Source of the DNA: Pelagerythrobacter marensis
Lineage (GTDB): Bacteria; Pseudomonadota; Alphaproteobacteria; Sphingomonadales; Sphingomonadaceae
Length of the DNA stretch: 64,000 nt
Direction: 5' to 3'
NCBI RefSeq assembly: GCF_036700095.1
Contig: NZ_CP144918.1
Span: 1,551,001-1,615,000 of the forward strand
The notes below the pieces were generated by a model, which did no database searches, was not told the origin of the DNA, and saw nothing but the letters and a program-made list of their open reading frames with translations. Position 1 is the first letter of the stretch; the number at the start of each line of letters is the position of its first letter. The position numbers were made by a program, and so were the translations under genes. Of the stretch, positions 1-64,000 are shown piece by piece.

Positions 1-445
1 TATCCGCGACACGCAGAAGACCACCGTCACCGGGGTCGAGATGTTCCGCAAGCTGCTCGATTCGGGCGAAGCCGGCGACAACATCGGTGCGCTGCTGCGC
101 GGCACCGCGCGTGACGACGTGGAGCGCGGCCAGGTTCTGGCCAAGCCGGGCTCGGTCACGCCGCACACCGAGTTCAGCGCGGAAGTCTACGTGCTGTCGA
201 AGGACGAAGGCGGCCGTCACACGCCGTTCTTCGCCAACTATCGCCCGCAGTTCTACTTCCGCACGACCGACGTGACCGGCGAAGTGATCCTCCCCGAGGG
301 CACCGAGATGGTCATGCCGGGCGACAACGTGACGATCGGCGTCAAGCTGATCGCGCCGATCGCGATGGACGAAGGTCTGCGCTTCGCCATCCGCGAAGGC
401 GGCCGCACCGTCGGTTCGGGGGTTGTCAGCAAGATCACGAAGTAA
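1..445 (+). CDS. tuf: Elongation factor Tu, C-terminal part (cut by window edge)
   Basis: This is the 3' end of the gene for EF-Tu, the GTPase that carries aminoacyl-tRNA to the ribosome. The frame is open from position 2 and ends at TAA 443-445, giving 147 residues that cover the end of beta-barrel domain 2 and all of domain 3. Typical EF-Tu stretches are visible ([19 protein letters not shown], the final VVSKITK). The GTPase domain lies outside the window. Its position just before rpsJ is the usual str-S10 junction. A strong hairpin with a T-tract follows, so it probably ends its own transcript. Confidence 0.97.
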
Positions 446-456
446 TATAGGCGCGC

Positions 457-493
457 GACCGGCGGGGGATTCGTTCCCCGCCGGTCGAATTTT
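457..493 (+). terminator. Rho-independent terminator after tuf
   Basis: An 11-bp perfect GC stem (GACCGGCGGGG paired with CCCCGCCGGTC, loop of 8 nt) is followed by GAATTTT. It lies 12 bases after the tuf stop codon. Confidence 0.75.
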
Positions 494-499
494 CGAAGG

Positions 500-549
500 G
501 GGCCGCCCCTGACCGGTTTTCCGGGAGGCGGGGCAGGCCTTTCTTTTTT
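500..549 (+). terminator. Second terminator-like hairpin in the tuf-rpsJ gap (possible S10 leader attenuator)
   Basis: An imperfect GC-rich stem around a TTTT loop (CCGG TTTT CCGG core, outer GCCCC/GGGGC arms) is followed by the run TTTCTTTTTT at 540-549. It could back up the tuf terminator. It could also act as an attenuator if the S10 promoter lies upstream of it. The sequence does not decide between these. Confidence 0.4.
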
Positions 550-608
550 GTTGGGAGCGATGCCGGGCGACGGCAAAGCTCCTCGGCTCTTTCGCATCGG
601 TACAGGTA

Positions 609-920
609 ATGGAAGCTCAGAACATCCGCATCCGCCTCAAGGCGTTCGACCACCGCGTTCTCGACCAGGCGACTGGCGAAATCGCAGACACCGCGCGTCG
701 TACGGGTGCTCTTATTCGCGGCCCCATTCCCATGCCGACGCGTATCGAGAAGTTCACCGTGAACCGCGGCCCGCACATCGACAAGAAGTCGCGCGAGCAG
801 TTCGAGGTGCGCACCTACAAGCGGCTGCTGGACATCGTGCAGCCGAACGCCCAGACGGTCGACGCGCTGATGAAGCTCGATCTGGCCGCGGGCGTGAATG
901 TCGAGATCAAGCTCGCATAA
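609..920 (+). CDS. rpsJ: 30S ribosomal protein S10
   Basis: S10 of the small subunit head (103 residues, the usual length). The protein starts [15 protein letters not shown] and contains the conserved [20 protein letters not shown] segment. It is the first gene of the S10 cluster. Unlike the rest of the cluster it is separated from the next gene, rplC, by 287 bp that hold a composite palindromic repeat and a terminator-like hairpin, so its expression may be partly uncoupled from the downstream genes. Confidence 0.98.
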
Positions 921-935
921 ACCGAAGGTTTCTGC

Positions 936-1052
936 GAGCGCAGCCCCCGCGAAAGCGGGGGTCTTACGTCCGCCTGGTCGGACGTTAAAATGACCGGGCG
1001 AGTTTGCAGGTCGCTCCAGGCGGCCTGAGGTCCCTGCCTTCGCAGGGACTCT
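936..1052 (+). repeat. Family A palindromic repeat between rpsJ and rplC
   Basis: It contains a stem of CCCCCGC-GAAA-GCGGGGG (944-961), a second stem of ACGTCCG/CGGACGT (966-985), and a third of TCCCTGC-CTTC-GCAGGGA near 1030-1048. The same two-palindrome design recurs at 16373, 16966, 31717, 32106, 51423 and in the array at 52474-53170. Confidence 0.75.
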
Positions 1053-1162
1053 CGACGACATAGGGATACCTCCGGTTCTTACCGGGCAAGCGTCCCCCGT
1101 CTCGCCTCCTTCGGGAGGCATTCAGCCCGGGCGGGGCGACGCATCACAATCAGGGCTGGCAA

Positions 1163-1194
1163 GCACCCGGAATGGGTCCGGGTGCCTCTGTTTT
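1163..1194 (+). terminator. Terminator-like hairpin just upstream of rplC
   Basis: A perfect 8-bp stem GCACCCGG/CCGGGTGC with a 7-nt loop is followed by CTCTGTTTT, ending two bases before the rplC Shine-Dalgarno AGGAG. It could act as an attenuator inside the S10 cluster. Regulation by L4 is known in enterobacteria but there the attenuator precedes rpsJ. Confidence 0.45.
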
Positions 1195-1207
1195 AGGAGT
1201 CTTAACG

Positions 1208-2077
1208 ATGCGCACCGGCGTTATCGCAAAGAAAGTCGGGATGACCCGCCTGTTCCAGGAGGATGGACGTCACGTTCCCGTGACCGTCCTCGCGCTGGAA
1301 GACTGCCAGGTCGTTTCGCACCGCACCGCCGACCGCGATGGCTATTTCGCGGTCCAGCTCGGCGCGGGCGAGGCCAAGCAGAAGAACGTGAACAAGCCGC
1401 AGCGCGAAGCTTTCGCCAAGGCGGAAGTTCCGCTGAAGATGAAAGTCGCCGAATTCCGCGTCGAGAACGAGGAAGGCCTGGTGCCGGTCGGCGCGACGAT
1501 CAGCGCCGAGCACTTCGTTGCCGGGCAGAAGGTCGACATCACCGGCCACACGCAGGGCAAGGGCTTTGCCGGCGCGATGAAGCGCTGGGGCTTCGGCGGT
1601 CTGCGCGCGACGCACGGCGTCTCGCTCAGCCACCGTTCGCACGGTTCGACCGGTAACCGCCAGGATCCGGGCCGCGTCTTCAAGAACAAGAAGATGGCCG
1701 GCCACATGGGCGACCGCCAGCGGACGCAGCAGAACCTCGAGATCGTGCGCACCGACGCGACCCGCGGCCTGCTGTTCGTCAAGGGCTCGGTCCCCGGCTC
1801 GAAGAACGGCTGGCTGCTGGTGCGCGACGCGGTGAAGCTGCCGCTTCCCGAAGGCGCACCGTTCCCCGGCGCGATCCTCGAGAAGAAGACGACCGCGCCC
1901 GAACACGACGAGGCCGATGCCGGCCTGGTCGAGAGCGCGGCCGAGCACGAGGTGAACGAGCAGGTCGATGCCGAGCAGCAGAAGAAGCTGCTCGCCGAAC
2001 AGGAAGCCGGCGCCGAGAGCGAAGCAACCGAGAACAGCACCGACGGCCAGGCCGCCGGTGAGAGCAAGGAGTCCTGA
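1208..2077 (+). CDS. rplC: 50S ribosomal protein L3 with acidic C-terminal extension
   Basis: L3 binds 23S rRNA near the peptidyl transferase centre and is an early assembly protein. The start ATG at 1208 is chosen because the protein then begins [16 protein letters not shown] as in other L3 proteins and AGGAG lies 8 bases upstream. The conserved L3 body ends near residue 220. About 65 further residues form an acidic, Glu/Ala/Gln-rich tail without recognisable fold, making 289 residues against about 210 in E. coli. The rplD start follows 2 bases after its stop. Confidence 0.97.
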
Positions 2078-2079
2078 TC

Positions 2080-2703
2080 GTGAAGGTCAAGGTCCAGAAA
2101 CTCGACGGCAAGGCGGCCGGCGACGTGGAACTGAACGATGCCGTGTTCGGCGTCGAACCGCGTGCCGACATCCTGCATCGCGTCGTCACCTGGCAGCTCG
2201 AGAACCGGCGCGGCACGGCCCGCCCGACTCGCGAGCGTTCGGACGTGGCGCGCACGGGCAAGAAGTTCGGCCGGCAGAAGGGTTCGGGCGGCGCTCGCCA
2301 CGGCGATCGCGGCGCTCCGATCTTCATCGGCGGCGGCAAGGCGCACGGCGCGCGCAAGCGCGACTTCGACCCCTCGCTGAACAAGAAGATCCGCGCGCTC
2401 GGCCTGCGCATGGCGCTTTCGAGCAAGGCGAAGGACGGCTTGGTCGTCGTCGACAGCCTCGATCTGAAAGACGCCAAGACGAAGGCCGTTGCCGAAGCGT
2501 TCGGCAAGAACGGCTGGAACGGCAAGGTCCTGGTGATCGACGGCGATGCGGTGAACGAAGGTTTCCGCAAGGCAGCCGGCAATCTCAAGGGCGTCAACGT
2601 CCTGCCGGCGGTGGGCGCCAACGTCTACGACATCCTGAAGCACGACACGCTGGTCCTGACCAGGGACGCGGTCGAAAAGCTGGAGGCGCGCTTCAATGGC
2701 TAA
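2080..2703 (+). CDS. rplD: 50S ribosomal protein L4
   Basis: L4 lines the exit tunnel, and in some bacteria it also represses the S10 operon. It has 207 residues and starts at GTG 2080 (GTG AAG GTC AAG), preceded by AAGGAG within the end of rplC. The conserved tunnel-loop segment with [17 protein letters not shown] is visible at about residues 60-80. It overlaps rplW by 8 bases, consistent with translational coupling. Confidence 0.97.
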
Positions 2704-3004
2704 GAAGCAGGAAATCGATGCGCGTCATTACGACGTGATCCTCGCCCCCCACATCACCGAGAAGTCGACTCTGCTGTCCGAGCAGAACGGCGTCGTCTTC
2801 AAGGTGGCGAACGATGCGACCAAGCCGCAGATCAAGGAAGCGGTCGAGGCGCTGTTCGATGTCAAGGTGACGGGCGTGAATACATTGGTCGTCAAAGGCA
2901 AGTCGAAGCGCTGGCGGGGCAAGCCCTACAAGCGCAGCGACCTGAAGAAGGCGGTCGTGACGCTCGCGGAAGGTGACTCGATCGACGTCACCGGCGGAAT
3001 CTGA
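2696..3004 (+). CDS. rplW: 50S ribosomal protein L23
   Basis: L23 sits at the exit tunnel mouth, where trigger factor and SRP dock. It has 102 residues and contains the typical PHITEKST and [18 protein letters not shown] segments. The start overlaps the last 8 bases of rplD. The stop is followed by rplB after 10 bases. Confidence 0.97.
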
Positions 3005-3014
3005 GGCTAGGGAT

Positions 3015-3851
3015 ATGGCACTCAAGAACTACAAACCGACGAGCCCCGCGCGCCGCGGCCTCATTCTTGTCGACAAGTCCGGCCTGTACAAGGGCAAGCC
3101 GGTCAAGTCGCTGACCGAAGGCAAGCGCAAGACGGGCGGCCGCAACAACAAGGGTCATGTCACCTCGCGCGGCATGGGCGGCGGCCACAAGCAGAAGTAT
3201 CGCTACGTCGACTTCAAGCGTCGCAAGTGGAACGTGGCGGGCACGGTCGAGCGGATCGAGTACGATCCCAACCGCACCGCGTTCATCGCGCTGGTCAAGT
3301 ACGACGATGGCGAGCTGGCCTATATCCTGGCGCCGCAGCGGCTTGCCGTGGGCGACAAGGTGGTGGCGGGCGAGAAGACCGACACCAAGCCGGGCAACGC
3401 GATGCTGCTGGGCCAGATGCCGGTCGGCACGATCTGCCACAACGTGGAGATGAAGCCGGGCAAGGGCGGGCAGATCGCCCGTTCCGCCGGCGCCTACGTC
3501 CAGCTGGTGGGCCGCGATCGCGGCATGGTGATCGTGCGCCTCAACTCGGGCGAGCAGCGTTACCTGCGGGCCGATTGCATGGGTACGGTCGGCGCGGTGT
3601 CGAACCCCGACAACCAGAACCAGAACCTGGGCAAGGCCGGCCGCCGCCGCTGGATGGGCGTCAAGCCGCTCACCCGCGGCGTGGCCAAGAACCCGGTCGA
3701 TCACCCGCACGGCGGCGGCGAAGGCCGCACCTCGGGCGGCCGCCACCCGGTTACCCCGTGGGGCAAGCCGACCAAGGGCGCCCGGACCCGCAAGAACAAG
3801 GCGACGGACAAGATGATTATCCGTTCACGCCACGCGAAGAAGAAGAGGTAA
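3015..3851 (+). CDS. rplB: 50S ribosomal protein L2
   Basis: L2 is required for subunit association and the peptidyl transferase centre. It has 278 residues from ATG 3015, starting [15 protein letters not shown]. The conserved [18 protein letters not shown] stretch and the C-terminal [20 protein letters not shown], which carries the functionally important His, are intact. An in-frame start at 2973 would add 14 residues unlike any L2, so it is not used. Confidence 0.98.
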
Positions 3852-3858
3852 TCGTCAC

Positions 3859-4134
3859 ATGGCTCGTTCCGTCTGGAAAGGTCCGTTCGTCGAACTCAGC
3901 CTTCTGAAGAAGGCCGAGGACGCACAGGAAGCGGGTGGCCGTGCGCCGATCAAGACCTGGTCGCGTCGCAGCACGATCCTTCCGCAATTCGTCGGCCTGA
4001 CGTTCAACGTCTACAATGGCCACAAGTTCATCCCGGTCTCGGTCTCCGAAGACATGGTCGGTCACAAGCTCGGTGAATTCGCGCCCACGCGCACGTTCCC
4101 CGGCCACGCCGCCGACAAGAAGGGCAAGCGCTAA
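3859..4134 (+). CDS. rpsS: 30S ribosomal protein S19
   Basis: S19 is in the small subunit head and partners S13. It has 91 residues, starts [20 protein letters not shown], and contains the conserved [22 protein letters not shown] and [11 protein letters not shown] segments. The stop codon TAA shares one base with the rplV ATG (TAATG). Confidence 0.98.
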
Positions 4135-4511
4135 TGGGCAAGCAGAAAGCTCCCCGCCGCGTGGGCGAAAACGAGGCTCTGGCCGTCGGCACCACGATCC
4201 GTGGTTCGGCGCAGAAGCTGAATCTCGTCGCCGAACTGATCCGCGGCAAGAAGGCCGAGGACGCGCTGAACATTCTCGCGTTCTCGAAGAAGGCGATGGC
4301 GAAGGACGCATCGAAAGTGCTCGCCTCGGCGATCGCCAATGCCGAGAACAACCACGACCTGGATGTCGACGCGCTGGTGGTGGCGGAAGCTTCCGTCGGC
4401 AAGTCGATTACCATGAAGCGCTTCCACACGCGCGGACGGGGCAAGAGCACCCGCATCCTCAAGCCGTTCAGCCGGCTGCGCATCGTGGTTCGCGAGCAGG
4501 AAGAGGCGTAA
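4134..4511 (+). CDS. rplV: 50S ribosomal protein L22
   Basis: L22 lines the exit tunnel; its beta-hairpin loop is a macrolide resistance site. It has 125 residues, with the conserved loop segment [20 protein letters not shown] near residues 90-110. It overlaps rpsS by one base and is followed by rpsC after one base. Confidence 0.98.
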
Positions 4512-4512
4512 G

Positions 4513-5208
4513 ATGGGCCAGAAGAGCAATCCGATCGGTCTGCGCCTGCAGATCAACCGCACCTGGGACAGCCGCTGGTACGCCGAAGGGCGCGACTATG
4601 CCAAGCTGCTCAAGGAAGACATCGAGATCCGCAAGCACATCATCGAGAGCCTGCCGCAGGCGGCGATCTCGAAGGTCGTGATCGAGCGTCCGGCCAAGCT
4701 GTGCCGCATTTCGATCTATGCCGCGCGTCCCGGCGTCATCATCGGCAAGAAGGGCGCGGATATCGAGAAGCTGCGCACCAAGCTTTCGTCGATGACCGAG
4801 AGCGAGGTGAAGCTGAACATCGTCGAGATCCGCAAGCCGGAAGTCGATGCCAAGCTCGTCGCGCAGGGCATTGCCGACCAGCTCGTGCGCCGCGTGGCCT
4901 TCCGCCGCGCGATGAAGCGCGCGATGCAGTCGGCCATGCGTCTGGGTGCCGAAGGCATCAAGATCGTCTGCGGCGGCCGTCTCGGCGGGGCGGAAATCGC
5001 CCGTGTCGAACAGTACCGCGAAGGCCGCGTGCCGCTGCACACGCTGCGCGCCAACATCGACTATGCCGAAGCCGAGGCGCTGACCGCCTATGGCATCATC
5101 GGGATCAAGGTGTGGGTCTTCAAAGGCGAGATCCTGGGCCACGATCCGACGGCGCAGGACCGTCTGATGATGGAATCGCAGACCTCCGGCGTCCGTCCGG
5201 CGCGCTGA
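4513..5208 (+). CDS. rpsC: 30S ribosomal protein S3
   Basis: S3 forms part of the mRNA entry tunnel and helicase activity. It has 231 residues, with the N-terminal [20 protein letters not shown], a KH domain ([16 protein letters not shown], about residues 75-90) and the C-terminal domain with [10 protein letters not shown]. One base separates it from rplV and 22 bases from rplP. Confidence 0.98.
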
Positions 5209-5230
5209 GCATCGAACTTGAGTAGATAAC

Positions 5231-5662
5231 ATGCTGCAACCGAAGAAAACCAAGTTCCGCAAGGCCTTCAAGGGCCGGATCAAGGGCGACGCCAAGGGCG
5301 GCACGACGCTGAATTTCGGCTCGTACGGCCTCAAGGCGCTCGAACCGGAACGCATCACCGCCCGCCAGATCGAGGCCGCGCGCCGTGCGATCACGCGCCA
5401 CATCAAGCGCCAGGGCCGCCTGTGGATCCGCATTTTCCCCGACGTGCCGGTGTCGAAGAAGCCGGCCGAGGTCCGCCAGGGCAAGGGCAAGGGTTCGGTC
5501 GAATACTGGGCCGCCCGCGTGAAGCCGGGCCGGATCCTGTTCGAGCTGGACGGCGTTGCCGGCCCGCTCGCGGCCGAGGCGTTCGAGCGCGCCGCGATGA
5601 AGCTTCCCGTCAAGACCAAGGTTGTTGCCCGTCTCGGCGACAACTCGCACCTGGAGGGTTGA
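5231..5662 (+). CDS. rplP: 50S ribosomal protein L16
   Basis: L16 is next to the A site and is needed for aminoacyl-tRNA binding. It has 143 residues, starts [19 protein letters not shown] and contains the conserved [20 protein letters not shown] loop. GGAGGG just before its stop serves as the ribosome binding site of rpmC. Confidence 0.98.
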
Positions 5663-5664
5663 TC

Positions 5665-5874
5665 GTGAGCAAGATGGAAGACCTCCGCACCAAGACCGAC
5701 GACCAGCTCGACGCCCAGCTCACCGAGCTGAAGCGCGAGCAGTTCAACCTCCGCTTCCAGGCGGCGACCAACCAGTTGGAAGCCCCGGCGCGGATTCGCC
5801 AGGTCCGCCGCGAAATCGCGCAGATCAAGACTCTGCAGAACGAGCGCGCGGCCGCGGCCGAAGCCAAGGCTTGA
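5665..5874 (+). CDS. rpmC: 50S ribosomal protein L29
   Basis: L29 lies beside L23 at the tunnel exit. It has 69 residues from GTG 5665, with GGAGGG at 5653-5658 as ribosome binding site. ATG 5674 is an alternative start three codons later. The helical-hairpin features are visible: [16 protein letters not shown], then [18 protein letters not shown], then [16 protein letters not shown]. Confidence 0.95.
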
Positions 5875-5885
5875 GGAGCTAGACA

Positions 5886-6176
5886 ATGCCGAAGCGTATC
5901 CTGATCGGGACTGTCACCTCCGACAAGACCGACAAGACCGTCACCGTGCTGGTCGAGCGCAAGGTGAAACACCCGCTTTACGGGAAGATCATCCGCCGTT
6001 CGAAGAAGTACCACGCGCACGACGAAGCGAACGAATACAAGCTGGGCGACACCGTCCGGATCGAAGAGACCAGACCGATCTCCAAGACCAAGACCTGGCG
6101 CGTGATCGACACGGTCAAGGCCGGCGGGGTCCAGGCGGTCGAGGCCGATCTCGACGTCGAAGCCACCGGCAATTGA
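5886..6176 (+). CDS. rpsQ: 30S ribosomal protein S17
   Basis: S17 is a primary 16S rRNA binder with an OB fold. It has 96 residues, slightly longer than the E. coli protein at the C-terminus. Conserved segments are [19 protein letters not shown] and [24 protein letters not shown] lies upstream of the ATG. It is the last gene of the classical S10 set. A 58-bp gap precedes rplN, the start of the spc set. Confidence 0.97.
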
Positions 6177-6234
6177 GCGATTTGAAGGAACTGCCGGACA
6201 CGTTCCGGCAAGCCATTGAGAAGGAACCGCATCG

Positions 6235-6603
6235 ATGATTCAGATGCAATCGAACCTAGACGTCGCGGACAACAGCGGCGCGAAGCGCGTCCAGTGCATC
6301 AAGGTGCTGGGCGGGTCGAAGCGCCGCACCGCGAGCGTCGGCGACGTGATCGTCGTCTCCGTCAAGGAGGCGCAGCCGCGCGCCCGCGTCAAGAAGGGCG
6401 ACGTTCACCGCGCGGTGATCGTGCGCACGAAGAAGGACGTGCGCCGTCCCGATGGCAGCGCGATCCGTTTCGATTCGAACGCCGCCGTCCTCGTCAACAA
6501 GAACGAGGAACCGATCGGCACGCGTATCTTCGGCCCGGTGGTGCGCGAACTGCGCGGCCGCGGGTTCATGAAGATCATCTCGCTCGCTCCGGAGGTGCTG
6601 TAA
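6235..6603 (+). CDS. rplN: 50S ribosomal protein L14
   Basis: L14 is at the subunit interface. It has 122 residues, starts [18 protein letters not shown] and contains the conserved [18 protein letters not shown] and [13 protein letters not shown] stretches. Its TAA overlaps the ATG of rplX by one base. Confidence 0.98.
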
Positions 6604-6923
6604 TGGCCGCCGCGAAGATCAAGAAGGGCGACAGCGTCGTCGTGCTCTCGGGCAAGGACAAGGGCCGCACCGGCACTGTCCAGAAGGTCATGCCGAAGGA
6701 AGGCAAGATCGTGGTCGAGGGCATCAACGTCGCCGCCCGTCACCGCAAGCCGAGCCAGGCCAACCCGCAAGGTGGCATCGACCGCTTCGAAGCGCCGATG
6801 CCGATCTCCAAGGTGGCCGTGGCCGATCCCAAGGACGGCAAGCCGACCCGCGTCCGTTTCGAAGAGAAGGACGGGAAGAAGGTCCGCATTGCCGTCAAGT
6901 CCGGGGAGACTATCGATGGCTGA
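6603..6923 (+). CDS. rplX: 50S ribosomal protein L24
   Basis: L24 is an assembly initiator protein with a KOW motif, visible as [20 protein letters not shown] at residues 5-24. It has 106 residues. The start overlaps the rplN stop by one base and the end overlaps the rplE start by 8 bases. Confidence 0.97.
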
Positions 6924-7500
6924 CAAGTACGTTCCGCGCATGCGCGCCCGCTATGACGAGCAGATCGTCAAGGCGATGACCGAGAAGTTCGGTTACAAGA
7001 ACCGGCTCGAGGTTCCGCGCCTGGAGAAGATCACGCTCAACATGGGCGTGGGCGAGGCGAGCCAGGATAAGAAGAAGGTCCAGGTGGCGGCCGAGGAAAT
7101 GGCTCTGATCGCCGGCCAGAAGCCGGTTATCACGAAGGCCAAAAAATCGATCGCGCAATTCAAGCTGCGCGAGGGTATGCCGATCGGCTGCAAGGTCACC
7201 CTGCGCCGCGAACGCATGTATGAGTTCCTCGACCGCCTGGTGACTATCGCGATGCCGCGCATCCGCGACTTCCGCGGATTGAACCCGAAGAGTTTCGACG
7301 GGCGCGGCAACTATGCGATGGGTCTGAAGGAACAGATCATCTTCCCCGAGATCAGCTACGACAAGATCGAGAAGGTCCGGGGCATGGATATCATCGTGAC
7401 CACGACGGCGAAGACCGACGAGGAAGCCCGCGAACTGTTGCGCCTGTTCGGTTTCCCGTTCCCTGCGGAGCAGGCCGCCGAAAAGAAGGAGGCCGCGTGA
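6916..7500 (+). CDS. rplE: 50S ribosomal protein L5
   Basis: L5 binds 5S rRNA in the central protuberance. It has 194 residues from ATG 6916, starting [18 protein letters not shown], with the conserved [28 protein letters not shown] and [16 protein letters not shown] segments. The C-terminus carries a short extra Ala/Glu-rich tail. Confidence 0.98.
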
Positions 7501-7543
7501 GCAGCCCCTTGAACGCAAGGAAAGCAAAGAGAGCTTAAGTCCA

Positions 7544-7849
7544 ATGGCGAAACTGAGTTCCATCAACAAGAACGAGCGTCGTAAGAAGCTCGTCAAGAAG
7601 TACGCGGGCAAGTACGCCCGACTGAAGGCGATTGCCAATGACGAGTCGCTCGACGAAAGCGAGCGGCTGATCGCGCGCCTGAAGATGGCGGAAATCCCGC
7701 GTAACGGAAATCCGACCCGTGTGCGCAACCGTTGCACCACCACCGGCCGCCCGCGCGGCTATTACCGCAAGTTCGGCCTCAACCGCATCGAACTGCGCGA
7801 CCTCGGCAACAAGGGCCTGATTCCCGGCCTGACCAAGTCGAGCTGGTGA
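7544..7849 (+). CDS. rpsN: 30S ribosomal protein S14
   Basis: S14 completes the small subunit head. It has 101 residues and is the long form without paired CXXC zinc ligands. The conserved end [17 protein letters not shown] and the final SSW are present. A 43-bp gap separates it from rplE and 10 bases from rpsH. Confidence 0.97.
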
Positions 7850-7859
7850 GGACTGACAA

Positions 7860-8255
7860 ATGGCTATGACCGATCCCCTGGGTGATATGCTCACCCGTAT
7901 CCGCAACGGCCAGCAGGCGAAGAAGGATTCCGTCCTTTCGCCCGCTTCCAAGCTGCGTGCGAACGTGCTCGAGGTTCTTCAGCGCGAAGGCTACATCCGT
8001 GGCTACAGCGAAGATTCGACCGGCAAGCACCCCGCGCTGCGGATCGAACTGAAGTATTTCGAGGGTGAGCCTGCGATCAAGCATGTCGCCCGTGTCTCCA
8101 AGCCGGGTCGCCGGATCTATTCGGGTTCGAAGGAACTTCCGACCGTCCGCAACGGCCTCGGCATCACTATCGTCTCGACGCCCAAGGGCGTGCTCTCGGA
8201 CAACGAGGCGCGCACTCAGAACGTCGGCGGTGAAGTGCTGGCGGAGGTGTTCTGA
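7860..8255 (+). CDS. rpsH: 30S ribosomal protein S8
   Basis: S8 binds the central domain of 16S rRNA and in E. coli is the translational repressor of the spc operon. It has 131 residues, starting [18 protein letters not shown] and ending [22 protein letters not shown]. The stop overlaps the start of rplF by one base (TGATG). Confidence 0.97.
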
Positions 8256-8788
8256 TGAGCCGCATCGGCAAGAAGCCGGTAGCGATCCCGAGCGGGGTCA
8301 CTGCCACGATCGATAACGGAACGCTGACCGTGAAAGGGCCGAAAGGCACCCTTTCGATGGGGCTTGTGGACGAAGTGGTCTACAAGCTCGAGAACGACGA
8401 GATTTCGGTGCAGCCGGCCAACGACAGCCGCCGTTCGCGCGATTTCTGGGGGATGCAGCGCACGCTCGTTTCCAATCTCGTGGAAGGCGTGACCGAAGGC
8501 TACACCAAAGTGCTCGAGATTTCGGGCGTCGGTTTCCGCGCGCAGGCTCAGGGGCGTAAGCTCAAGCTGCAGCTCGGCTTCAGTCACGACGTCGATCTCG
8601 ACGTGCCCGAGGGTATCGAGGTGAAGACCCCCGACCAGACCACGGTCGAGATCAGCGGGATCGACAAACAGTCCGTCGGGCAGTTCGCCGCAGAGATCCG
8701 CCGTTGGCGCAAGCCCGAGCCGTACAAGGGCAAGGGCATCAAGTATCGCGGTGAGTACATCTTCCGCAAGGAAGGGAAGAAGAAGTAA
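8255..8788 (+). CDS. rplF: 50S ribosomal protein L6
   Basis: L6 lies near the sarcin-ricin loop. It has 177 residues, with two similar alpha/beta domains. The signature [20 protein letters not shown] is at the C-terminus. It overlaps rpsH by one base and is followed by rplR after one base. Confidence 0.98.
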
Positions 8789-8789
8789 G

Positions 8790-9134
8790 ATGGCCAAGCT
8801 TTCCCTTTTCGAACGCCGCCGTCGCCGTGTTCGCACGGCTTTGCGCAGTCGTGCCGGCGATCGCCCGCGCCTGTCGGTTCATCGCACCGGCAAGCATATC
8901 TATGCCCAGATTATCGACGATACGCAGGGCAGGACCCTGGCTGCTGCGTCGACCCTGGGCGGCAAGGCCTCGGGCGCCAATGTCGATGCTGCAAAGCAGG
9001 TCGGCAAGGATATCGCCGCGGCTGCCAAGAAGGCGGGCGTGACCGCTGTCGTGTTCGATCGCGGCGGGTTCCTGTTTCACGGCCGCGTCAAGGCGCTGGC
9101 CGACGCCGCCCGCGAAGGCGGGCTGGAGTTTTGA
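8790..9134 (+). CDS. rplR: 50S ribosomal protein L18
   Basis: L18 binds 5S rRNA together with L5. It has 114 residues from ATG 8790, starting [19 protein letters not shown]. The typical [20 protein letters not shown] and [20 protein letters not shown] segments are present. Its stop overlaps or abuts the start of rpsE. Confidence 0.97.
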
Positions 9135-9136
9135 TG

Positions 9137-10000
9137 ATGGCTGAAGAAAACAAGACCGAAAACACCGAGACGCCCAAGGTCGAAGAGACCAAGGCGGAAG
9201 AAACCAAGGTCGAAACGGTCGAGGCCAAGGCCGAGACCGAACACGCCGTGACCGAAGAGCCGAAGATCGACAATGCGGGCTCCACCCCGATTTCGACCAC
9301 GGCTCCGACCGAAGCGGGCGAGAACCAGTCCGCTGCCGGCGGCGATCCTTCCCAGCCGCGCGGACGCGGCCGGGGCGGGCGCGACGGCGGCGGCGACCGC
9401 GGTGGCGGTCGTGGCCGCGGGCGCGGTCGCGACGATCGCCGCGGCGGCCGCCGCGAGGAAGAAGACGACGGCATCATCGAGAAGCTCGTCCACATCAACC
9501 GCGTTTCGAAGACGGTGAAGGGCGGCAAGCGCTTCGGCTTTGCGGCGCTGGTCGTGGTCGGCGACGGTTCGGGCCGGGTCGGTTTCGGCCACGGCAAGGC
9601 GCGCGAAGTGCCCGAAGCGATTTCGAAGGCGACCGCTTCGGCGCGCAAGAAGATGATCCGCGTTCCGCTGAAGGAAGGCCGCACGCTGCACCACGACGGC
9701 AACGGCCGTTTCGGTGCCGGCAAGGTGACCTTGCGCACCGCGCCTCCGGGCACCGGCATCATTGCCGGCGGTCCGATGCGCGCCGTGTTCGAGAGCCTGG
9801 GCGTGGCCGACGTGGTGACCAAGTCGGTCGGCACGTCCAACCCCTACAACATGATCCGCGCCACTTTCGATGCGCTGCAGGAACAGACTTCGCCGAAGTC
9901 GGTTGCGCAGCGTCGCGGCAAGAAGGTCGCCGACCTGCTCGGCCGCGGTGGCGCCAGCGAGGCGGAGGCCGAGGCCGACGCCGCGGCTATTGCGGAGTAA
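9137..10000 (+). CDS. rpsE: 30S ribosomal protein S5 with long acidic and Arg/Gly-rich N-terminal extension
   Basis: S5 contributes to translational accuracy and the mRNA entry site. Two ATGs stand in tandem (9134, 9137); 9137 is chosen because GGAG at 9125-9128 is then 8 bases away. The canonical S5 body begins near residue 112 ([16 protein letters not shown]), with [17 protein letters not shown] and [15 protein letters not shown]. Before it lies a stretch of Glu/Thr/Lys repeats (about residues 5-60) followed by an RG-rich run (about 75-105). The total of 287 residues compares with about 166 in E. coli. The tail is probably disordered and RNA-binding; that is inference. Confidence 0.96.
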
Positions 10001-10005
10001 GATCG

Positions 10006-10194
10006 ATGGCTGACAAGAAGAAGACCATCAGGATCAAGCAGATCGGTTCGCCGATCCGCCGGCCGGAAAGCCAGCGCAAGATCCTCGTCGGGCTCGGCCT
10101 CGACAAGATGCACAAGATCGTCGAGCGCCAGGACACCCCCGAGGTGCGCGGCGCGATCGCCAAGGTGCAGCACCTGGTTGCGATCGTCGATTGA
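10006..10194 (+). CDS. rpmD: 50S ribosomal protein L30
   Basis: L30 is a small 23S rRNA binder. It has 62 residues, with the conserved [23 protein letters not shown] and the C-terminal [14 protein letters not shown]. Its TGA stop overlaps a TTG start of the next, unusual gene (TTGA). Confidence 0.97.
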
Positions 10195-10505
10195 CTTGGT
10201 ACCGCCTCCTCATCCTTGGGAATGACTTTCCCCTGGAGGAGGATGGGGTGCCGGTACTGATGGGCTGGTACACGACCCGATGGGTCGAGGCAGCCGATCC
10301 AGAGGAGGCGAGGGCTGTTGCGCTGGAAGCGCTCCGATCCGAGCCACTGCTGGCTGATGTTTCCGCCGGGTGCGGTGCGACGATTAGCTGGGAAGAAGTT
10401 GAGCGAGTGGAAGAAAGCGATGTGCCCGATCGTCAGGGCGGGTTCTCATTCTTCCGCATGGAACATCAAGCGCGAACAAAAGCGAAAGCGAGTGCAAGAC
10501 CATGA
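10191..10505 (+). CDS. Small protein of unknown function inside the spc ribosomal operon
   Basis: A 104-codon gene sits between rpmD and rplO, where other bacteria have none. The TTG start overlaps the rpmD stop by four bases (TTGA) and its TGA overlaps the rplO ATG by four bases (ATGA), so it is fitted for translational coupling on both sides. The protein begins [19 protein letters not shown], has a central [21 protein letters not shown], and is acidic in the middle with a basic end. No signal peptide, membrane segment or catalytic motif is visible. Its codon use is less GC-biased than its neighbours, which suggests later acquisition. Small proteins with a YTTR-VEA core may form a conserved family, but I cannot name its function. 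Confidence 0.75.
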
Positions 10506-11026
10506 AACTGACAGACATCCGTGACAACCCCGGTGCCCGCAAGGGCCGCATCCGCGTCGGGCGCGGCATCGGCTCGGGCAAGGGCAAGACCGGCGGCCGC
10601 GGCCAGAAGGGGCAGAAGAGCCGTTCGGGCGTTGCCATCAAGGGCTTCGAAGGCGGCCAGATGCCGCTTCACATGCGCCTGCCGAAGCGCGGCTTCAACA
10701 ATCCGTTCGGCAAGGACTATGCCGAAGTGAACCTGGGCATGGTCCAGAAGTTCATCGACGCGGGCAAGCTCGATGCCAAGAAGGTCGTCGACCACGAGGC
10801 GCTCAAGGCCGCGGGCCTGGCGCGCGGCGGCAAGGACGGCGTGCGCCTGCTGGGCAAGGGCGAGCTGAAGGCGAAAGTCCAGTTCAAGGTCACCGGCGCC
10901 AGCAAGGGTGCGATCCAGGCGGTCGAGAAGGCCGGCGGTTCGGTGGAAGTCGCCGAAGCGAAGCCGTCGGAAGACGAGAAGAAGACCGCTCGGCGCGAGG
11001 CCAACAAGGCCGCCAAGGCCGAGTAA
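10502..11026 (+). CDS. rplO: 50S ribosomal protein L15
   Basis: L15 is a late assembly protein of the large subunit. It has 174 residues, starting [22 protein letters not shown], with the glycine-rich [21 protein letters not shown] basic and acidic C-terminal extension (about 25 residues, ending EANKAAKAE) goes beyond the usual 145-150 residues. The start lies inside the stop region of the preceding 104-codon gene. Confidence 0.97.
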
Positions 11027-11131
11027 GCGGCAAAAATAGGGGCGGGGGGTTCGACAACGTGCCCCCCGCACCCTATCTAGCCTTTCCGAGCCGGGAGGGT
11101 CCGGCGCCGAGTTAGGGCACAAGCATTTCTC

Positions 11132-12496
11132 ATGGCATCACGCGCGGACAATATCGCGAGCAATCTCAGCCTCGCCAACTTCTCGAAGGCGACCGAGCTC
11201 AAGAACCGGATATGGTTCACTATCGGTGCGCTGGTCGTGTTCCGGTTTCTCAGCTTCGTTCCGCTGCCGGGTGTGAACCCGCTGGTGCTGCAGGACCTGT
11301 ACGATACCGCGCGGGGCGGCATCCTCGATCTCTTCAACACGTTCTCGGGCGGTTCGCTGGAACGGATGAGCCTGATCGCGCTGGGCGTGATGCCGTACAT
11401 CACCGCCTCGATCGTGGTGCAGCTCGCCGCCGCGCTCCATCCCTCGCTCGCTGCGCTCAAGAAAGAGGGCGCGACCGGGCGGCAGAAGCTCAACCAGTAT
11501 ACCCGATATGGCACGGTGTTCCTGTGCGCGATCCAGGGCTGGTTCCTCGCCTCCGGGCTTGAAGCCTATGCCGCGCAGAGCGGCCTGCAGGCGGTGGTCC
11601 AGCCGGGCATGATGTTCCGCGTGGGCGCCGTGGTCAGCCTGGTCGGCGGGACGATGTTCCTGCTGTGGCTGGGCGAGCAGATCACCAGCCGCGGGATCGG
11701 CAACGGCGTGTCGCTGATCATCATGGCCGGCATTGTCGCGCAGTTCCCGGGCTTTGCCGCGAACATGTTCGAAGGCGGCCGCAGCGGCTCGATCTCGCCG
11801 GTCATCATCGTCGGTTTCGTCGCGATGGTCGTGATCCTGATCCTGTTCATCTGCTTCATGGAGCGCGCGCAGCGGCGTCTGCTGATCCAGTATCCCAAGC
11901 GCGCGACCCAGCGCGGCGGAATGCAGGCCGATCGCAGCCACTTGCCGCTCAAGCTGAACACCGCCGGCGTGATCCCGCCGATTTTCGCCAGTTCCCTGCT
12001 GCTGCTGCCGCTGACGATCAGCCAGTTCGCGGGCAATCAGGTGGACACCGAAAGCACGTTCGGCAGCGTGATCGTCTGGCTCAACCAGTATCTGGCGCAC
12101 GGGCAGCCGATCTACATGCTGCTCTATGCGATCGGGATCATCTTCTTCTGCTTTTTCTACACCGCCGTGGTCTTCAACCCGGAAGAGACGAGCGAGAACC
12201 TGAAGAAGAACGGCGGCTTCATTCCCGGCATTCGCCCGGGCAAGCGAACGGCCGATTACCTCGACTACGTTCTGACCCGCATTACCGTGATCGGCGCGAT
12301 CTACCTGACCCTGGTCTGCGTGATCCCCGAATACATGATCGCGCAGACCGGCATTCCGCTGTTCCTTGGCGGCACCAGCCTGCTGATCGTGGTCAACGTC
12401 ACGGTCGACACGATCAGCCAGATCCAGTCGCACCTGCTGGCACACCAGTACGGCGACCTGATCAAGAAAGCGAAGCTGAAAGGTCGCATGCGCTGA
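11132..12496 (+). CDS. secY: Protein translocase subunit SecY
   Basis: The central channel of the Sec translocon in the inner membrane. It has 454 residues with about ten predicted membrane segments, beginning RIWFTIGALVVFRFLSFVPLPG-like after an N-terminal cytoplasmic stretch. Family stretches are FSGGSLERMSLIALGVMPYI, NTAGVIPPIFASSLLLLP and NPEETSENLKKNGGFIPGIRPG. It lies 105 bp after rplO; that gap holds a GC stem (GCGGGGGG/CCCCCCGC) without a clear T-tract. Confidence 0.98.
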   Translation: MASRADNIASNLSLANFSKATELKNRIWFTIGALVVFRFLSFVPLPGVNPLVLQDLYDTARGGILDLFNTFSGGSLERMSLIALGVMPYITASIVVQLAAALHPSLAALKKEGATGRQKLNQYTRYGTVFLCAIQGWFLASGLEAYAAQSGLQAVVQPGMMFRVGAVVSLVGGTMFLLWLGEQITSRGIGNGVSLIIMAGIVAQFPGFAANMFEGGRSGSISPVIIVGFVAMVVILILFICFMERAQRRLLIQYPKRATQRGGMQADRSHLPLKLNTAGVIPPIFASSLLLLPLTISQFAGNQVDTESTFGSVIVWLNQYLAHGQPIYMLLYAIGIIFFCFFYTAVVFNPEETSENLKKNGGFIPGIRPGKRTADYLDYVLTRITVIGAIYLTLVCVIPEYMIAQTGIPLFLGGTSLLIVVNVTVDTISQIQSHLLAHQYGDLIKKAKLKGRMR

Positions 12497-12527
12497 TCGA
12501 AACCGCGAAGAAAATAGGGGAAGCGGC

Positions 12528-13172
12528 TTGGATATTATCCTTCTCGGGCCTCCGGGGGCAGGCAAGGGCACGCAGGCACAACGCCTGGAGCAGCGCCGCG
12601 GCATGCGGCAACTTTCGACCGGCGACATGCTGCGCGGTGCCGTCAGGGCGGGCACGCCGATCGGGATGAAGGCCAAGGCGGTGATGGACCGCGGCGAGCT
12701 GGTTTCCGACGAGATCGTCTCCGAACTGATCGATGCCGAGCTGACCGCGATGGGCGCCGAAGTGGGCGCGATCTTCGACGGCTATCCGCGCACCGCCGCG
12801 CAGGCCCGGTCGCTCGACGAGATCCTCGCCCGCCACGACCGGTCGCTCGACCATGTGATCGAGCTGGTGGTGGACGAAGATGCCCTGGTCGAACGGATCA
12901 CCGGCCGTTTCACCTGCGCCAACTGCGGGGCGGGATACCACGATACGTTCAAGCAGCCGGCCAAGCCCGGCGTTTGCGACGAATGCGGCGGGACCGAGTT
13001 CAAGCGGCGCCCGGACGACAACGAGGAAACGGTCCGCACGCGAATGGTCGAATATCGCGCCAAGACCGCCCCGATCCTGCCGATCTACGACGAACGCGGA
13101 ATCGTGAACCGCATCGACGGCATGGCGAGCATCGACGAGGTTACCGAAGCGATCGACGCCGTTCTCGGCTGA
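12528..13172 (+). CDS. adk: Adenylate kinase, long form with four-cysteine LID domain
   Basis: Catalyses ATP + AMP to 2 ADP in the cytoplasm. It has 214 residues from TTG 12528, preceded by AGGGGAAG. The P-loop GPPGAGKGT is at residues 7-15, and the AMP-binding LSTGDMLR and FDGYPR segments are present. The LID domain carries C130, C133, C150 and C153, the pattern of zinc-binding adenylate kinases. Its place right after secY is common in bacteria, and it is probably co-transcribed with the spc cluster. Confidence 0.97.
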   Translation: MDIILLGPPGAGKGTQAQRLEQRRGMRQLSTGDMLRGAVRAGTPIGMKAKAVMDRGELVSDEIVSELIDAELTAMGAEVGAIFDGYPRTAAQARSLDEILARHDRSLDHVIELVVDEDALVERITGRFTCANCGAGYHDTFKQPAKPGVCDECGGTEFKRRPDDNEETVRTRMVEYRAKTAPILPIYDERGIVNRIDGMASIDEVTEAIDAVLG

Positions 13173-13263
13173 CCGGACCGCCGTCGCGTCCGCCGCTGCG
13201 GTCGTGCGCCGGGGCTTTGCCTTCCCCGGCGGCTGTGAGATAGCGGCAGGGTGGAGGGAGAAC

Positions 13264-14007
13264 ATGCCGATGCCCAGATACTCGTTGCCCGCCATCCGGT
13301 GGCCCCGTCCGTCCGGCTGTCTCGCCGCGGTCTTCGGCGGCGTTCTCGCCTGTTCGGCGCCGGCTTCTGCCGAAGTGGTCGAGCGTGGCGACGATTCGTT
13401 CGTGGTCCGTGTCACCCGGACGGTCGAGGCCGGCCCGCGCGAGGCGTGGATGGCGCTGATCTCTCCGGCCAAGTGGTGGAGCGACGACCACACCTGGTCG
13501 GGCGATGCGGCCAATATGACTCTGACGCCGCAGGCGGGCGGCTGTTTCTGCGAACGGATCCCCGAAGTGGAGACGGCCGAGACCGTCGGTCTCGCCGGCA
13601 GCGTTCAGCACATGGAAGTGATCTATGCCGCGCCGGACAGCGCGCTTCGCCTGCGCGGCGCCCTGGGGCCGTTGCAGAGCGAGGCGGCGACCGGCGTTCT
13701 CACGATCGCTTTCGACAAAGCCGGGGAAGGCACCGCGATCACTTTCGAATATGTCGTCGGCGGTTATATGCGGTATGATACGGAAACGATCGCCAAGGCC
13801 GTCGACGGCGTGATGGCGCAGCAGATCGAGGGGCTGGCCGACCTGCTCGGCCCGCGCGACGGGCCGGCGGCGGACAAGGCCCAGGCAGATAAGGCCGAGA
13901 CTGGCGAGGCGGATAGGGCAGATACGGCAGAGGAATCGGAAAGCGCCGCCGACACCCCGGGGCGGAAAAGCGTCGAAGACGCGTTCGGCGACATCTCCGG
14001 CGATTAG
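13264..14007 (+). CDS. Exported SRPBCC (START-like) domain protein
   Basis: A 247-residue protein of unknown role. ATG 13264 has GGAGGGAGAA upstream; an in-frame start at 13204 has none. A signal peptide (residues 1-37, ending PASA before EVVERG) directs it out of the cytoplasm. A VLAC just before could alternatively be a weak lipobox. The following ~140 residues (VRVTRTVEAGPREAWMALIS, PAKWWSDDHTWSG) match the SRPBCC/AHSA1 hydrophobic-ligand fold. The C-terminal ~45 residues are Ala/Asp/Glu-rich and low in complexity. It separates adk from rpsM, which is unusual. Confidence 0.8.
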   Translation: MPMPRYSLPAIRWPRPSGCLAAVFGGVLACSAPASAEVVERGDDSFVVRVTRTVEAGPREAWMALISPAKWWSDDHTWSGDAANMTLTPQAGGCFCERIPEVETAETVGLAGSVQHMEVIYAAPDSALRLRGALGPLQSEAATGVLTIAFDKAGEGTAITFEYVVGGYMRYDTETIAKAVDGVMAQQIEGLADLLGPRDGPAADKAQADKAETGEADRADTAEESESAADTPGRKSVEDAFGDISGD

Positions 14008-14372
14008 AGCCGTTTTCATTGAGACGGCAGCGGTCCGCCGCGATCCCGGTAAATTCCCGTTAGTCTTTTGACGCGGCCCAAAAGCTGATATACGCTGCGC
14101 TTGCATTATGGCCCCCCACCGCCCATATCGGGCGGCGTGTTCGTATGCGCGCGCATAGCGGTTGACGCGCGCGGCGAATCGCCCTAAGCGCGCTCTTCAT
14201 TCGGCATTTGCGGGGTAGTTCGAGAGGCGGCAGCATGGAAAGCGCGCCATTCGGACTTTTTGCCATTTCCGGCATTCGTCTTTCGCCGATGAACGATAGC
14301 GATGAGATAGGGAAGGCCGCACGTTCGCCTGGCGAACCGGCAGGTCCGCCCCTGTGGAGCATGGAGAAGTAA
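14008..14372 (+). other. 365-bp gap upstream of rpsM, possible alpha-operon promoter
   Basis: No gene is seen here. TTGACG at 14162-14167 with a 17-base spacer and TAAGCG at 14185-14190 is a weak promoter candidate for rpsM-rpsK-rpoA-rplQ. Two short ATG-led frames end quickly and show no family features. Confidence 0.35.
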
Positions 14373-14741
14373 GTGGCTCGTATTGCCGGGGTAAATATCC
14401 CCACCAACAAGCGCGTGATCATCGCGCTGACCTACATTCACGGTATCGGCCGCACCACGGCCGTGCAGATTGCCGACAAGCTCGGCATCGATCATTCCCG
14501 CCGCGTTCAGGACCTGAGCGATGCGGAGATCCTGCAGATCCGCGAAACGATCGACTCCGATTACCAAGTCGAAGGCGATCTTCGCCGCACCACCGCGATG
14601 AACATCAAGCGCCTGATGGACCTGCGTTCGTATCGCGGCCTGCGCCACCGCGCCGGCCTGCCCGTCCGCGGACAGCGCACGCACACCAATGCCCGCACCC
14701 GCAAGGGCAAGGCGAAGCCCATCGCGGGCAAGAAGAAGTAA
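14373..14741 (+). CDS. rpsM: 30S ribosomal protein S13
   Basis: S13 contacts the large subunit and tRNA in the P site. It has 122 residues from GTG 14373, with GGAGAAG 7 bases upstream. It starts [26 protein letters not shown] and ends with the typical [18 protein letters not shown]. It heads the alpha cluster. The rpmJ gene often found before it is absent. Confidence 0.98.
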
Positions 14742-14804
14742 GCGGAGGCTTTTCGCAAAGCTTCGCTTCCAGTCACTTCTTTTCAAGAACAGGATACCGA
14801 ACCA

Positions 14805-15194
14805 ATGGCACGCGAACCCGGCCGGATCAGGCGGCGCGACAAGAAGAACATTTCGAGCGGCGTCGCGCATATCAACGCCAGCTTCAACAACACCATGATC
14901 ACCATCACCGACGCGCAGGGCAATGCGATCAGCTGGTCCAGCGCCGGCATGATGGGTTTCAAGGGCAGCCGCAAGTCGACGCCCTATGCCGCCCAGGTCG
15001 CTGCCGACGACGCGGGTAAGAAAGCCGCCGAGCACGGCGTGCGCACGCTGGAAGTCGAAGTGAAGGGCCCCGGATCGGGCCGCGAGAGCGCGCTGCGCGG
15101 TCTCGCCGCGGTCGGCTTCACGATCACTTCGATCCGCGACGTCACCCCGATCCCGCACAACGGGGTGAGGCCGTCGAAGCGTCGCCGCGTCTGA
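14805..15194 (+). CDS. rpsK: 30S ribosomal protein S11
   Basis: S11 forms the platform and touches the Shine-Dalgarno helix. It has 129 residues, with [20 protein letters not shown] and the C-terminal [18 protein letters not shown]. It is spaced 63 bp from rpsM and 112 bp from rpoA. Confidence 0.98.
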
Positions 15195-15306
15195 TCCGTA
15201 CCTGCCCGGCGGCCTGGCGCACGACGCGAGGCCGCCGACCCTGACGGACCGGACGCGCCCACCAGCGCAGCCGGTCCCGCCCGTATTCGAACCCTAGGGG
15301 AAATCC

Positions 15307-16362
15307 ATGGCCGTCAACACCAAGAACTGGCAGGAACTCAAGAAGCCCAACAGCCTCGAAATCAAGGCCGTCGGCGACAAATCGCGCAAGGCCACTTTCG
15401 TCGCGGAACCCCTGGAGCGCGGCTTCGGCCTGACGCTCGGCAACGCGCTGCGCCGCGTGCTTCTCTCCAGCCTCCAGGGCGCGGCGATCACCTCGATCAA
15501 GATCGAGAACGTGCTGCACGAGTTCTCCTCGCTCGCCGGCGTGCGCGAGGACGTGACCGACATCGTGCTCAACGTCAAGCAGATCGCGCTCAAGATGGAA
15601 GGCGAAGGCCCCAAGCGGCTGCAGCTGAGCAAGACCGGCCCGGGCGAAGTCACCGCCGGCGATATCGCCGTGTCGGGCGATATCGAGGTGATGAACAAGG
15701 ATCTGGTGATCTGCCATCTCGACGAAGGCGCGACGCTGAGCATGGAGCTGACCGCCGACACCGGCAAGGGCTATGTCCCCGCGGTGCAGAACCGTCCGGC
15801 CGATGCGCCGATCGGCCTGATCCCGGTCGACTCGCTCTATTCGCCGGTTCGCCAGGTCAGCTACAAGGTCGAGGCCGCCCGTGTCGGGCAGGAGCTCGAC
15901 TTCGACAAGCTGAACCTCACGGTCGAAACCGACGGCACCGTCACCCCGGAAGATGCCGTGGCCTATGCCGCGCGCATCCTGCAGGACCAGCTGACGCTGT
16001 TCGTCCACTTCGAGGAAGGCATTCCGCAGCCGAGCTCGACCATGATCGGGCAGGCGGCGCAGCCGGAAGAAAGCGACGCCAACCAGCTCAACCGTTACCT
16101 GCTCAAGAAGGTCGACGAGCTCGAGCTGTCGGTGCGTTCGGCCAATTGCCTCAAGAACGACAACATCATCTATATCGGCGACCTGGTCCAGAAGACCGAG
16201 GCCGAGATGCTCCGCACGCCGAACTTCGGCCGCAAGTCGCTGAACGAGATCAAGGAAGTGCTCTCGTCGATGGGTCTGCGCCTCGGCATGGACATCCCCG
16301 GCTGGCCGCCGGAGAACATCGAGGAAATGGCCAAGAAGCTCGAACAGGAACTGCTTGGCTGA
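15307..16362 (+). CDS. rpoA: RNA polymerase alpha subunit
   Basis: Scaffold of RNA polymerase assembly and the target of activators and UP elements. It has 351 residues. The N-terminal domain starts near [20 protein letters not shown] and includes [13 protein letters not shown]. The C-terminal DNA-binding domain has the [16 protein letters not shown] helix and the [14 protein letters not shown] motif at about residues 275-320. Confidence 0.98.
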
Positions 16363-16372
16363 TGAATAGCGT

Positions 16373-16452
16373 GAGCCCCGGCGAAGGCCGGGGCCTCGGG
16401 CCACTGGCGCTTCGCCTGCTGCCTGAGGTCCCCGCCTTCGCGGGGACACGCG
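16373..16452 (+). repeat. Family A palindromic repeat between rpoA and rplQ
   Basis: Two palindromes (cores GCCCCGGCGAAGGCCGGGGC and GTCCCCGCCTTCGCGGGGAC) sit about 35 bases apart in opposite orientation, with the spacer CCACTGGCGCTTCGCCTG. It resembles a REPIN-type pair. Confidence 0.8.
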
Positions 16453-16534
16453 ACCCGAGGGCAAACGGCCGACCCGCAATTCGGCCAGGACCGGGCTACC
16501 TCATACGGGCCCCTTACGAACGGAGTAACGAGAA

Positions 16535-16957
16535 ATGCGTCACAAGATTTCCGGCCGCAAGCTGCAGCGCAAGACCGGGCACCGCAAGGCCCTGTTCCGC
16601 AACATGGCGGCGGCGCTGATCAAGCACGAGCAGATCCTGACCACGGCCCCCAAGGCCAAGGAACTGCGCCCCTATGTCGAAAAGCTGATCACGCTGGCCA
16701 AGCGCGGCGGCCTCAGCAATCGCCGCCTGGCGATGAGCCGCCTGGGCGACGAGACGCAGCTCAGGAAGCTGTTCGACGTTCTCGCCGAACGCTATGCCGA
16801 CCGCGAGGGCGGCTATACCCGCGTGATCAAGGCCGGCTATCGCGAAAGCGACGCGGCGCAGATGGCGGTGATCGAACTGGTCGACCGCGATGTCGAGGCG
16901 AAGGGCCAGGATTCGGGCCCCGTCACGAGCGACGAGGACGATCTCGAAGACGCCTGA
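16535..16957 (+). CDS. rplQ: 50S ribosomal protein L17
   Basis: L17 is near the tunnel exit. It has 140 residues, starting [23 protein letters not shown], with the usual body followed by an acidic C-terminal tail (EDDLEDA). AACGGAGTAACGAGAA precedes the ATG. It ends the ribosomal block. Confidence 0.97.
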
Positions 16958-16965
16958 GGCAAAAG

Positions 16966-17046
16966 GTGAGTCCCCGCGAAGGCGGGGACCTCGTGCAACA
17001 AGCGCTTCTCGAATTGCCTGAGGTCCCCGCCTGCGCGGGGACTCGC
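16966..17046 (+). repeat. Family A palindromic repeat after rplQ
   Basis: Cores GTCCCCGCGAAGGCGGGGAC and GTCCCCGCCTGCGCGGGGAC are separated by about 35 bases, the same design as at 16373. It starts 8 bases after the rplQ stop and could stabilise or end the transcript. A long frame through it into the next gene is treated as spurious. Confidence 0.8.
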
Positions 17047-17118
17047 GCGAAGGGCCGCGGGGGAAACTCTGCGGCCCTTTCGTTTGACTGCGCGCAAACG
17101 CGTGGCACAAGACGGCGC

Positions 17119-18471
17119 ATGATCCGCCATATCCTCGCCGCAGCCGCGCTTCTCGCCCCCATACCCGCACTCGCGCAGAGCCAGCAGGAGGCGCTCGACG
17201 CCCGCTACGACCGCGCGCTGGCCGCCGGGTACAAGGCGCTGTTCCTGTGCAGCGCCATCGCCAATGCGGAGCGCGCGGGGGCGGAGCGGACGCCCGAAAG
17301 CGTGACGGAATGGGAACTGGCGGGCATTCAGGCCCCGCTCGATACGATCGTGCCCGATCTGCCATTCGAAGTCGTTCGGGGCCAGGGGGACGGGCAGGTC
17401 AGCCACGTCAGGGTCGCGTGGGCCGACGACATGCCCCCGCGCATCGCCGATCACGATTCGCAGCGAGGCTGCCACCTGCTGCCGATCGGGGGCGGGCTAC
17501 CGCCGATCGACACCGTGCGAACGGCCGAGCCGGCCCCGTCCGCGCCGCTCGTCGCGCCGCCAGGCACGGCTCTGGCGCGGGCGATGCGGGCAGGCTTTTC
17601 GCCGCAGTACGGCGAAGGAACGCGCACGACGGCGGTGCTGGTGCGCCGCGACGGCGAAACCCTGGGCGAAATCTATGCCGACGGATTCGGTCCCGACGTG
17701 CCGCAGCGCACCTGGTCGGTGGCGAAAAGCATCGCGGCGACTCTCGTCGGTGCCGCCGTCCAGCGCGGAGATGTGGACACGGCGCAACCGGCCGGGCTGG
17801 GCCAGGGGCCGGCCGACGCGCGTTCGCGGATCACGATCGATCACCTGCTGCGCATGGCCTCGGGCCGCTATTCCGACACCGCGGGCAATCGCACCGATCC
17901 GGTCTATTTCGGCGGCGCGAGCGTCGACGAGCGCGCCGCAACCTGGCCGCTGATCCATCCCCCCGGCACCGTCTATCGCTATGCCAACAACGACACGCTG
18001 ATGGCGATCAAGGCGATCGAGGGCACGTTCGAACAGAACCCGCCCGAAGCGTTCTTCGCCCGTCTCGGCATGACGGACACGGTGGCGGAGCGCGACTGGC
18101 AGGGGAATTACATCCTTTCCAGCCAGGTCTGGTCGACCGCGCGCGATCTCGCCACGCTCGGGCAGCTCTATCTGGACGACGGGATGTGGAACGGCGAGCG
18201 CGTGCTGCCCGAAGGCTGGGCGCGCTATGTCTCCAGCCCGAGCGGCCCGCAGCCCGATGGGCCGTTCGGCTATGGCGCCGGCTTCTGGCTGTTCAACGAC
18301 AGCGACGGCGTGCCGCCCGACACTTACGCCGCGATGGGCAACCGAGGGCAGTTCGTGGTCATCGTGCCCAGTCGGGACGTGGTGATCGTCCGCCGCGGGG
18401 AGGATCCGGCGGGGACGCGCTTCGACATCGCGGCGTTCACCCGCGACGTGCTCGCGGCGACGGCGGATTAG
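17119..18471 (+). CDS. Exported serine beta-lactamase / D-alanyl-D-alanine carboxypeptidase-like hydrolase
   Basis: A 450-residue member of the class C beta-lactamase-like serine hydrolases (PF00144 type). The start ATG 17119 gives a clear signal peptide (residues 1-20, ending PALAQ). The catalytic SVAK is at residues 200-203 and the second motif Y288-A-N290, so the active site looks complete. A family-typical GNRGQFVVIVP lies near the C-terminus. An N-terminal ~140-residue region before the catalytic domain contains several Cys. The substrate is not known; many such proteins are esterases rather than drug-resistance enzymes. Confidence 0.85.
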   Translation: MIRHILAAAALLAPIPALAQSQQEALDARYDRALAAGYKALFLCSAIANAERAGAERTPESVTEWELAGIQAPLDTIVPDLPFEVVRGQGDGQVSHVRVAWADDMPPRIADHDSQRGCHLLPIGGGLPPIDTVRTAEPAPSAPLVAPPGTALARAMRAGFSPQYGEGTRTTAVLVRRDGETLGEIYADGFGPDVPQRTWSVAKSIAATLVGAAVQRGDVDTAQPAGLGQGPADARSRITIDHLLRMASGRYSDTAGNRTDPVYFGGASVDERAATWPLIHPPGTVYRYANNDTLMAIKAIEGTFEQNPPEAFFARLGMTDTVAERDWQGNYILSSQVWSTARDLATLGQLYLDDGMWNGERVLPEGWARYVSSPSGPQPDGPFGYGAGFWLFNDSDGVPPDTYAAMGNRGQFVVIVPSRDVVIVRRGEDPAGTRFDIAAFTRDVLAATAD

Positions 18472-18547
18472 CCGGTCCGTTTCGATTGCAAACGGGCGCG
18501 TGACGGTTACATCGGCAACCATCGAACAGGCTCTTCGGGAGATCACA

Positions 18548-20713
18548 ATGCGCCTCCGTTCCGCCGCGCTTGCGGCATCTGCACTCACGCTTGCCATCGC
18601 CGCCCCGCTTTCCGCTCAAGAGGTTCCCTTGCCCGAATACCCCGAGACCCGCACCGGCGAGGTGGTCGAAACGCTGTTCGGCGAAGAGATCGCCGATCCT
18701 TATCGCTGGCTGGAGGCGGACGTGCGCAACGATGCGCAAGTCGCCGCCTGGGTAAAGACGCAGAGCGAATTTACCGACGCCTATCTCAAGGCCCTGCCTG
18801 CGAACGAGTGGTTCAAACAGCGGATCGGCGCGCTGCTGGATTACGAGCGCTTTGGCATCCCGCAGAAGGCGGGCGAATACTATTTCTACACCCGTAACAG
18901 CGGCTTGCAGAACCAGAGCCCGCTTTACGTTCGCCACGGCCTCGATGCCGAGCCGCGCCTGCTGATCGATCCCAATACCTGGGCGGACGACGGCGCGACC
19001 GCGCTCGCCGGGTGGGAGCCTTCCGAAGACGGCACGCGGCTGGCCTATGCCGTGCAGGACGGCGGGACCGACTGGCGCATCATCCGCGTGCTCGACGTCG
19101 AGACGGGCGAGCCGCTGGAGGACGAGATCCGCTGGGCCAAGTTCACCGGCATTTCATGGCTGGGCAACAAGGGCTTCTTCTATTCGCGCTTCCCGGAGCC
19201 GGAGGAAGGGCAGGATTTCCAGGCGCTCAATTACAACCAGGCGGTCTGGTATCACGAGCTGGGCACGCCGCAGTCGCAGGATCGCATGGTCTTCGCGACG
19301 CCCGACCACCCCGAGCGCGGCCACGGCCTCGGCGTGTCCGACGACGGGCGTTGGGGCTTCGTCATCAGCTCGCTGGGCACCGATGCCAAGTACGAAGTCC
19401 ATGTGATCGACTTTGCCGATGAAAGCGGCGCGTGGCAGGCGCGCCCGCTGGTGACCGGGTTCGAGAACGCGTGGAACCCGATCGACACGATCGGCACGCG
19501 GGCATTCTTCGTCACCAACAAGGATGCGCCGCGCTATCGCATCGTCACGACCGACCTTTCCGCCGCCACGCCGGAGTGGACGACCGTGGTGCCCGAAAGC
19601 GAGCAGCCGATCGACAGCGCGTCGATCGTCGGCGACAAGCTGATCGTCACCTATCTGAAAGACGCGACGACACGCGCCGCGGTGTTCGACCTGCAGGGCA
19701 ATCCGCTCGACGATATCGCGCTGGGCGAACTGGGAACGGCCGGCGGGTTCGGCGGCAAGTCGGGCGACCCGGAAACGTTCTATACGTTTACCAGCTTCAA
19801 CCGGCCCGGCACGATCTATCGGCTGAACGTCGACACCGGCGAGACGAGCACCTTTGCCGCGCCGGAACTGACGTTCGATCCCGACCGCTTCGTTACCGAG
19901 CAGAAGTTCTACACCTCGAAGGATGGCACCCGGGTGCCGATGTTCATCGTCCGCCGCAAGGACGTGACCGGTCCGGCGCCGACGCTGCTTTACGGCTATG
20001 GCGGGTTCGACGTTTCGCTGACGCCCGGGTTCTCCGCCTCGCGCATGGCCTGGCTTCAGGCCGGGGGCGTGTTCGCGCTCGCCAATATTCGCGGCGGCGG
20101 CGAATATGGCAAGGCTTGGCACGATGCCGGCCGCCTGGCGAACAAGCAGAACGTGTTCGACGATTTCATCGCCGCCGGCGAATATCTGAAGGCGAACGGC
20201 TATACGAGCGATGGCGGGCTGGCGATCCAGGGCGGGTCCAACGGCGGCCTGCTGGTCGGCGCGGTGGTCAACCAGCGGCCCGACCTGTTCGATGCGGCCA
20301 ATGCCGCCGTGGGCGTGATGGACATGCTGCGTTTCAATCGCTGGACGGCCGGACGGTACTGGGTGGACGATTACGGCGACCCTTCGAAAGAGGCCGATTT
20401 CCGCATCCTGCGCGCCTATTCCCCCTATCACAACATCCGGTCGGGCGTGGACTATCCGGCGATCCTGGTCACCACGGCGGATACCGACGACCGCGTGGTG
20501 CCGGGGCACAGCTTCAAATATGCCGCCGCGCTCCAGGCCGCCGATCTGGGCAGCAAGCCGCGGCTGATCCGCATCGAGACGCGGGCGGGCCACGGCAGCG
20601 GCAAGCCGACCGACAAGGCGATCGAGGAAGGGGCCGACGTGCTCGGCTTCCTCGCCCACTGGACCGGCCTCGAAACGCCCGCCGCGGAAACGAGCGAAGC
20701 CGGCGCCGAATAG
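18548..20713 (+). CDS. Periplasmic prolyl oligopeptidase (S9A family)
   Basis: Cleaves short proline-containing peptides. It has 721 residues from ATG 18548, the start giving a signal peptide ending PLSAQ. The N-terminal part has the S9A opening YRWLEADVRND, and a beta-propeller spans roughly residues 90-430. The alpha/beta-hydrolase domain follows, with nucleophile Ser564 in GGSNGG, Asp in TADTDDRV (645-649) and His682 in RAGHGSGKP. All three catalytic residues are present. Length and layout match secreted sphingomonad prolyl oligopeptidases. Confidence 0.93.
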   Translation: MRLRSAALAASALTLAIAAPLSAQEVPLPEYPETRTGEVVETLFGEEIADPYRWLEADVRNDAQVAAWVKTQSEFTDAYLKALPANEWFKQRIGALLDYERFGIPQKAGEYYFYTRNSGLQNQSPLYVRHGLDAEPRLLIDPNTWADDGATALAGWEPSEDGTRLAYAVQDGGTDWRIIRVLDVETGEPLEDEIRWAKFTGISWLGNKGFFYSRFPEPEEGQDFQALNYNQAVWYHELGTPQSQDRMVFATPDHPERGHGLGVSDDGRWGFVISSLGTDAKYEVHVIDFADESGAWQARPLVTGFENAWNPIDTIGTRAFFVTNKDAPRYRIVTTDLSAATPEWTTVVPESEQPIDSASIVGDKLIVTYLKDATTRAAVFDLQGNPLDDIALGELGTAGGFGGKSGDPETFYTFTSFNRPGTIYRLNVDTGETSTFAAPELTFDPDRFVTEQKFYTSKDGTRVPMFIVRRKDVTGPAPTLLYGYGGFDVSLTPGFSASRMAWLQAGGVFALANIRGGGEYGKAWHDAGRLANKQNVFDDFIAAGEYLKANGYTSDGGLAIQGGSNGGLLVGAVVNQRPDLFDAANAAVGVMDMLRFNRWTAGRYWVDDYGDPSKEADFRILRAYSPYHNIRSGVDYPAILVTTADTDDRVVPGHSFKYAAALQAADLGSKPRLIRIETRAGHGSGKPTDKAIEEGADVLGFLAHWTGLETPAAETSEAGAE

Positions 20714-20720
20714 GCTGCAG

Positions 20721-20767
20721 GACAGCGGCGTTCAGGTTAAGCCCCCTTTTCCTGAACTCCCGCTGTC
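20721..20767 (+). terminator. Long hairpin after the prolyl oligopeptidase gene
   Basis: Arms GACAGCGG-C-GTTCAGG and CCTGAAC-TC-CCGCTGTC pair over 15 bp around a 14-nt loop. Only a short T-run follows, so it may be a weak terminator or an mRNA-stabilising structure. Confidence 0.45.
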
Positions 20768-20856
20768 TTGCCAGTTCAGCCTCGTCTCACGGCCCGTGTT
20801 CTACAACGGCACGCGTGATCCGGAGCAATCCCGTTCCGGCCAGCGAGGAAAGAGCC

Positions 20857-21408
20857 ATGAAGACCATTACCAAAGCCCTGGTCGGGACCGTCGCGGCAGG
20901 CGCGATGGCGATGACTTCGGCCGCCCCCGCAATGGCGCGGGACCATGACGACGGAATCGACGCCGGCGACGTGATCGCCGGGGCCGTGATTATCGGCGGC
21001 ATTGCCGCCCTTGCCGGTGCGTTCGACGGCGACGACCGGCGCGATCGTTACCGCGACCGCCGCGGATATCGCTACGGCGCGCGGGGTGCGGTCCAGCGCT
21101 GCGTCGCCGCGGTGGAGAACGATGCGCGCCGCTATGGCTATCGTTCCGCGAATGTGACCGAAATTCGCGATGTGGACGGCCGCCGGGGGAACTTGCGCGT
21201 GCGGGGCCGGCTCGTGGTCGATGGCCGCTACGGCCGCTATGACCGTTACGATCGCTACGACAGGTATGACCGCTATGACCGCTATGACCGCCGCGGTTAT
21301 GGCCGCTACGACCGCAACCGGGGTTACGACCGTGGCAAGTTCACCTGCCGCATCAGCCGCGGGCGGGTTTACGACATCGACTACAGTGGTATCCGCGGTC
21401 TTCGCTAA
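20857..21408 (+). CDS. Exported Arg/Tyr/Asp-rich protein with RYD tandem repeats
   Basis: A 183-residue protein of unknown function. A signal peptide (residues 1-27, ending PAMA) is followed by a glycine-rich hydrophobic segment GIDAGDVIAGAVIIGGIAALAG. Then come an Arg/Tyr-rich region, a conserved core with two Cys (VQRCVAAVENDARR and KFTCRISRGRVYDIDY), and between them about ten copies of a three-residue RYD/RYG unit encoded by 9-bp DNA repeats (about 21220-21330). GAGGAAAGAG precedes the ATG. A paralogue lies 110 bp downstream. An envelope role is likely but unproven. Confidence 0.8.
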   Translation: MKTITKALVGTVAAGAMAMTSAAPAMARDHDDGIDAGDVIAGAVIIGGIAALAGAFDGDDRRDRYRDRRGYRYGARGAVQRCVAAVENDARRYGYRSANVTEIRDVDGRRGNLRVRGRLVVDGRYGRYDRYDRYDRYDRYDRYDRRGYGRYDRNRGYDRGKFTCRISRGRVYDIDYSGIRGLR

Positions 21409-21517
21409 GGATATCCGGGGGAAGCGCCGGCGTTCCGGGTGGCGACATGCCGGATCGCCCGGCCCGCGCCCGAACGCCGGCCCGGTCCGCATTTTTGTAT
21501 GTAACAGGTTCACGCCC

Positions 21518-22225
21518 ATGATTCGTCACCGCAAACCGACCTTCGCCTTTGCCGGGCTTGCCGCGCTGTCGATGGCCGCCGCGCCCGTTGCCGCGCCCGT
21601 TGCTGCGGCGGAGCTTCCCGCGCCGGGCCCGGTCGGTGCCGCGCAGGCCGATCCGGCATGGGGCGACGCCGGCGTGATTGCGGAGCGATCGCGCTGGCAT
21701 CACCGGCGCGACCGCCACCGGCATCGTCATCATCGCCACCGCGACAGGGGAATCGACGCCGGCGACGTGATTGCCGGGGCCCTGATCCTGGGCGGCATCG
21801 CCGCGGTGGCGAGTTCGATCGACAACGACCGATACGAGCCGCGACGCGACTATCGCTCGCCCGACCGGGGGTATCGCGGCGACGGTCTCGACCGTGCGGC
21901 CGACATGTGCGTCGCGGAAATCGAGCGCGATGCGCGGGTGGCCTCGGTCGACGGGGTCGATCGCACATCCCGGGGCTGGCAGGTTCGCGGAACGCTCTAC
22001 GACGGGCAAGCCTTCACCTGCCGCATCGGAAACGACGGGCGGATCGAGGATATCGATTACGGCCGGCGCGGCGTGACCTATCGGACGCAGGCGCGCAATG
22101 GACAACATAGCGACGAGGTCTATTCGGCCGCCTGGAACAATGCGGACGGGCCGCCTGCTTCCGCCGCCCGTCCGGCCTATCCCGGCGGTCCGCTGCCGGG
22201 CGAACCGGGTTACGACGATTACTGA
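21518..22225 (+). CDS. Exported His/Arg-rich paralogue of the preceding gene
   Basis: A 235-residue protein from ATG 21518 with a signal peptide (ending around VAAAELP). It shares the GIDAGDVIAGALILGGIAAV segment and the FTCRIGNDGRIEDIDY core with the gene at 20857, so the two are a tandem duplication that has diverged. Here the repeat region is absent. Instead there is a His/Arg-rich run (HHRRDRHRHRHHRHRD) after the signal peptide, which might bind metal, and a Pro/Gly-rich C-terminus. Function unknown. Confidence 0.78.
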   Translation: MIRHRKPTFAFAGLAALSMAAAPVAAPVAAAELPAPGPVGAAQADPAWGDAGVIAERSRWHHRRDRHRHRHHRHRDRGIDAGDVIAGALILGGIAAVASSIDNDRYEPRRDYRSPDRGYRGDGLDRAADMCVAEIERDARVASVDGVDRTSRGWQVRGTLYDGQAFTCRIGNDGRIEDIDYGRRGVTYRTQARNGQHSDEVYSAAWNNADGPPASAARPAYPGGPLPGEPGYDDY

Positions 22226-22249
22226 TCGCGCGCCGGGTCGCGCGCGGGT

Positions 22250-22900
22250 TCAGCTTTCCCCGTCCCCGTCCCTGCGTTTGCGCTCACGCTCGCGATAGCC
22301 GGGCAGGGCGAGCTGCCACTGGATCGCCGCGCCGCGCAGGGCGAAGCCGGCGACCCAGGCGATGCCCCAGATCCACGCCGGCCCGAATCCGGCGACGCTG
22401 CCGGCGACCGTCAGCCCGGCGGATAGCGCCGCTGCCGTGACGTAGAGTTCGGGCCGCATGATGATCGAGGGGACCCCTGCGATCACATCGCGCACGACGC
22501 CGCCCGCGCATCCCGTCACCACGCCCAGAACCGCAGCGGGCAGGGGATCGACTCCGAACGCCAGGGCCTTGGCGGCGCCGAGCACGGCAAAGGCCGCAAG
22601 CCCCGCGGCGTCGGCCCATTCCAGCAAGCTCCCCTCCCACCAGCGGCGCGGGGTGAACCAGGCGGCCAGTGCCGTTCCGAACACCACCAGCGCCACCCAC
22701 GGATCGCGCAGCCAGAAGGCCGGCGCGCCGATCAGCATGTCGCGCAACGAGCCGCCCCCCACGCCGGTCACCAGCGCGAAGAATGCCATCGTGACGAATG
22801 TCTGCCGCAAGCGCGCGGCGAGCAGCGCGCCGGTCAGCGCGAAGATCGCGGTGCCCGCAAGGTCGAGGATCGGGGGCAGGGCGGGGGTCGCAGTGAACAT
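22250..22900 (-). CDS. TRIC/UPF0126-type membrane channel protein
   Basis: A 216-residue inner-membrane protein with about seven hydrophobic segments, in two similar halves, each carrying the family motif (GVGGGSLRDMLIG and GCAGGVVRDVIAG). Prokaryotic members of this family (PF03458) form trimeric cation channels. The start ATG at 22900 is used because the first hydrophobic segment then begins at residue 9; an in-frame start at 22951 adds a basic stretch. A perfect 22-bp palindrome lies 75 bp upstream. Confidence 0.88.
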   Translation of the reverse strand: MFTATPALPPILDLAGTAIFALTGALLAARLRQTFVTMAFFALVTGVGGGSLRDMLIGAPAFWLRDPWVALVVFGTALAAWFTPRRWWEGSLLEWADAAGLAAFAVLGAAKALAFGVDPLPAAVLGVVTGCAGGVVRDVIAGVPSIIMRPELYVTAAALSAGLTVAGSVAGFGPAWIWGIAWVAGFALRGAAIQWQLALPGYRERERKRRDGDGES

Positions 22901-22974
22901 GGCGCAAGGCCTTAGGCGCCTTTGTCCGGCGAGGGAACGGCGGAGCGGCACGGGAGATTCTTGCGGTTCGGGCC

Positions 22975-22996
22975 ATAAACCTGAAGTCAGGTTTAT
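22975..22996. promoter_or_regulatory. Perfect 22-bp palindrome upstream of the TRIC gene (likely operator)
   Basis: ATAAACCTGA and TCAGGTTTAT are perfectly inverted around AG. The shape, short AT-flanked arms with a CCTGA/TCAGG core, resembles operators of MerR-type regulators, which sit in long promoter spacers. The nearest promoter it could serve is that of the leftward TRIC gene. No regulator gene is adjacent. Confidence 0.55.
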
Positions 22997-23059
22997 ATAA
23001 AACCGCGGCGAACGCCTCGCTCGTCGCCCGGACGCGGCCGGACCCTGCGCGGCGGAGGG

Positions 23060-24391
23060 TCAGCCGTGGAGCACTTCGCCGATCGCCTTGGCTGCGGCGA
23101 TGCAGCCGAGATCGTGCCAACGCGGGCCGATCACCTGCATCCCGCACGGCAGCCCCTCGCTCTCGCCCACCGGCAGCACGGTCGACGGCAGGTTGGGGAA
23201 CGTCGCGATGCCGGCCCAGGCCAATGCCGCGCCGGCGCTTTCCTCGCGCCCGTTGATCGTCAGCGTGCCGTCGAACACGCGCGTTTCGCTGTGCGGCAGG
23301 GCCAGCACGGGGGCCGGCGGGGCGATCACGAAATCGTATCGGTCGAACAGCGCGCGCCACGCGCTTTCGTTTTGCGCCTGGGCATCGAGCAGGTCGAACC
23401 AGTCGGTCGCGCTCGCGCGCTTGCCGTCGGGCGCGGGCATGCCGCGGGCGAGCGCGATGTTGAGCATCTTCATATAGCTGCGCTGTTGCGCGGCGAGGTC
23501 GGGCAGCAGATCGCTCGCGCGGTCGATGTGGACGCCCGCCGCTTCCAGCGCAGCCGCGGCCGCCTCGATCGGGCGAAGAACGGCATTGTCCACCGGGCTG
23601 CCGGGATAGTCGGTCACCAGCAGCATCCTGCACCCCGCCAGCGGGCGGATCTGTTCGGGCAGCGCGATAGTGGCGGTGAGGCGCAGGAGCAGGCTCAGAT
23701 CGTCGGCATTGCGGGCGATCGGGCCTGCCACGCCGAGCGCGACTTCGGCCCGCTCGTCCTGGCCCAGCATGGGATGGGCATGGCCGCGCATCGGCACCAG
23801 GCCCCAGCTCGTCTTGTGGCCCCATACGCCGCAGAAATGCGCCGGCACGCGCACCGACCCGCCGATATCGGAGCCGTAGTCGCACGGGACCATGCCGCTC
23901 GCCACCGCCGCCGCCGCGCCTCCGGACGAGCCGCCGGGGCTGCGCGCGGTGTCGTGCGGATTGCGTGTGCGCCCGTAAACCGGATTACGCGATTGCCAGT
24001 CCGCAAGATCGGGCGGAACGTTGGTCTTGCCGACGAAAATCGCGCCCGCTGCCTTGAGCCGCTCGACCACGAAGGAATCGCGCTGCGCGATATTGTCGGC
24101 AAAACGTTCGTGGCCCCAGCAGGTGGGAAGCCCGGCAATGTCGAAGCTTTCCTTGATCGTCATCGGCACGCCGAACAGCGGCTGGTCGTCGCCCGGAACC
24201 TGGCCGTCGAGCGCCTCGGCGGCAGTGCGCGCGCGTTCGAAATCGCACACGACGACCGCGTCGATCTGCATGTCGCGATCCTCGATCCGGGCGATCGCGG
24301 CATCGACCGCTTCGCGCGGCGACAGTTCGCCCGCGCGAATCTGCGCCGCCAGCGCAATGGCGCCGGGCTGATCGGTCAGTGTCGGTATCAT
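23060..24391 (-). CDS. Amidase (amidase signature family)
   Basis: A 443-residue cytoplasmic amidase that hydrolyses an unknown amide. The Ser-cisSer-Lys centre is visible: Lys80 in TIKES, the cis-Ser in SPGGSSGG, and the nucleophile Ser in GSDIGGSVRVPA. The flanking FVGKTNVPPDLADWQ is typical. It is not a GatA, because gatB and gatC are not nearby and it is shorter. It stands alone, facing leftward. Confidence 0.9.
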   Translation of the reverse strand: MIPTLTDQPGAIALAAQIRAGELSPREAVDAAIARIEDRDMQIDAVVVCDFERARTAAEALDGQVPGDDQPLFGVPMTIKESFDIAGLPTCWGHERFADNIAQRDSFVVERLKAAGAIFVGKTNVPPDLADWQSRNPVYGRTRNPHDTARSPGGSSGGAAAAVASGMVPCDYGSDIGGSVRVPAHFCGVWGHKTSWGLVPMRGHAHPMLGQDERAEVALGVAGPIARNADDLSLLLRLTATIALPEQIRPLAGCRMLLVTDYPGSPVDNAVLRPIEAAAAALEAAGVHIDRASDLLPDLAAQQRSYMKMLNIALARGMPAPDGKRASATDWFDLLDAQAQNESAWRALFDRYDFVIAPPAPVLALPHSETRVFDGTLTINGREESAGAALAWAGIATFPNLPSTVLPVGESEGLPCGMQVIGPRWHDLGCIAAAKAIGEVLHG

Positions 24392-24455
24392 TCGAAGCTG
24401 TCTCCCGTTTGCCGCCGCAGCATGGGCAAACGGGCTCGATTTGCAAGCGCGGCGA

Positions 24456-25946
24456 TCAACGCGGTGCGAGGGTGATCGATGCCGTCCCGGTTCCGCGGAC
24501 CGGCAGGTAGAGCCCTTGCCCGGCAGCGGTGAGCCGGCCGGTCTGCACGTCTTCGATCGTTGCGCGGATCAGCAGGTCGCCTTCGCGCTTGTTATCGATC
24601 GCACGCTCGATCTTGGCGAGGAGTTCGTCGTAGTCGTCCTCGAAATTCTGCGCGAGCGCCCGCGCGATCGTCTGCGAAAAGCCCGGCGAGTTGGCGAGGT
24701 CGAGCAACAGATCCGCACCCGCGCGGTCGGTATCGCCGGTGATTTCGAGATCGCGGAACGAAACTTTGCGCGAATTCCTTGCGTTGACGGGGCGCGCCGT
24801 CAACCAGACCGTGCCGCTGGCCGAGCCGATCGTGCGATCGCGCGGCGTTGCGGCGAACGTGACGCCCACCGCCAGACGACCGCCGGGCGCGCCATAGGCC
24901 TCGACTTTGCCGAAACGCGCGTCTACCGCGCCGATCCCGGGGAGAGTGAAGGGCCGCTGCGCGCGCTTCGCCAGGGCCTCGGCAATTACCGGTTCGAGCT
25001 GGGCATAGTCCGCGATGACCGGAATGAAGAACACCAGCTTGCCCGGCTCCCCGTCAAGTTCCTCGAGCGGGGGCAGCGGCGTGGCAGGCGGATCGGCGGG
25101 CCGGTCGCCGACGAAAGTTTCGGTGCGGGCTTTCAGGCCGAGTTGCAGCTCGATCCGTTTGCCGGAGAGAGTGAAGCCGCCGTATTGCAGCTCCTGCGGG
25201 GCGATGCGCATCCACACCGGCGGGTTCGATTCGTTGAGCTGGAGCGAGGTGAAAGCCTTTTTCCAGAGCCGCTCGACCTCGCCGCGAAGCTGCACTTTTG
25301 CGATTTCGCGTGGCAGTGAGCGTTCCAGCCGCGCCACCACATCCTTGAGCCTGGCGTCCGCTTCGCTGGTGAATTCGATGCGCTGGCCCAGAAAGTCTAT
25401 GTGCGGCGGATCGGTCCAGTCGTACCGGATGTCGACTGTGCCGCGCGGGCTCCAGTCCCGGTTGAGCGCGATGTCGACCACGGCGCGCACCTGTGCATCG
25501 GCGGTTGCGGTTTCCTGCTTCAGCACGCCGCCAATATCCTGGGCGCGCACTTCGGCGTGGATCGGCATCGTAACCACGATCTGTTGTCCGCGCCCTTCGA
25601 ATGTCAGCCGCCCTCGTGTCACACGGCCGACGATGTCGCACTCGATCCGCGGCGTCTTCAGCTTGACGAAAGCGACCTTGACCCGTTCGGAGGCGATGCA
25701 GGTTTCGTCCTTGCGGTTGATCGTCCACAACGTGCGCGGCCCTTCGCGCTCGAGAGCGGTGCCGAGCGCGGACAGATCGGCGGTGACCGGCACGGCAATC
25801 ACGGACGATTGCGGCGGGATCTCGATGGTGCTCTGCGCCCGCGGGGGAGGGCCGGCGGGCGCATCCTTCTTGCAGCCCGCCAGGGCAAACGCGGCCACGA
25901 GCACCGCCCAGGCGGCATTTCGACCAGACGCCATCGATATCTGCAT
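24456..25946 (-). CDS. DUF4403-type lipoprotein
   Basis: A lipoprotein of unknown function, up to 496 residues. ATG 25946 or ATG 25934 are both possible starts. Either gives a signal sequence ending in the lipobox ALAGC, followed by KKDAPAG. The long body of repeated beta-like segments (opening with SVIAVPVTADLSALGTALE) matches the DUF4403 family as I know it. There are no further membrane segments. Neighbouring genes give no hint of function. Confidence 0.75.
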   Translation of the reverse strand: MQISMASGRNAAWAVLVAAFALAGCKKDAPAGPPPRAQSTIEIPPQSSVIAVPVTADLSALGTALEREGPRTLWTINRKDETCIASERVKVAFVKLKTPRIECDIVGRVTRGRLTFEGRGQQIVVTMPIHAEVRAQDIGGVLKQETATADAQVRAVVDIALNRDWSPRGTVDIRYDWTDPPHIDFLGQRIEFTSEADARLKDVVARLERSLPREIAKVQLRGEVERLWKKAFTSLQLNESNPPVWMRIAPQELQYGGFTLSGKRIELQLGLKARTETFVGDRPADPPATPLPPLEELDGEPGKLVFFIPVIADYAQLEPVIAEALAKRAQRPFTLPGIGAVDARFGKVEAYGAPGGRLAVGVTFAATPRDRTIGSASGTVWLTARPVNARNSRKVSFRDLEITGDTDRAGADLLLDLANSPGFSQTIARALAQNFEDDYDELLAKIERAIDNKREGDLLIRATIEDVQTGRLTAAGQGLYLPVRGTGTASITLAPR

Positions 25947-26065
25947 CCTGCTACTCTGGAGGCAGATATACCTTTTTATTCAGGCGCTTCCAGTGCGAAA
26001 CATCGGCCTTGCCCTCAATGCGGCAAACAGCTCCGGTTGCCCACTGCTGTCCCGGCGCCAGATCG

Positions 26066-27469
26066 TCAGATGTGGATCGGCTTGCTGGTCACCGCCATCG
26101 CGGCTTCCTTGATCGCCTCCGAATGCGTCGGGTGGGCGTGGCAGGTGTAGGCGATGTCCTCGCTCGTCGCGCCGAACTCCATCGCCTGGGCGGCCTGGGC
26201 AATCATCGTGCCCGCGACGCTGGCGATGCACCATACGCCGAGCACGCGGTCGGTCTCCGCATCGGCGATGACTTTCACGAAACCGTCGGGTTCGTGGTTG
26301 GTCTTGGCGCGGCTGTTGGCGAGCATCGGGAACTTGCCGACCTTGACCTTGCCCTTCCCTTTCGCCTGCTCCTCGGTCAGGCCGACGCCGGCGATTTCGG
26401 GCCAGGTGTAGACGACGCTGGGGATCACGTCGTGGTTCACGATCCCCGTCTGGCCGGCGATATTCTCCGCCACGGCAATCCCTTCGTCTTCGGCCTTGTG
26501 CGCCAGCATGGGGCCGGGGATCACGTCGCCGATCGCCCAGACGCCGTCGACCGCGGTGCGGAATTCGTGATCGGTCTCGATCTGCCCGCGTTCGTTGGTC
26601 TCCAGCCCGATCGCGTCGAGGCCCAGGCCCTCGGTATTGGGCTTGCGGCCGATCGACACCAGCACGCAGTCGGCCTCGATCGTCTCGGCCTCGCCGCCTT
26701 GCGACGGCTCGACCGTCAGCGTGGCTTTCTTGCCCTTCACGGTGCAGCCGGTGACCTTGTGCGAGAGCTTCAGCTCCATGCCCTGCTTCTTGAAGATCTT
26801 GCCCGCTTCCTTGCGCACGTCGCCGTCCATTCCGGGCAGGAGCTGGTCGAGAAACTCGACCACGGTGACCTCCGCCCCCAGCCGGCGCCAGACGGAACCA
26901 AGCTCCAGCCCGATCACCCCGCCGCCGATGACGACCATCTTCTTCGGCACTTTGGGCAGCTCCAGCGCGCCGGTGCTGTCGACCACGACGCCCTTGGCAT
27001 TGTCGACCTCGACATTGGGCAGCGGGGTGACCGAAGACCCGGTGGCGATGACCACGTTCTTCGCGGTCACCGTCTCGTCGCCGACCTTGACCGTGTGCGC
27101 ATCCTGGAACGTGGCGTGGCCGCTCTTCCAGTCGATCTTGTTCTTCTTGAACAGGAAGGCGACGCCCTTGGTCAGCCCCTCGACCGCGTCGCGGCGCTGC
27201 GCGTGCATGGTGTCGAGATTGAGCTTGGGCGACACTTCGATACCCATGGCCTTCATCGCGCCGCCGCTCGCCGCCTCGAAATACTCGGAGGCGTGGAGCA
27301 TCGCCTTCGACGGGATGCAGCCGACGTTGAGGCACGTGCCGCCCAGCGTCTCGCGGCTTTCGGCGCAGGCCGTCTTCAGCCCGAGCTGCGCCGCGCGGAT
27401 CGCGGCGACGTAGCCGCCGGGGCCGGCACCGATGACGAGGACGTCGTAGTCGTAGTTCTGGTCAGCCAT
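26066..27469 (-). CDS. lpdA: Dihydrolipoyl dehydrogenase (E3)
   Basis: The FAD-dependent E3 of 2-oxoacid dehydrogenase complexes, reoxidising lipoyl groups with NAD+. It has 467 residues from ATG 27469. The FAD motif GAGPGGYVAA is at residues 14-23, the redox disulfide C46/C51 in GGTCLNVGC, the NAD motif GGGVIGLELGSVW in the middle, and the C-terminal HAHPTHSEAIKEAA with the catalytic His. It is the last gene of the leftward mdh-suc cluster, 107 bp after sucB. Confidence 0.96.
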   Translation of the reverse strand: MADQNYDYDVLVIGAGPGGYVAAIRAAQLGLKTACAESRETLGGTCLNVGCIPSKAMLHASEYFEAASGGAMKAMGIEVSPKLNLDTMHAQRRDAVEGLTKGVAFLFKKNKIDWKSGHATFQDAHTVKVGDETVTAKNVVIATGSSVTPLPNVEVDNAKGVVVDSTGALELPKVPKKMVVIGGGVIGLELGSVWRRLGAEVTVVEFLDQLLPGMDGDVRKEAGKIFKKQGMELKLSHKVTGCTVKGKKATLTVEPSQGGEAETIEADCVLVSIGRKPNTEGLGLDAIGLETNERGQIETDHEFRTAVDGVWAIGDVIPGPMLAHKAEDEGIAVAENIAGQTGIVNHDVIPSVVYTWPEIAGVGLTEEQAKGKGKVKVGKFPMLANSRAKTNHEPDGFVKVIADAETDRVLGVWCIASVAGTMIAQAAQAMEFGATSEDIAYTCHAHPTHSEAIKEAAMAVTSKPIHI

Positions 27470-27576
27470 TTCGGCTTCTTCCTTCCGTTGCCATTCCCGC
27501 GAGGCCGGGAACCCATGGAGTGACGCCGGACCCTGGATCCCCGCTTTGCGGAGAAGACACAAGGGTGGGTCGGAAC

Positions 27577-28836
27577 TTACAAATCGATCAGCATCCGGGT
27601 CGGATCCTCGATCGCTTCCTTGATGATCTTGAGCGCGGTGACGGCTTCGCGCCCGTCGATCAGGCGGTGGTCGTAGCTGAGCGCGATATACATCATCGGG
27701 CGGATTTCGACTTTGCCGTCGATCGCGACCGGCCGATCCTCGATCCGGTGCAGACCGAGCACCGCGCTTTGCGGCGGGTTGATGATCGGGGTGCTCATCA
27801 GCGATCCGAACACACCGCCGTTGGAGATCGTGAAAGTGCCGCCCTTCATGTCGTCCATCGTCAGCGTGCCGTCGCGCGCACGCTTGCCGAAGTCGGCAAT
27901 GTCCTTCTCGATCTGCGCGAAGCCCTTGGCCTGCGCATCGCGGATCACCGGCACGACCAGCCCGTTGGGTGCGCTGACCGCAACCGAGATGTCGACGTAG
28001 TCGTGATAGACGATCTCGTCGCCTTCGATATAGGCGTTGACCGAGGGCACGTCCTTCAGCGCAAGGCAGGCGGCCTTGGCGAAAAAGCCCATGAAGCCGA
28101 GCTTGATGTCGTGCTTCTTGGCGAACAGGTCCTTGTACTTCTCGCGCGCCTCGATCACCGCGCTCATGTCGCAGTCGTTGAAGGTGGTGAGCAGCGCCGC
28201 ATTCTCCTGCGCGCCTTTCAGCCGCCGGGCGATGGTCTGGCGCATGCGCGTCATCTTGACGCGCTCCTCGCGCCGCTCGCCAGTGGCGGCGGGCGCGGGG
28301 CTGGCCGCTTTCGCCTGGTCGGGCGCGGCATCCTCGACCGTGCCGCCGTCCGATTTCTTCGCCTCTGCGGCGGCGAGGACATCTTCCTTGGTCAGGCGGC
28401 CGTCCTTGCCGGTGCCCTTGATCGTGCTGGGGTCCACCCCGTGTTCCAGCACCGCGCGGCGCACGGCGGGGGACAGGGTCTGGGTGTCGCCCGGCGCGGC
28501 CTCCTTGGCTGCCGCCGGGGGAGGGGAGGAAGCCTTGGTCTCGGCCTGCGCGGCATCCTGTTCGCGCGGGGCGACTTTGGTGCTTTCGCCCGCGGCAACG
28601 TCGTCCTCGACCGTCGCGATCACCGCGCCGACTTCGACCGTGTCGCCGACTTCCGCCTTGAGCTCGCCGATCACGCCGGCGACCGGGGAGGGAACCTCGA
28701 CCGCGACTTTGTCGGTTTCGAGGCTGGCGATCGGTTCGTCGACTTTCACCGGGTCGCCGGGTTTCTTCAGCCACTCGCCGATCGTGCCTTCGGTAACCGA
28801 TTCGCCCAGGGTGGGGACTTTGACTTCGCTGGCCAT
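27577..28836 (-). CDS. sucB: 2-oxoglutarate dehydrogenase E2, dihydrolipoyl succinyltransferase
   Basis: The core of the oxoglutarate dehydrogenase complex. It has 419 residues from ATG 28836. The lipoyl domain carries ETDKVAVEV at about residues 41-49, a Pro/Ala-rich linker follows, then the E3-binding domain ([15 protein letters not shown]), and a second linker. The catalytic domain has the [13 protein letters not shown] active-site His near the end. It lies 11 bp after sucA. Confidence 0.96.
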
Positions 28837-28847
28837 TTTCGCGTTCC

Positions 28848-31697
28848 TCAAGCCTTTTTCTTGCTGGCAGTCTTGCCGTTGCGCGCGGCCTCGCCGCCGT
28901 CGTTGAGGCCCAATGCCATCGAGACGAGGCAACGCTGCTGCTCCTCGTGCCGTTTGGCAAGGCCGGTTGCGGGGGAGGCGGCGACTTCGCGGCCCGCGTA
29001 GCGCGGGCGCATGCCGTCATGCCCGGCGGCGGAGAGCGCTTCCTCGATCTGGCTTTCGACGAAGAACCACGCGCCGTTGTTCTTCGGCTCTTCCTGGCAC
29101 CAGATAACCTCTTCCAGATTGGTCATCCGGCCCAGGCGCACCGCCAGCGGTTCGCCGGGGAAGGGGTAGAGTTGCTCGATCCGCACGATCGAAACGTCGT
29201 CCAGCCCGGCCTCGTCGCGCTTCTCGATCAGGTCGTAGGCGACCTTGCCGCTGCACAGCACGAGGCGGCGGATCTTCTCGTCCTCGATCTCCGTCGTATC
29301 GCTGACGATGCGGCGGAAATGGCTTTCGCCGCGGAATTCCTCCGCCGCGCTCTTGGCCATCGGGTGGCGCAGGAGCGACTTGGGCGTCATGATGATCAGC
29401 GGCTTGCGGAACGAACGCTTCATCTGCCGGCGCAGGACGTGGAAATAGTTCGCCGGCACGGTGATGTTGCACACGCAGATATTGTCGTTCGCGCACAGTT
29501 GCAGGAACCGCTCCAGCCGGGCGGAGGAGTGTTCCGGCCCCTGGCCTTCGTAACCGTGCGGCAGCAGCATCACCAGCCCGTTGGCGCGCAGCCACTTGAC
29601 CTCGCCGCTGGCGATATACTGGTCGATCATGATCTGCGCGCCGTTGGCGAAATCGCCGAACTGCGCTTCCCACAGGACCAGCGTTTTCGGGTCGGCCATC
29701 GCGAAGCCGTATTCGAAGCCGAGCACGCCATATTCCGAAAGCGGACTGTCGTAGACTTCGAACTTGCCGTGCGGCAGCTGCGTGAGCGGGATGTACTTGT
29801 GCTCGTCGGTCTGGTCGATCCACACAGCATGCCGCTGGCTGAAAGTGCCGCGGCCCGAATCCTGGCCCGACAGGCGCACGCCGTAGCCTTCGGTCACCAG
29901 GCTGCCGAAAGCGAGCGCTTCGGCGGTCGCCCAGTCGAACCCTTCGCCGGTGTCGAACATCTTGCGCTTGGCCTCGAGCACGCGGCCCAGCGTGCGGTGG
30001 ATCGTCAGATCCTCCGGCACTTCGGTCAGCGTGCGGCCGAGGCTGTCGAACAGCTTGTCCGAAATCGCGGTTTCGACATTGCGGCGCGCGGTTTCCGGGT
30101 CCGCCGGCTTGTTGAGCCCGGCCCAGCGCCCGCCGAACCAGTCCGCCTCGTTCGGTTTGTAGCTCTTGGCCGCTTCGAACTCTTCTTCCAGCTCCTTGAC
30201 GAATTCGGCGCAGAGCCGATCGCGCTCGCCTTCGTCGATCACGCCCTGTTCCACCAGGCGCGCGGCGTAGATCTCGCTCACCTTGGGGTGGTTCTTGATC
30301 GCGTCGTACATCAGCGGCTGGGTGAACTTGGGTTCGTCGCCCTCGTTGTGGCCGAACCGGCGATAGCACCACATGTCGATCACGATGTCGCGGCCGAAGC
30401 GCTGGCGATATTCGACCGCCAGCTTGCAGGCGAAGGTCACCGCTTCCGGATCGTCGCCGTTGACGTGCAGGATCGGCGCCTGGACGCCCTTCGCCACGTC
30501 GGACGGGTAGGGCGAGGAGCGCGCGAACTTGGGGCTCGTGGTGAACCCGATCTGGTTGTTGATGACGAAGTGGATGCAGCCGCCGGTGTTGTACCCGGCC
30601 ACGCCGGAGAAGCCGAAGCATTCCCACACGATGCCCTGGCCGGCAAAGGCCGCGTCGCCGTGGATCAGCACGGGCAGGACCTGCTCGTGCTTCTTCAGGT
30701 CGTCGCGGATCGCCTGCTGGGCGCGCGTCTTGCCGAGCACGACAGGATCGACCGCCTCGAGATGCGAGGGATTGGGCACGAGGCTCATGTGCACATCGAT
30801 GCCGTCGAACTCGCGATCCGTGCTGGTGCCGAGGTGGTATTTCACGTCGCCCGATCCGCCCACGTCCTCCGGGTTGGCGCTGCCGCCGGAAAATTCGTGG
30901 AAGATCACCTTGTAGGGTTTGCCCATAACGTTCGCGAGCACGTTCAGCCGCCCGCGGTGGGCCATGCCGTAGATGATCTCGCGCACGCCCGACTGGCCGC
31001 CATACTTGATCACCGCCTCGAGCGCGGGGATCATCGATTCGCCGCCGTCGAGGCCGAAGCGCTTGGTGCCGACGTATTTCTTGGCGAGGAACGCTTCGTA
31101 TTGTTCGCCGCGGACCACGGCGGCCAGGATCGCGCGCTTGCCCTCCGGCGTGAACTGGATGACGTCTTCGGGCCCTTCGAACTTTTCCTGCAGGAAACGC
31201 CGTTCCTCGACATCGGCGATGTGCATGTATTCGAGGCCGACCTTGCCGCAGTAATTCGCGCGCAGCAGCTCGGCCAGCTCGCCGACCTTGACCCACTCGC
31301 GCCCGAGCAGGCCGCCGACGTAGACTTCCTTGTCCTCCTGCCCGTCGAACCCGTGCCATTCGAGGCGGAGGTCTTCGGGCAATTCGCGATTGCCCAGGCC
31401 CAGCGGATCGAGATCGGCCGCCATGTGCCCGCGCACGCGGTAGAGCCGGATCAGCAGCATGGCGCGGATCGAATCCGATGCCGCTTCCTCGACCGCCTTG
31501 GGATCGGCGGCCTTGCCCGCTTTTTCCGCCGCGGCCTTGACCGCGACTTTCATCGCCGTGGGATCGAGCGCCTGGGTCAGGTCGCTTTCGGAATCGATCC
31601 CGGTCAGCGGCCAGCGCGGGTTGCCCCAGCTCGGCCCCGGCTGCGGCCCGTCCTGACCGGCCAGTTCGGGGAGGAAATCGTGGTTTTCGTTACTCAT
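28848..31697 (-). CDS. sucA: 2-oxoglutarate dehydrogenase E1
   Basis: Thiamine diphosphate-dependent decarboxylase of the TCA cycle. It has 949 residues from ATG 31697 ([14 protein letters not shown]); a TTG four codons earlier is less likely. Family features are the [15 protein letters not shown] region, the ThDP site around [15 protein letters not shown], and the C-terminal [13 protein letters not shown]. The order sucA-sucB-lpdA fits a complete complex. A repeat-bracketed nuclease-like gene lies between it and sucD. Confidence 0.96.
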
Positions 31698-31716
31698 TCG
31701 ATCACTCAATCACTCG

Positions 31717-31797
31717 ATGAGCCCCTGCGAAGGCAGGGGCCTCCCTCCGCCTGCGGAGCGCCGGTGGCATGAGGTCCCAGCCTGCGCTGGGACTCGC
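31717..31797 (-). repeat. Family A repeat, left bracket of the GIY-YIG gene
   Basis: Palindrome cores GCCCCTGCGAAGGCAGGGGC and GTCCCAGCCTGCGCTGGGAC stand about 40 bases apart. The element ends 2 bases before the stop codon of the GIY-YIG gene. Confidence 0.82.
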
Positions 31798-31799
31798 TT

Positions 31800-32105
31800 C
31801 TAGGCGAGAAGGTGCGATAAATCCTCCCATCCGGGATTCACCTCCTCGACCCGCTTGATCTTCCACTCGCGCTTCCATGCCTTCATCCGTTGTTCGACTT
31901 CGCGGGCGTCGTGAATATTCTCGAACTGCTCGAACCATACGAGGCGGTGACACTGATACCGGTGGGTAAAACCCTTCACAGCACCGGACCGGTGCTGCTC
32001 GATGCGTTCTGCCAGATCGTTCGTCACCCCGATGTAGAGCACTCCGTCCTTTCGGTTCGTCAGAATATAGACGAAGCCTTCGCTCAACCGTTCCGCCTCA
32101 TGCAT
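31800..32105 (-). CDS. Small GIY-YIG nuclease-domain protein
   Basis: A 101-residue protein that is nothing but a GIY-YIG domain: VYILTNRKDGVLYIGVTND carries the two-part motif, followed by the Arg helix (LAERIEQH) and a Glu in REVEQRMKAWKREWK. ATG 32105 is chosen because the upstream in-frame codons are translated repeat sequence. The gene is bracketed on both sides by family A repeats, which abut the start and nearly touch the stop. It interrupts sucD-sucA. Such single-domain proteins are common, but their substrate is mostly unknown. Confidence 0.85.
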   Translation of the reverse strand: MHEAERLSEGFVYILTNRKDGVLYIGVTNDLAERIEQHRSGAVKGFTHRYQCHRLVWFEQFENIHDAREVEQRMKAWKREWKIKRVEEVNPGWEDLSHLLA

Positions 32106-32188
32106 GAGCCCCAGCGCAGGCTGGGGCCTCCGTCCATCCGGCAGAGCGCCAGTTGCACGAGGTCCCAGCCTGCGCTGGGACACACGCT
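32106..32188 (-). repeat. Family A repeat, right bracket of the GIY-YIG gene
   Basis: Cores GCCCCAGCGCAGGCTGGGGC and GTCCCAGCCTGCGCTGGGAC are about 40 bases apart. The element begins at the base next to the ATG of the GIY-YIG gene, so any ribosome binding site must lie in repeat DNA. It ends 15 bases before the sucD stop. Confidence 0.82.
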
Positions 32189-32202
32189 ATTCAGATCGGA
32201 TG

Positions 32203-33093
32203 TCACGCAAGTTCCTTCAGCATCGCGTCGAGCGTCGTGCCGAGTTCGCTGGGCGAGGGCGAGACGCGGATGCCGGCTTTCTCCATCGCGGCGATCTTGT
32301 CGTCGGCACCGCCCTGGCCGCCGCTGACGATCGCGCCGGCATGGCCCATGCGGCGGCCCGGAGGGGCCGTGCGGCCGGCAATGAAGCCGACCATCGGCTT
32401 TTTACGACCCTTTTTCGCCTGGTCGGCGATGAACTCGGCCGCTTCTTCCTCGGCCGAGCCGCCGATTTCGCCGATCATGATGATCGACTTGGTCGCGTCG
32501 TCGGAGAGGAACATGTCGAGCACGTCGATGAAGTTGGTGCCGTTGACCGGGTCGCCGCCGATGCCGACAGCGGTGGTCTGGCCCAGGCCGACCTGCGTGG
32601 TCTGGTGCACGGCCTCGTAAGTCAGCGTGCCCGAGCGGCTGACGACGCCGACGCTGCCCTTCTTGAAGATCGAGCCGGGCATGATGCCAATCTTGCACTC
32701 GCCGGGCGTCAGCACGCCGGGGCAGTTCGGGCCGATCAGGCGCGACTTCGAACCGTCGAGCGCGCGCTTGACCTTGACCATGTCGAGCACCGGAATGCCC
32801 TCGGTGATGGCCACGATCAGTTCCATCTCCGCGTCGATCGCCTCGAGGATCGAGTCCGCGGCGAAGGGCGGCGGGACGTAGATGCAGCTCGCGGTCGCGC
32901 CGGTCGCGGCCTTCGCCTCGGCAACGGTGTTGTAGACCGGCAGCCCGATATGCTCGGTGCCGCCTTTGCCGGGCGTCACGCCCGCCACCATCTGCGTCCC
33001 GTAATCGAGCGCCTGCTGGGTGTGGAATGTGCCGGTGTCACCCGTCATGCCCTGGGTGATGACCTTGGTGTTCTTGTCGACGAGGATGGACAT
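32203..33093 (-). CDS. sucD: Succinyl-CoA synthetase alpha subunit
   Basis: Binds CoA and carries the phosphohistidine in succinyl-CoA to succinate conversion. It has 296 residues, with the CoA-binding [15 protein letters not shown] variant, [19 protein letters not shown], and the phospho-His segment [17 protein letters not shown]. The beta subunit gene sucC, usually just upstream, is not in this window. In its place is a small secreted-protein gene. Confidence 0.96.
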
Positions 33094-33095
33094 TT

Positions 33096-33572
33096 CTATT
33101 CGCTCTCCGAAGGTGTTGCGACGATAAGACGGACAGAAGGCTCTTCACGCGAACCCGTCAGGGCCATTTGGACCATGCGTCCTTCGGCCATGAACCAAAT
33201 CTCGCCTTCGTCGTTGGGCTGGGGCAGCGCGTCGCCCCAGGCGGATTTGAATTTCTTGAACTGCTCAATATCCTTGAGTCTTGCAGTAACGACGCACACG
33301 CCCTTCCCCTCGGCCCCGCTGAATAAGATGACCGGGGCTCTTTCGGCATGTCCGTAGATTATCGGGCCATCGGCGATTGGTTCGCCATTTCCGCTTTGCA
33401 TCGTCGCACGCTTCCATCCCAGGCTTTCGAGCGCTGCTAGATCGATTCCCTCTTCCGTCGCCGAGAAGCAATCGTTGTAGCTTTCATAAACATCGGGAAG
33501 CGAGGCGATCCGCAGCTGGGCCTGCGCGGAAGAGCCCAGCAAAAGGCCGGCAACGAGGGCGTAGCGCAGCAT
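33096..33572 (-). CDS. Small secreted protein of unknown function between mdh and sucD
   Basis: A 158-residue protein with a signal peptide (residues 1-19, ending AQAQ), two Cys ([10 protein letters not shown] and [10 protein letters not shown]) and no known motif. One base separates it from mdh and two from sucD, so it is surely co-transcribed. Its base composition is visibly less GC-rich than the operon genes on both sides, which suggests later insertion. It occupies the position where sucC is found in many alphaproteobacteria. Confidence 0.75.
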
Positions 33573-33573
33573 T

Positions 33574-34868
<1,295 letters not shown>

Positions 34869-36830
34869 CTAGATCGCGATCCGGCGCGGGGGTTCCTCGT
34901 CGCGTTCCTGCGCCAGCAGCATCGCCGCCAGATAGTCGGGCACGGCGCGGCTGAAGTAATAGCCCTGGCCCAGCGTGCAGCCGGCGTCGCGCACGGCCGT
35001 CACCTGCTCGATCGTCTCCAGCCCCTCGGCGACGATTTCCATGTCGAGCTGGGCCCCCATTTCCGCCACCGCGCGAATGATCGCCTCGGTCCGGTTCGAC
35101 ACGTCGGGGCCGGAGACGAAGCTGCGATCGACCTTGATCTTGCTGAACGGGTATTTGTTGACATAGGCGAGCGAGGAATAGCCGGTTCCGAAATCGTCGA
35201 GCGCAAAGCGCACGCCGCGCGACGACAGCTCGCTGATGAAGGCGTCGGTCGCTTCGCTGTCGTCGAGAAACAGGCTTTCGGTCACCTCCAGCTCCAGCCG
35301 GGTCGGGTCGAGCTTGGCTTCGCGAAGGGCGTTCACGATCCCCAGCGCCGCGCCCGGCGCCTTGATCTGCAGCGACGACAGGTTGACCGCGATGGTCACG
35401 TCGTCGGGCCATTGCGCCGCCGCCTTGGCCGCCTGCGCGGTGATCCAGTTGCCCAGCGTCACGATAACACCGGTTTCCTCGGCGACCGGAATGAATTCGT
35501 CGGGCCGCATTTCGCCCTTCTGCGGGTGGAACCAGCGCACGAGCGCTTCGAACGTGCGGATCCGGCCGGTCGCAAGGTCCACGATCGGCTGGAAGAAGAT
35601 CGACAGCTCGTTCTTCTGGATCGCGTGGCGCAGCTCCGCCTCGATCTCGCGCCGGCGCGCCAGGTCGCGGCTCATCGAACTGTCGAAGAAACAGGTCTGG
35701 CGCCGGCCGTTGACCTTGGCGTGATAGAGCGCGAGATCGGCGGCCTGCATCACGCTGTCGGCGTCCGGCCCGTCTTCGGGCAGCACGGCCACGCCCAGCG
35801 AGGCGCCGATTTCCAGCCGCTCCCCGTCGACCCGCACCGGGCGCATGATTTCGGCATGGACTTCGCTCGCCAGCCGCATGCAGTCGGCCCGGCTATCGAT
35901 TTCGCAGAACACGATGAACTCGTCGCCGCCGAAGCGGGCGACCGTCGTGCCCGGCGGGGTGATTTCCTGGAGCCGCCGCGCCACCGTTTGCAGCACGCGG
36001 TCGCCGACCGGATGGCCCAGCAGGTCGTTCACTTCCTTGAACCGGTCGAGGTCGATCCAGATCATGCCCATCATCTGGTCGGGCTCGATCTCCATCAGCT
36101 TTTCGACGATCTCGTGATTCAGGCCCGCGCGGTTGGCGAGGCCGGTCACCGTATCGGTGCGGGCGAGCTGCTGCATCTTGGCCGCCAGGCGCGCGCTGGT
36201 TTCGGCGGCGGCGATATTGTCACGCAGCAGGTGAAACACGTTCATCGTGATCGACGCCATCGCCGGCACCATCAGCAGGATGGTGACCGCGAAGACCGCG
36301 AGCGGGAGCGACCCGAGATAGATGCAGGCCAGGCTGATCGGCACGCAGACCAGAACGAGCTGGCCGATCGCGATCACCGGGCGGCCGGCATTCCGGGCGC
36401 AGATCGCAACGCCGTAACCGATCGCATTGGCGGCCATCATCACTTCGGCGGCGGGATCGACTTTCATCACCAGCGTCGCGGCGGTCGCGGTGCCCAGAAG
36501 CAGGGCATAGGTAAATGCGCCGATCTCGTAGATCTTTTCGAGCGTGCTGGTGCTCGCGTCGCTGTCGGGCGAAATCGCGAACGCCAGCATGATGCGGATG
36601 GCGGCCACGACACACAGCGCGGCGGTGAGCCCGTACATGACCAGCGAGGCGCTCAGGTAAGCGACGACCAGCGCGCAGACGATGCCGCTGGCCGCGCCGG
36701 CGGCGAGACTGCTGGGCTGCGTATAGAGGGTGCGGACCAGCATCCGGCGCACGCGATCCGACAGCGCATCGCCTTTCTGGAAATAGGACAAGGCCCTGGT
36801 GACCTTCCCCCGGGGATCGCAGTTCGCCAT
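34869..36830 (-). CDS. Membrane-bound GGDEF-EAL protein (cyclic di-GMP turnover)
   Basis: A 653-residue protein. About six hydrophobic segments occupy residues 45-220. A GGDEF domain follows with GGDEF at 301-305, and an EAL domain with E428-A-L430 (FEALVRW), including the later DDFGTGYSSLAY loop and the KIDRSF-like KVDRSF. Both active-site motifs are intact, so it could make or break cyclic di-GMP. No allosteric I-site RxxD is obvious before the GGDEF. It stands alone upstream of mdh, in the same direction. Confidence 0.92.
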   Translation of the reverse strand: MANCDPRGKVTRALSYFQKGDALSDRVRRMLVRTLYTQPSSLAAGAASGIVCALVVAYLSASLVMYGLTAALCVVAAIRIMLAFAISPDSDASTSTLEKIYEIGAFTYALLLGTATAATLVMKVDPAAEVMMAANAIGYGVAICARNAGRPVIAIGQLVLVCVPISLACIYLGSLPLAVFAVTILLMVPAMASITMNVFHLLRDNIAAAETSARLAAKMQQLARTDTVTGLANRAGLNHEIVEKLMEIEPDQMMGMIWIDLDRFKEVNDLLGHPVGDRVLQTVARRLQEITPPGTTVARFGGDEFIVFCEIDSRADCMRLASEVHAEIMRPVRVDGERLEIGASLGVAVLPEDGPDADSVMQAADLALYHAKVNGRRQTCFFDSSMSRDLARRREIEAELRHAIQKNELSIFFQPIVDLATGRIRTFEALVRWFHPQKGEMRPDEFIPVAEETGVIVTLGNWITAQAAKAAAQWPDDVTIAVNLSSLQIKAPGAALGIVNALREAKLDPTRLELEVTESLFLDDSEATDAFISELSSRGVRFALDDFGTGYSSLAYVNKYPFSKIKVDRSFVSGPDVSNRTEAIIRAVAEMGAQLDMEIVAEGLETIEQVTAVRDAGCTLGQGYYFSRAVPDYLAAMLLAQERDEEPPRRIAI

Positions 36831-36920
36831 GCTCCGGGCGATAGCCCAAAGTGGTCACCGCATAGTTAAGAAACCGATGATGGCCCGGTGCCGCGCTCGG
36901 CGGCCGGACCGGGGGGCGGT

Positions 36921-37274
36921 TCAGGGCACCGGTACGGCCGAAGGCGCGCCGCGATCGTCTGCCGGCCGCAGCCCGGTGCGCGTGGTGCGTTCGAGGCCGC
37001 GGGCAAGGCGCGCGTCCAGCGTGCGGCAGATCCCGTGCCACCAGTCGTACGATTGGCGGTCGCCGGCGAAGAACGCGCGTTCGGCCTGCCGGCGCGCTTC
37101 CCGCGCCGCGCCGAGGCCATGACGGGCGAAGTGCTGCAAGGCGGCATGGAGCATCCGGTCGTCGGGCCGCGCCAGGCAATTGTCGTTTGCCGCGCGCGCG
37201 GGCTTGCGCCGGCGAAACGCCTGCGCGAGCAGGGACTGTGCAGCGGATTGCGATGGTGCGAAATGGACCGTCAT
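36921..37274 (-). CDS. Small conserved-looking protein of unknown function
   Basis: A 117-residue frame from ATG 37274, with an in-frame start at 37343 possible. The middle (ARAANDNCLARPDDRMLHAA, HFARHGLGAAREARRQAERA, FFAGDRQSYDWWHGICRTLD) looks like a helical protein with ordered codon use, not a shadow. There is no signal peptide. No function can be assigned. It lies between the GGDEF-EAL gene and a cell wall hydrolase, all leftward. Confidence 0.6.
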   Translation of the reverse strand: MTVHFAPSQSAAQSLLAQAFRRRKPARAANDNCLARPDDRMLHAALQHFARHGLGAAREARRQAERAFFAGDRQSYDWWHGICRTLDARLARGLERTTRTGLRPADDRGAPSAVPVP

Positions 37275-37425
37275 GACGAATTGGGCCTTCCGGTATGGCT
37301 CTTCGTGGCTGGAGGACGAAGGCCGGTTGCGACTTGCCCACAAGGTCTAGCGCCGCTCTCCTAAATTATGGTTCTTTGCCAGGGTTTCCAAGAGCTTAAC
37401 CGCCTCGTGCCGGCCGGCGTTCGCC

Positions 37426-38556
37426 CTATCGCGGATCGGCGATCCAGCGGCCGCTGTTGGCATATTCGGGCCGCACCGTTCCGGCCGAAGGCAGGCGGTC
37501 GGCAGGGCGCGCGGTGTCGCCGGTTTCCGCTGCGCCGGCGGCGGACTGTGCGGGAACGGATGCGCGGGCAGGGCTGCGGCCGGCGGTTGCGCGCGCGCTT
37601 TCGGCGGCGGGGCTGGCGAATGCCGCCGCCGGCGGGGCGGGTCGGGCGAACCTTTCCGCCACGGCCCGGGCGCTCGGCGCGGCCGCCGGTTCGCGGCCGC
37701 TATAGGCCGCGGTGAAAGCGCCCGGCTGCCCGGCCCTGCCGCGCCAGCGATAGAACCGGTGCGCGCCGATCGTGCCCACCGTGTCGAGGCTCGCCGCCCA
37801 ATAAGGATCGATCCAGATCGTGTGGTAGTGCGTGGCGAGCCCGACGGGGGTATAGACCTCGCCCGCCAGCGCCGCCTGCGCAATGCCCAGCGCACGGTCC
37901 CACGCCGCCTTCATCGGCTTGCGCGCCAGCGACCCGTCGCAGGTGAAGGTGAACTGGCACCCGGTGCTGCGGTCCGAACCCTGGAAAACCACGCCGCACA
38001 CGCTGTTGGGATATGTCGGATGGGCCACGCGGTTGAGCACGACTTGCGCCACGGCCTTCTGGCCGCCCGGCGTCTCGCTCGCCGCCTCGTAATAGACCGC
38101 ACTGGCGAGGCAGTGCAGCGCGCGGGCGCGGTCGACGCCCGTGCCGCCGCCGGCGAAGCTGCGCGCCGCGGGGCCGGCGGTGCGTGCGGCGGCCAGTTCC
38201 GCCGCGGTTCCGTCGCCGGTGCCGGTGGGATCGAACACCGCGGCCAGATCGTCGCGCGCGGCGGGCACCACGCGCGGACTGTCTTCGAGGAAGTAGAAGG
38301 CAGAGCCGGGGAAACTGTGGCCGGCGCGCTCGAACGGCATCGGCTTGACCGTTTCGGCCGGGGCAGTCTGAGGCACCGGCCGGCCGAAAGCGTGCCAGTC
38401 GCCCGGTGCGGCCATCGCCGGCACGCCCAGCGCCGCCACGAGCGCGAGGATGCGCCGTCCGCGATGCCTGCCCGGTCCGCCCCCGCCGATCGGGCGCGAC
38501 CGCAGGCTCGCCGGCGTGCGGCGTGCGCGGGTCGTTCCGGCGGGGCCGTTGCTCAA
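37426..38556 (-). CDS. SleB-type cell wall hydrolase
   Basis: A predicted peptidoglycan-cleaving enzyme. The catalytic region is a SleB/CwlJ domain (HCLASAVYYEAASETPGGQK, then AVAQVVLNRVAHPTYPNSVC). I choose TTG 38556 because AAGGA lies 6 bases upstream and a basic stretch plus hydrophobic anchor (ILALVAALGVPAMA) follows. An in-frame ATG at 38691 lacks a ribosome binding site. The length from TTG is 376 residues. The C-terminal ~110 residues are Ala/Pro/Arg-rich and probably disordered. It may act in growth or division. Confidence 0.85.
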   Translation of the reverse strand: MSNGPAGTTRARRTPASLRSRPIGGGGPGRHRGRRILALVAALGVPAMAAPGDWHAFGRPVPQTAPAETVKPMPFERAGHSFPGSAFYFLEDSPRVVPAARDDLAAVFDPTGTGDGTAAELAAARTAGPAARSFAGGGTGVDRARALHCLASAVYYEAASETPGGQKAVAQVVLNRVAHPTYPNSVCGVVFQGSDRSTGCQFTFTCDGSLARKPMKAAWDRALGIAQAALAGEVYTPVGLATHYHTIWIDPYWAASLDTVGTIGAHRFYRWRGRAGQPGAFTAAYSGREPAAAPSARAVAERFARPAPPAAAFASPAAESARATAGRSPARASVPAQSAAGAAETGDTARPADRLPSAGTVRPEYANSGRWIADPR

Positions 38557-38774
38557 GCTGCGTCCTTTCCGATCCGATGGCTGCCTGTCGGCTCGCGGCC
38601 CCGGCGCGTAGCAGCGCGAAAGCTGAAACTCGAGCGCGCCCTTGCCCCCGTCCCTTGGCGGCACAAGTCGCAAGCGGCGGTTAAGCGACATGCTTGTCGC
38701 AAGGTTAACGGCATGCGTCTTGCCGGGGTGGGGCGAGGCGGCTAAGGGCCGCCGCACGTCACGGGTTGTCCACC

Positions 38775-38965
38775 CGTTCCTGCCGGAACGACGGACCGAA
38801 GAGGGAAGGGGGTAGGGAGCATTTCTCCCGAGGCCCCCGCTGCCCCCGCAACTGTGACCGGGGAGCGCCCGTTCGACACGTCACTGGGGAACCGGGAAGA
38901 CGAAACGCGGCGCGACGATCCGGGAGCCAGGAGACCTGCCCGATGACGGTCGTTCGTGCTGCCGG
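38775..38965 (+). promoter_or_regulatory. Cobalamin (B12) riboswitch
   Basis: The conserved parts of the AdoCbl riboswitch are present in order: GAAGAGGGAA, GCTGCCCCCGCAACTGT (B12 box region), a CACTG segment, CCGGGAAGACG, and GAGCCAGGAGACCTGCC at the 3' end. It precedes a btuB-type receptor, as expected. In the known mechanism, B12 binding lowers expression of the downstream transporter. Confidence 0.95.
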
Positions 38966-39010
38966 GCGGGGTGCACCGGAAGCAAGCGGAAAAGGCGTAT
39001 GCCTTGTTCC

Positions 39011-39036
39011 GTCATGAGCGGCAGTTCGTTCATGAC
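39011..39036 (+). promoter_or_regulatory. Hairpin touching the btuB ribosome binding site
   Basis: GTCATGA and TCATGAC form a perfect 7-bp stem with a 12-nt loop. The stem ends directly before AGGAG (39037-39041) of btuB. It is a good candidate for the translation-control part of the riboswitch. Confidence 0.5.
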
Positions 39037-39047
39037 AGGAGTATTCC

Positions 39048-40955
39048 ATGCGTAACCACCTGATTTTCGGCACCAGTATTCTCGCGCTATCCGCGCCGCT
39101 CGCGGCTCAGGACAGCGCCACCGACCCCTATGGCCAGTTCCGCCCGGCCGAGACCGAGATAACGGTCACCGCCACCGGCACCCGGATCGAGGTCGAAGAC
39201 ACCGGCCAGCCGGTCACCGTGATCGGGCAGGACGAGATCGAGAGTGTCCAGGGCGCCGATCTGACGCGCGTTCTCGAACGCGTGCCCGGCCTTTCCTTCA
39301 GCCGCAACGGCGGCCCCGGCGCGGTCACCAACGTGCGCGTGCGCGGGGCGGAGGGCGAGCAGCTGCTCGTCATCCTCGACGGCGTGCGCGTGTCGGACCC
39401 GGCCGCGCCCGGCGGCGGGTTCGATTTCGGCAACCTGCTCGCCAGCAATCTCGGCAAAGTCGAGGTCCTGCGCGGGTCGAACAGCACGGTCTGGGGGGCC
39501 GACGCGATCGGCGGCGTGCTGGTCGCCAGCACGCGCAGCGAAAGCGGCCTGCAGGCGAGCGCCGAATACGGTTCGCGCGATACGCTGACCGGCGCGGTCT
39601 CGGGCGGCGTGGGCGGCGATGCCGGGTTCCTGGGCGGTTCGGCCAGCTATTACCGCACCGACGGCTTCTCGCAGGCGGCGAGCGGGACGGAGGCGGACGG
39701 GTTCGAGCAGTGGGCCGTCAACGGCCATGGCCGGCTCTACCTCACGCCCGGTTTCGAAGTCTTCGCCCGCGGCCGCTGGGCCGAAGGCGACCTCGACCTC
39801 GACGGCTTCCCGGCGCCCGACTATGTCCTTGCCGACACCGGCGACACGCAGCACACGCGCCAGTATTCGGCCTCGACAGGTGCGGTCTACGACGCCGGGC
39901 CGCTGTTCGTCAGCGCCGCCTATTCCTTCGCCGATACCGAGCGGGTCAACCGCAGCGCGGACAGTGCCGACCCGACTTTCTCCAGCGACGGCCATTCCGA
40001 CCGCGTCGAACTGCGCGGCGAATGGCGCCCGATCGGCCCGCTGCTGGTCAATTTCGGGGCGGAGAACGAGTGGAGCGACTATCGCACCCTTTCCGACGAT
40101 GCGCGGCACAGCACGCGGATCTTCGGCGCCTATGCCCAGCTCGGGATCGAGATGGGGCCGCTCTCGGCCCACGCCGGCGCCCGGCTGGACGATCACGCCC
40201 GCTTCGGCAGCGAAACGAGCTTCGGCGGCGACATCAGCTATGTCCTTGCCGGCGACCTGCGCCTGCGCGCCAGTGTGGGCGAGGGGTTCAAGGCGCCGAC
40301 GCTCTACCAGCTCTATTCCGACTACGGGAACCCGGAGCTTCAGCCCGAACGCAGCACCAGCTACGACATCGGGCTGGTCCACGGCGACCGCTCGCTCGCG
40401 AAATCGCGCTTCTACGGCGCGCTGACCGCGTTCCGCCGCGATGCGCGCAACCAGATCGAGTTCGCAAGCTGCTGGCAGAACCCGGCCCCGATCTGCGAGG
40501 AGCGTCCTTTCGGCTACTACGACAACATCGGCCGCGTGCGGGCCGAGGGGATCGAGGTCGAGCTGGGCGCGCGCCCGTCGGATCGCTGGGTGACCCGCGC
40601 GGTCTATGCCTGGGTCGACACCGAAAACCGCACCGCCGGTTCGGTGAACGAAGGCAACGTCCTTGCGCGCCGTCCGCGCCATACGCTGACGCTGTCTGCC
40701 GACTGGGTCAGCCCGCTGGCCGACTTCACGCTGGGCGGCGACGTGCGGCTGGTGGGCGATTCGTTCGATAATGCCAGCAACCTGACGCCGCTCGACGGCT
40801 ATGCCCTGGCCGATCTGCGCGCGTCCTTGCCGTTCGGCGAGCGGTTCGAGCTGTTCGGCAGGGTCGAAAACCTGTTCGACGCCGATTACCAGACCGCCGC
40901 CGGCTATGCGACCGCCGGTCGCAGCGCCTACGTCGGCGCGCGCGCGCGGTTCTGA
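39048..40955 (+). CDS. btuB: TonB-dependent vitamin B12 receptor
   Basis: Outer-membrane receptor that imports cobalamin with energy from TonB. It has 635 residues. The signal peptide ends near APLAAQ. A TonB-box-like ETEITVTATG is followed by the plug domain (VIGQDEIESVQGADLTRVLE) and a beta-barrel that ends in Phe (GARARF), as outer-membrane proteins do. The assignment to B12 rests mainly on the cobalamin riboswitch upstream and on BtuB-like length. Confidence 0.93.
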   Translation: MRNHLIFGTSILALSAPLAAQDSATDPYGQFRPAETEITVTATGTRIEVEDTGQPVTVIGQDEIESVQGADLTRVLERVPGLSFSRNGGPGAVTNVRVRGAEGEQLLVILDGVRVSDPAAPGGGFDFGNLLASNLGKVEVLRGSNSTVWGADAIGGVLVASTRSESGLQASAEYGSRDTLTGAVSGGVGGDAGFLGGSASYYRTDGFSQAASGTEADGFEQWAVNGHGRLYLTPGFEVFARGRWAEGDLDLDGFPAPDYVLADTGDTQHTRQYSASTGAVYDAGPLFVSAAYSFADTERVNRSADSADPTFSSDGHSDRVELRGEWRPIGPLLVNFGAENEWSDYRTLSDDARHSTRIFGAYAQLGIEMGPLSAHAGARLDDHARFGSETSFGGDISYVLAGDLRLRASVGEGFKAPTLYQLYSDYGNPELQPERSTSYDIGLVHGDRSLAKSRFYGALTAFRRDARNQIEFASCWQNPAPICEERPFGYYDNIGRVRAEGIEVELGARPSDRWVTRAVYAWVDTENRTAGSVNEGNVLARRPRHTLTLSADWVSPLADFTLGGDVRLVGDSFDNASNLTPLDGYALADLRASLPFGERFELFGRVENLFDADYQTAAGYATAGRSAYVGARARF

Positions 40956-40977
40956 TCCGCCGCAAAGTCTGAAGCAC

Positions 40978-41025
40978 GAAAAAGCGCCCGGCCTCGTGGT
41001 GAGGTCGGGCGCTTTTCTTTTCTGT
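40978..41025. terminator. Bidirectional terminator after btuB
   Basis: AAAAGCGCCCGGCCTC and GAGGTCGGGCGCTTTT form a 16-bp stem with one G-T pair and a 5-nt loop. It has an A-tract on one side and TTTTCTTTTCT on the other, so it can end btuB and the convergent peptidase transcript. Confidence 0.85.
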
Positions 41026-41032
41026 CCTCTTT

Positions 41033-41127
41033 CCCGTCATGCTGAACTCGTTTCAGCATCCATCGCGCCTTCATGGGCCGAGTCCCGACGGGGCGGAATG
41101 GACCTGAAACGAGTTCAGGGTGACGGG
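41033..41127. repeat. Large inverted repeat element
   Basis: Arms of about 24 bp (CCCGTCATGCTGAACTCGTT onward, and its near-complement ending GGGTGACGGG) enclose about 45 bases. The type is distinct from families A, B and C in this window. It lies between converging genes. Confidence 0.7.
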
Positions 41128-41160
41128 GGTGGCGCAATCCGCCCCACCCCCAAAAGGCCT

Positions 41161-43410
41161 TCAGTCCTCGGTCGTTTCCGGCGGTAGCGGGCCGTCCGAG
41201 GTGGCCGGTTCCGCCTCCGCCTCGCCGCCCAGCAACCCGCGCGCGTCGAGCATCGGGGTCACGTCGGGCTGGCGTCCGGCGAAGTTCTCGAACATTTCGA
41301 AATAGTCCATCGTCCCGCCGCGGCTGAGCACGGTCTTGCGATAGTGATCGCCGTTCGCGCGGGTCAGGCCGCCGTTGTCGAGGAACCACTTGCGGCTGTC
41401 GCGGTCGAGCATCTCGGTCCACAGATACGAATAGTATCCCGCGCTGTAGCCGGCCGGGCTTGAGAAGATGTGGTTGAAATAGATCGAGCGGTAACGCGGC
41501 GGCACCAGATCGACTTCCAGCCCCAGCTCCTCCAGCGCCTTGCGTTCGAAGGCGTCGACTTCTTCCGGGGTGTCGATCGCCGCCGCTTCGGCCGGGCTCA
41601 GCGCGTGCCACTTCATGTCGAGCAGCGCGGCCTCGACCACTTCGCCGAAATCGTAACCCTGGTTGAACTTCGCTGCGGCCTCGATCTTCTCGACCAGTTC
41701 GGCCGGGATCGTCTCGCCGGTCCGATAGTGTTTGGCATAGTTGCGCAGCACCTCGGGATAAGTCGCCCACAGCTCGTTCACCTGGCTCGGGTATTCGACG
41801 AAGTCGCGCGCGGTCGCGGTGCCCGAAAGGCTGGCGTATTTCTGATCGGCGAAAAACCCGTGCAGCGCGTGGCCGAATTCGTGGAACATCGTGTTGACGT
41901 TGTCGAAGCTCACGAGCTGCGGCTCGCCCTCCGCCGCCTTGGGGATGTTGAGCACGTTGTAGATCACCGGCTTGGTGCCGTAGAGATGGCTTTGATCGAC
42001 GAAGTTGCTCATCCACGCGCCGCCGCGCTTGCTCGGCCGCTGATAGGGGTCGAAATAGAAGATCCCCAGCTCGCTGCCGTCGGCATCGAACACGGTATAA
42101 GTCGTCACGTCGGGGTGATAGACCGGAAGATCGGTACGCTTCTCGAACGTAAGGCCGTAGAGCTTGTTGGCGGCATAGAACACACCGTCTTCGAGCACGT
42201 TGGTGATTTCGAAATAGGGCTTCACCGCGTTTTCGTCGATGTCGTACTTCGCCTTACGGACTTTCTCGGCATAGCGATACCAGTCCCACGGGCGGACTTC
42301 GAAATCGCCGCCTTCGGCCCTGATCTGCTCGTTCAGCATGGCCGCCTCGCGCCGCTGGGTCGCGGCGAGGGCGGGAACCATCTGCTCCATGAAATCGAGC
42401 GCGGTCTTCGGGTTCTTCGCCATGCGATCGTACATGACGTAGCTGGCCCAGTCCGGCTCGCCGAACAGCGCCGCCTTCTGCGCGCGCAGGCTGGCGATTT
42501 CGGCAAGCAGGGCGCGCGTGTCGTTCTCGCCGCCCCGGTCGGCGCGGTGATAGCTGTTCATGAACAGCGCCTCGCGCGTGGCGCGATCTTCCAGCTCGGG
42601 AAGGAGCGGCTGCTGCGTCGTGTTCTGCAGCGCGATCACGTATTGGCCGTCCAGCCCACGCTCGGTCGCCAGCTTGGCCGCAGCCTCGATATCGGCGTCC
42701 GACAATCCGGCGAGCTTCGCCCGGTCGTCCACCACCAGCGCGCCGTCGACGGTTGCTTCGCGCAGTCTCTGCGAAAACTCGGTGGTCAGTTCGGACAGGC
42801 GCGAATTGATCGCTTTCACCTGTTCCTTCTGCGCCGGGTCGAGCAGCGCGCCGGCATGGACCATCTGGTCGTAGGTTTCCTCCAGCAGCTTGGCGTCTTC
42901 CGGCGTCATGCTCATCGCCGCGCGGTTGTCGTAGACCGCCTTCACCCGCTGGAACAGGACGGGGTCGAGCGTGATCGCGTCCGAATGTTGCGACAGGCGG
43001 GGGCCGATTTCGGCCTGGACCGCGTCCAGCGTGTCGTTGGTGTTGGCGCCGGTCAGCGCGAAGAACACCGTCGCCACCCGGCCCAGCATCCGGCCCGAGG
43101 TTTCGAGCGCGACGATCGTGTTGTCGAACGTCGGCGGGGCGGGATTGTTCTTGATCGCCGCGATCTCGGCATTGTGGATCGCCATCGCCTGTTCGAACGC
43201 GGGTTTGAAATCGCTGTCGTCGATCTGCGTGAAATCGGGCGCGTGGAAAGGCAGGTCGCTCGGCTGCGCGAAATAGCCGGTGGCCTCGGGAATGTCGGCA
43301 GCGGCGGCAGGGGCGGTATCGGCGGCGGAATTCACGGCACCCTCCTCGATGGTGGAACATCCGGCAAGCGCGAATGCAATGGCGGTCGTGGCCAGGATAT
43401 GGGCCTTCAT
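41161..43410 (-). CDS. M3 family metallopeptidase lipoprotein (peptidyl-dipeptidase Dcp-like)
   Basis: A zinc peptidase of 749 residues. The signal sequence ends in the lipobox FALAGC, so the enzyme is probably anchored in the periplasm. The zinc motif HEFGH is at residues 510-514, with further family features such as DPYQRPSKRGGAWM and the C-terminal SSPAGYSAGYYSYLWTEML. Length matches Dcp/oligopeptidase A. It would remove dipeptides from peptide C-termini. Confidence 0.93.
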   Translation of the reverse strand: MKAHILATTAIAFALAGCSTIEEGAVNSAADTAPAAAADIPEATGYFAQPSDLPFHAPDFTQIDDSDFKPAFEQAMAIHNAEIAAIKNNPAPPTFDNTIVALETSGRMLGRVATVFFALTGANTNDTLDAVQAEIGPRLSQHSDAITLDPVLFQRVKAVYDNRAAMSMTPEDAKLLEETYDQMVHAGALLDPAQKEQVKAINSRLSELTTEFSQRLREATVDGALVVDDRAKLAGLSDADIEAAAKLATERGLDGQYVIALQNTTQQPLLPELEDRATREALFMNSYHRADRGGENDTRALLAEIASLRAQKAALFGEPDWASYVMYDRMAKNPKTALDFMEQMVPALAATQRREAAMLNEQIRAEGGDFEVRPWDWYRYAEKVRKAKYDIDENAVKPYFEITNVLEDGVFYAANKLYGLTFEKRTDLPVYHPDVTTYTVFDADGSELGIFYFDPYQRPSKRGGAWMSNFVDQSHLYGTKPVIYNVLNIPKAAEGEPQLVSFDNVNTMFHEFGHALHGFFADQKYASLSGTATARDFVEYPSQVNELWATYPEVLRNYAKHYRTGETIPAELVEKIEAAAKFNQGYDFGEVVEAALLDMKWHALSPAEAAAIDTPEEVDAFERKALEELGLEVDLVPPRYRSIYFNHIFSSPAGYSAGYYSYLWTEMLDRDSRKWFLDNGGLTRANGDHYRKTVLSRGGTMDYFEMFENFAGRQPDVTPMLDARGLLGGEAEAEPATSDGPLPPETTED

Positions 43411-43542
43411 GGTCTCTCCAATCGTATCTCGGGCGGCGCGGCGCGCGCGCCCGCAAAGTCGGCGGAACGGGTTTGCTGGTGCCGCTTGAACCGGAGATCG
43501 AGCGCGAATGCAAGGACTTGCCGACGAGCGGGCATTGTCGCG

Positions 43543-44076
43543 TCAGTCGAGGGGAAAATCCTCCAGCCGCTCGTATTCGGAGCCATAGGGCGTCGGCCGG
43601 CTTTCGTAGAGCGCGAAGCGGTCGACCGGCCACGGCCCGGCGGCGAGCAGGGTATGGCTCGCCAGCCATGCGCCGATCGGGCCGCTGGAGGCGTTGAGGC
43701 GGGCGAGCGTGACGTGCGGCACGAACTTGCGCGTTTCGGGCGGCAGGCCGGCGGCGCGACAGGCGCGCTCCACCCGGCGTTGCAGAATCGCGAGTGGCTC
43801 GGTCGGCGGCACCGCGGCCCAGAGCGTATGGGGCCGCCGCTTGCGCGCGAAATGCCCGACCCCGCGGATATCCAGCACGAAGGGCTCGGCCCGGACCAGC
43901 GCCAGCGCCGCGACCAGATCTTCCGCGGCGCGCCGATCCAGCTCGCCGGCAAAGCGCAAGGTCAGGTGCAACTGCTCCTCCGACTGCCAGCGCGCGGCCT
44001 CGATCCCGTCCATGGTGTCGAGCAAAATATCGCGGATCGTTTCGGGCAGGGGCAGGGCAACGAACAGGCGGTGCAT
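43543..44076 (-). CDS. thpR: RNA 2',3'-cyclic phosphodiesterase
   Basis: A 2H phosphoesterase of 177 residues. The two HxTx motifs are HLTL (in EQLHLTLRFAGEL) and HVTL (in KFVPHVTLARL). It starts MHRLFVALPLPETIRD, typical of ThpR/LigT. The cellular substrate is uncertain; the in vitro reaction is hydrolysis of 2',3'-cyclic phosphate ends. Confidence 0.93.
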   Translation of the reverse strand: MHRLFVALPLPETIRDILLDTMDGIEAARWQSEEQLHLTLRFAGELDRRAAEDLVAALALVRAEPFVLDIRGVGHFARKRRPHTLWAAVPPTEPLAILQRRVERACRAAGLPPETRKFVPHVTLARLNASSGPIGAWLASHTLLAAGPWPVDRFALYESRPTPYGSEYERLEDFPLD

Positions 44077-44134
44077 GGTGCGGCTTTAGCAGGTCGTGAG
44101 CGGGGCCGCATCCGTAGCGGTTGACCGTCCAGGC

Positions 44135-44327
44135 CAGCCCACCCCCGACCCCTCCCGCAAGCGGGAGGGGGGAGGTCTCTCACAGCGAAGGCGCGTCCCC
44201 TCCCGCAAGCGGGAGGGGAGCGAGACTTGGTGAGCGCAGCGAACCTAGTCGCAGCGGGGTGGGCCCCAGCGCTTGCGGGAGCGAGACTTGGTGAGCGCAG
44301 CGAACCTAGTCGCAGCGGGGTGGGCCC
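44135..44327. repeat. Family B repeat array on the stop-codon side of the DUF559 gene
   Basis: Several units occur: the palindrome CCCCTCCCGCAAGCGGGAGG (twice), then the segment GCGAGACTTGGTGAGCGCAG plus CGAACCTAGTCGCAGCGGGG in two direct copies about 61 bases apart. The right end runs into the DUF559 gene: its last residues (GPPRCD) and TAG stop are encoded by the repeat. Confidence 0.85.
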
Positions 44328-44668
44328 TCGCGCAACGCCAGCCGAATCGCCGTCACAACCCCCTCGACATTGTCGCGAACGTCTTCGTTCATGAAACGCA
44401 GCACCCGGTACCCCTGGCCGCGCAAATACCGATCGCGCACGACATCCCGCTCCGGCGCCACGTCGTGCGACCACCCGTCGAGTTCCACGACCAGCTTGTG
44501 CTCGCGGCACAGGAAGTCGGCAAAGTACGGCCCGACCGGCATCTGCCGGCTGAACTTCACACCAAGCTGCGACTTGGAGAGATACTGCCAAAGCGTCCGT
44601 TCCGCGAGAGTGGCCCGATTGCGCAGCTCCCGCGCGCGCTTCGTGTTCCGCGGTTTGAATGTCGTCAC
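44306..44668 (-). CDS. DUF559 (Vsr-like) nuclease-domain protein
   Basis: A 120-residue protein. GTG 44668 is chosen since the upstream in-frame codons are repeat sequence. The DUF559 domain, related to very-short-patch repair endonucleases, is visible: RNRATLAERTLWQYLSKSQL, then FADFLCREHKLVVELDGWSH with the acidic residues expected for metal binding, then DRYLRGQGYRVLRFMNEDV. Family B repeats stand on both sides, and one supplies the C-terminus. The natural substrate of these proteins is not known to me. Confidence 0.85.
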   Translation of the reverse strand: MTTFKPRNTKRARELRNRATLAERTLWQYLSKSQLGVKFSRQMPVGPYFADFLCREHKLVVELDGWSHDVAPERDVVRDRYLRGQGYRVLRFMNEDVRDNVEGVVTAIRLALREGPPRCD

Positions 44669-44679
44669 CGTAGCACTGT

Positions 44680-44880
44680 GCCCACCCCCGACCCCTCCCG
44701 CAAGCGGGAGGGGAGAGGCTCTCGCAGCGAGGTATATCCACGCGGCCACCCCTCCCGCTTGCGGGAGGGGCGCGAGACTTGGTGAGCGCAGCGAACCTAG
44801 TCGCAGCGGGGTGGGCCCCTGCGCTCGCGGGAGCGAGACTTGCTGAGCCGGAGGCGAAGCTAGTCGCAGCGGGGCGGGCC
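44680..44880. repeat. Family B repeat array upstream of the DUF559 gene
   Basis: The same units as at 44135: CCCCTCCCGCAAGCGGGAGG-type palindromes at 44691-44713 and 44750-44770, and two copies of the GCGAGACTTG...GTCGCAGCGGGG segment, the second diverged. It begins 11 bases upstream of the DUF559 start and ends 13 bases before the Hsp20 stop. Confidence 0.85.
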
Positions 44881-44893
44881 GGCGAAGATCGCC

Positions 44894-45421
44894 TCAGCCC
44901 TTCTTCTTCCCGCCGTCCTGCTCGATCTGTCTGGCGCCGCCGGACCCGAGCGGGATTTTCCGCCCGCGGCTCTTCTCGGCGGTCCGGGGCAGGGTGATCG
45001 TCAGCACCCCGTCGGAGAAGTCGGCGCTGCACGCCTCCTCGTCGATGCCCGACGGCAGGGCGATACGGCGTTCGAAGCTGCCGTAGCTCCGCTCGCGATA
45101 GCCGCCGTCGGCATCCTCGCGCGTGCTGCGCTTCTCGCCGCGCAAGGTCAGGACGCCGTCTTCCACGGTGAGGTCGATGTCCTCTTCCTTCACCCCCGGC
45201 AGTTCGGCGGCGATCTCCACTTTGTCGTCGTCCTGGTGGATGTCCATCGCGGGGGCCGCCATGCCGGACCGCCCGAAGAATCCGGTGTCGCCGTCCCGGT
45301 CGAACAAGTCGTCGAACAGGCGGTTCATCCGGTGATGCAGGTCGAACAGCGATCCGCCGCCGGGGCCGCCGCGCGCGAGGCCGGAACGGCGATCGAACGG
45401 TGTCAGATATCCAAGTGCCAT
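44894..45421 (-). CDS. Small heat shock protein (Hsp20 family)
   Basis: An ATP-independent holdase of 175 residues. The alpha-crystallin domain runs from about residue 55 to 150, with the usual ELPGVKEEDIDLTVEDGVLT and the late SDGVLTITLPRT. The C-terminal GRKIPL carries an I-x-I/V-like anchor motif. GAGGAGG lies 7 bases upstream of the ATG at 45421. I could not see a convincing heat-shock sigma promoter in the 178 bp upstream. Confidence 0.93.
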   Translation of the reverse strand: MALGYLTPFDRRSGLARGGPGGGSLFDLHHRMNRLFDDLFDRDGDTGFFGRSGMAAPAMDIHQDDDKVEIAAELPGVKEEDIDLTVEDGVLTLRGEKRSTREDADGGYRERSYGSFERRIALPSGIDEEACSADFSDGVLTITLPRTAEKSRGRKIPLGSGGARQIEQDGGKKKG

Positions 45422-45599
45422 ATGTTTCCTCCTCTTTCTGCAAAACGGCGGAAGAGCAGGCGGCCGCGGGATCAAAAGGGGACGCGCCGGCCGCCTCTCG
45501 TTCCGCTGCGGAAAACGATTCGGGCGCCCTCCCGTTCCCCTGGCGAACGGCATCCGCGGCGCGAGGCCGGGCACCGGTGCGGGCCGACCGAATCGCCCG

Positions 45600-46241
45600 T
45601 CATTCCCGCGCAGTCTCCGCCCCGTGCTCGCGCCCATGCCGCCGCAGGCGGAACGCCAGCGCCAGCAGCGCGACGCCGGCGATCAACGCCCAGATGCCGA
45701 TCATCCAGGCGACCGACAGCAGCGTCGGTTCCGGCGCGACGATCAGCAGCGCGATCAGGCCCGCGCCCAGCAGCACGGTCAGCGCGCCGCACGCGATCAG
45801 CAGCCATTCGCCGCGGATCGCGCGGCGCAGGCGCCAGGCGGCGACGATCTGGAGCACGCCGCTTGCCACCGCCCAGGCGGCGATCAGCGCGATGGCGGTG
45901 AGGGCATAGGCGAGCGTGCCGAGGGCGGGGAACAGCACGAAGATCACGCCCACGGCGATCCCGAGCATGCCCGCGAGGATCAGCGCCCACCACCGCTCCT
46001 CCTTCCGCCGCGCCCCGCGCACTCCGCTGGCGACCGCGAAAATCCCATCGACGAAGCAGAACGCGGCGAAGACCAGCGCGAAAGCGAACAGCGCCGGCCG
46101 CGGAAAAGCGAGCGCCAGCGCGCCCAGCACCAGCAACAACCCGCCGCGAAACGCAAACCAGCCCCAGTTCCGCGCGGGGAGATGGTCGACAAAGGCGCCG
46201 TCGGCGGCGCCGGTGGGTGGCGTTTCGGTCGTGGAATCCAT
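45600..46241 (-). CDS. HdeD-like (DUF308) membrane protein
   Basis: A 213-residue inner-membrane protein with six hydrophobic segments from residue 27 to 200 and an Arg-rich cytoplasmic end. Repeated G-rich helices ([43 protein letters not shown]) are typical of the HdeD/DUF308 family, linked to acid resistance in E. coli. It is transcribed divergently from uvrA. Confidence 0.85.
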
Positions 46242-46379
46242 GGGTCCTCTCCTTCGGAAAGCGCCGCTCCTGTCGCCAATGTGCGACTGTCGCGCGGGTT
46301 CCGGCCCGTTGCAAATCGACCTGCCGCGGCCATATGGCACGCTCACCGCTGACCTGCCCGCACGCCTCTTGACGGCAGC

Positions 46380-46394
46380 GAACAATTCGGGAAC
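46380..46394. promoter_or_regulatory. LexA (SOS) box in front of uvrA
   Basis: GAAC-N7-GAAC (GAACAATTCGGGAAC) is the SOS box of alphaproteobacteria, a direct repeat unlike the E. coli palindrome. It lies 10 bp upstream of the uvrA ATG. TTGACG at 46369-46374 could be the -35 element, which would place the LexA box over the -10 region. Confidence 0.82.
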
Positions 46395-46404
46395 ACGGCT
46401 TCGC

Positions 46405-49400
46405 ATGGCACTTACCCACATTTCCGTCCGCGGCGCGCGCGAGCATAACCTCAAGGGCATCGATATCGATCTGCCGCGCGATTCGCTGATCGTGATCACC
46501 GGGCTTTCGGGCTCGGGCAAGTCGAGCCTCGCGTTCGACACGATCTATGCCGAAGGGCAGCGGCGCTATGTCGAGAGCCTTAGCGCCTATGCGCGTCAGT
46601 TCCTCGAAATGATGCAGAAGCCCGATGTCGAACATATCGACGGGCTTTCCCCCGCCATCAGCATCGAGCAGAAGACGACGAGCCGCAATCCGCGCTCGAC
46701 CGTCGCGACGGTGACCGAGATCTACGACTACATGCGCCTGCTCTGGGCGCGCGTCGGCGTGCCCTATTCGCCCGCCACCGGCCTGCCGATCGAGGCGCAG
46801 ACCGTCTCCAACATGGTCGACCGGGTCATGGCCCTGCCCGAAGGCACGCGGCTCTACCTGCTCGCGCCCGTGGTGCGCGGGCGCAAGGGCGAATATCGCA
46901 AGGAGCTGGCCGAATGGCAGAAGGCCGGCTTCACGCGCGTGCGCATCGACGGGGAGATGTACGCAATCGAGGAAGCGCCCGCGCTCGACAAGAAATACAA
47001 GCACGATATCGAGGTTGTGGTCGACCGGCTCGCCGTGCGCGAGGGGATCGAGACGCGGCTGGCCGACAGCTTCGAAACCGCGCTCAAGCTGGCCGACGGG
47101 CTGGCCTATGTCGATCTGGCGGATGGGACGGTGGCGGAGGTTTTGGCGCGGGCCCCCTCCACCACCGGGCTTGCGCCCGGCGGTCCCCCTCCCCCAGTGG
47201 GGGAGGATCGGGAAGGCGCAGCGCAAACTCCTCCCCCTCCGGGGGAGGGGGACCAGCCGAAGGCTGGTGGAGGGGGCGCCACGAGCACCGCGGGCACCAC
47301 GGGCGGCAAGATGAAAGGCGCCGGCCTGCCGCCCAACCGGATCGTCTTTTCCGAACGCTTCGCCTGCCCGGTCAGCGGCTTCACGATCGAGGAGATCGAG
47401 CCGCGGCTGTTCAGCTTCAACGCCCCGCAGGGCGCCTGCGCCACGTGCGACGGGCTGGGCGAGAAGCAGCTGTTCGACCCGCAGCTCGTCGTCCCGAACG
47501 AGGCGCTGACGCTCAAGCAGGGCGCCGTCGTGCCCTGGGCCAAGTCCAACCCGCCATCGCCTTATTACATGCAGGTCCTCGCCAGCCTGGCGAAGGAGTT
47601 CGGGTTCGATCTCACCACCCCGTGGAACGAACTTTCCGACGAGCATCGCGACATCGTCCTCCACGGCACGAAGGGCCGCGCGGTGCCGCTCACGTTCAAG
47701 GACGGGCGCAAGGAATATACGGTCAACAAGGCGTTCGAGGGCGTGATCGGCAACCTCAACCGCCGGATGCGCCAGACCGAGAGCGCGTGGATGCGCGAGG
47801 AGCTGGCCAAGTTCCAGACCGCGCAGCCGTGCGAGACCTGCGGCGGCAAGCGGCTCAATGCGAAAGCGCTGGCGGTGAAGGTCCCGAGCAGGGAGGGCCC
47901 GACCGACATCGCCACCCCCACGCGGATGAGCGTCGCCGACGCCCGGGCCTGGTTCCTCGCGCTGGAAGATCACCTGAGCGAGACCCAGGCGCAGATCGCC
48001 CGCGCGATCCTGAAAGAGATCAACGAGCGGCTCGGTTTTCTCGACAATGTCGGCCTCGACTACCTCAACCTCGATCGAACGTCGGGCACTCTCTCGGGCG
48101 GGGAGAGCCAGCGCATCCGCCTCGCCAGCCAGATCGGCTCCGGCCTCTCGGGCGTGCTTTACGTGCTCGACGAGCCCAGCATCGGCCTCCACCAGCGCGA
48201 CAACGACCGGCTGCTCGAAACCCTCAAGCGCCTGCGCGATCTCGGCAATACGGTGATCGTGGTCGAGCACGACGAGGATGCGATCCGCGCCGCCGACCAC
48301 GTGGTCGACCTCGGCCCCGGCGCCGGCGTCCACGGGGGCGAGGTTGTCGCGCAGGGCACGCTCAAACAGGTGCTCAAGGCCAAGGGCTCGCTCACCGCCG
48401 ACTACCTCACCGGCCGGCGCGAAATCGCGGTCCCGGCCCAGCGCCGCAAGGGCAACGGGCACAAGCTCACCGTCCACGGCGCCCGGGCGAACAACCTGCG
48501 CGACGTGACCGCCAGCATCCCGCTCGGCACCTTCACCTGCGTCACCGGCGTTTCCGGCTCGGGCAAGTCGAGCTTCACCATCGACACGCTCTACGCCGCC
48601 GCGGCCCGCGCGCTGAACGGCGCGCGCGTGATCGCCGGCCCGCACGACAAGGTCACCGGCCTCGAATTCTGCGACAAGGTGATCGAGATCGACCAGTCGC
48701 CGATCGGCCGCACCCCGCGCTCCAACCCGGCGACCTACACCGGCGCCTTCACCCAGATCCGCGACTGGTTCGCCGGCCTGCCCGAAGCCCAGGCGCGCGG
48801 GTACAAGCCGGGCCGCTTCAGCTTCAACGTCAAGGGCGGCCGGTGCGAGGCGTGCCAGGGCGATGGCCTCATCAAGATCGAGATGCACTTCCTGCCCGAC
48901 GTCTATGTCACCTGCGAGGAATGCGGCGGCAAGCGCTACAACCGCGAAACGCTGGAGGTGAAGTTCAAGGGCCTCTCGATCGCCGACGTGCTCGACATGA
49001 CGATCGAGGATGCGGAGGAGTTCTTCAAGGCCGTCCCCCCGATTCGCGACAAGATGCACATGCTGAACGAAGTGGGCCTCAGCTACGTCAAGGTCGGCCA
49101 GCAGGCGACCACGCTCTCGGGCGGGGAGGCGCAGCGGGTGAAGCTCGCCAAGGAACTCAGCCGCCGCAGCACCGGCCAGACCCTCTACATCCTCGACGAG
49201 CCGACCACCGGTCTCCATTTCGAGGATGTCCGCAAGCTCCTCGAAGTGCTCCACCGCCTGGTGGACCAGGGCAACAGCGTGGTGGTGATCGAACACAACC
49301 TCGACGTGATCAAGACCGCCGACCACATCCTCGACCTCGGCCCCGGCGGCGGCGTGCGGGGCGGGGAGATCGTGGCGGAGGGCACGCCGGAGGAAGTTGC

Positions 49401-49473
49401 CGCGGTGGAGGCGAGCTATACAGGGCGGTATTTGAAGCCGATGCTGGATCGGCAGAAAGCGGCGGCGGAGTGA
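46405..49473 (+). CDS. uvrA: Excinuclease ABC subunit A with in-frame repeat insertion
   Basis: Damage-recognition ATPase of nucleotide excision repair. It has 1022 residues, longer than the usual 940-970. Walker [21 protein letters not shown] lies at residues 33-52 and a second [16 protein letters not shown] near 717. ABC signatures ([32 protein letters not shown]) and the second zinc motif ([30 protein letters not shown]) are present. In the first zinc finger one Cys is Ser (CPVSG), which I believe is usual in alphaproteobacteria. Residues about 250-292 are translated repeat DNA (Pro/Gly-rich). Confidence 0.97.
47153..47277. repeat. Family C inverted repeat pair inside uvrA
   Basis: GCCCCCTCCACCACC at the left and GGTGGAGGGGGC at the right face each other, each with its own inner hairpins (GGGCTTGCGCCC, CCAGCCGAAGGCTGG, CCCCCTCCGGGGG). 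The ~125-bp element keeps the uvrA frame open. A single related copy lies just after uvrA at 49484. Confidence 0.78.
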
Positions 49474-49483
49474 AATCCTCCCC

Positions 49484-49535
49484 ATCGTCTCGCGATGGGG
49501 AGGGGGACCATCTGCAGGATGGTGGAGGGGCACAT
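49484..49535 (+). repeat. Family C repeat, single copy after uvrA
   Basis: CCCCATCGTCTCGCGATGGGG, written here as CCCATCG/CGATGGG arms, is followed by GAGGGGGACCATCTGCAGGA and TGGTGGAGGGGC. It shares the GGGGGACCA...TGGTGGAGGGG frame with the element inside uvrA. Confidence 0.7.
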
Positions 49536-49557
49536 TGGCCTTTGCCCGGCTCGCTGC

Positions 49558-49586
49558 TTGCCTCGCCTATGACACTGTCATATAAT
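49558..49586 (+). promoter_or_regulatory. Promoter with operator for the ParDE-type pair
   Basis: TTGCCT (49558-49563), a 17-base spacer and a perfect TATAAT (49581-49586). The spacer and -10 contain a perfect 15-bp palindrome TATGACACTGTCATA (49568-49582), a likely autoregulatory operator. Transcription would begin at or next to the ATG at 49593, giving a leaderless mRNA. Confidence 0.65.
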
Positions 49587-49592
49587 CGCGCC

Positions 49593-49859
49593 ATGACCAC
49601 CCGCTCCGCCAAACCCGTCACCGTCACTCTCGGCCCGCTCGCCGCGATGGCGCGGGGCCGCGTCGAATCGGGCCGCTACGGCTCGCTCAGCGAGGTGGTT
49701 CGCGCCGGCCTGCGCGCGCTCGAGCGCGAAGAACGGGCTCTCGACGCGATCCTGAAGGCGCGGGTAGAGGAAGCTCTGGCCGACCCTGCTCCCTCGATCC
49801 CCCAAAGCGAGGTATTCGCCGAACTGGCCGCTCGCCACGCCCGGCGCACCCAGGGGTGA
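49593..49859 (+). CDS. ParD-like antitoxin
   Basis: An 88-residue ribbon-helix-helix type antitoxin. The N-terminal strand (AKPVTVTLGPLAAM) and the helices with GRYGSLSEVVRAGLRALERE are typical of ParD/CopG, as is the acidic C-terminal part that would bind the toxin. ATG 49593 is chosen because an upstream ATG (49569) lies before the -10 element. The stop overlaps the GTG of the toxin by four bases (GTGA). Confidence 0.88.
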   Translation: MTTRSAKPVTVTLGPLAAMARGRVESGRYGSLSEVVRAGLRALEREERALDAILKARVEEALADPAPSIPQSEVFAELAARHARRTQG

Positions 49860-50182
49860 CAGGCCGCCCGGTCGTCTGGCGACCGCGGGCGCGGGCCGAT
49901 CTCCTCGCGCTATACGACTGGATTGCCGAGCGCGCCGATCCCGATACTGCGTTTGCCTATACCTCGGGCATCGAGGCCTGTGCCGACCGGCTCGCGACGT
50001 TCCCCGAACGCGGCACCCCACGCGACGATCTCGTCGCGGGGATGCGAACGCGCCCCTATCGCGGGCGAACCGTGATTGCCTATCGTGTCGTCGATGGCGC
50101 TGTGGAAATTCTGCGACTGGTTCATGCCGGGCAGAACTGGGACGACGCAGGGGAAGAGGGCGAGGAAGGCGCGGAAGGTTGA
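49856..50182 (+). CDS. ParE-like toxin (RelE/ParE superfamily)
   Basis: A 108-residue toxin from GTG 49856, translationally coupled to the antitoxin. Family features are VVWRPRARADLLALYDWIAE at the start, the RLATFPERGTPRDDL middle and the C-terminal YRVVDGAVEILRLVHAGQNW. ParE proteins inhibit gyrase; related RelE proteins cut mRNA. The acidic tail (EEGEEGAEG) is extra. Confidence 0.9.
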   Translation: MTGRPVVWRPRARADLLALYDWIAERADPDTAFAYTSGIEACADRLATFPERGTPRDDLVAGMRTRPYRGRTVIAYRVVDGAVEILRLVHAGQNWDDAGEEGEEGAEG

Positions 50183-50249
50183 TGTGCTACCGGTGTCAGC
50201 GAGTATCGGAAATGTATTTAAAGTTGAAGTCGAAAAGAGAGTGGCGAGA

Positions 50250-50870
50250 ATGGGGGAAAAGGTGTCAGATAGGTACTCAAATGACGTTAACCCGAAAATT
50301 ACCTTTCAAACTGCCACTACGATAGCAGCGCGACCGAGGCTCTACGCGCTCGGTATGGCGGTGATTGCAACGCACTCCGAGGCGGAATCGTACCTTTCAT
50401 TGCTGATGGTTTCACTTTTTGGTGCGAAACCTGCTGCTGGCGCAGCAATATTCAATTTACTCAAAGCGAATCATCTTCAAATGAAAGCGATCACTAGTGT
50501 TGCTGCCGTCGTCTTGGGTAAAGAGAGCACGGAGATGTTGAAACCTGTTCTGAAAGTGTTCGAAGAATCTGCGGAGAATCGAAACACTTTGGCTCATTGT
50601 ATGTGGGGGCTAGATGAGAGTATTTTGGATGGGGTGGTTTTAGCTAGATCAAATGTAGCAGCACGTTTCTCTGTAGAAGTATTACATGCTGCAGGACAAA
50701 AAAATGCCAAAGATCGAATAAAAAAAGCTTCATCATCTATGAACGATGAACTCCAAATATGGAGAGAGTGTCATTTTCAAAATGCCTTAAGCAAAGCCAA
50801 TAAGGCAAGTTCAATTATGCAAAACTCCTATTTTGAAGTATTGAAGGGCACATTGGCAAGAAGTAGGTGA
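50250..50870 (+). CDS. AT-rich gene with HEPN-type motif, unknown function
   Basis: A protein of 206 residues from ATG 50250. Upstream in-frame GTG codons at 50184 and 50241 are possible starts. The gene is strikingly AT-rich with AT-ending codons, unlike everything around it, so it was acquired recently. The protein is helical, with no signal peptide. ENRNTLAHCMWG contains R111-N-T-L-A-H116, the R-N-xxx-H pattern of HEPN ribonucleases and related toxins. Next to a toxin-antitoxin pair this hints at a defence or stress role, but a single motif is thin evidence. A terminator-like hairpin follows. Confidence 0.75.
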   Translation: MGEKVSDRYSNDVNPKITFQTATTIAARPRLYALGMAVIATHSEAESYLSLLMVSLFGAKPAAGAAIFNLLKANHLQMKAITSVAAVVLGKESTEMLKPVLKVFEESAENRNTLAHCMWGLDESILDGVVLARSNVAARFSVEVLHAAGQKNAKDRIKKASSSMNDELQIWRECHFQNALSKANKASSIMQNSYFEVLKGTLARSR

Positions 50871-50878
50871 GGCCTGCT

Positions 50879-50914
50879 AAAGACCCGGCTTGCTTCTCCG
50901 GGAGGCCGGTCTTT
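50879..50914. terminator. Terminator-like hairpin after the AT-rich gene
   Basis: AAAGACC-C-GGC and GCCGGTCTTT pair around a loop of about 15 nt, with A and T tracts at the stem ends. It can work in either direction. It marks the right edge of the AT-rich island. Confidence 0.6.
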
Positions 50915-51120
50915 CGACTATTCCGACCGCTAGCCCCAACCCGTGATGGAAGGCGAGCGCAGGGGTTGGTGTCTATAGCATCACCCCTCTACCGCGACCT
51001 CGGTTTCGCCGCCCATGTGGGAATTGATTGAACCTCTACTCCCCAAAAAACCATTTTCCTACACCCCTCCATTCCGCATAAGGACACAGTTCTCTCTTTG
51101 TTCCAATAGGAGTAGAACCG

Positions 51121-53658
51121 ATGTCCGATCGATCTTTCGACAAATTCACGCTCCCCGGCGACATTCCCGACGATCCCGGCTCCGCCCCCTCCCGCGTGCG
51201 GGAGGGGAGCGAGACTTGCCGCGACGCAGTCGCGGTTAGTCGCAGCGGGGTGGGTTCCGATGGGGCGCCCGAGGACGGGCCCACCCCCGGCCCCTCCCGC
51301 AGCTCCCCGCTTTCGCGGGGACAGGTGTCGGGGGAAAGTCGCGTCCCCACGCAGGACTGGCTCGCGCGCGGGCTCAGGCATCCGGCGGGGCGGGGGTGGG
51401 AGGTGGAGCCTGCCTCCGGTGCGAGCCCCCGCGAAGGCGGGGACCTCGTGCAATCTGGCGCTTCGCCTGACGGCCTGAGGCCCCCGCCTTCGCGGGGGCG
51501 CACCGAGGACGCGGGCGCTCCGCTCTCCCACAGCGCGCTCGACGCCCGGCTTGCCGAATACGGCGTCGCGCTGCGGCCGGAGCCGGGCAGCAAGCCGTGG
51601 CCGGGCGGGTGGCTGCCGGGCGATCCGCCGCTCCTGATCGACACCGGCCTCGGCGACACCGGGGATGCGGCCGATCCTTACGCGCACTCGCGCGTGTTCG
51701 ACCGCGCGCGGCAGGTGCGGTTCCTCGATGCGCTGGCGACCTGCGGCGAAGTGCGCGCGGCGGCGGCGCGGGTCGGGGTGAGCCGCGAGACCGTCTATCG
51801 CACGCGGCGGCGCGATCCCGATTTCCGGCGGCTGTGGGAGGCGGCGCTGATCCACGCGCGCGCGCAGGCCGAATCGGAGCTGGCCACCCGCGCGCTCCAC
51901 GGGGTCGAGGTGCCGGTCTTCGTGCGCGGCGAGCATGTCGCCACCTGGCGCCGGCACGACGCGCGGCTGCTCCTCGCGCACCTCGGCCGGCTCGACCGGC
52001 GGGTGGAGGAGGACCATGCCGCCGCCGCGCGCGCCGACCGGTTCGACGAGCTGCTCGCGGGGCTGGCCGGGCACGCGCCGCCCGCGGATCTGGCGGACGA
52101 CCTGGCCGGGGCGGCGCGGGCGCGCGATCCCTATACCGTGGCCGCGCAGGAGAACCTGCCGCCGACGCGCGAGGAATGCCTCGCCCACACCCGCGACCGC
52201 ACGCTCGCCCGCTTCGCCGAGCCGGACGACCGGTGGGAGCTGTGGGGCGATGCCGGCGCGGATGCGGACGACGAGGGCGAGGAGGGGGCCGAGGAAAGCG
52301 CGGCCGAGGCCGAGGCCCTGCGCGCCGAGGAGGAACGCCACGCCGCCCGCTGCGCCGCCGTCGCCAGCGCCGAGAGCGAAACCGCCGCGCTCTACGACAC
52401 CTGGCAGGCGCAAGCCCACGCCCACCTCGACGCAATCCTCGCCGAAGCGGAAGGCGGCGAGGAGGCCGACAACGAGTCCCTGCGAAGGCAGGGACCTCGT
52501 GCCCCCGGCACTCCACCCGAGGACACGCCCGCGCCCGACGACCAGGCGGAGGGAGGCCCCAGCCTGCGCTGGGGCTCGGGGGAGGGGGAGGGGGCGCCCG
52601 CCTCCCGACCCGAGTCCCCACCCGAGTCCCTGCGAAGGCAGGGACCTCATGCCCCCGGCGCTCCGCCCGAGGACATGCCCGCACCGGCCGACCAGGCGGA
52701 TGGAGGCCCCAGCCTGCGCTGGGGCTCGGAGGATGGGGAGGGGGCGCCCGCGTCCCGACCCGCGTCCCGCCCACCCGAGTCCCTGCGAAGGCAGGGACCT
52801 CAGGCCACTGGCGCTCCGCCCGAGGACACGCCCGCACCCGACGACCAGGCGGAGGAAGGCCCCAGCCTGCGCTGGGGCTCGGAGGAGGGGGAGGCGCCCG
52901 CGTCCCGATCCAAGACCCTCCCCGAGTCCCTGCGAAGGCAGGGACCTCGTGCCCCCGGCGCTCCACCCGAGGACATGCCGGCACCGGCCAACCAGGTGGA
53001 GGGAGGCCCCAGCCTGCGCTGGGGCTCGGAAGAGGGGGGAGGGGCGCCCGCGTCCCGCCCACCCGAGTCCCTGCGAAGGCAGGGACCTCATGCCCCCGGC
53101 GCTCCGTCTGAGGACACGCCCACACCGGCCGACCAGGCGGAGGGAGGCCCCAGCCTGCGCTGGGGCTCGGGGGAGGACGCGCCTGCTGCGAAAGCGCGGT
53201 CCGCTCCCGCCGCCCGGTGCGGCAAGCGGGCGCGGCGGCGCAGGGCGGCGAAGGTTCGCGCGGCGCGTCGGGCGCGTGCCGCCGCCGGCGTTGCGGGCGC
53301 GGCCGGGCCGCCGGTCGAATACAAGTCGCGCGAACGCGGGCTTGCGTCAGCCGGCCTGGGCGGGGCGCCTGAACCGTGTCGCGCGTGTCAACCCGGCGCG
53401 CCGTCGTCGCAGCGCAGCCACGGTTCGCCGATTGGCGCGGACCCTGCGCGGCGGGGCATCATTGGGGCGGATGAGGAGACGGCGCGCGGCCTTTGTTCTC
53501 CCTCTCCCTTTTCCCCTCCCGAGGTTTCGCGCGTCGTTTCCCGTCCCTTCGGGACAGGAGCGCGTCCGCAAAAACCACCGGGCGGACGTGCGGCAGGGGC
53601 TTCGCCTTGCGCGGGGTCCCTGCCATCCCCGCGCGCGGCGCGCAGGGCAGGGCGATGA
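51121..53658 (+). CDS. Helix-turn-helix protein carrying many in-frame repeats
   Basis: An 845-codon open frame; AGGAG 8 bases before ATG 51121 supports the start. The plausible core (about residues 138-450) has a helix-turn-helix, EVRAAAARVGVSRETVYRTR near residues 210-230, followed by DPDFRRLWEAALIHARAQAE, reminiscent of small-terminase or transposase-type DNA binders, and an acidic coiled region. The rest is translated repeat DNA: a family B and a family A element in residues 20-125, and five family A units at residues 452-683. A basic, Ala/Arg-rich stretch follows. The gene ends tail to tail with rlpA. Whether the repeat parts are made as protein is uncertain. Confidence 0.65.
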   Translation: MSDRSFDKFTLPGDIPDDPGSAPSRVREGSETCRDAVAVSRSGVGSDGAPEDGPTPGPSRSSPLSRGQVSGESRVPTQDWLARGLRHPAGRGWEVEPASGASPREGGDLVQSGASPDGLRPPPSRGRTEDAGAPLSHSALDARLAEYGVALRPEPGSKPWPGGWLPGDPPLLIDTGLGDTGDAADPYAHSRVFDRARQVRFLDALATCGEVRAAAARVGVSRETVYRTRRRDPDFRRLWEAALIHARAQAESELATRALHGVEVPVFVRGEHVATWRRHDARLLLAHLGRLDRRVEEDHAAAARADRFDELLAGLAGHAPPADLADDLAGAARARDPYTVAAQENLPPTREECLAHTRDRTLARFAEPDDRWELWGDAGADADDEGEEGAEESAAEAEALRAEEERHAARCAAVASAESETAALYDTWQAQAHAHLDAILAEAEGGEEADNESLRRQGPRAPGTPPEDTPAPDDQAEGGPSLRWGSGEGEGAPASRPESPPESLRRQGPHAPGAPPEDMPAPADQADGGPSLRWGSEDGEGAPASRPASRPPESLRRQGPQATGAPPEDTPAPDDQAEEGPSLRWGSEEGEAPASRSKTLPESLRRQGPRAPGAPPEDMPAPANQVEGGPSLRWGSEEGGGAPASRPPESLRRQGPHAPGAPSEDTPTPADQAEGGPSLRWGSGEDAPAAKARSAPAARCGKRARRRRAAKVRAARRARAAAGVAGAAGPPVEYKSRERGLASAGLGGAPEPCRACQPGAPSSQRSHGSPIGADPARRGIIGADEETARGLCSPSPFSPPEVSRVVSRPFGTGARPQKPPGGRAAGASPCAGSLPSPRAARRAGR
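51183..51300 (+). repeat. Family B repeat inside the helix-turn-helix gene
   Basis: CCCCTCCCGCGTGCGGGAGG, then GAGCGAGACTTGCCGCGACG and TAGTCGCAGCGGGGTGGG, match the units around the DUF559 gene. A facing copy of the CCCACCCCCGGCCCCTCCCG end lies at 51280-51299. Confidence 0.78.
51423..51500 (+). repeat. Family A repeat inside the helix-turn-helix gene (N-terminal part)
   Basis: GCCCCCGCGAAGGCGGGGAC and CCCCCGCCTTCGCGGGGG palindromes stand about 35 bases apart with a CTGGCGCTTCGCCTGACGG spacer, nearly identical in layout to the copy at 16373. Confidence 0.8.
52474..53170 (+). repeat. Tandem array of five family A units in coding frame
   Basis: Each unit has a left palindrome (GTCCCTGCGAAGGCAGGGAC) and a right palindrome (GCCCCAGCCTGCGCTGGGGC). 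Units begin at 52474, 52624, 52777, 52924 and 53065, so the periods are 150, 153, 147 and 141 bp, all multiples of three. The translated unit reads SLRRQGP...PSLRWGS each time. Confidence 0.88.
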
Positions 53659-53690
53659 CGGCCGTTGACGGCGGCGGCGGTAGCGCGCGC

Positions 53691-54221
53691 TCAGTCGAGC
53701 AGGACCAGCTCGACCGATCCGTGGCCGCGCCGGATCAGCCCCAGTTCGTCCGCCGCGGCGCGCGAGAGGTCGATCGTGCGGCCCTTGTGGAACGGCCCGC
53801 GGTCGTTGATCCGCACCACGACCGACTTGCCGTTGCGCGGATTGGTCACTTTCACCCGGCTGCCGAAGGGCAGGGTGCGGTGCGCGGCGGTCAGCCGGCC
53901 GGGATCGAAGATCTCCCCGCTCGCGGTCGGGCGGCCGGCGAAGCGGCGGCCGTAGTAGGAGGCGACTCCGCGGCCGAGCGCCTGCCCGGCAGGCTCGACC
54001 TCCACCGGCGGTTCGATCGCGGCGATGTCCACCGCGCCGACGCTGGGGGCGGCGAGCGGGCGCGGGGCGGGGAGATGGGCGAAGCTGGCGTCGAACGCGC
54101 CCGCCTGCGCGCCGGTTTCGGCCAGCGCCGGCCCGCCCGCGGGGGCGGTCAGCATCAGCGTGGCGGCGAGCCCGGCAAGCTTGCGCAGCGGCGTGCGGCG
54201 GTATGGTCTGGTCCCGTCCAT
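53691..54221 (-). CDS. rlpA: RlpA-like septal lytic transglycosylase / rare lipoprotein A
   Basis: A double-psi beta-barrel protein of 176 residues from ATG 54221. The signal peptide ends near GPALAE. The RlpA core is [19 protein letters not shown] (with the catalytic-type Tyr-Tyr and Glu), then [16 protein letters not shown] and [10 protein letters not shown] with the conserved Asp. The SPOR domain found in longer RlpA proteins is absent. It probably acts on peptidoglycan. Confidence 0.9.
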
Positions 54222-54388
54222 GACGGTGCCCGCTATACCCTCTGCGCGGCGCCGGCGGGACCACCTGCGGGTCCGCTTACCCCGTATCGCATTCGATTCG
54301 TCGCGATCGGGGGAACGGATCGGCCGGTTTCGCGGCGGCGAATCGGTTGGCGGCGGAGGGGCGCGGGGCGGATCGGGCGCGGGAACGG

Positions 54389-54424
54389 ACAGAGAAAATG
54401 GGGCCGGCATCGCTGCCGACCCCA
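54389..54424 (-). terminator. Leftward Rho-independent terminator
   Basis: Read on the - strand: TGGGGTCGGCA, loop, TGCCGGCCCCA, with one mismatch, then TTTTCTCTGT. It lies 4 bases after the stop of the uncertain frame at 54428-54820. It could also end read-through from argG. Confidence 0.65.
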
Positions 54425-54427
54425 CTC

Positions 54428-54820
54428 TCACCGATGCGTGGTCTTCCGTCCTGGCGAGGCCATTTGCGGAAGCGCTTGGCGCCCGGTGTTTTCGCAAGCC
54501 GTCCGGCGAACCGGACCGCCGCGTCTGTCACCGGCGCTCGCACCGGCATCCGGTTCCGCCGGGGGCGGCTCCGGCCCGAAAGCCTTCGCCATGCCGTCCG
54601 GCGGTTCCGAGACCGGTCGATCGCCGATGGCCGGCTGTCTCGAACAGCCCTGCTCCGGCTCGCGCCTTTGCAGGTCCTCGACTTCCGGCCGGATCGTCCG
54701 GCCCGTGACGGCAATGCTTTCGCGTCCTTCTCGAACGGTGCCCTTGCATCCGGCCGAAACCTTTTGCAGGTGTCCCTCGAAGACCGCGCGGACAGATGCC
54801 GCCACGTCGAACTGGTGCAA
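54428..54820 (-). CDS. Doubtful 130-codon gene of unknown function
   Basis: An open frame beginning at TTG 54820 ([20 protein letters not shown]) and ending just before a good terminator. TTGACG at about 54850 on the same strand could be a -35 element. There is no clear ribosome binding site, and the second half is Pro/Arg/Gly-rich without a recognisable fold. The unit may instead be a non-coding transcript or chance. Confidence 0.28.
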
Positions 54821-54933
54821 AAAGTTTCTGTGTTTTCAGGTCGTTGGACCGTCAAACGCGAAGCTTTCTGCGCCCTTTCGATGTCTCGAGACTGCGCCGC
54901 GAAAGCGAGTCGCGCAAGCTGGCAAGCCCCGGG

Positions 54934-54976
54934 TTATCCACTATGCCCGGATTTCTCTGTGGACAGGGGTGGATAA
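54934..54976. promoter_or_regulatory. Cluster of DnaA-box-like sites next to argG
   Basis: TTATCCACT (54934), CTGTGGACA (54957) and GTGGATAA (54969, inverted TTATCCAC) lie within 43 bp. The first and third match the DnaA box TTATCCACA with one end mismatch. No AT-rich unwinding region or dnaA/dnaN/parA gene is nearby, so this is not evidence for a chromosomal origin. Confidence 0.4.
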
Positions 54977-54998
54977 GTCCACCGTCCGTCGCAAGCCC

Positions 54999-56213
54999 TC
55001 AGCGGTCGCGCTTCGCCAGCAGCTTCAGCCGCAGCGCGTTGAGCTTGATGAAGCCCTGCGCGTCGGCCTGGTCGTAGGCGCCGGCATCGTCCTCGAACGT
55101 GACGTGTGCCTCGGAATAGAGCGAGTTGGCGGACTTGCGCCCGACGACGCTTGCCAGCCCCTTGTAGAGCTTGAGCCGGACGGTGCCGCTCACTTTCTCC
55201 TGGCTGAGGTCGATCGCGGCCTGGAGCATCTCGCGTTCCGGGCTGAACCAGAAGCCGTTGTAGATCAGCTCCGCATACTTGGGCATCAGCTCGTCCTTGA
55301 GATGCGCCGCGCCGCGGTCGAGCGTGATCTGTTCGATGCCGCGGTGGGCGCGGGCGTAGATCTCGCCGCCGGGGGTCTCGTACATCCCGCGGCTCTTCAT
55401 CCCGACGAAGCGGTTCTCGACCAGGTCGAGCCGGCCGATGCCATGCCGGCGGCCGAGATCGTTGAGCGCGGCGAGCAGCGTCGCCGGGCTCATCGCCTCG
55501 CCGTTCAGCGCGATGCCGTCGCCGCGCTCGAAGTCGATCGTGATGTATTCGGGCCGGTCGGGCGCGTCTTCGGGGTGGTCGGTGCGCGAATAGACGTAGT
55601 GGGGCGTCTCCTCCCACGGATCCTCCAGCACTTTGCCTTCGGAGGACGTGTGCAGGAGATTGGCGTCGGTGGAGAACGGGCTTTCGCCGCGCTTGTCGGT
55701 CGGCACCTTGATCTGGTGCTTTTCCGCCCAGGCGATCAGCGCGCTGCGGCTGTTGAGGTCCCACTCGCGCCACGGGGCGATCACCGTGATGTCGGGAGCG
55801 AGCGCGTAGGCGGACAGCTCGAAGCGCACCTGATCGTTGCCCTTGCCGGTCGCACCGTGGGCGATCGCGTCGGCGCCGGTCTCGCGCGCGATCTCGACCA
55901 GCCGCTTGGAGATCAGCGGGCGGGCGATGCTGGTGCCGAGCAGGTAGTCGCCTTCGTAGCGGGCATTGGCGCGCATCATCGGGAAGACGAAATCGCGCAC
56001 GAATTCCTCGCGCAGATCCTCGATGAAGATGTGCTTGTCGGGAATGCCCATCGCCCGCGCCTTCTCGCGCGCCGGCTCGATCTCCTCGCCCTGGCCGAGA
56101 TCGGCGGTGAAGGTGACGACCTCCAGCCCGCGCTCCACCTCCAGCCACTTGGCGATCACGCTGGTATCGAGACCGCCCGAATAGGCGAGGACGACACGTT
56201 TCACTTCGGACAT
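54999..56213 (-). CDS. argG: Argininosuccinate synthase
   Basis: Joins citrulline and aspartate using ATP in arginine synthesis. It has 404 residues. The PP-loop [15 protein letters not shown] is at residues 9-23, with the family segments [15 protein letters not shown] and [16 protein letters not shown]. Length and sequence are ordinary for the family. Confidence 0.97.
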
Positions 56214-56318
56214 TTCGCTAGCACTCCGTCAATCGGCGGGGCCGGTATCAGGGGGCGGGCGCGGGGGCAACGGGGAAGCTGTTGTTCGCCTGCAACCGTG
56301 CCTTGGCAGGGCGGTGCC

Positions 56319-57575
56319 CTACCGCTCGGGCGGGAGCAGGCGCGCCTCGGCCTCGCGCATGTAGTCGCGGGCGAGGGGCAGCGCGTGGCGGTCGCGGATG
56401 AACTGGATCTGGTAATTGCACATCCCACCGCTTTCGAAAGCCGACGTGGCCCCGGCGAGATAGAACATCCACATGCGATAGAAGCGCGCATCGAACATCC
56501 GCTCGATCTCTTCGCGATGGGCGATGCAATTGGCATACCATGCGCGCAGCGTCCGCGCGTAGTGCAGCCGCAGCGTCTCGACATCGGAAGCGATCAGGCG
56601 GACTTTCTCGCTCGCCGCGACCGTCTCGCTCAGCGCCGGGATATAGCCGCCGGGAAAGATATACTTGCGGGTGAAGGCATCGGTGCTGCCCGGCCCGCCC
56701 ATGCGCCCGATCGTGTGGAGCAGCATGACGCCGTCGTCGGCCAGCATCCGGGCGCAGGCGCGGAAGAAGGTTTCGAACTGCGGGCGGCCGACGTGTTCGA
56801 ACATGCCGACGGAAACGATCCGGTCGAAGGACTCTCCCCGATCGGCCAGTTCGCGATAATCGACCAGCTCGAAATCGACCCGGTCGGAAACGCCCGCCGC
56901 GGCGGCGCGCGTGCGGGCGAGAGCGATCTGTTCCTCGCTCAGCGTGATGCCCTTGACCCGCACGTCGAAATGGCGCGCGAGATAGATCGCCATTCCGCCC
57001 CAGCCGCATCCGATATCGAGCACCGTCCGCGCGCCTTCGACCGCCAGCTTCGCGGCGATATGCGCGAGCTTGGCCTCCTGCGCCTGGGCCAGCGTCATGT
57101 CTTCGCGCGGCCAGTAGGCGCAGCTGTATTGCATGTGCTCGGCATCGAGCATCAGTTCGTAGAGCGCGTTCCCGATGTCGTAGTGATGCGCGACATTGCG
57201 ACGGGAGGATCGCGCCTGGTTGACCGATTCGAGCGCGAACCCGACCGAATTGCCCAGGCGGCGCAGGGGGCTGGCCTTCCGCAGATCCGCGTTCGCCTCC
57301 CACCGGGCGTTCGATCTGACGAGCTGGACGAGGTCCATCACATCGCCCTGCTCGATCACCAGGCGCCCGTCCATGAAGGTTTCGCCCGCGCCGAGGCGCG
57401 GATCGAGCAGGATGTCGCGCGCGACCCGGGCATCGGCGAGGCGGATGGCGACCTCGGGGAAATCCGGTGCGGGTTCGCCGAACTCCACGCGGCGCCCGTC
57501 CGCATGAACCACAGTGAGCCGGCCGGACTTTATCGCCCGGCCGATTGCCTTGTCGAAGAGCGATGCGGCATTCAT
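56319..57575 (-). CDS. Cyclopropane-fatty-acyl-phospholipid synthase homologue 1
   Basis: A SAM-dependent methyltransferase of 418 residues from ATG 57575. The SAM site is VLDIGCGWGGMAIYLAR. CFA family features are HHYDIGNALYELMLD, YSCAYWP, and the C-terminal FYRMWMFYLAGATSAFESGG. It would methylenate unsaturated acyl chains of membrane lipids. A second homologue lies 44 bp upstream in the same direction, so the two are probably one operon. Confidence 0.92.
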   Translation of the reverse strand: MNAASLFDKAIGRAIKSGRLTVVHADGRRVEFGEPAPDFPEVAIRLADARVARDILLDPRLGAGETFMDGRLVIEQGDVMDLVQLVRSNARWEANADLRKASPLRRLGNSVGFALESVNQARSSRRNVAHHYDIGNALYELMLDAEHMQYSCAYWPREDMTLAQAQEAKLAHIAAKLAVEGARTVLDIGCGWGGMAIYLARHFDVRVKGITLSEEQIALARTRAAAAGVSDRVDFELVDYRELADRGESFDRIVSVGMFEHVGRPQFETFFRACARMLADDGVMLLHTIGRMGGPGSTDAFTRKYIFPGGYIPALSETVAASEKVRLIASDVETLRLHYARTLRAWYANCIAHREEIERMFDARFYRMWMFYLAGATSAFESGGMCNYQIQFIRDRHALPLARDYMREAEARLLPPER

Positions 57576-57619
57576 CGCGGAGAGAAATAGTGTCCTTCTC
57601 CGCGGTCGAAAAGGGGGGG

Positions 57620-58924
57620 CTACTCCGCCGCTTCGCGCAGCGCCGGATCGAAGCGCCAGGTGGGAATATCGCCGCGATCGCGCAGGCGGGCGCTTTCCTC
57701 GTACATGTAATCGCGGGTCATCGGGATCGCGCCGCGATCTTTCACGTACTGGACCTGCCAGTTGACCATATTGCCGTGCCGGAAACTCTGTTCCGCCCCG
57801 GCGAGGTAGAACAGCCACATGCGATAGAACGTCTCGTCGTACATCGCGACGATCTCGTCCTTGTGCATGACGGTGCGCGCGTACCATTCCTCCAGCGTAT
57901 GCGCGTAGTGGAAGCGCATCGCCTCGACATCCGCGACTTCCCAGCCCGCCTTCTCGCTTTCGGTCACCAGCTCGCTCAGCGCCGGGATATAACCGCCGGG
58001 GAAGATGTACTTGCGCGTCCAGGCGTCGGTGTAGCCCGGCGGGCCCGCGCGGCCGCAGCAGTGGCTGAACATGACCCCGTCGGGCTTGAGCAGCTTGTGC
58101 GTGTGCCGGAAGAACTGGGGATAGTGGATCGTGCCGACATGTTCGAGCAGGCCGACGCTGGTGATCCGGTCGAACTGCCCCTCCACATCGCGATAGTCCA
58201 TCAGGGCGAACTTGACCTTGTCGTCCACCCCTTCGGCCTTTGCGCGCTCCTGGCAGAAGGCGATCTGGTCGGGCGCCAGGGCGACGCCGAGCACTTCCAC
58301 CCCGTACATCTTGTGCAGATAGAGCGCGAGACCGCCCCAGCCGCATCCGATATCGAGCACGCGCATCCCCTCGCACTTGCCCGCTTCCAGATGGAGCTTG
58401 GCCGCGATGTGCGCCTTCTTGTCCATCTGCGCCTGTTCCAGCGTGTTCGACGGATCGCGGTAATACGCCATCGTATATTGCCGGTCTTCGTCGAGGAACC
58501 GTTCGTAAAGCTGCCGGGTGAGGTTGTAGGTGTGTTCGGCGTTGGCGCGCGCTTTCCCGCGAAGATTGACGCCGTCCAGCTTCGCGATCGCTTTCTGCGC
58601 GGCCTTGCGCAGGAAGCCTTGCGACTGGATCGCCCGGTCGCCGACGGACTTGGTGTTCTCGGTCACGAACAGCACCAGGTCGCGGATGTCGTGCGGCGGC
58701 TCGACCACCAGCCAGCCCCACATATAGGCCTCGCCCGCGCCGAGTTGCGGATAGCGGGCGATATGGCCGGCCGCGCGCTTGTCGGTCAGAGTGATGCGGA
58801 TCGGCCCGCGCGCGTCCATGTCCTCGGGCGAGGGGCCGTAGCTACGCTCCTTGCCGTCGTGGTCGGTAACGACCATGCGGCCGCGTTTGATCGCCTGGGT
58901 CAGGAACTTGTCGAGCAGCCACAT
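57620..58924 (-). CDS. Cyclopropane-fatty-acyl-phospholipid synthase homologue 2
   Basis: A 434-residue member of the same family from ATG 58924 (MWLLDKFLTQAIKRGRM). The SAM site is VLDIGCGWGGLALYLHK. It differs from homologue 1 in having YNLTRQLYERFLDED where HHYD-IGN is usual, and TMAYYRDPSNT in place of the YSCAYW motif. That suggests a different lipid substrate or a divergent role. The C-terminal FYRMWLFYLAGAEQSFRHGN is kept. Confidence 0.88.
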   Translation of the reverse strand: MWLLDKFLTQAIKRGRMVVTDHDGKERSYGPSPEDMDARGPIRITLTDKRAAGHIARYPQLGAGEAYMWGWLVVEPPHDIRDLVLFVTENTKSVGDRAIQSQGFLRKAAQKAIAKLDGVNLRGKARANAEHTYNLTRQLYERFLDEDRQYTMAYYRDPSNTLEQAQMDKKAHIAAKLHLEAGKCEGMRVLDIGCGWGGLALYLHKMYGVEVLGVALAPDQIAFCQERAKAEGVDDKVKFALMDYRDVEGQFDRITSVGLLEHVGTIHYPQFFRHTHKLLKPDGVMFSHCCGRAGPPGYTDAWTRKYIFPGGYIPALSELVTESEKAGWEVADVEAMRFHYAHTLEEWYARTVMHKDEIVAMYDETFYRMWLFYLAGAEQSFRHGNMVNWQVQYVKDRGAIPMTRDYMYEESARLRDRGDIPTWRFDPALREAAE

Positions 58925-59056
58925 CGCGGCGGTATCTCCCCTTGCTTCGCGACAGGCTTCGCCCGAGCCGCCGGGGCCTGTCAACGACCGACGGCGTTTT
59001 GCCGAACTGCGTCGGTGATAACGCGCGACGCTGCGGACGGCACCGTCATGCCCGGC

Positions 59057-59794
59057 TCAGACCCCGGCATACCATTGATAGCCGCGATCTTCCCAGTATC
59101 CCCCTTCGCCGCGGCCGATCCCCTCCAGACTGGCGACGGCCTCGATCGCGGTGAGATACTTGGCATGTTTGTAGCCGAGCTGGCGCTCTATCCGCACGCG
59201 CAGCGGCGCGCCGTTGCGTTCGGGCAGCGGCTCGCCGTTGAGGCGGTGCGCGATAATCGTCTGCGGGTGATAGGCATCGATAAGGTCGATGCTCTCGTAA
59301 TAGGGGGCGTCGCGCAGCCGGTCGGCACAGCGGAAGACGATGTATTTCGCCTCCGGCAACAGCTCCGCGCCTTGCAGGATCGTGCCGAGCTGCGGCCCGG
59401 TCCATTCGCCGATGGCGCTCCACCCCTCGACGCAATCGTGCCGGGTGACCTGGGTCCGCTGCGGCAGGCGGCGGATGTTGTCCATGCTCAGCGAGAGCGG
59501 GTGGCGGACCAGCCCGCGCACTTCGAGGCGCCAGTCGGCGAACCCCTGCGCCAGCGCCGCGCGATAGGCATCGCTGTCCACCGTGAGCGAGCCGTTGCCG
59601 CGGAAACTGGGCGAGATCGCCGAACGGTCGTATTCGGGCGCCAGCGCGGTCCGGGCGGCGAAGAGCCGCTGGGCCTTGCGGTGCCAGTCCTCGGCGGCGG
59701 CGAGGGCCTTCGCCCCGGGGCCGCTGTCGGCGACTTTCGAGCAGCCGGCGGCAAAAGCGGCGCCCATGCCGATCAGGACGTTGCGACGCCTCAT
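59057..59794 (-). CDS. Molybdopterin-dependent oxidoreductase lipoprotein (sulfite-oxidase fold)
   Basis: A 245-residue protein. The N-terminus MRRRNVLIGMGAAFAAGC combines a twin-arginine stretch with a lipobox, so it is likely a Tat-exported lipoprotein. The sulfite-oxidase-type fold carries C121 in RHDCVEGWS, the expected molybdenum ligand. GYKHAKYLTAIEAV near the end is typical of YedY-like members. Its ATG overlaps the stop of the membrane cytochrome gene by four bases (ATGA). The substrate is unknown. Confidence 0.88.
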   Translation of the reverse strand: MRRRNVLIGMGAAFAAGCSKVADSGPGAKALAAAEDWHRKAQRLFAARTALAPEYDRSAISPSFRGNGSLTVDSDAYRAALAQGFADWRLEVRGLVRHPLSLSMDNIRRLPQRTQVTRHDCVEGWSAIGEWTGPQLGTILQGAELLPEAKYIVFRCADRLRDAPYYESIDLIDAYHPQTIIAHRLNGEPLPERNGAPLRVRIERQLGYKHAKYLTAIEAVASLEGIGRGEGGYWEDRGYQWYAGV

Positions 59795-60453
59795 TCGCGG
59801 CCCCCGGTTATCATGTCGCGCAACTGCCGAACTGGGCCGGAGACCAGCACCAGCAGAACGTGGACCACGAAGAAGGCGAACAGCGCCCAGGCGGCGAGAA
59901 AGTGGATCGTGCGAACCGACTGCCGCCCGCCCATGGCCTCTATCAGCCAGGACAGGTGCGGTTCCCAGCCTGGGCTGATGCCCATGCCGGTCACGACCAT
60001 CAGCGGCAGCAGAACGCCGAGCACGAGGCCGTAGGCGAGCTTCTGAAGGAAATTGTACTTGCCCCCGTCGTGGTGGAAATTGAGCCGAAGGTGGGCGGCG
60101 ATATCCTCGCGGATCGCGCTCCAGCGCCATTCCCGCGGCGCGGTCGCGATATCGCGCCGGAAATGCCCGTTGGCGAGCATTGCCGCCCACATGAACAGCA
60201 GGCCCAGCGCGAAAGGCCAGGCCATCAGGATGTGCCAGTCGCGCGCGGCGGCGAGACTGTAATGGCCCGGTATCGTCATCCATCCGGGGAAGCGCGGCAC
60301 GCTGAGCCAGGCGTCGCGCGGATCGAAGCCCCAATCGCCCCAGTAGAGGTGCGGATGCGCATTGGAGATGTTGAGGCCCGACATGAACAGCACGACCACG
60401 CAGGCGAGGTTGAGCCAGTGCCACAGCCGGGTCGAGAGGGCGTGCCGCTTCAC
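59791..60453 (-). CDS. Cytochrome b561-type membrane protein
   Basis: A 220-residue inner-membrane protein from GTG 60453 with about four to five hydrophobic helices. Candidate haem His residues stand in RLWHWLNL, RDWHILMAW, RTIHFLAAW and FVVHVLLVL. It is probably the electron donor or acceptor for the adjacent molybdopterin lipoprotein. It overlaps the SDR gene upstream by four bases (GTGA). Confidence 0.9.
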   Translation of the reverse strand: MKRHALSTRLWHWLNLACVVVLFMSGLNISNAHPHLYWGDWGFDPRDAWLSVPRFPGWMTIPGHYSLAAARDWHILMAWPFALGLLFMWAAMLANGHFRRDIATAPREWRWSAIREDIAAHLRLNFHHDGGKYNFLQKLAYGLVLGVLLPLMVVTGMGISPGWEPHLSWLIEAMGGRQSVRTIHFLAAWALFAFFVVHVLLVLVSGPVRQLRDMITGGRE

Positions 60454-61229
60454 CCGGCCGCGCCTTCGCGCGCGAGGTAGATGACGTCGCGCGGTTGCGA
60501 GAGCAGGTGCTGCCCGCTGTCGACGTAAAGCGTCTCCCCACTCGCCAGCCAGCCCTGCGCCAGCCACAGGCAGGCCCGGGCAATCTCGTCGGCCCCGGTC
60601 TTGCGCTGCAGCAGGTTGAGACGGTGCGACACTTCGGTTTCCGCCTCGCTCTGGTCGTGACTCGCCAGGATGGCGCCGGGGGCCAGCGCATAGACCCGGT
60701 CTTCCGCCCGGGCGGCGCCCATCGCCAGCATCGGCACGGTGGCCGCAGCGGCGTGCTTGCTCATGGTGTAGCTGAAGAAGTCGGGATTGGGATTGGCGAG
60801 TTTCTGATCGGTGATCTGGATGACCCGCCGTCCGCCCCGGGCGCGGGCGCCGGCGAGGAAGGCCTGCGCCATTCGCGCGGGGGCCAGGGCGTTGACCTGC
60901 ATCGCGCGCGACCAGATGGACGGATCGAGCGCGCGCACGTCGTCCGGGCGGAATATCGAAGCGGAATTGATCAGCACCCGCCAATCGGGCAGCCGCGCGG
61001 CGAGATCGTCGATCATTCCCACCGCCGCTTCGCTGTCCGTAAGATCGCAGTGGACCGTTTCGGCGGAGGGGAGGGAGGCGGCAAGCGCATCGGCCGCGCG
61101 CGCGGACTGGTGGAAATGCACCACGACGTGCCAGCCCTTGGTGCCGAAATGGCGCGCGATCTCGGCCCCGATGCGCTTTGCGGCGCCGGTGACCAGGACA
61201 GCCGGCCGGTGTTGCTCGGGCTCGTTCAT
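60450..61229 (-). CDS. Short-chain dehydrogenase, FolM/pteridine-reductase-like
   Basis: A 259-residue SDR from ATG 61229. The cofactor motif VTGAAKRIGAEIARHF has Arg in the place typical of NADPH-using pteridine reductases. NSASIF replaces the NAG motif, DQKLANPNPDFF precedes the active site Y-TMS-K, and a late GAILASHDQSE follows. FolM makes reduced monapterin or folate. The neighbouring molybdopterin enzyme makes a pterin link attractive, but this is inference. Confidence 0.85.
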   Translation of the reverse strand: MNEPEQHRPAVLVTGAAKRIGAEIARHFGTKGWHVVVHFHQSARAADALAASLPSAETVHCDLTDSEAAVGMIDDLAARLPDWRVLINSASIFRPDDVRALDPSIWSRAMQVNALAPARMAQAFLAGARARGGRRVIQITDQKLANPNPDFFSYTMSKHAAAATVPMLAMGAARAEDRVYALAPGAILASHDQSEAETEVSHRLNLLQRKTGADEIARACLWLAQGWLASGETLYVDSGQHLLSQPRDVIYLAREGAAG

Positions 61230-61261
61230 CGCCTCCACTCAAGCACAGCGAGGCCGGCGGG

Positions 61262-61299
61262 CAAAGCAAAAGACGCGCCGTTCGGGCGAACGGCGCGTC
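61262..61299 (-). terminator. Leftward terminator after the glycine-zipper gene
   Basis: GACGCGCCGTTCG and CGAACGGCGCGTC form a perfect 13-bp stem. On the - strand it is followed by TTTTGCTTTGC. It ends the gene at 61337 and separates it from the SDR operon. Confidence 0.8.
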
Positions 61300-61336
61300 C
61301 TCACTGTAATCGCAGATGAGGCCGAAACCCCTCAGC

Positions 61337-61708
61337 CTAGCGGCATTTGAGCGTGCCGCGGTCGATCTCGCGACCGATCACCGCGCCGACGGCACCGCCC
61401 AGGATCGCACCCAGCGTTCGATCGCCGCGCCCTGCGATCTCGTGTCCGGCGAGCGCCCCGACACCCGCGCCGATGACCAGGCCGGTGGTGCCGTTGTCGC
61501 GGCGGCAGTAGTAGCGGCCGTCGTCGCCGCGCCACATGTACGAACTGCGCGTGATCCGGCGCGGCTCGTAATAGCGGCCGCGATCGTCGTAGCGCGAATC
61601 CTTGTAACGCTTGCCGTGCGCCGGTGCCCAAGGCGGCGGATCGGCCATCGCCGGGGTTGCGGTGACCGCCATGGAGGCGGCGGCGATTGCGAACAGTGTC
61701 TTTTTCAT
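61337..61708 (-). CDS. Exported glycine-zipper protein
   Basis: A 123-residue protein from ATG 61708. The signal peptide ends TPAMAD. A Tyr/Arg-rich part (KRYKDSRYDDRGRYYEPRR) is followed by a glycine-zipper hydrophobic stretch (TTGLVIGAGVGALAGHEIAG, then LGAILGGAVGAVIGREIDRG), like the Rick-17-kDa/2TM glycine zipper surface proteins. It is probably outer-membrane associated. GGGAGTCGA precedes the start. Confidence 0.85.
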   Translation of the reverse strand: MKKTLFAIAAASMAVTATPAMADPPPWAPAHGKRYKDSRYDDRGRYYEPRRITRSSYMWRGDDGRYYCRRDNGTTGLVIGAGVGALAGHEIAGRGDRTLGAILGGAVGAVIGREIDRGTLKCR

Positions 61709-61858
61709 CTTTCGACTCCCTAACTGGGCCTGCGGTGCCATTACGACCCACCTTGTTCATCGATCCCCAACCTCAGATGAACGGGTTTGCGCCTGAGGGA
61801 GACCTCCGACAAACCGATGCGGGCGTGCGGCGAACCGTTGCGCAAGCGTCGGAAAGCG

Positions 61859-62455
61859 TCAGAGCTGCGCGATCCGCTCCCTGGCATCCGCAATGGCCTG
61901 ATCGCGAACCTCCGGTCCGAAGCCGGTCTTTTCCGCGCGGACGAAGGTTACATCCGGCAGGCCGATGAACGCGAAGAAATCGCGCAGCAAGGTTTCCTGA
62001 TGCTCGGCCGGGCCGCCCATTTCGTAGGCGCCGCCGCGCGCCGAGGCGACGATCACCCGCCGGCCGCCGGCGAGCCCTTGCGGAGCGCCGTCCTTGTAAG
62101 TGAACGTGACCCCGGGCACGCCGAGCCGGTCGATCCATGCCTTGAGCTGGCTGGGGATGGAGAAGTTGTACATCGGCGCGCCGACGATCACGACGTCCGA
62201 CGCGAGGAACTCGTCCAGCACTGCGCGTTCCTCGGGGAAGACGTCGGCCATGGCCGCGTCGTGGGTTTCGGGCGGCTGGTGAATCGCGCCGGTGCGCGCC
62301 ACGTCGATATGCGGCAGGGGGTCGGCGACGAGATCGCGCTCGATCACGTTCGCGCCGGGATTGGCGGCCCGGAAATGATCGACGATCGCCTGGGTCAGCA
62401 CGCGGCTGACCGAACTGTCGCCGGTGCTTGCGCTATCGATACGGAGGATTTGCAT
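61859..62455 (-). CDS. azoR: FMN-dependent NADH-azoreductase
   Basis: A flavodoxin-fold quinone/azo reductase of 198 residues. MQILRIDSASTGDSSVSRVL forms the phosphate-binding start, APMYNFSIPSQLKAWIDRLG is the family signature, and ASARGGAYEMGG binds flavin. It is divergent from a HxlR-type regulator with only 42 bp between starts, the usual arrangement for a regulator and its target. Confidence 0.93.
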   Translation of the reverse strand: MQILRIDSASTGDSSVSRVLTQAIVDHFRAANPGANVIERDLVADPLPHIDVARTGAIHQPPETHDAAMADVFPEERAVLDEFLASDVVIVGAPMYNFSIPSQLKAWIDRLGVPGVTFTYKDGAPQGLAGGRRVIVASARGGAYEMGGPAEHQETLLRDFFAFIGLPDVTFVRAEKTGFGPEVRDQAIADARERIAQL

Positions 62456-62472
62456 GGCTCGTTGATTCCCTG

Positions 62473-62487
62473 GTTACGGATGATAAC
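62473..62487. promoter_or_regulatory. Candidate HxlR operator between azoR and hxlR
   Basis: GTTA-CGGATGA-TAAC is an inverted repeat with a 7-base spacer in the 42-bp divergent gap. HxlR regulators typically bind such short inverted repeats. The site is short, so confidence is limited. Confidence 0.4.
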
Positions 62488-62497
62488 TAGGAGGCAT

Positions 62498-62923
62498 ATG
62501 GATACTGTCGCCACATCGCTGCAAGGAGGCACATCGTCGTCCGCAGGGCACATCGATGTGACCGGGGGCGACCATGTCGCGGTTCGCTGCCGGGCGGTGA
62601 ACGACATTCTCGCCCGGGTGGGGGACAAGTGGTCGATGCAGGTCGTGATGACGCTTGCCGACGGGCCGGTGCGGTTCAACGAATTGCGCCGCGCGATCGA
62701 CGGCATCTCGCAGCGCATGCTCACCCGCACCCTGCGCGCGCTGGAGCGCGACGGGCTGGTGTCGCGCGCGGTTACCCCCAGCGTGCCGCCGCGGGTGGAT
62801 TATTCGCTGACCGATCTGGGGCGGTCGCTGCGCGAGCCGGTTCTGGCGCTTGGCAGCTGGGCCATGGCCAATCGCGAGACGATCGAGGCGGCGCGCGCGG
62901 AATTCGATCGGCGCCCGGTCTGA
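62498..62923 (+). CDS. HxlR-family transcriptional regulator
   Basis: A 141-residue winged helix regulator. TAGGAGG is well placed before ATG 62498. The HxlR domain shows ILARVGDKWSMQVVMTLADG, then RFNELRRAIDGISQRMLTRT, then RDGLVSRAVTPSVPPRVDYS. An N-terminal ~28 residues precede it. One Cys (VRCRAV) just before the domain is typical of thiol- or quinone-sensing members. It most likely controls azoR. Confidence 0.9.
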   Translation: MDTVATSLQGGTSSSAGHIDVTGGDHVAVRCRAVNDILARVGDKWSMQVVMTLADGPVRFNELRRAIDGISQRMLTRTLRALERDGLVSRAVTPSVPPRVDYSLTDLGRSLREPVLALGSWAMANRETIEAARAEFDRRPV

Positions 62924-62930
62924 CCGCGGT

Positions 62931-63590
62931 TCAACTTTCGTCCGCGGGCACGCGCCGTATCTTCACGATTTCGATGGGAGGGTCGAGCATCTGGCCCTTC
63001 ATCCACCCTTCGCCTGCGTCGGGATCGGTCGGCGCGGCGTGGATCGCCTCGACCACGTCCATGCCCTCGACCACGCGCCCGAAGGCGGCATAGCCGGCGC
63101 GCAGTTCGGGATCGTCGGAAGCCGGGTCTGCATCCATCCCCGGCTGTTCCTGCAACACGATCGAAAAGTCGCCGGTCGCCGTTCCCGGCGCGTTGCGGGC
63201 CATCGACAGCGCGCCGCGCACGTGGGTAACGCCGGTCTCGCTGGTCGGTTCGTGCGCGATCGGCGGCAATACGCGTTCGGGATCATGCTGCGTTCCGGCT
63301 TGGATCAGCCCGTTCGGCTGTTCCCCCCATTCCAGCGGCATCGCGCGATAGAACACGGTCCCGTCGAACCGCCCTTCGTCGACGTAGCGGAGGAAGTTGG
63401 CCGCGGTCACCGGCGCGCGTTCGGTTTCGATCCGAGCGGTGATATCGCCCAGTTCGGTTTCGATCACGACCAGCGCGGTTTCGTGGGTGCCGGCGGGTGC
63501 AGGGGGCGGAGCGGGCGCAGGGTCGTCCTGCGCGCTGGCGGCGGCGGCGAGCGCGAATGGCGCGGCGAGAAGGGCGAATCGCGTGAACAT
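62931..63590 (-). CDS. Periplasmic cyclophilin-type peptidyl-prolyl isomerase
   Basis: A 219-residue protein with a signal peptide ending ASAQ and a Pro/Ala-rich linker. The cyclophilin domain has TELGDITARIETERAPVTAA, GTVFYRAMP with the catalytic-type Arg, ALSMARNAPGTATGDFSIVL and FGRVVEGMDVVEAI. It probably helps fold exported proteins. It ends 8 bases after the stop of the convergent hxlR gene. Confidence 0.92.
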   Translation of the reverse strand: MFTRFALLAAPFALAAAASAQDDPAPAPPPAPAGTHETALVVIETELGDITARIETERAPVTAANFLRYVDEGRFDGTVFYRAMPLEWGEQPNGLIQAGTQHDPERVLPPIAHEPTSETGVTHVRGALSMARNAPGTATGDFSIVLQEQPGMDADPASDDPELRAGYAAFGRVVEGMDVVEAIHAAPTDPDAGEGWMKGQMLDPPIEIVKIRRVPADES

Positions 63591-63641
63591 CGCGCTTATC
63601 GTAGCGCCCGCGGCGGGATCGGCCCAGATGGCCGCACGGGT

Positions 63642-64000
63642 TCAGCCGCCATGGCGGCTGCGCAACATCGTGCGATCCAGCTGGTCGACCTGCGTCACGC
63701 CCATCAGGCGCATCCCGCGTTCGATCTCGTCGCGCAGCAGGGTCAGCGCGCGCTCGACCCCCGGCTGCCCCGCGGTGGCAAGGGCGTAGAGATGTAGAGA
63801 TAGAGCCGCCCGCCCGATGCCGCGCTTGCGCCGGTCGCCAGCGCCTTCAGGACATGCGTGCCCCGGCGTATGCCGCCGTCGCAGATTATCTCGATTTCGC
63901 CGCCGACCGCGTCGACGATCTCCGCCAACTGGTCGAACGGCGCGCGGCTGCCGTCGAGCTGGCGGCCGCCGTGGTTCGAAACCATGATCGCGTCGGCCCC
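63642..64000 (-). pseudogene. lldD: L-lactate dehydrogenase (FMN alpha-hydroxyacid oxidase) 3' part, frameshifted by an 8-bp duplication
   Basis: The start lies beyond the window. Visible is the FMN-binding end of a LldD-type enzyme: VSNHGGRQLDGSRAPFDQLA, then EIICDGGIRRGTHVLKALATG. After GGRLYLY the frame breaks: GTAGAGAT occurs twice in tandem (63786-63801, + strand). Removing one copy restores a normal end (ALATAGQPGVERALTLLRDE, IERGMRLMGVTQ, stop at 63642). As written, the frame ends early at 63743. It is a recent mutation, phase variation, or an assembly error. Confidence 0.85.

Follow-up and report, generated by a model that had tools for sequence, protein, structure and literature searches.

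The window, by which we mean the whole 64,000-nucleotide stretch analysed, carries a solo GIY-YIG nuclease gene (31800-32105, minus strand; 101 amino acids plus stop) between sucD, its upstream neighbour (32203-33093, minus strand), and sucA, its downstream neighbour (28848-31709, minus strand), so that the minus-strand order is sucD, nuclease gene, sucA, all on the same strand. The nuclease belongs to the group called clade A below. Palindromic elements of one family (family A) lie on both sides, each in the form of a REPIN with two hairpins: 31717-31797 on the sucA side (hairpins 31721-31740 and 31774-31793) and 32104-32188 on the sucD side (hairpins 32108-32127 and 32162-32181). Two bases separate the stop codon (31800-31802) from the end of the sucA-side element at 31797, and the ATG (32103-32105) touches the REPIN beginning at 32104/32106, which bears out the close bracketing reported in the preliminary description. 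An alternative start, the in-frame GTG at 32183, would extend the gene through the repeat to a 127-aa ORF. The two REPINs are mutual copies (direct identity 89% over 44 nt and 88% over 32 nt; inverted arms 86% and 92%). Pfam identified the GIY-YIG domain in the window ORF (E 5.6e-16; 2.9e-16 for the 101-aa form), and GIY-YIG and T5orf172 were the only domains that it found in the protein.

The family A repeats form a dispersed population. Queried against its own genome by blastn, the 472-bp block gave 116 matches, itself included, the others being partial. Elsewhere in the window, REPs of this type were mapped between 16375 and 17042 (at 16375, 16447, 16970, and 17042), and a tandem array of window-type REPINs to 52476-53166. 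The array comprises five REPIN-bearing units of ~147 bp each and is found inside long overlapping ORFs. The REPs on either side of the window gene thus also occur at many other places in the genome, a property shared with RAYTs, and the likeness to REP-associated transposases proposed earlier holds up in this respect. The arms of the window element read GAG(T/C)CCC...GGG(A/G)CCTC or near and lack the CGTC/TGTC tag; judged by its letters, the element is a REP type related to the CGTC REPs but differently tagged. About 11 family A REPIN pairs in the same genome are spaced 610-660 bp apart, start to start. The intervening segments of the three pairs that were read (L006, L007, L008) are similar and hold no recognisable gene; such pairs are perhaps a larger non-autonomous unit.

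GIY-YIG domains were found at six places in this genome, namely five solo genes, all of clade A, and one domain in a 666-aa frame. Framing was scored as the best local inverted repeat between the 200-bp flanks of a gene, with a pass at 14 or more. All five solo genes have such a repeat (scores 20.5-34.5), and the palindromes differ from gene to gene. The four solo genes outside the window carry REPs tagged CGTC or TGTC when read from the outside in, with variants of the tail; one of them has CGTCATTCCCGCGAAAGCGGGAACCCAGA on one side and its near-inverse on the other.

In an alignment of 28 proteins, the window protein included, Y13, Y24, G26, H38, E71, and N90 are invariant; we take the Tyr, His, Glu, and Asn among them to be catalytic, as expected of a GIY-YIG active site. 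Among 26 cassette-gene pairs for which dN/dS could be estimated, 24 gave 0.06-0.32 and the remaining two, both recent, 0.46 and 0.76; three pairs gave no estimate, several dS values were saturated, and the pairs are not independent. From these ratios, the nuclease is evidently under purifying selection.

For the wider survey, sequence motifs served to define clades A, B, and C once the first flanks had been inspected; one locus that the motif script read otherwise (L163) was assigned to clade B by hand, and clade A then comprised 145 loci. Inverted palindromes were found at both ends of the solo gene at 122/145 clade A loci vs. 2/435 control intervals, which rules out chance framing of GIY-YIG genes. 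The remaining 23 loci had no such inverted repeat, and 11 of these fall among the 26 that were tested outside the Alphaproteobacteria, where 15/26 named loci were framed. By record title, the latter come from Gammaproteobacteria, Desulfobacteraceae, Nitrospirae, Flavobacteria-like genera, a cyanobacterium, Phycisphaerales, Atribacteria, Zixibacteria, Omnitrophus, Cloacimonetes, and others, several being metagenome bins.

Separate samples gave similar values. Among the best 80 of 503 relatives confirmed by profile search of genome contigs, 55/73 loci scored at least 14 (controls 0/219), after six had been skipped, their best profile hit lying near the end of a stretch, and one (L156) had been moved to the weak group described below; a first pass with other gene boundaries had given 56/75 vs. 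3/225. Within the order, 67 of 71 different clade A genes passed, compared with 2/216 controls. These 71 are 67 strong matches (of ~109, mostly the top ones, some on short contigs being passed over) and four sucD-sucA genes, and they include the genome's own five. Two further sets were counted separately from the 122/145: 19/20 cassettes of the genus scored at least 14 (a set that overlaps with the own and the sucD-sucA genes), as did 10/12 hand-picked clade A loci of a plasmid collection. Two of those ten plasmid loci, L289 and L447, have palindromes other than CGTC REPs. At L447, on a Planktothrix agardhii plasmid, the gene has a type IIL restriction enzyme on one side and DISARM drmA on the other; the inverted repeat there scores 15 and no CGTC REP was seen. 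The clade A gene of Neisseria gonorrhoeae has ATTCCC...GGGAAT palindromes on both sides. Regular flanking by palindromes, which the preliminary description had suggested looking for in related genomes, is found at clade A genes.

The weak matches, 27 of 33 with six fragments left out, were joined by L156 to give 28 loci, of which 17 were framed vs. 2/84 controls. By motif, 20 of the group belong to clade B (..KGWSRAKKEALI.GDW..) and 7 to clade C (GAKYTRGR), which we take to be YhbQ-like. Framing was found at 17/20 clade B loci and at 0/7 clade C loci, or 0/14 different genes when further motif-checked clade C loci are counted, and so is ruled out as a property of all small GIY-YIG genes. The window protein lacks the clade C pattern GAKYTRGR. 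Clade B genes from beyond the order, taken from a 299-genome draw of the phylum, were framed in 11/13 cases vs. 1/39 controls, two further genes having flanks too short to score. At two loci (L161 in G036 and L267 in G004) the clade B gene lies just before another gene, presumably JAMM-type, and in G036 its frame runs into that gene.

The palindromes at clade B genes are a separate REP superfamily, CCGTTCG..CCTGAGCTTGTCGAAGG. A GAGCTTGTCGAAGG-type core was detected at 13/17 framed clade B loci vs. 0/122 framed clade A loci, and the remaining four B loci have, by eye, core variants such as GAGCGAAGTCGAG. A rough script found the CGTC/TGTC tag facing outward on at least one arm at 78/122 framed clade A loci (on both arms at 58) and inward on both arms at 3 of 122; the other framed loci have GTGC, GAG, or other types or are untyped. 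Because this typing is rough, with some arms called "other" or wrongly "GTTCG", the distinction of A from B rests on the count of the GAGCTTGTCGAAGG core. The palindromes differ with the nuclease lineage, with no single family for all copies. Neither of the outcomes named beforehand as refuting a cassette, a gene present throughout the order without flanking repeats or repeats equally common beside random genes, was found.

Repeat copy number was compared with gene content in 118 genomes using covariance models for the CGTC REP (R1) and the clade B REP (R2). Filters were strict, a count of ~63 per genome means at least 63, and genomes without a listed match were scored 0. R1 reached at least 8 copies in 42/52 genomes with clade A (one of which, G114, has only a broken gene) vs. 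18/66 without (Fisher p 4.9e-9, kinship ignored), and R2 reached at least 8 in 13/15 genomes with clade B vs. 8/103 without (p 2.7e-10, kinship ignored). The same 15 genomes were confirmed as clade B carriers by a search with the B profile. Within the genomes with clade A, R2 was high in 13/13 that also have clade B vs. 6/39 that do not (p 4.3e-8). Cross-clade links are weaker yet present (R2 by clade A, p 1.8e-6; R1 by clade B, p 2.9e-4), since genomes rich in one REP tend to be rich in the other. Orphan CGTC REPs also occur, with many copies in 18/66 genomes that lack clade A, and copies are few in 10/52 that have it. With the kinship of the genomes ignored, these counts indicate that REP copy number follows the presence of the matching clade.

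Protein and repeat are also matched at a finer level. Across 52 named loci, protein identity correlates with REP similarity (rho 0.45; 0/999 permutations). A paralog test designed to remove species relatedness was applied to 13 genomes with at least two framed paralogs. In clade A, the paralog nearest in protein carried the nearest REP in 234.5/369 tests, with ~120.7 expected; when REPs were shuffled among paralogs within genomes, the observed match was reached in 0/2000 permutations. The 369 tests are mutually non-independent, and the match fails in a third of them.

No simple dosage rule links the window REP type to its gene within the genus: the densities are mixed, and such a rule was rejected. 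Per 100 kb, with cassette arms removed, genomes with an occupied junction had 9.1 (G000), 4.0 (G003), 2.7 (G006), 1.8 (G002), and 0 (G008) window-type REPs, and those with an empty junction had 0 (G005), 0.4 (G001), and 6.7 (G004). In 100-kb stretches chosen blind to the site, none were found in G000, G006, G008, G005, or G001, two in G003, and 11 in G004.

A clade A gene is present between sucD and sucA in 5/29 sucD loci (G000, G002, G003, G006, and G008, each checked with the profile), G008 belonging to another genus. The window has a full REPIN on each flank, while the other species occupied here have a single palindrome per side, G002 being an exception with two palindromes on one side. 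In the congeners G001, G004, and G005 the junction is empty, as the preliminary description had thought it might be in close relatives, with a spacer of 97-99 bp that holds no palindrome of this kind. By eye, the empty spacers fail to align with the occupied ones, so the comparison shows gain or loss of the cassette and no insertion point. In the protein tree, the window protein pairs with its counterpart from Sphingomonadales bacterium 63-6 (support 0.89), and the remaining four proteins are sister to this pair, with support of 0.91 for the lineage of six. All six lie at sucD-sucA, in each of the six genomes where the lineage was seen. The tree of this site departs from the genera: the window and 63-6 copies are sisters, with sucA proteins that share only 65% identity across the compared part. 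Window gene and lineage look settled at sucD-sucA while the repeats turn over. No movement of the gene was observed. No target-site duplication was seen at sucD-sucA, L266, or L267, where empty and occupied spacers diverge, and the lineage keeps to one site.

Other sites give closer comparisons. Seven Sphingobium plasmid records have a cassette at the fnrL junction and four do not. TomTYG64, one of the four, has a single REP tagged on both sides (CGTC-palindrome-GACG), which equals the left tag joined to the right REP; TomTYG74 has the same both-tagged REP with mismatches, and none was found at this site in TomTYG72 or TomTYG65. In Sphingobium TomTYG73 (L297), the cassette nuclease gene has a one-base deletion relative to three other aligned copies. 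At gltA-lpxB of Sinorhizobium, a single both-tagged REP in K101, its left tag less exact, corresponds to the cassette of Ak57. Sinorhizobium meliloti Ak57 (L288) holds a truncated and a full clade A cassette in tandem, which is why the Ak57-K101 alignment is ragged. At the L192 site, G204 lacks the cassette and holds an inexact both-tagged REP, and no REP was seen by eye in 20 other relatives without the cassette. The spacers without a cassette at L266 and L267 lack such a REP and differ from the occupied ones by more than a simple insertion. Exact both-tagged single REPs are otherwise rare, with three distinct places, TomTYG64 included, among ~240 CGTC palindromes in the fetched DNA. Fusion of the outer halves of both end palindromes would leave such a both-tagged REP; slippage from one repeated stem arm to the other could also yield it, without the nuclease.

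The second nuclease cassette that the preliminary description had pointed to in this window was also confirmed as a member of a palindrome-framed family. It is a DUF559 nuclease-like ORF (44306-44749, minus strand; PF04480, E 4.4e-36, residues 35-139), presumably PD-(D/E)XK-like. Palindromes CCCCTCCCGCAAGCGGGAGGGG lie beside it at 44149-44218 (44149-44170 and 44197-44218) and matching ones on the other side at 44692-44770 (44692-44713 and 44749-44770), so that the gene is framed by CCCCTCCC...GGGAGGGG palindromes over 44149-44770. Framing was found at 5/5 DUF559 loci in the fetched DNA, three of them probably orthologous (controls 0/15), and at 8/10 plasmid loci chosen from 33 records (controls 1/30). 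Several of these cassettes lie inside operons, for example between sufB and sufC in Sphingomonas parapaucimobilis; the same junction in Azospirillum lipoferum holds a clade A GIY-YIG gene. The literature matches listed for DUF559 included none with that name.

Framing, the matching of clade and repeat, the copy-number link, purifying selection on the nuclease, and the occurrence of given sites both with and without the cassette, all read directly from the genomes, point to a partnership of nuclease and REP like that of the RAYTs, with an unrelated enzyme and a putative cutting mechanism. We consider this reading likely. Clade A and clade B nucleases would each recognise the palindromes at the ends of their own gene, a type that also recurs around the genome in REPs and REPINs. 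A nuclease gene with a REP on either side would be the autonomous form, the part that RAYTs play for GTAG REPs, and REPINs would be nuclease-free passengers acted on in trans. The enzyme may cut the REP when this is folded into a DNA hairpin or cruciform. Since enzymes of the GIY-YIG type hydrolyse DNA and are not known to link covalently to it, break-and-copy or excision is to be expected, not strand transfer of the HUH type. Spread could thus proceed by break-and-copy through host repair, or by excision that joins the outer halves of the end palindromes. An Arabidopsis GIY-YIG enzyme of the SLX1 lineage resolves Holliday junctions, according to a passage in PMC9071465, which makes the cutting of cruciform REPs by a GIY-YIG enzyme plausible by analogy.

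A homing-like process would be an alternative: the nuclease would cut REP sites that lack the gene, repair from a gene-bearing copy would convert them, and REPINs would be the empty alleles, with no excision. The GIY-YIG domain is a homing-nuclease fold, the cassette can be read as a REPIN with a gene in its loop, single REPs occupy three sites without a cassette, and the window and 63-6 copies are sisters despite 65% identity in sucA, which would fit an exchange of the site. However, little beyond the REP is common to genes framed at different places, which would offer little homology for repair, and at the L192 site a REP was seen by eye in only one of 21 relatives without the cassette. We regard this process as possible, with some doubt. 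Less still speaks for the nuclease being a passenger, perhaps a defence or repair gene, in REP-bounded DNA that another transposase moves. REP-bounded pairs ~610-660 bp apart do recur in the genome, and the three that were read lack the nuclease, but nuclease lineages track repeat types, as a passenger need not. Moreover, no tyrosine transposase gene was CGTC-flanked and the few other transposase associations were called fortuitous in the relevant passages of Di Nocera 2013 (PMC3733652), and we judge this explanation unlikely.

The same source places REPs generally near the 3' ends of genes, as far as its passages on location go (PMC3733652), which fits repeats that act as terminators or RNA stabilisers, or REPINs that often insert nearby, with no recognition of repeat by enzyme. 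Ends that are mutual inverted copies, with controls at 2/435, are not what mere neighbourhood predicts, nor is the lack of framing (0/14) in like-sized clade C genes of the same order. Clades A and B have different repeat superfamilies, and the matching of protein to REP survives permutation within genomes; hitchhiking or regulation is the most improbable of these explanations.

Whether this partnership belongs to a general pattern, we hold to be an even question. REP families would then generally be replicators, each paired with a small solo nuclease of its own, and the folds of these nucleases would be unrelated: HUH (RAYT) with GTAG, GIY-YIG clade A with CGTC and variants, GIY-YIG clade B with GTTCG...CTGAGCTTGTCGAAGG, and DUF559 with CCCTCCC...GGGAGGG. 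Cassettes of the GIY-YIG and DUF559 kinds would constitute a new class of mobile elements, moving through cleavage of their own palindromes. Matched framing in several phyla suggests several origins of repeat-nuclease partnerships, with unrelated enzymes, and a likely role follows for many small genes whose only annotation is "GIY-YIG nuclease family protein" or "DUF559". In the open-licence literature, searched largely by title, none of the papers listed joins GIY-YIG with repetitive extragenic palindromic sequences or REPINs, the matches for GIY-YIG and REPIN being, by title, all on restriction enzymes; the term "GIY" is absent from PMC12306157 and PMC6006769. With the wider association found here, the guess of an undescribed repeat-nuclease class has held within that literature.

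Several known systems share parts of this arrangement. Homing endonucleases of the GIY-YIG type have the catalytic domain in common with the window protein. The window gene, however, is intergenic, with no intron, palindromic ends, and no further Pfam domain, and its match to the group I intron endonuclease model (21.2 bits) is below the cut-off of 56.05; the features of that group were thus looked for and not found. The solo proteins of the YhbQ/UPF0213 type (COG2827-like) have the same domain and a size similar to clade A, and the clade A profile finds the solved chains PDB 1zg2 and 1ywl (E 6.2e-8 and 2.5e-5). Unlike clade A, the YhbQ-like clade C has no flanking REPs (0/14).

The closest match among the repeats is the CGTC superfamily, which in a passage of Di Nocera 2013 (PMC3733652) is described by a CGTC/TGTC tag, an 8-bp stem, a loop of 4-5, a CCA tail, and inverted dimers, and is said to "apparently lack a dedicated transposase". 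Tag, palindrome, and CCA-type tail recur, with tail variants, at the ends of the clade A cassettes of the genome's four other solo genes. While the passages on these repeats in PMC3733652 report no dedicated transposase, a nuclease gene is found here inside such dimers, and N. aromaticivorans, A. lipoferum, and S. meliloti, which are named there, have clade A genes between CGTC REPs. Repeats recorded in 2013 as apparently enzyme-less (PMC3733652, as excerpted above) thus gain a named, testable candidate, and the solo GIY-YIG gene is a good candidate enzyme for a large class of scattered bacterial repeats.

The nearest system overall is the RAYT or REPtron. Membership of the RAYT and IS200-IS605 families was rejected for the window gene, which has no HUH or Y1 domain and no GTAG tag. 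RAYTs are described as single-copy, vertically inherited genes in a passage of PMC8049555. Such inheritance is close to the look of the window lineage, which keeps to one site, yet the genome has five clade A genes, and several paralogs per genome are frequent in the order. Both systems share a small enzyme gene framed by REPs, scattered matching repeats, enzymes specific for their repeat (here predicted), and long-term conservation. They differ in the enzyme, HUH/Y1 there and GIY-YIG here, in the tags, GTAG there and CGTC/TGTC, GAG, GTGC, or GTTCG types here, and in the paralogs, which in this order often have different repeat types within one genome.
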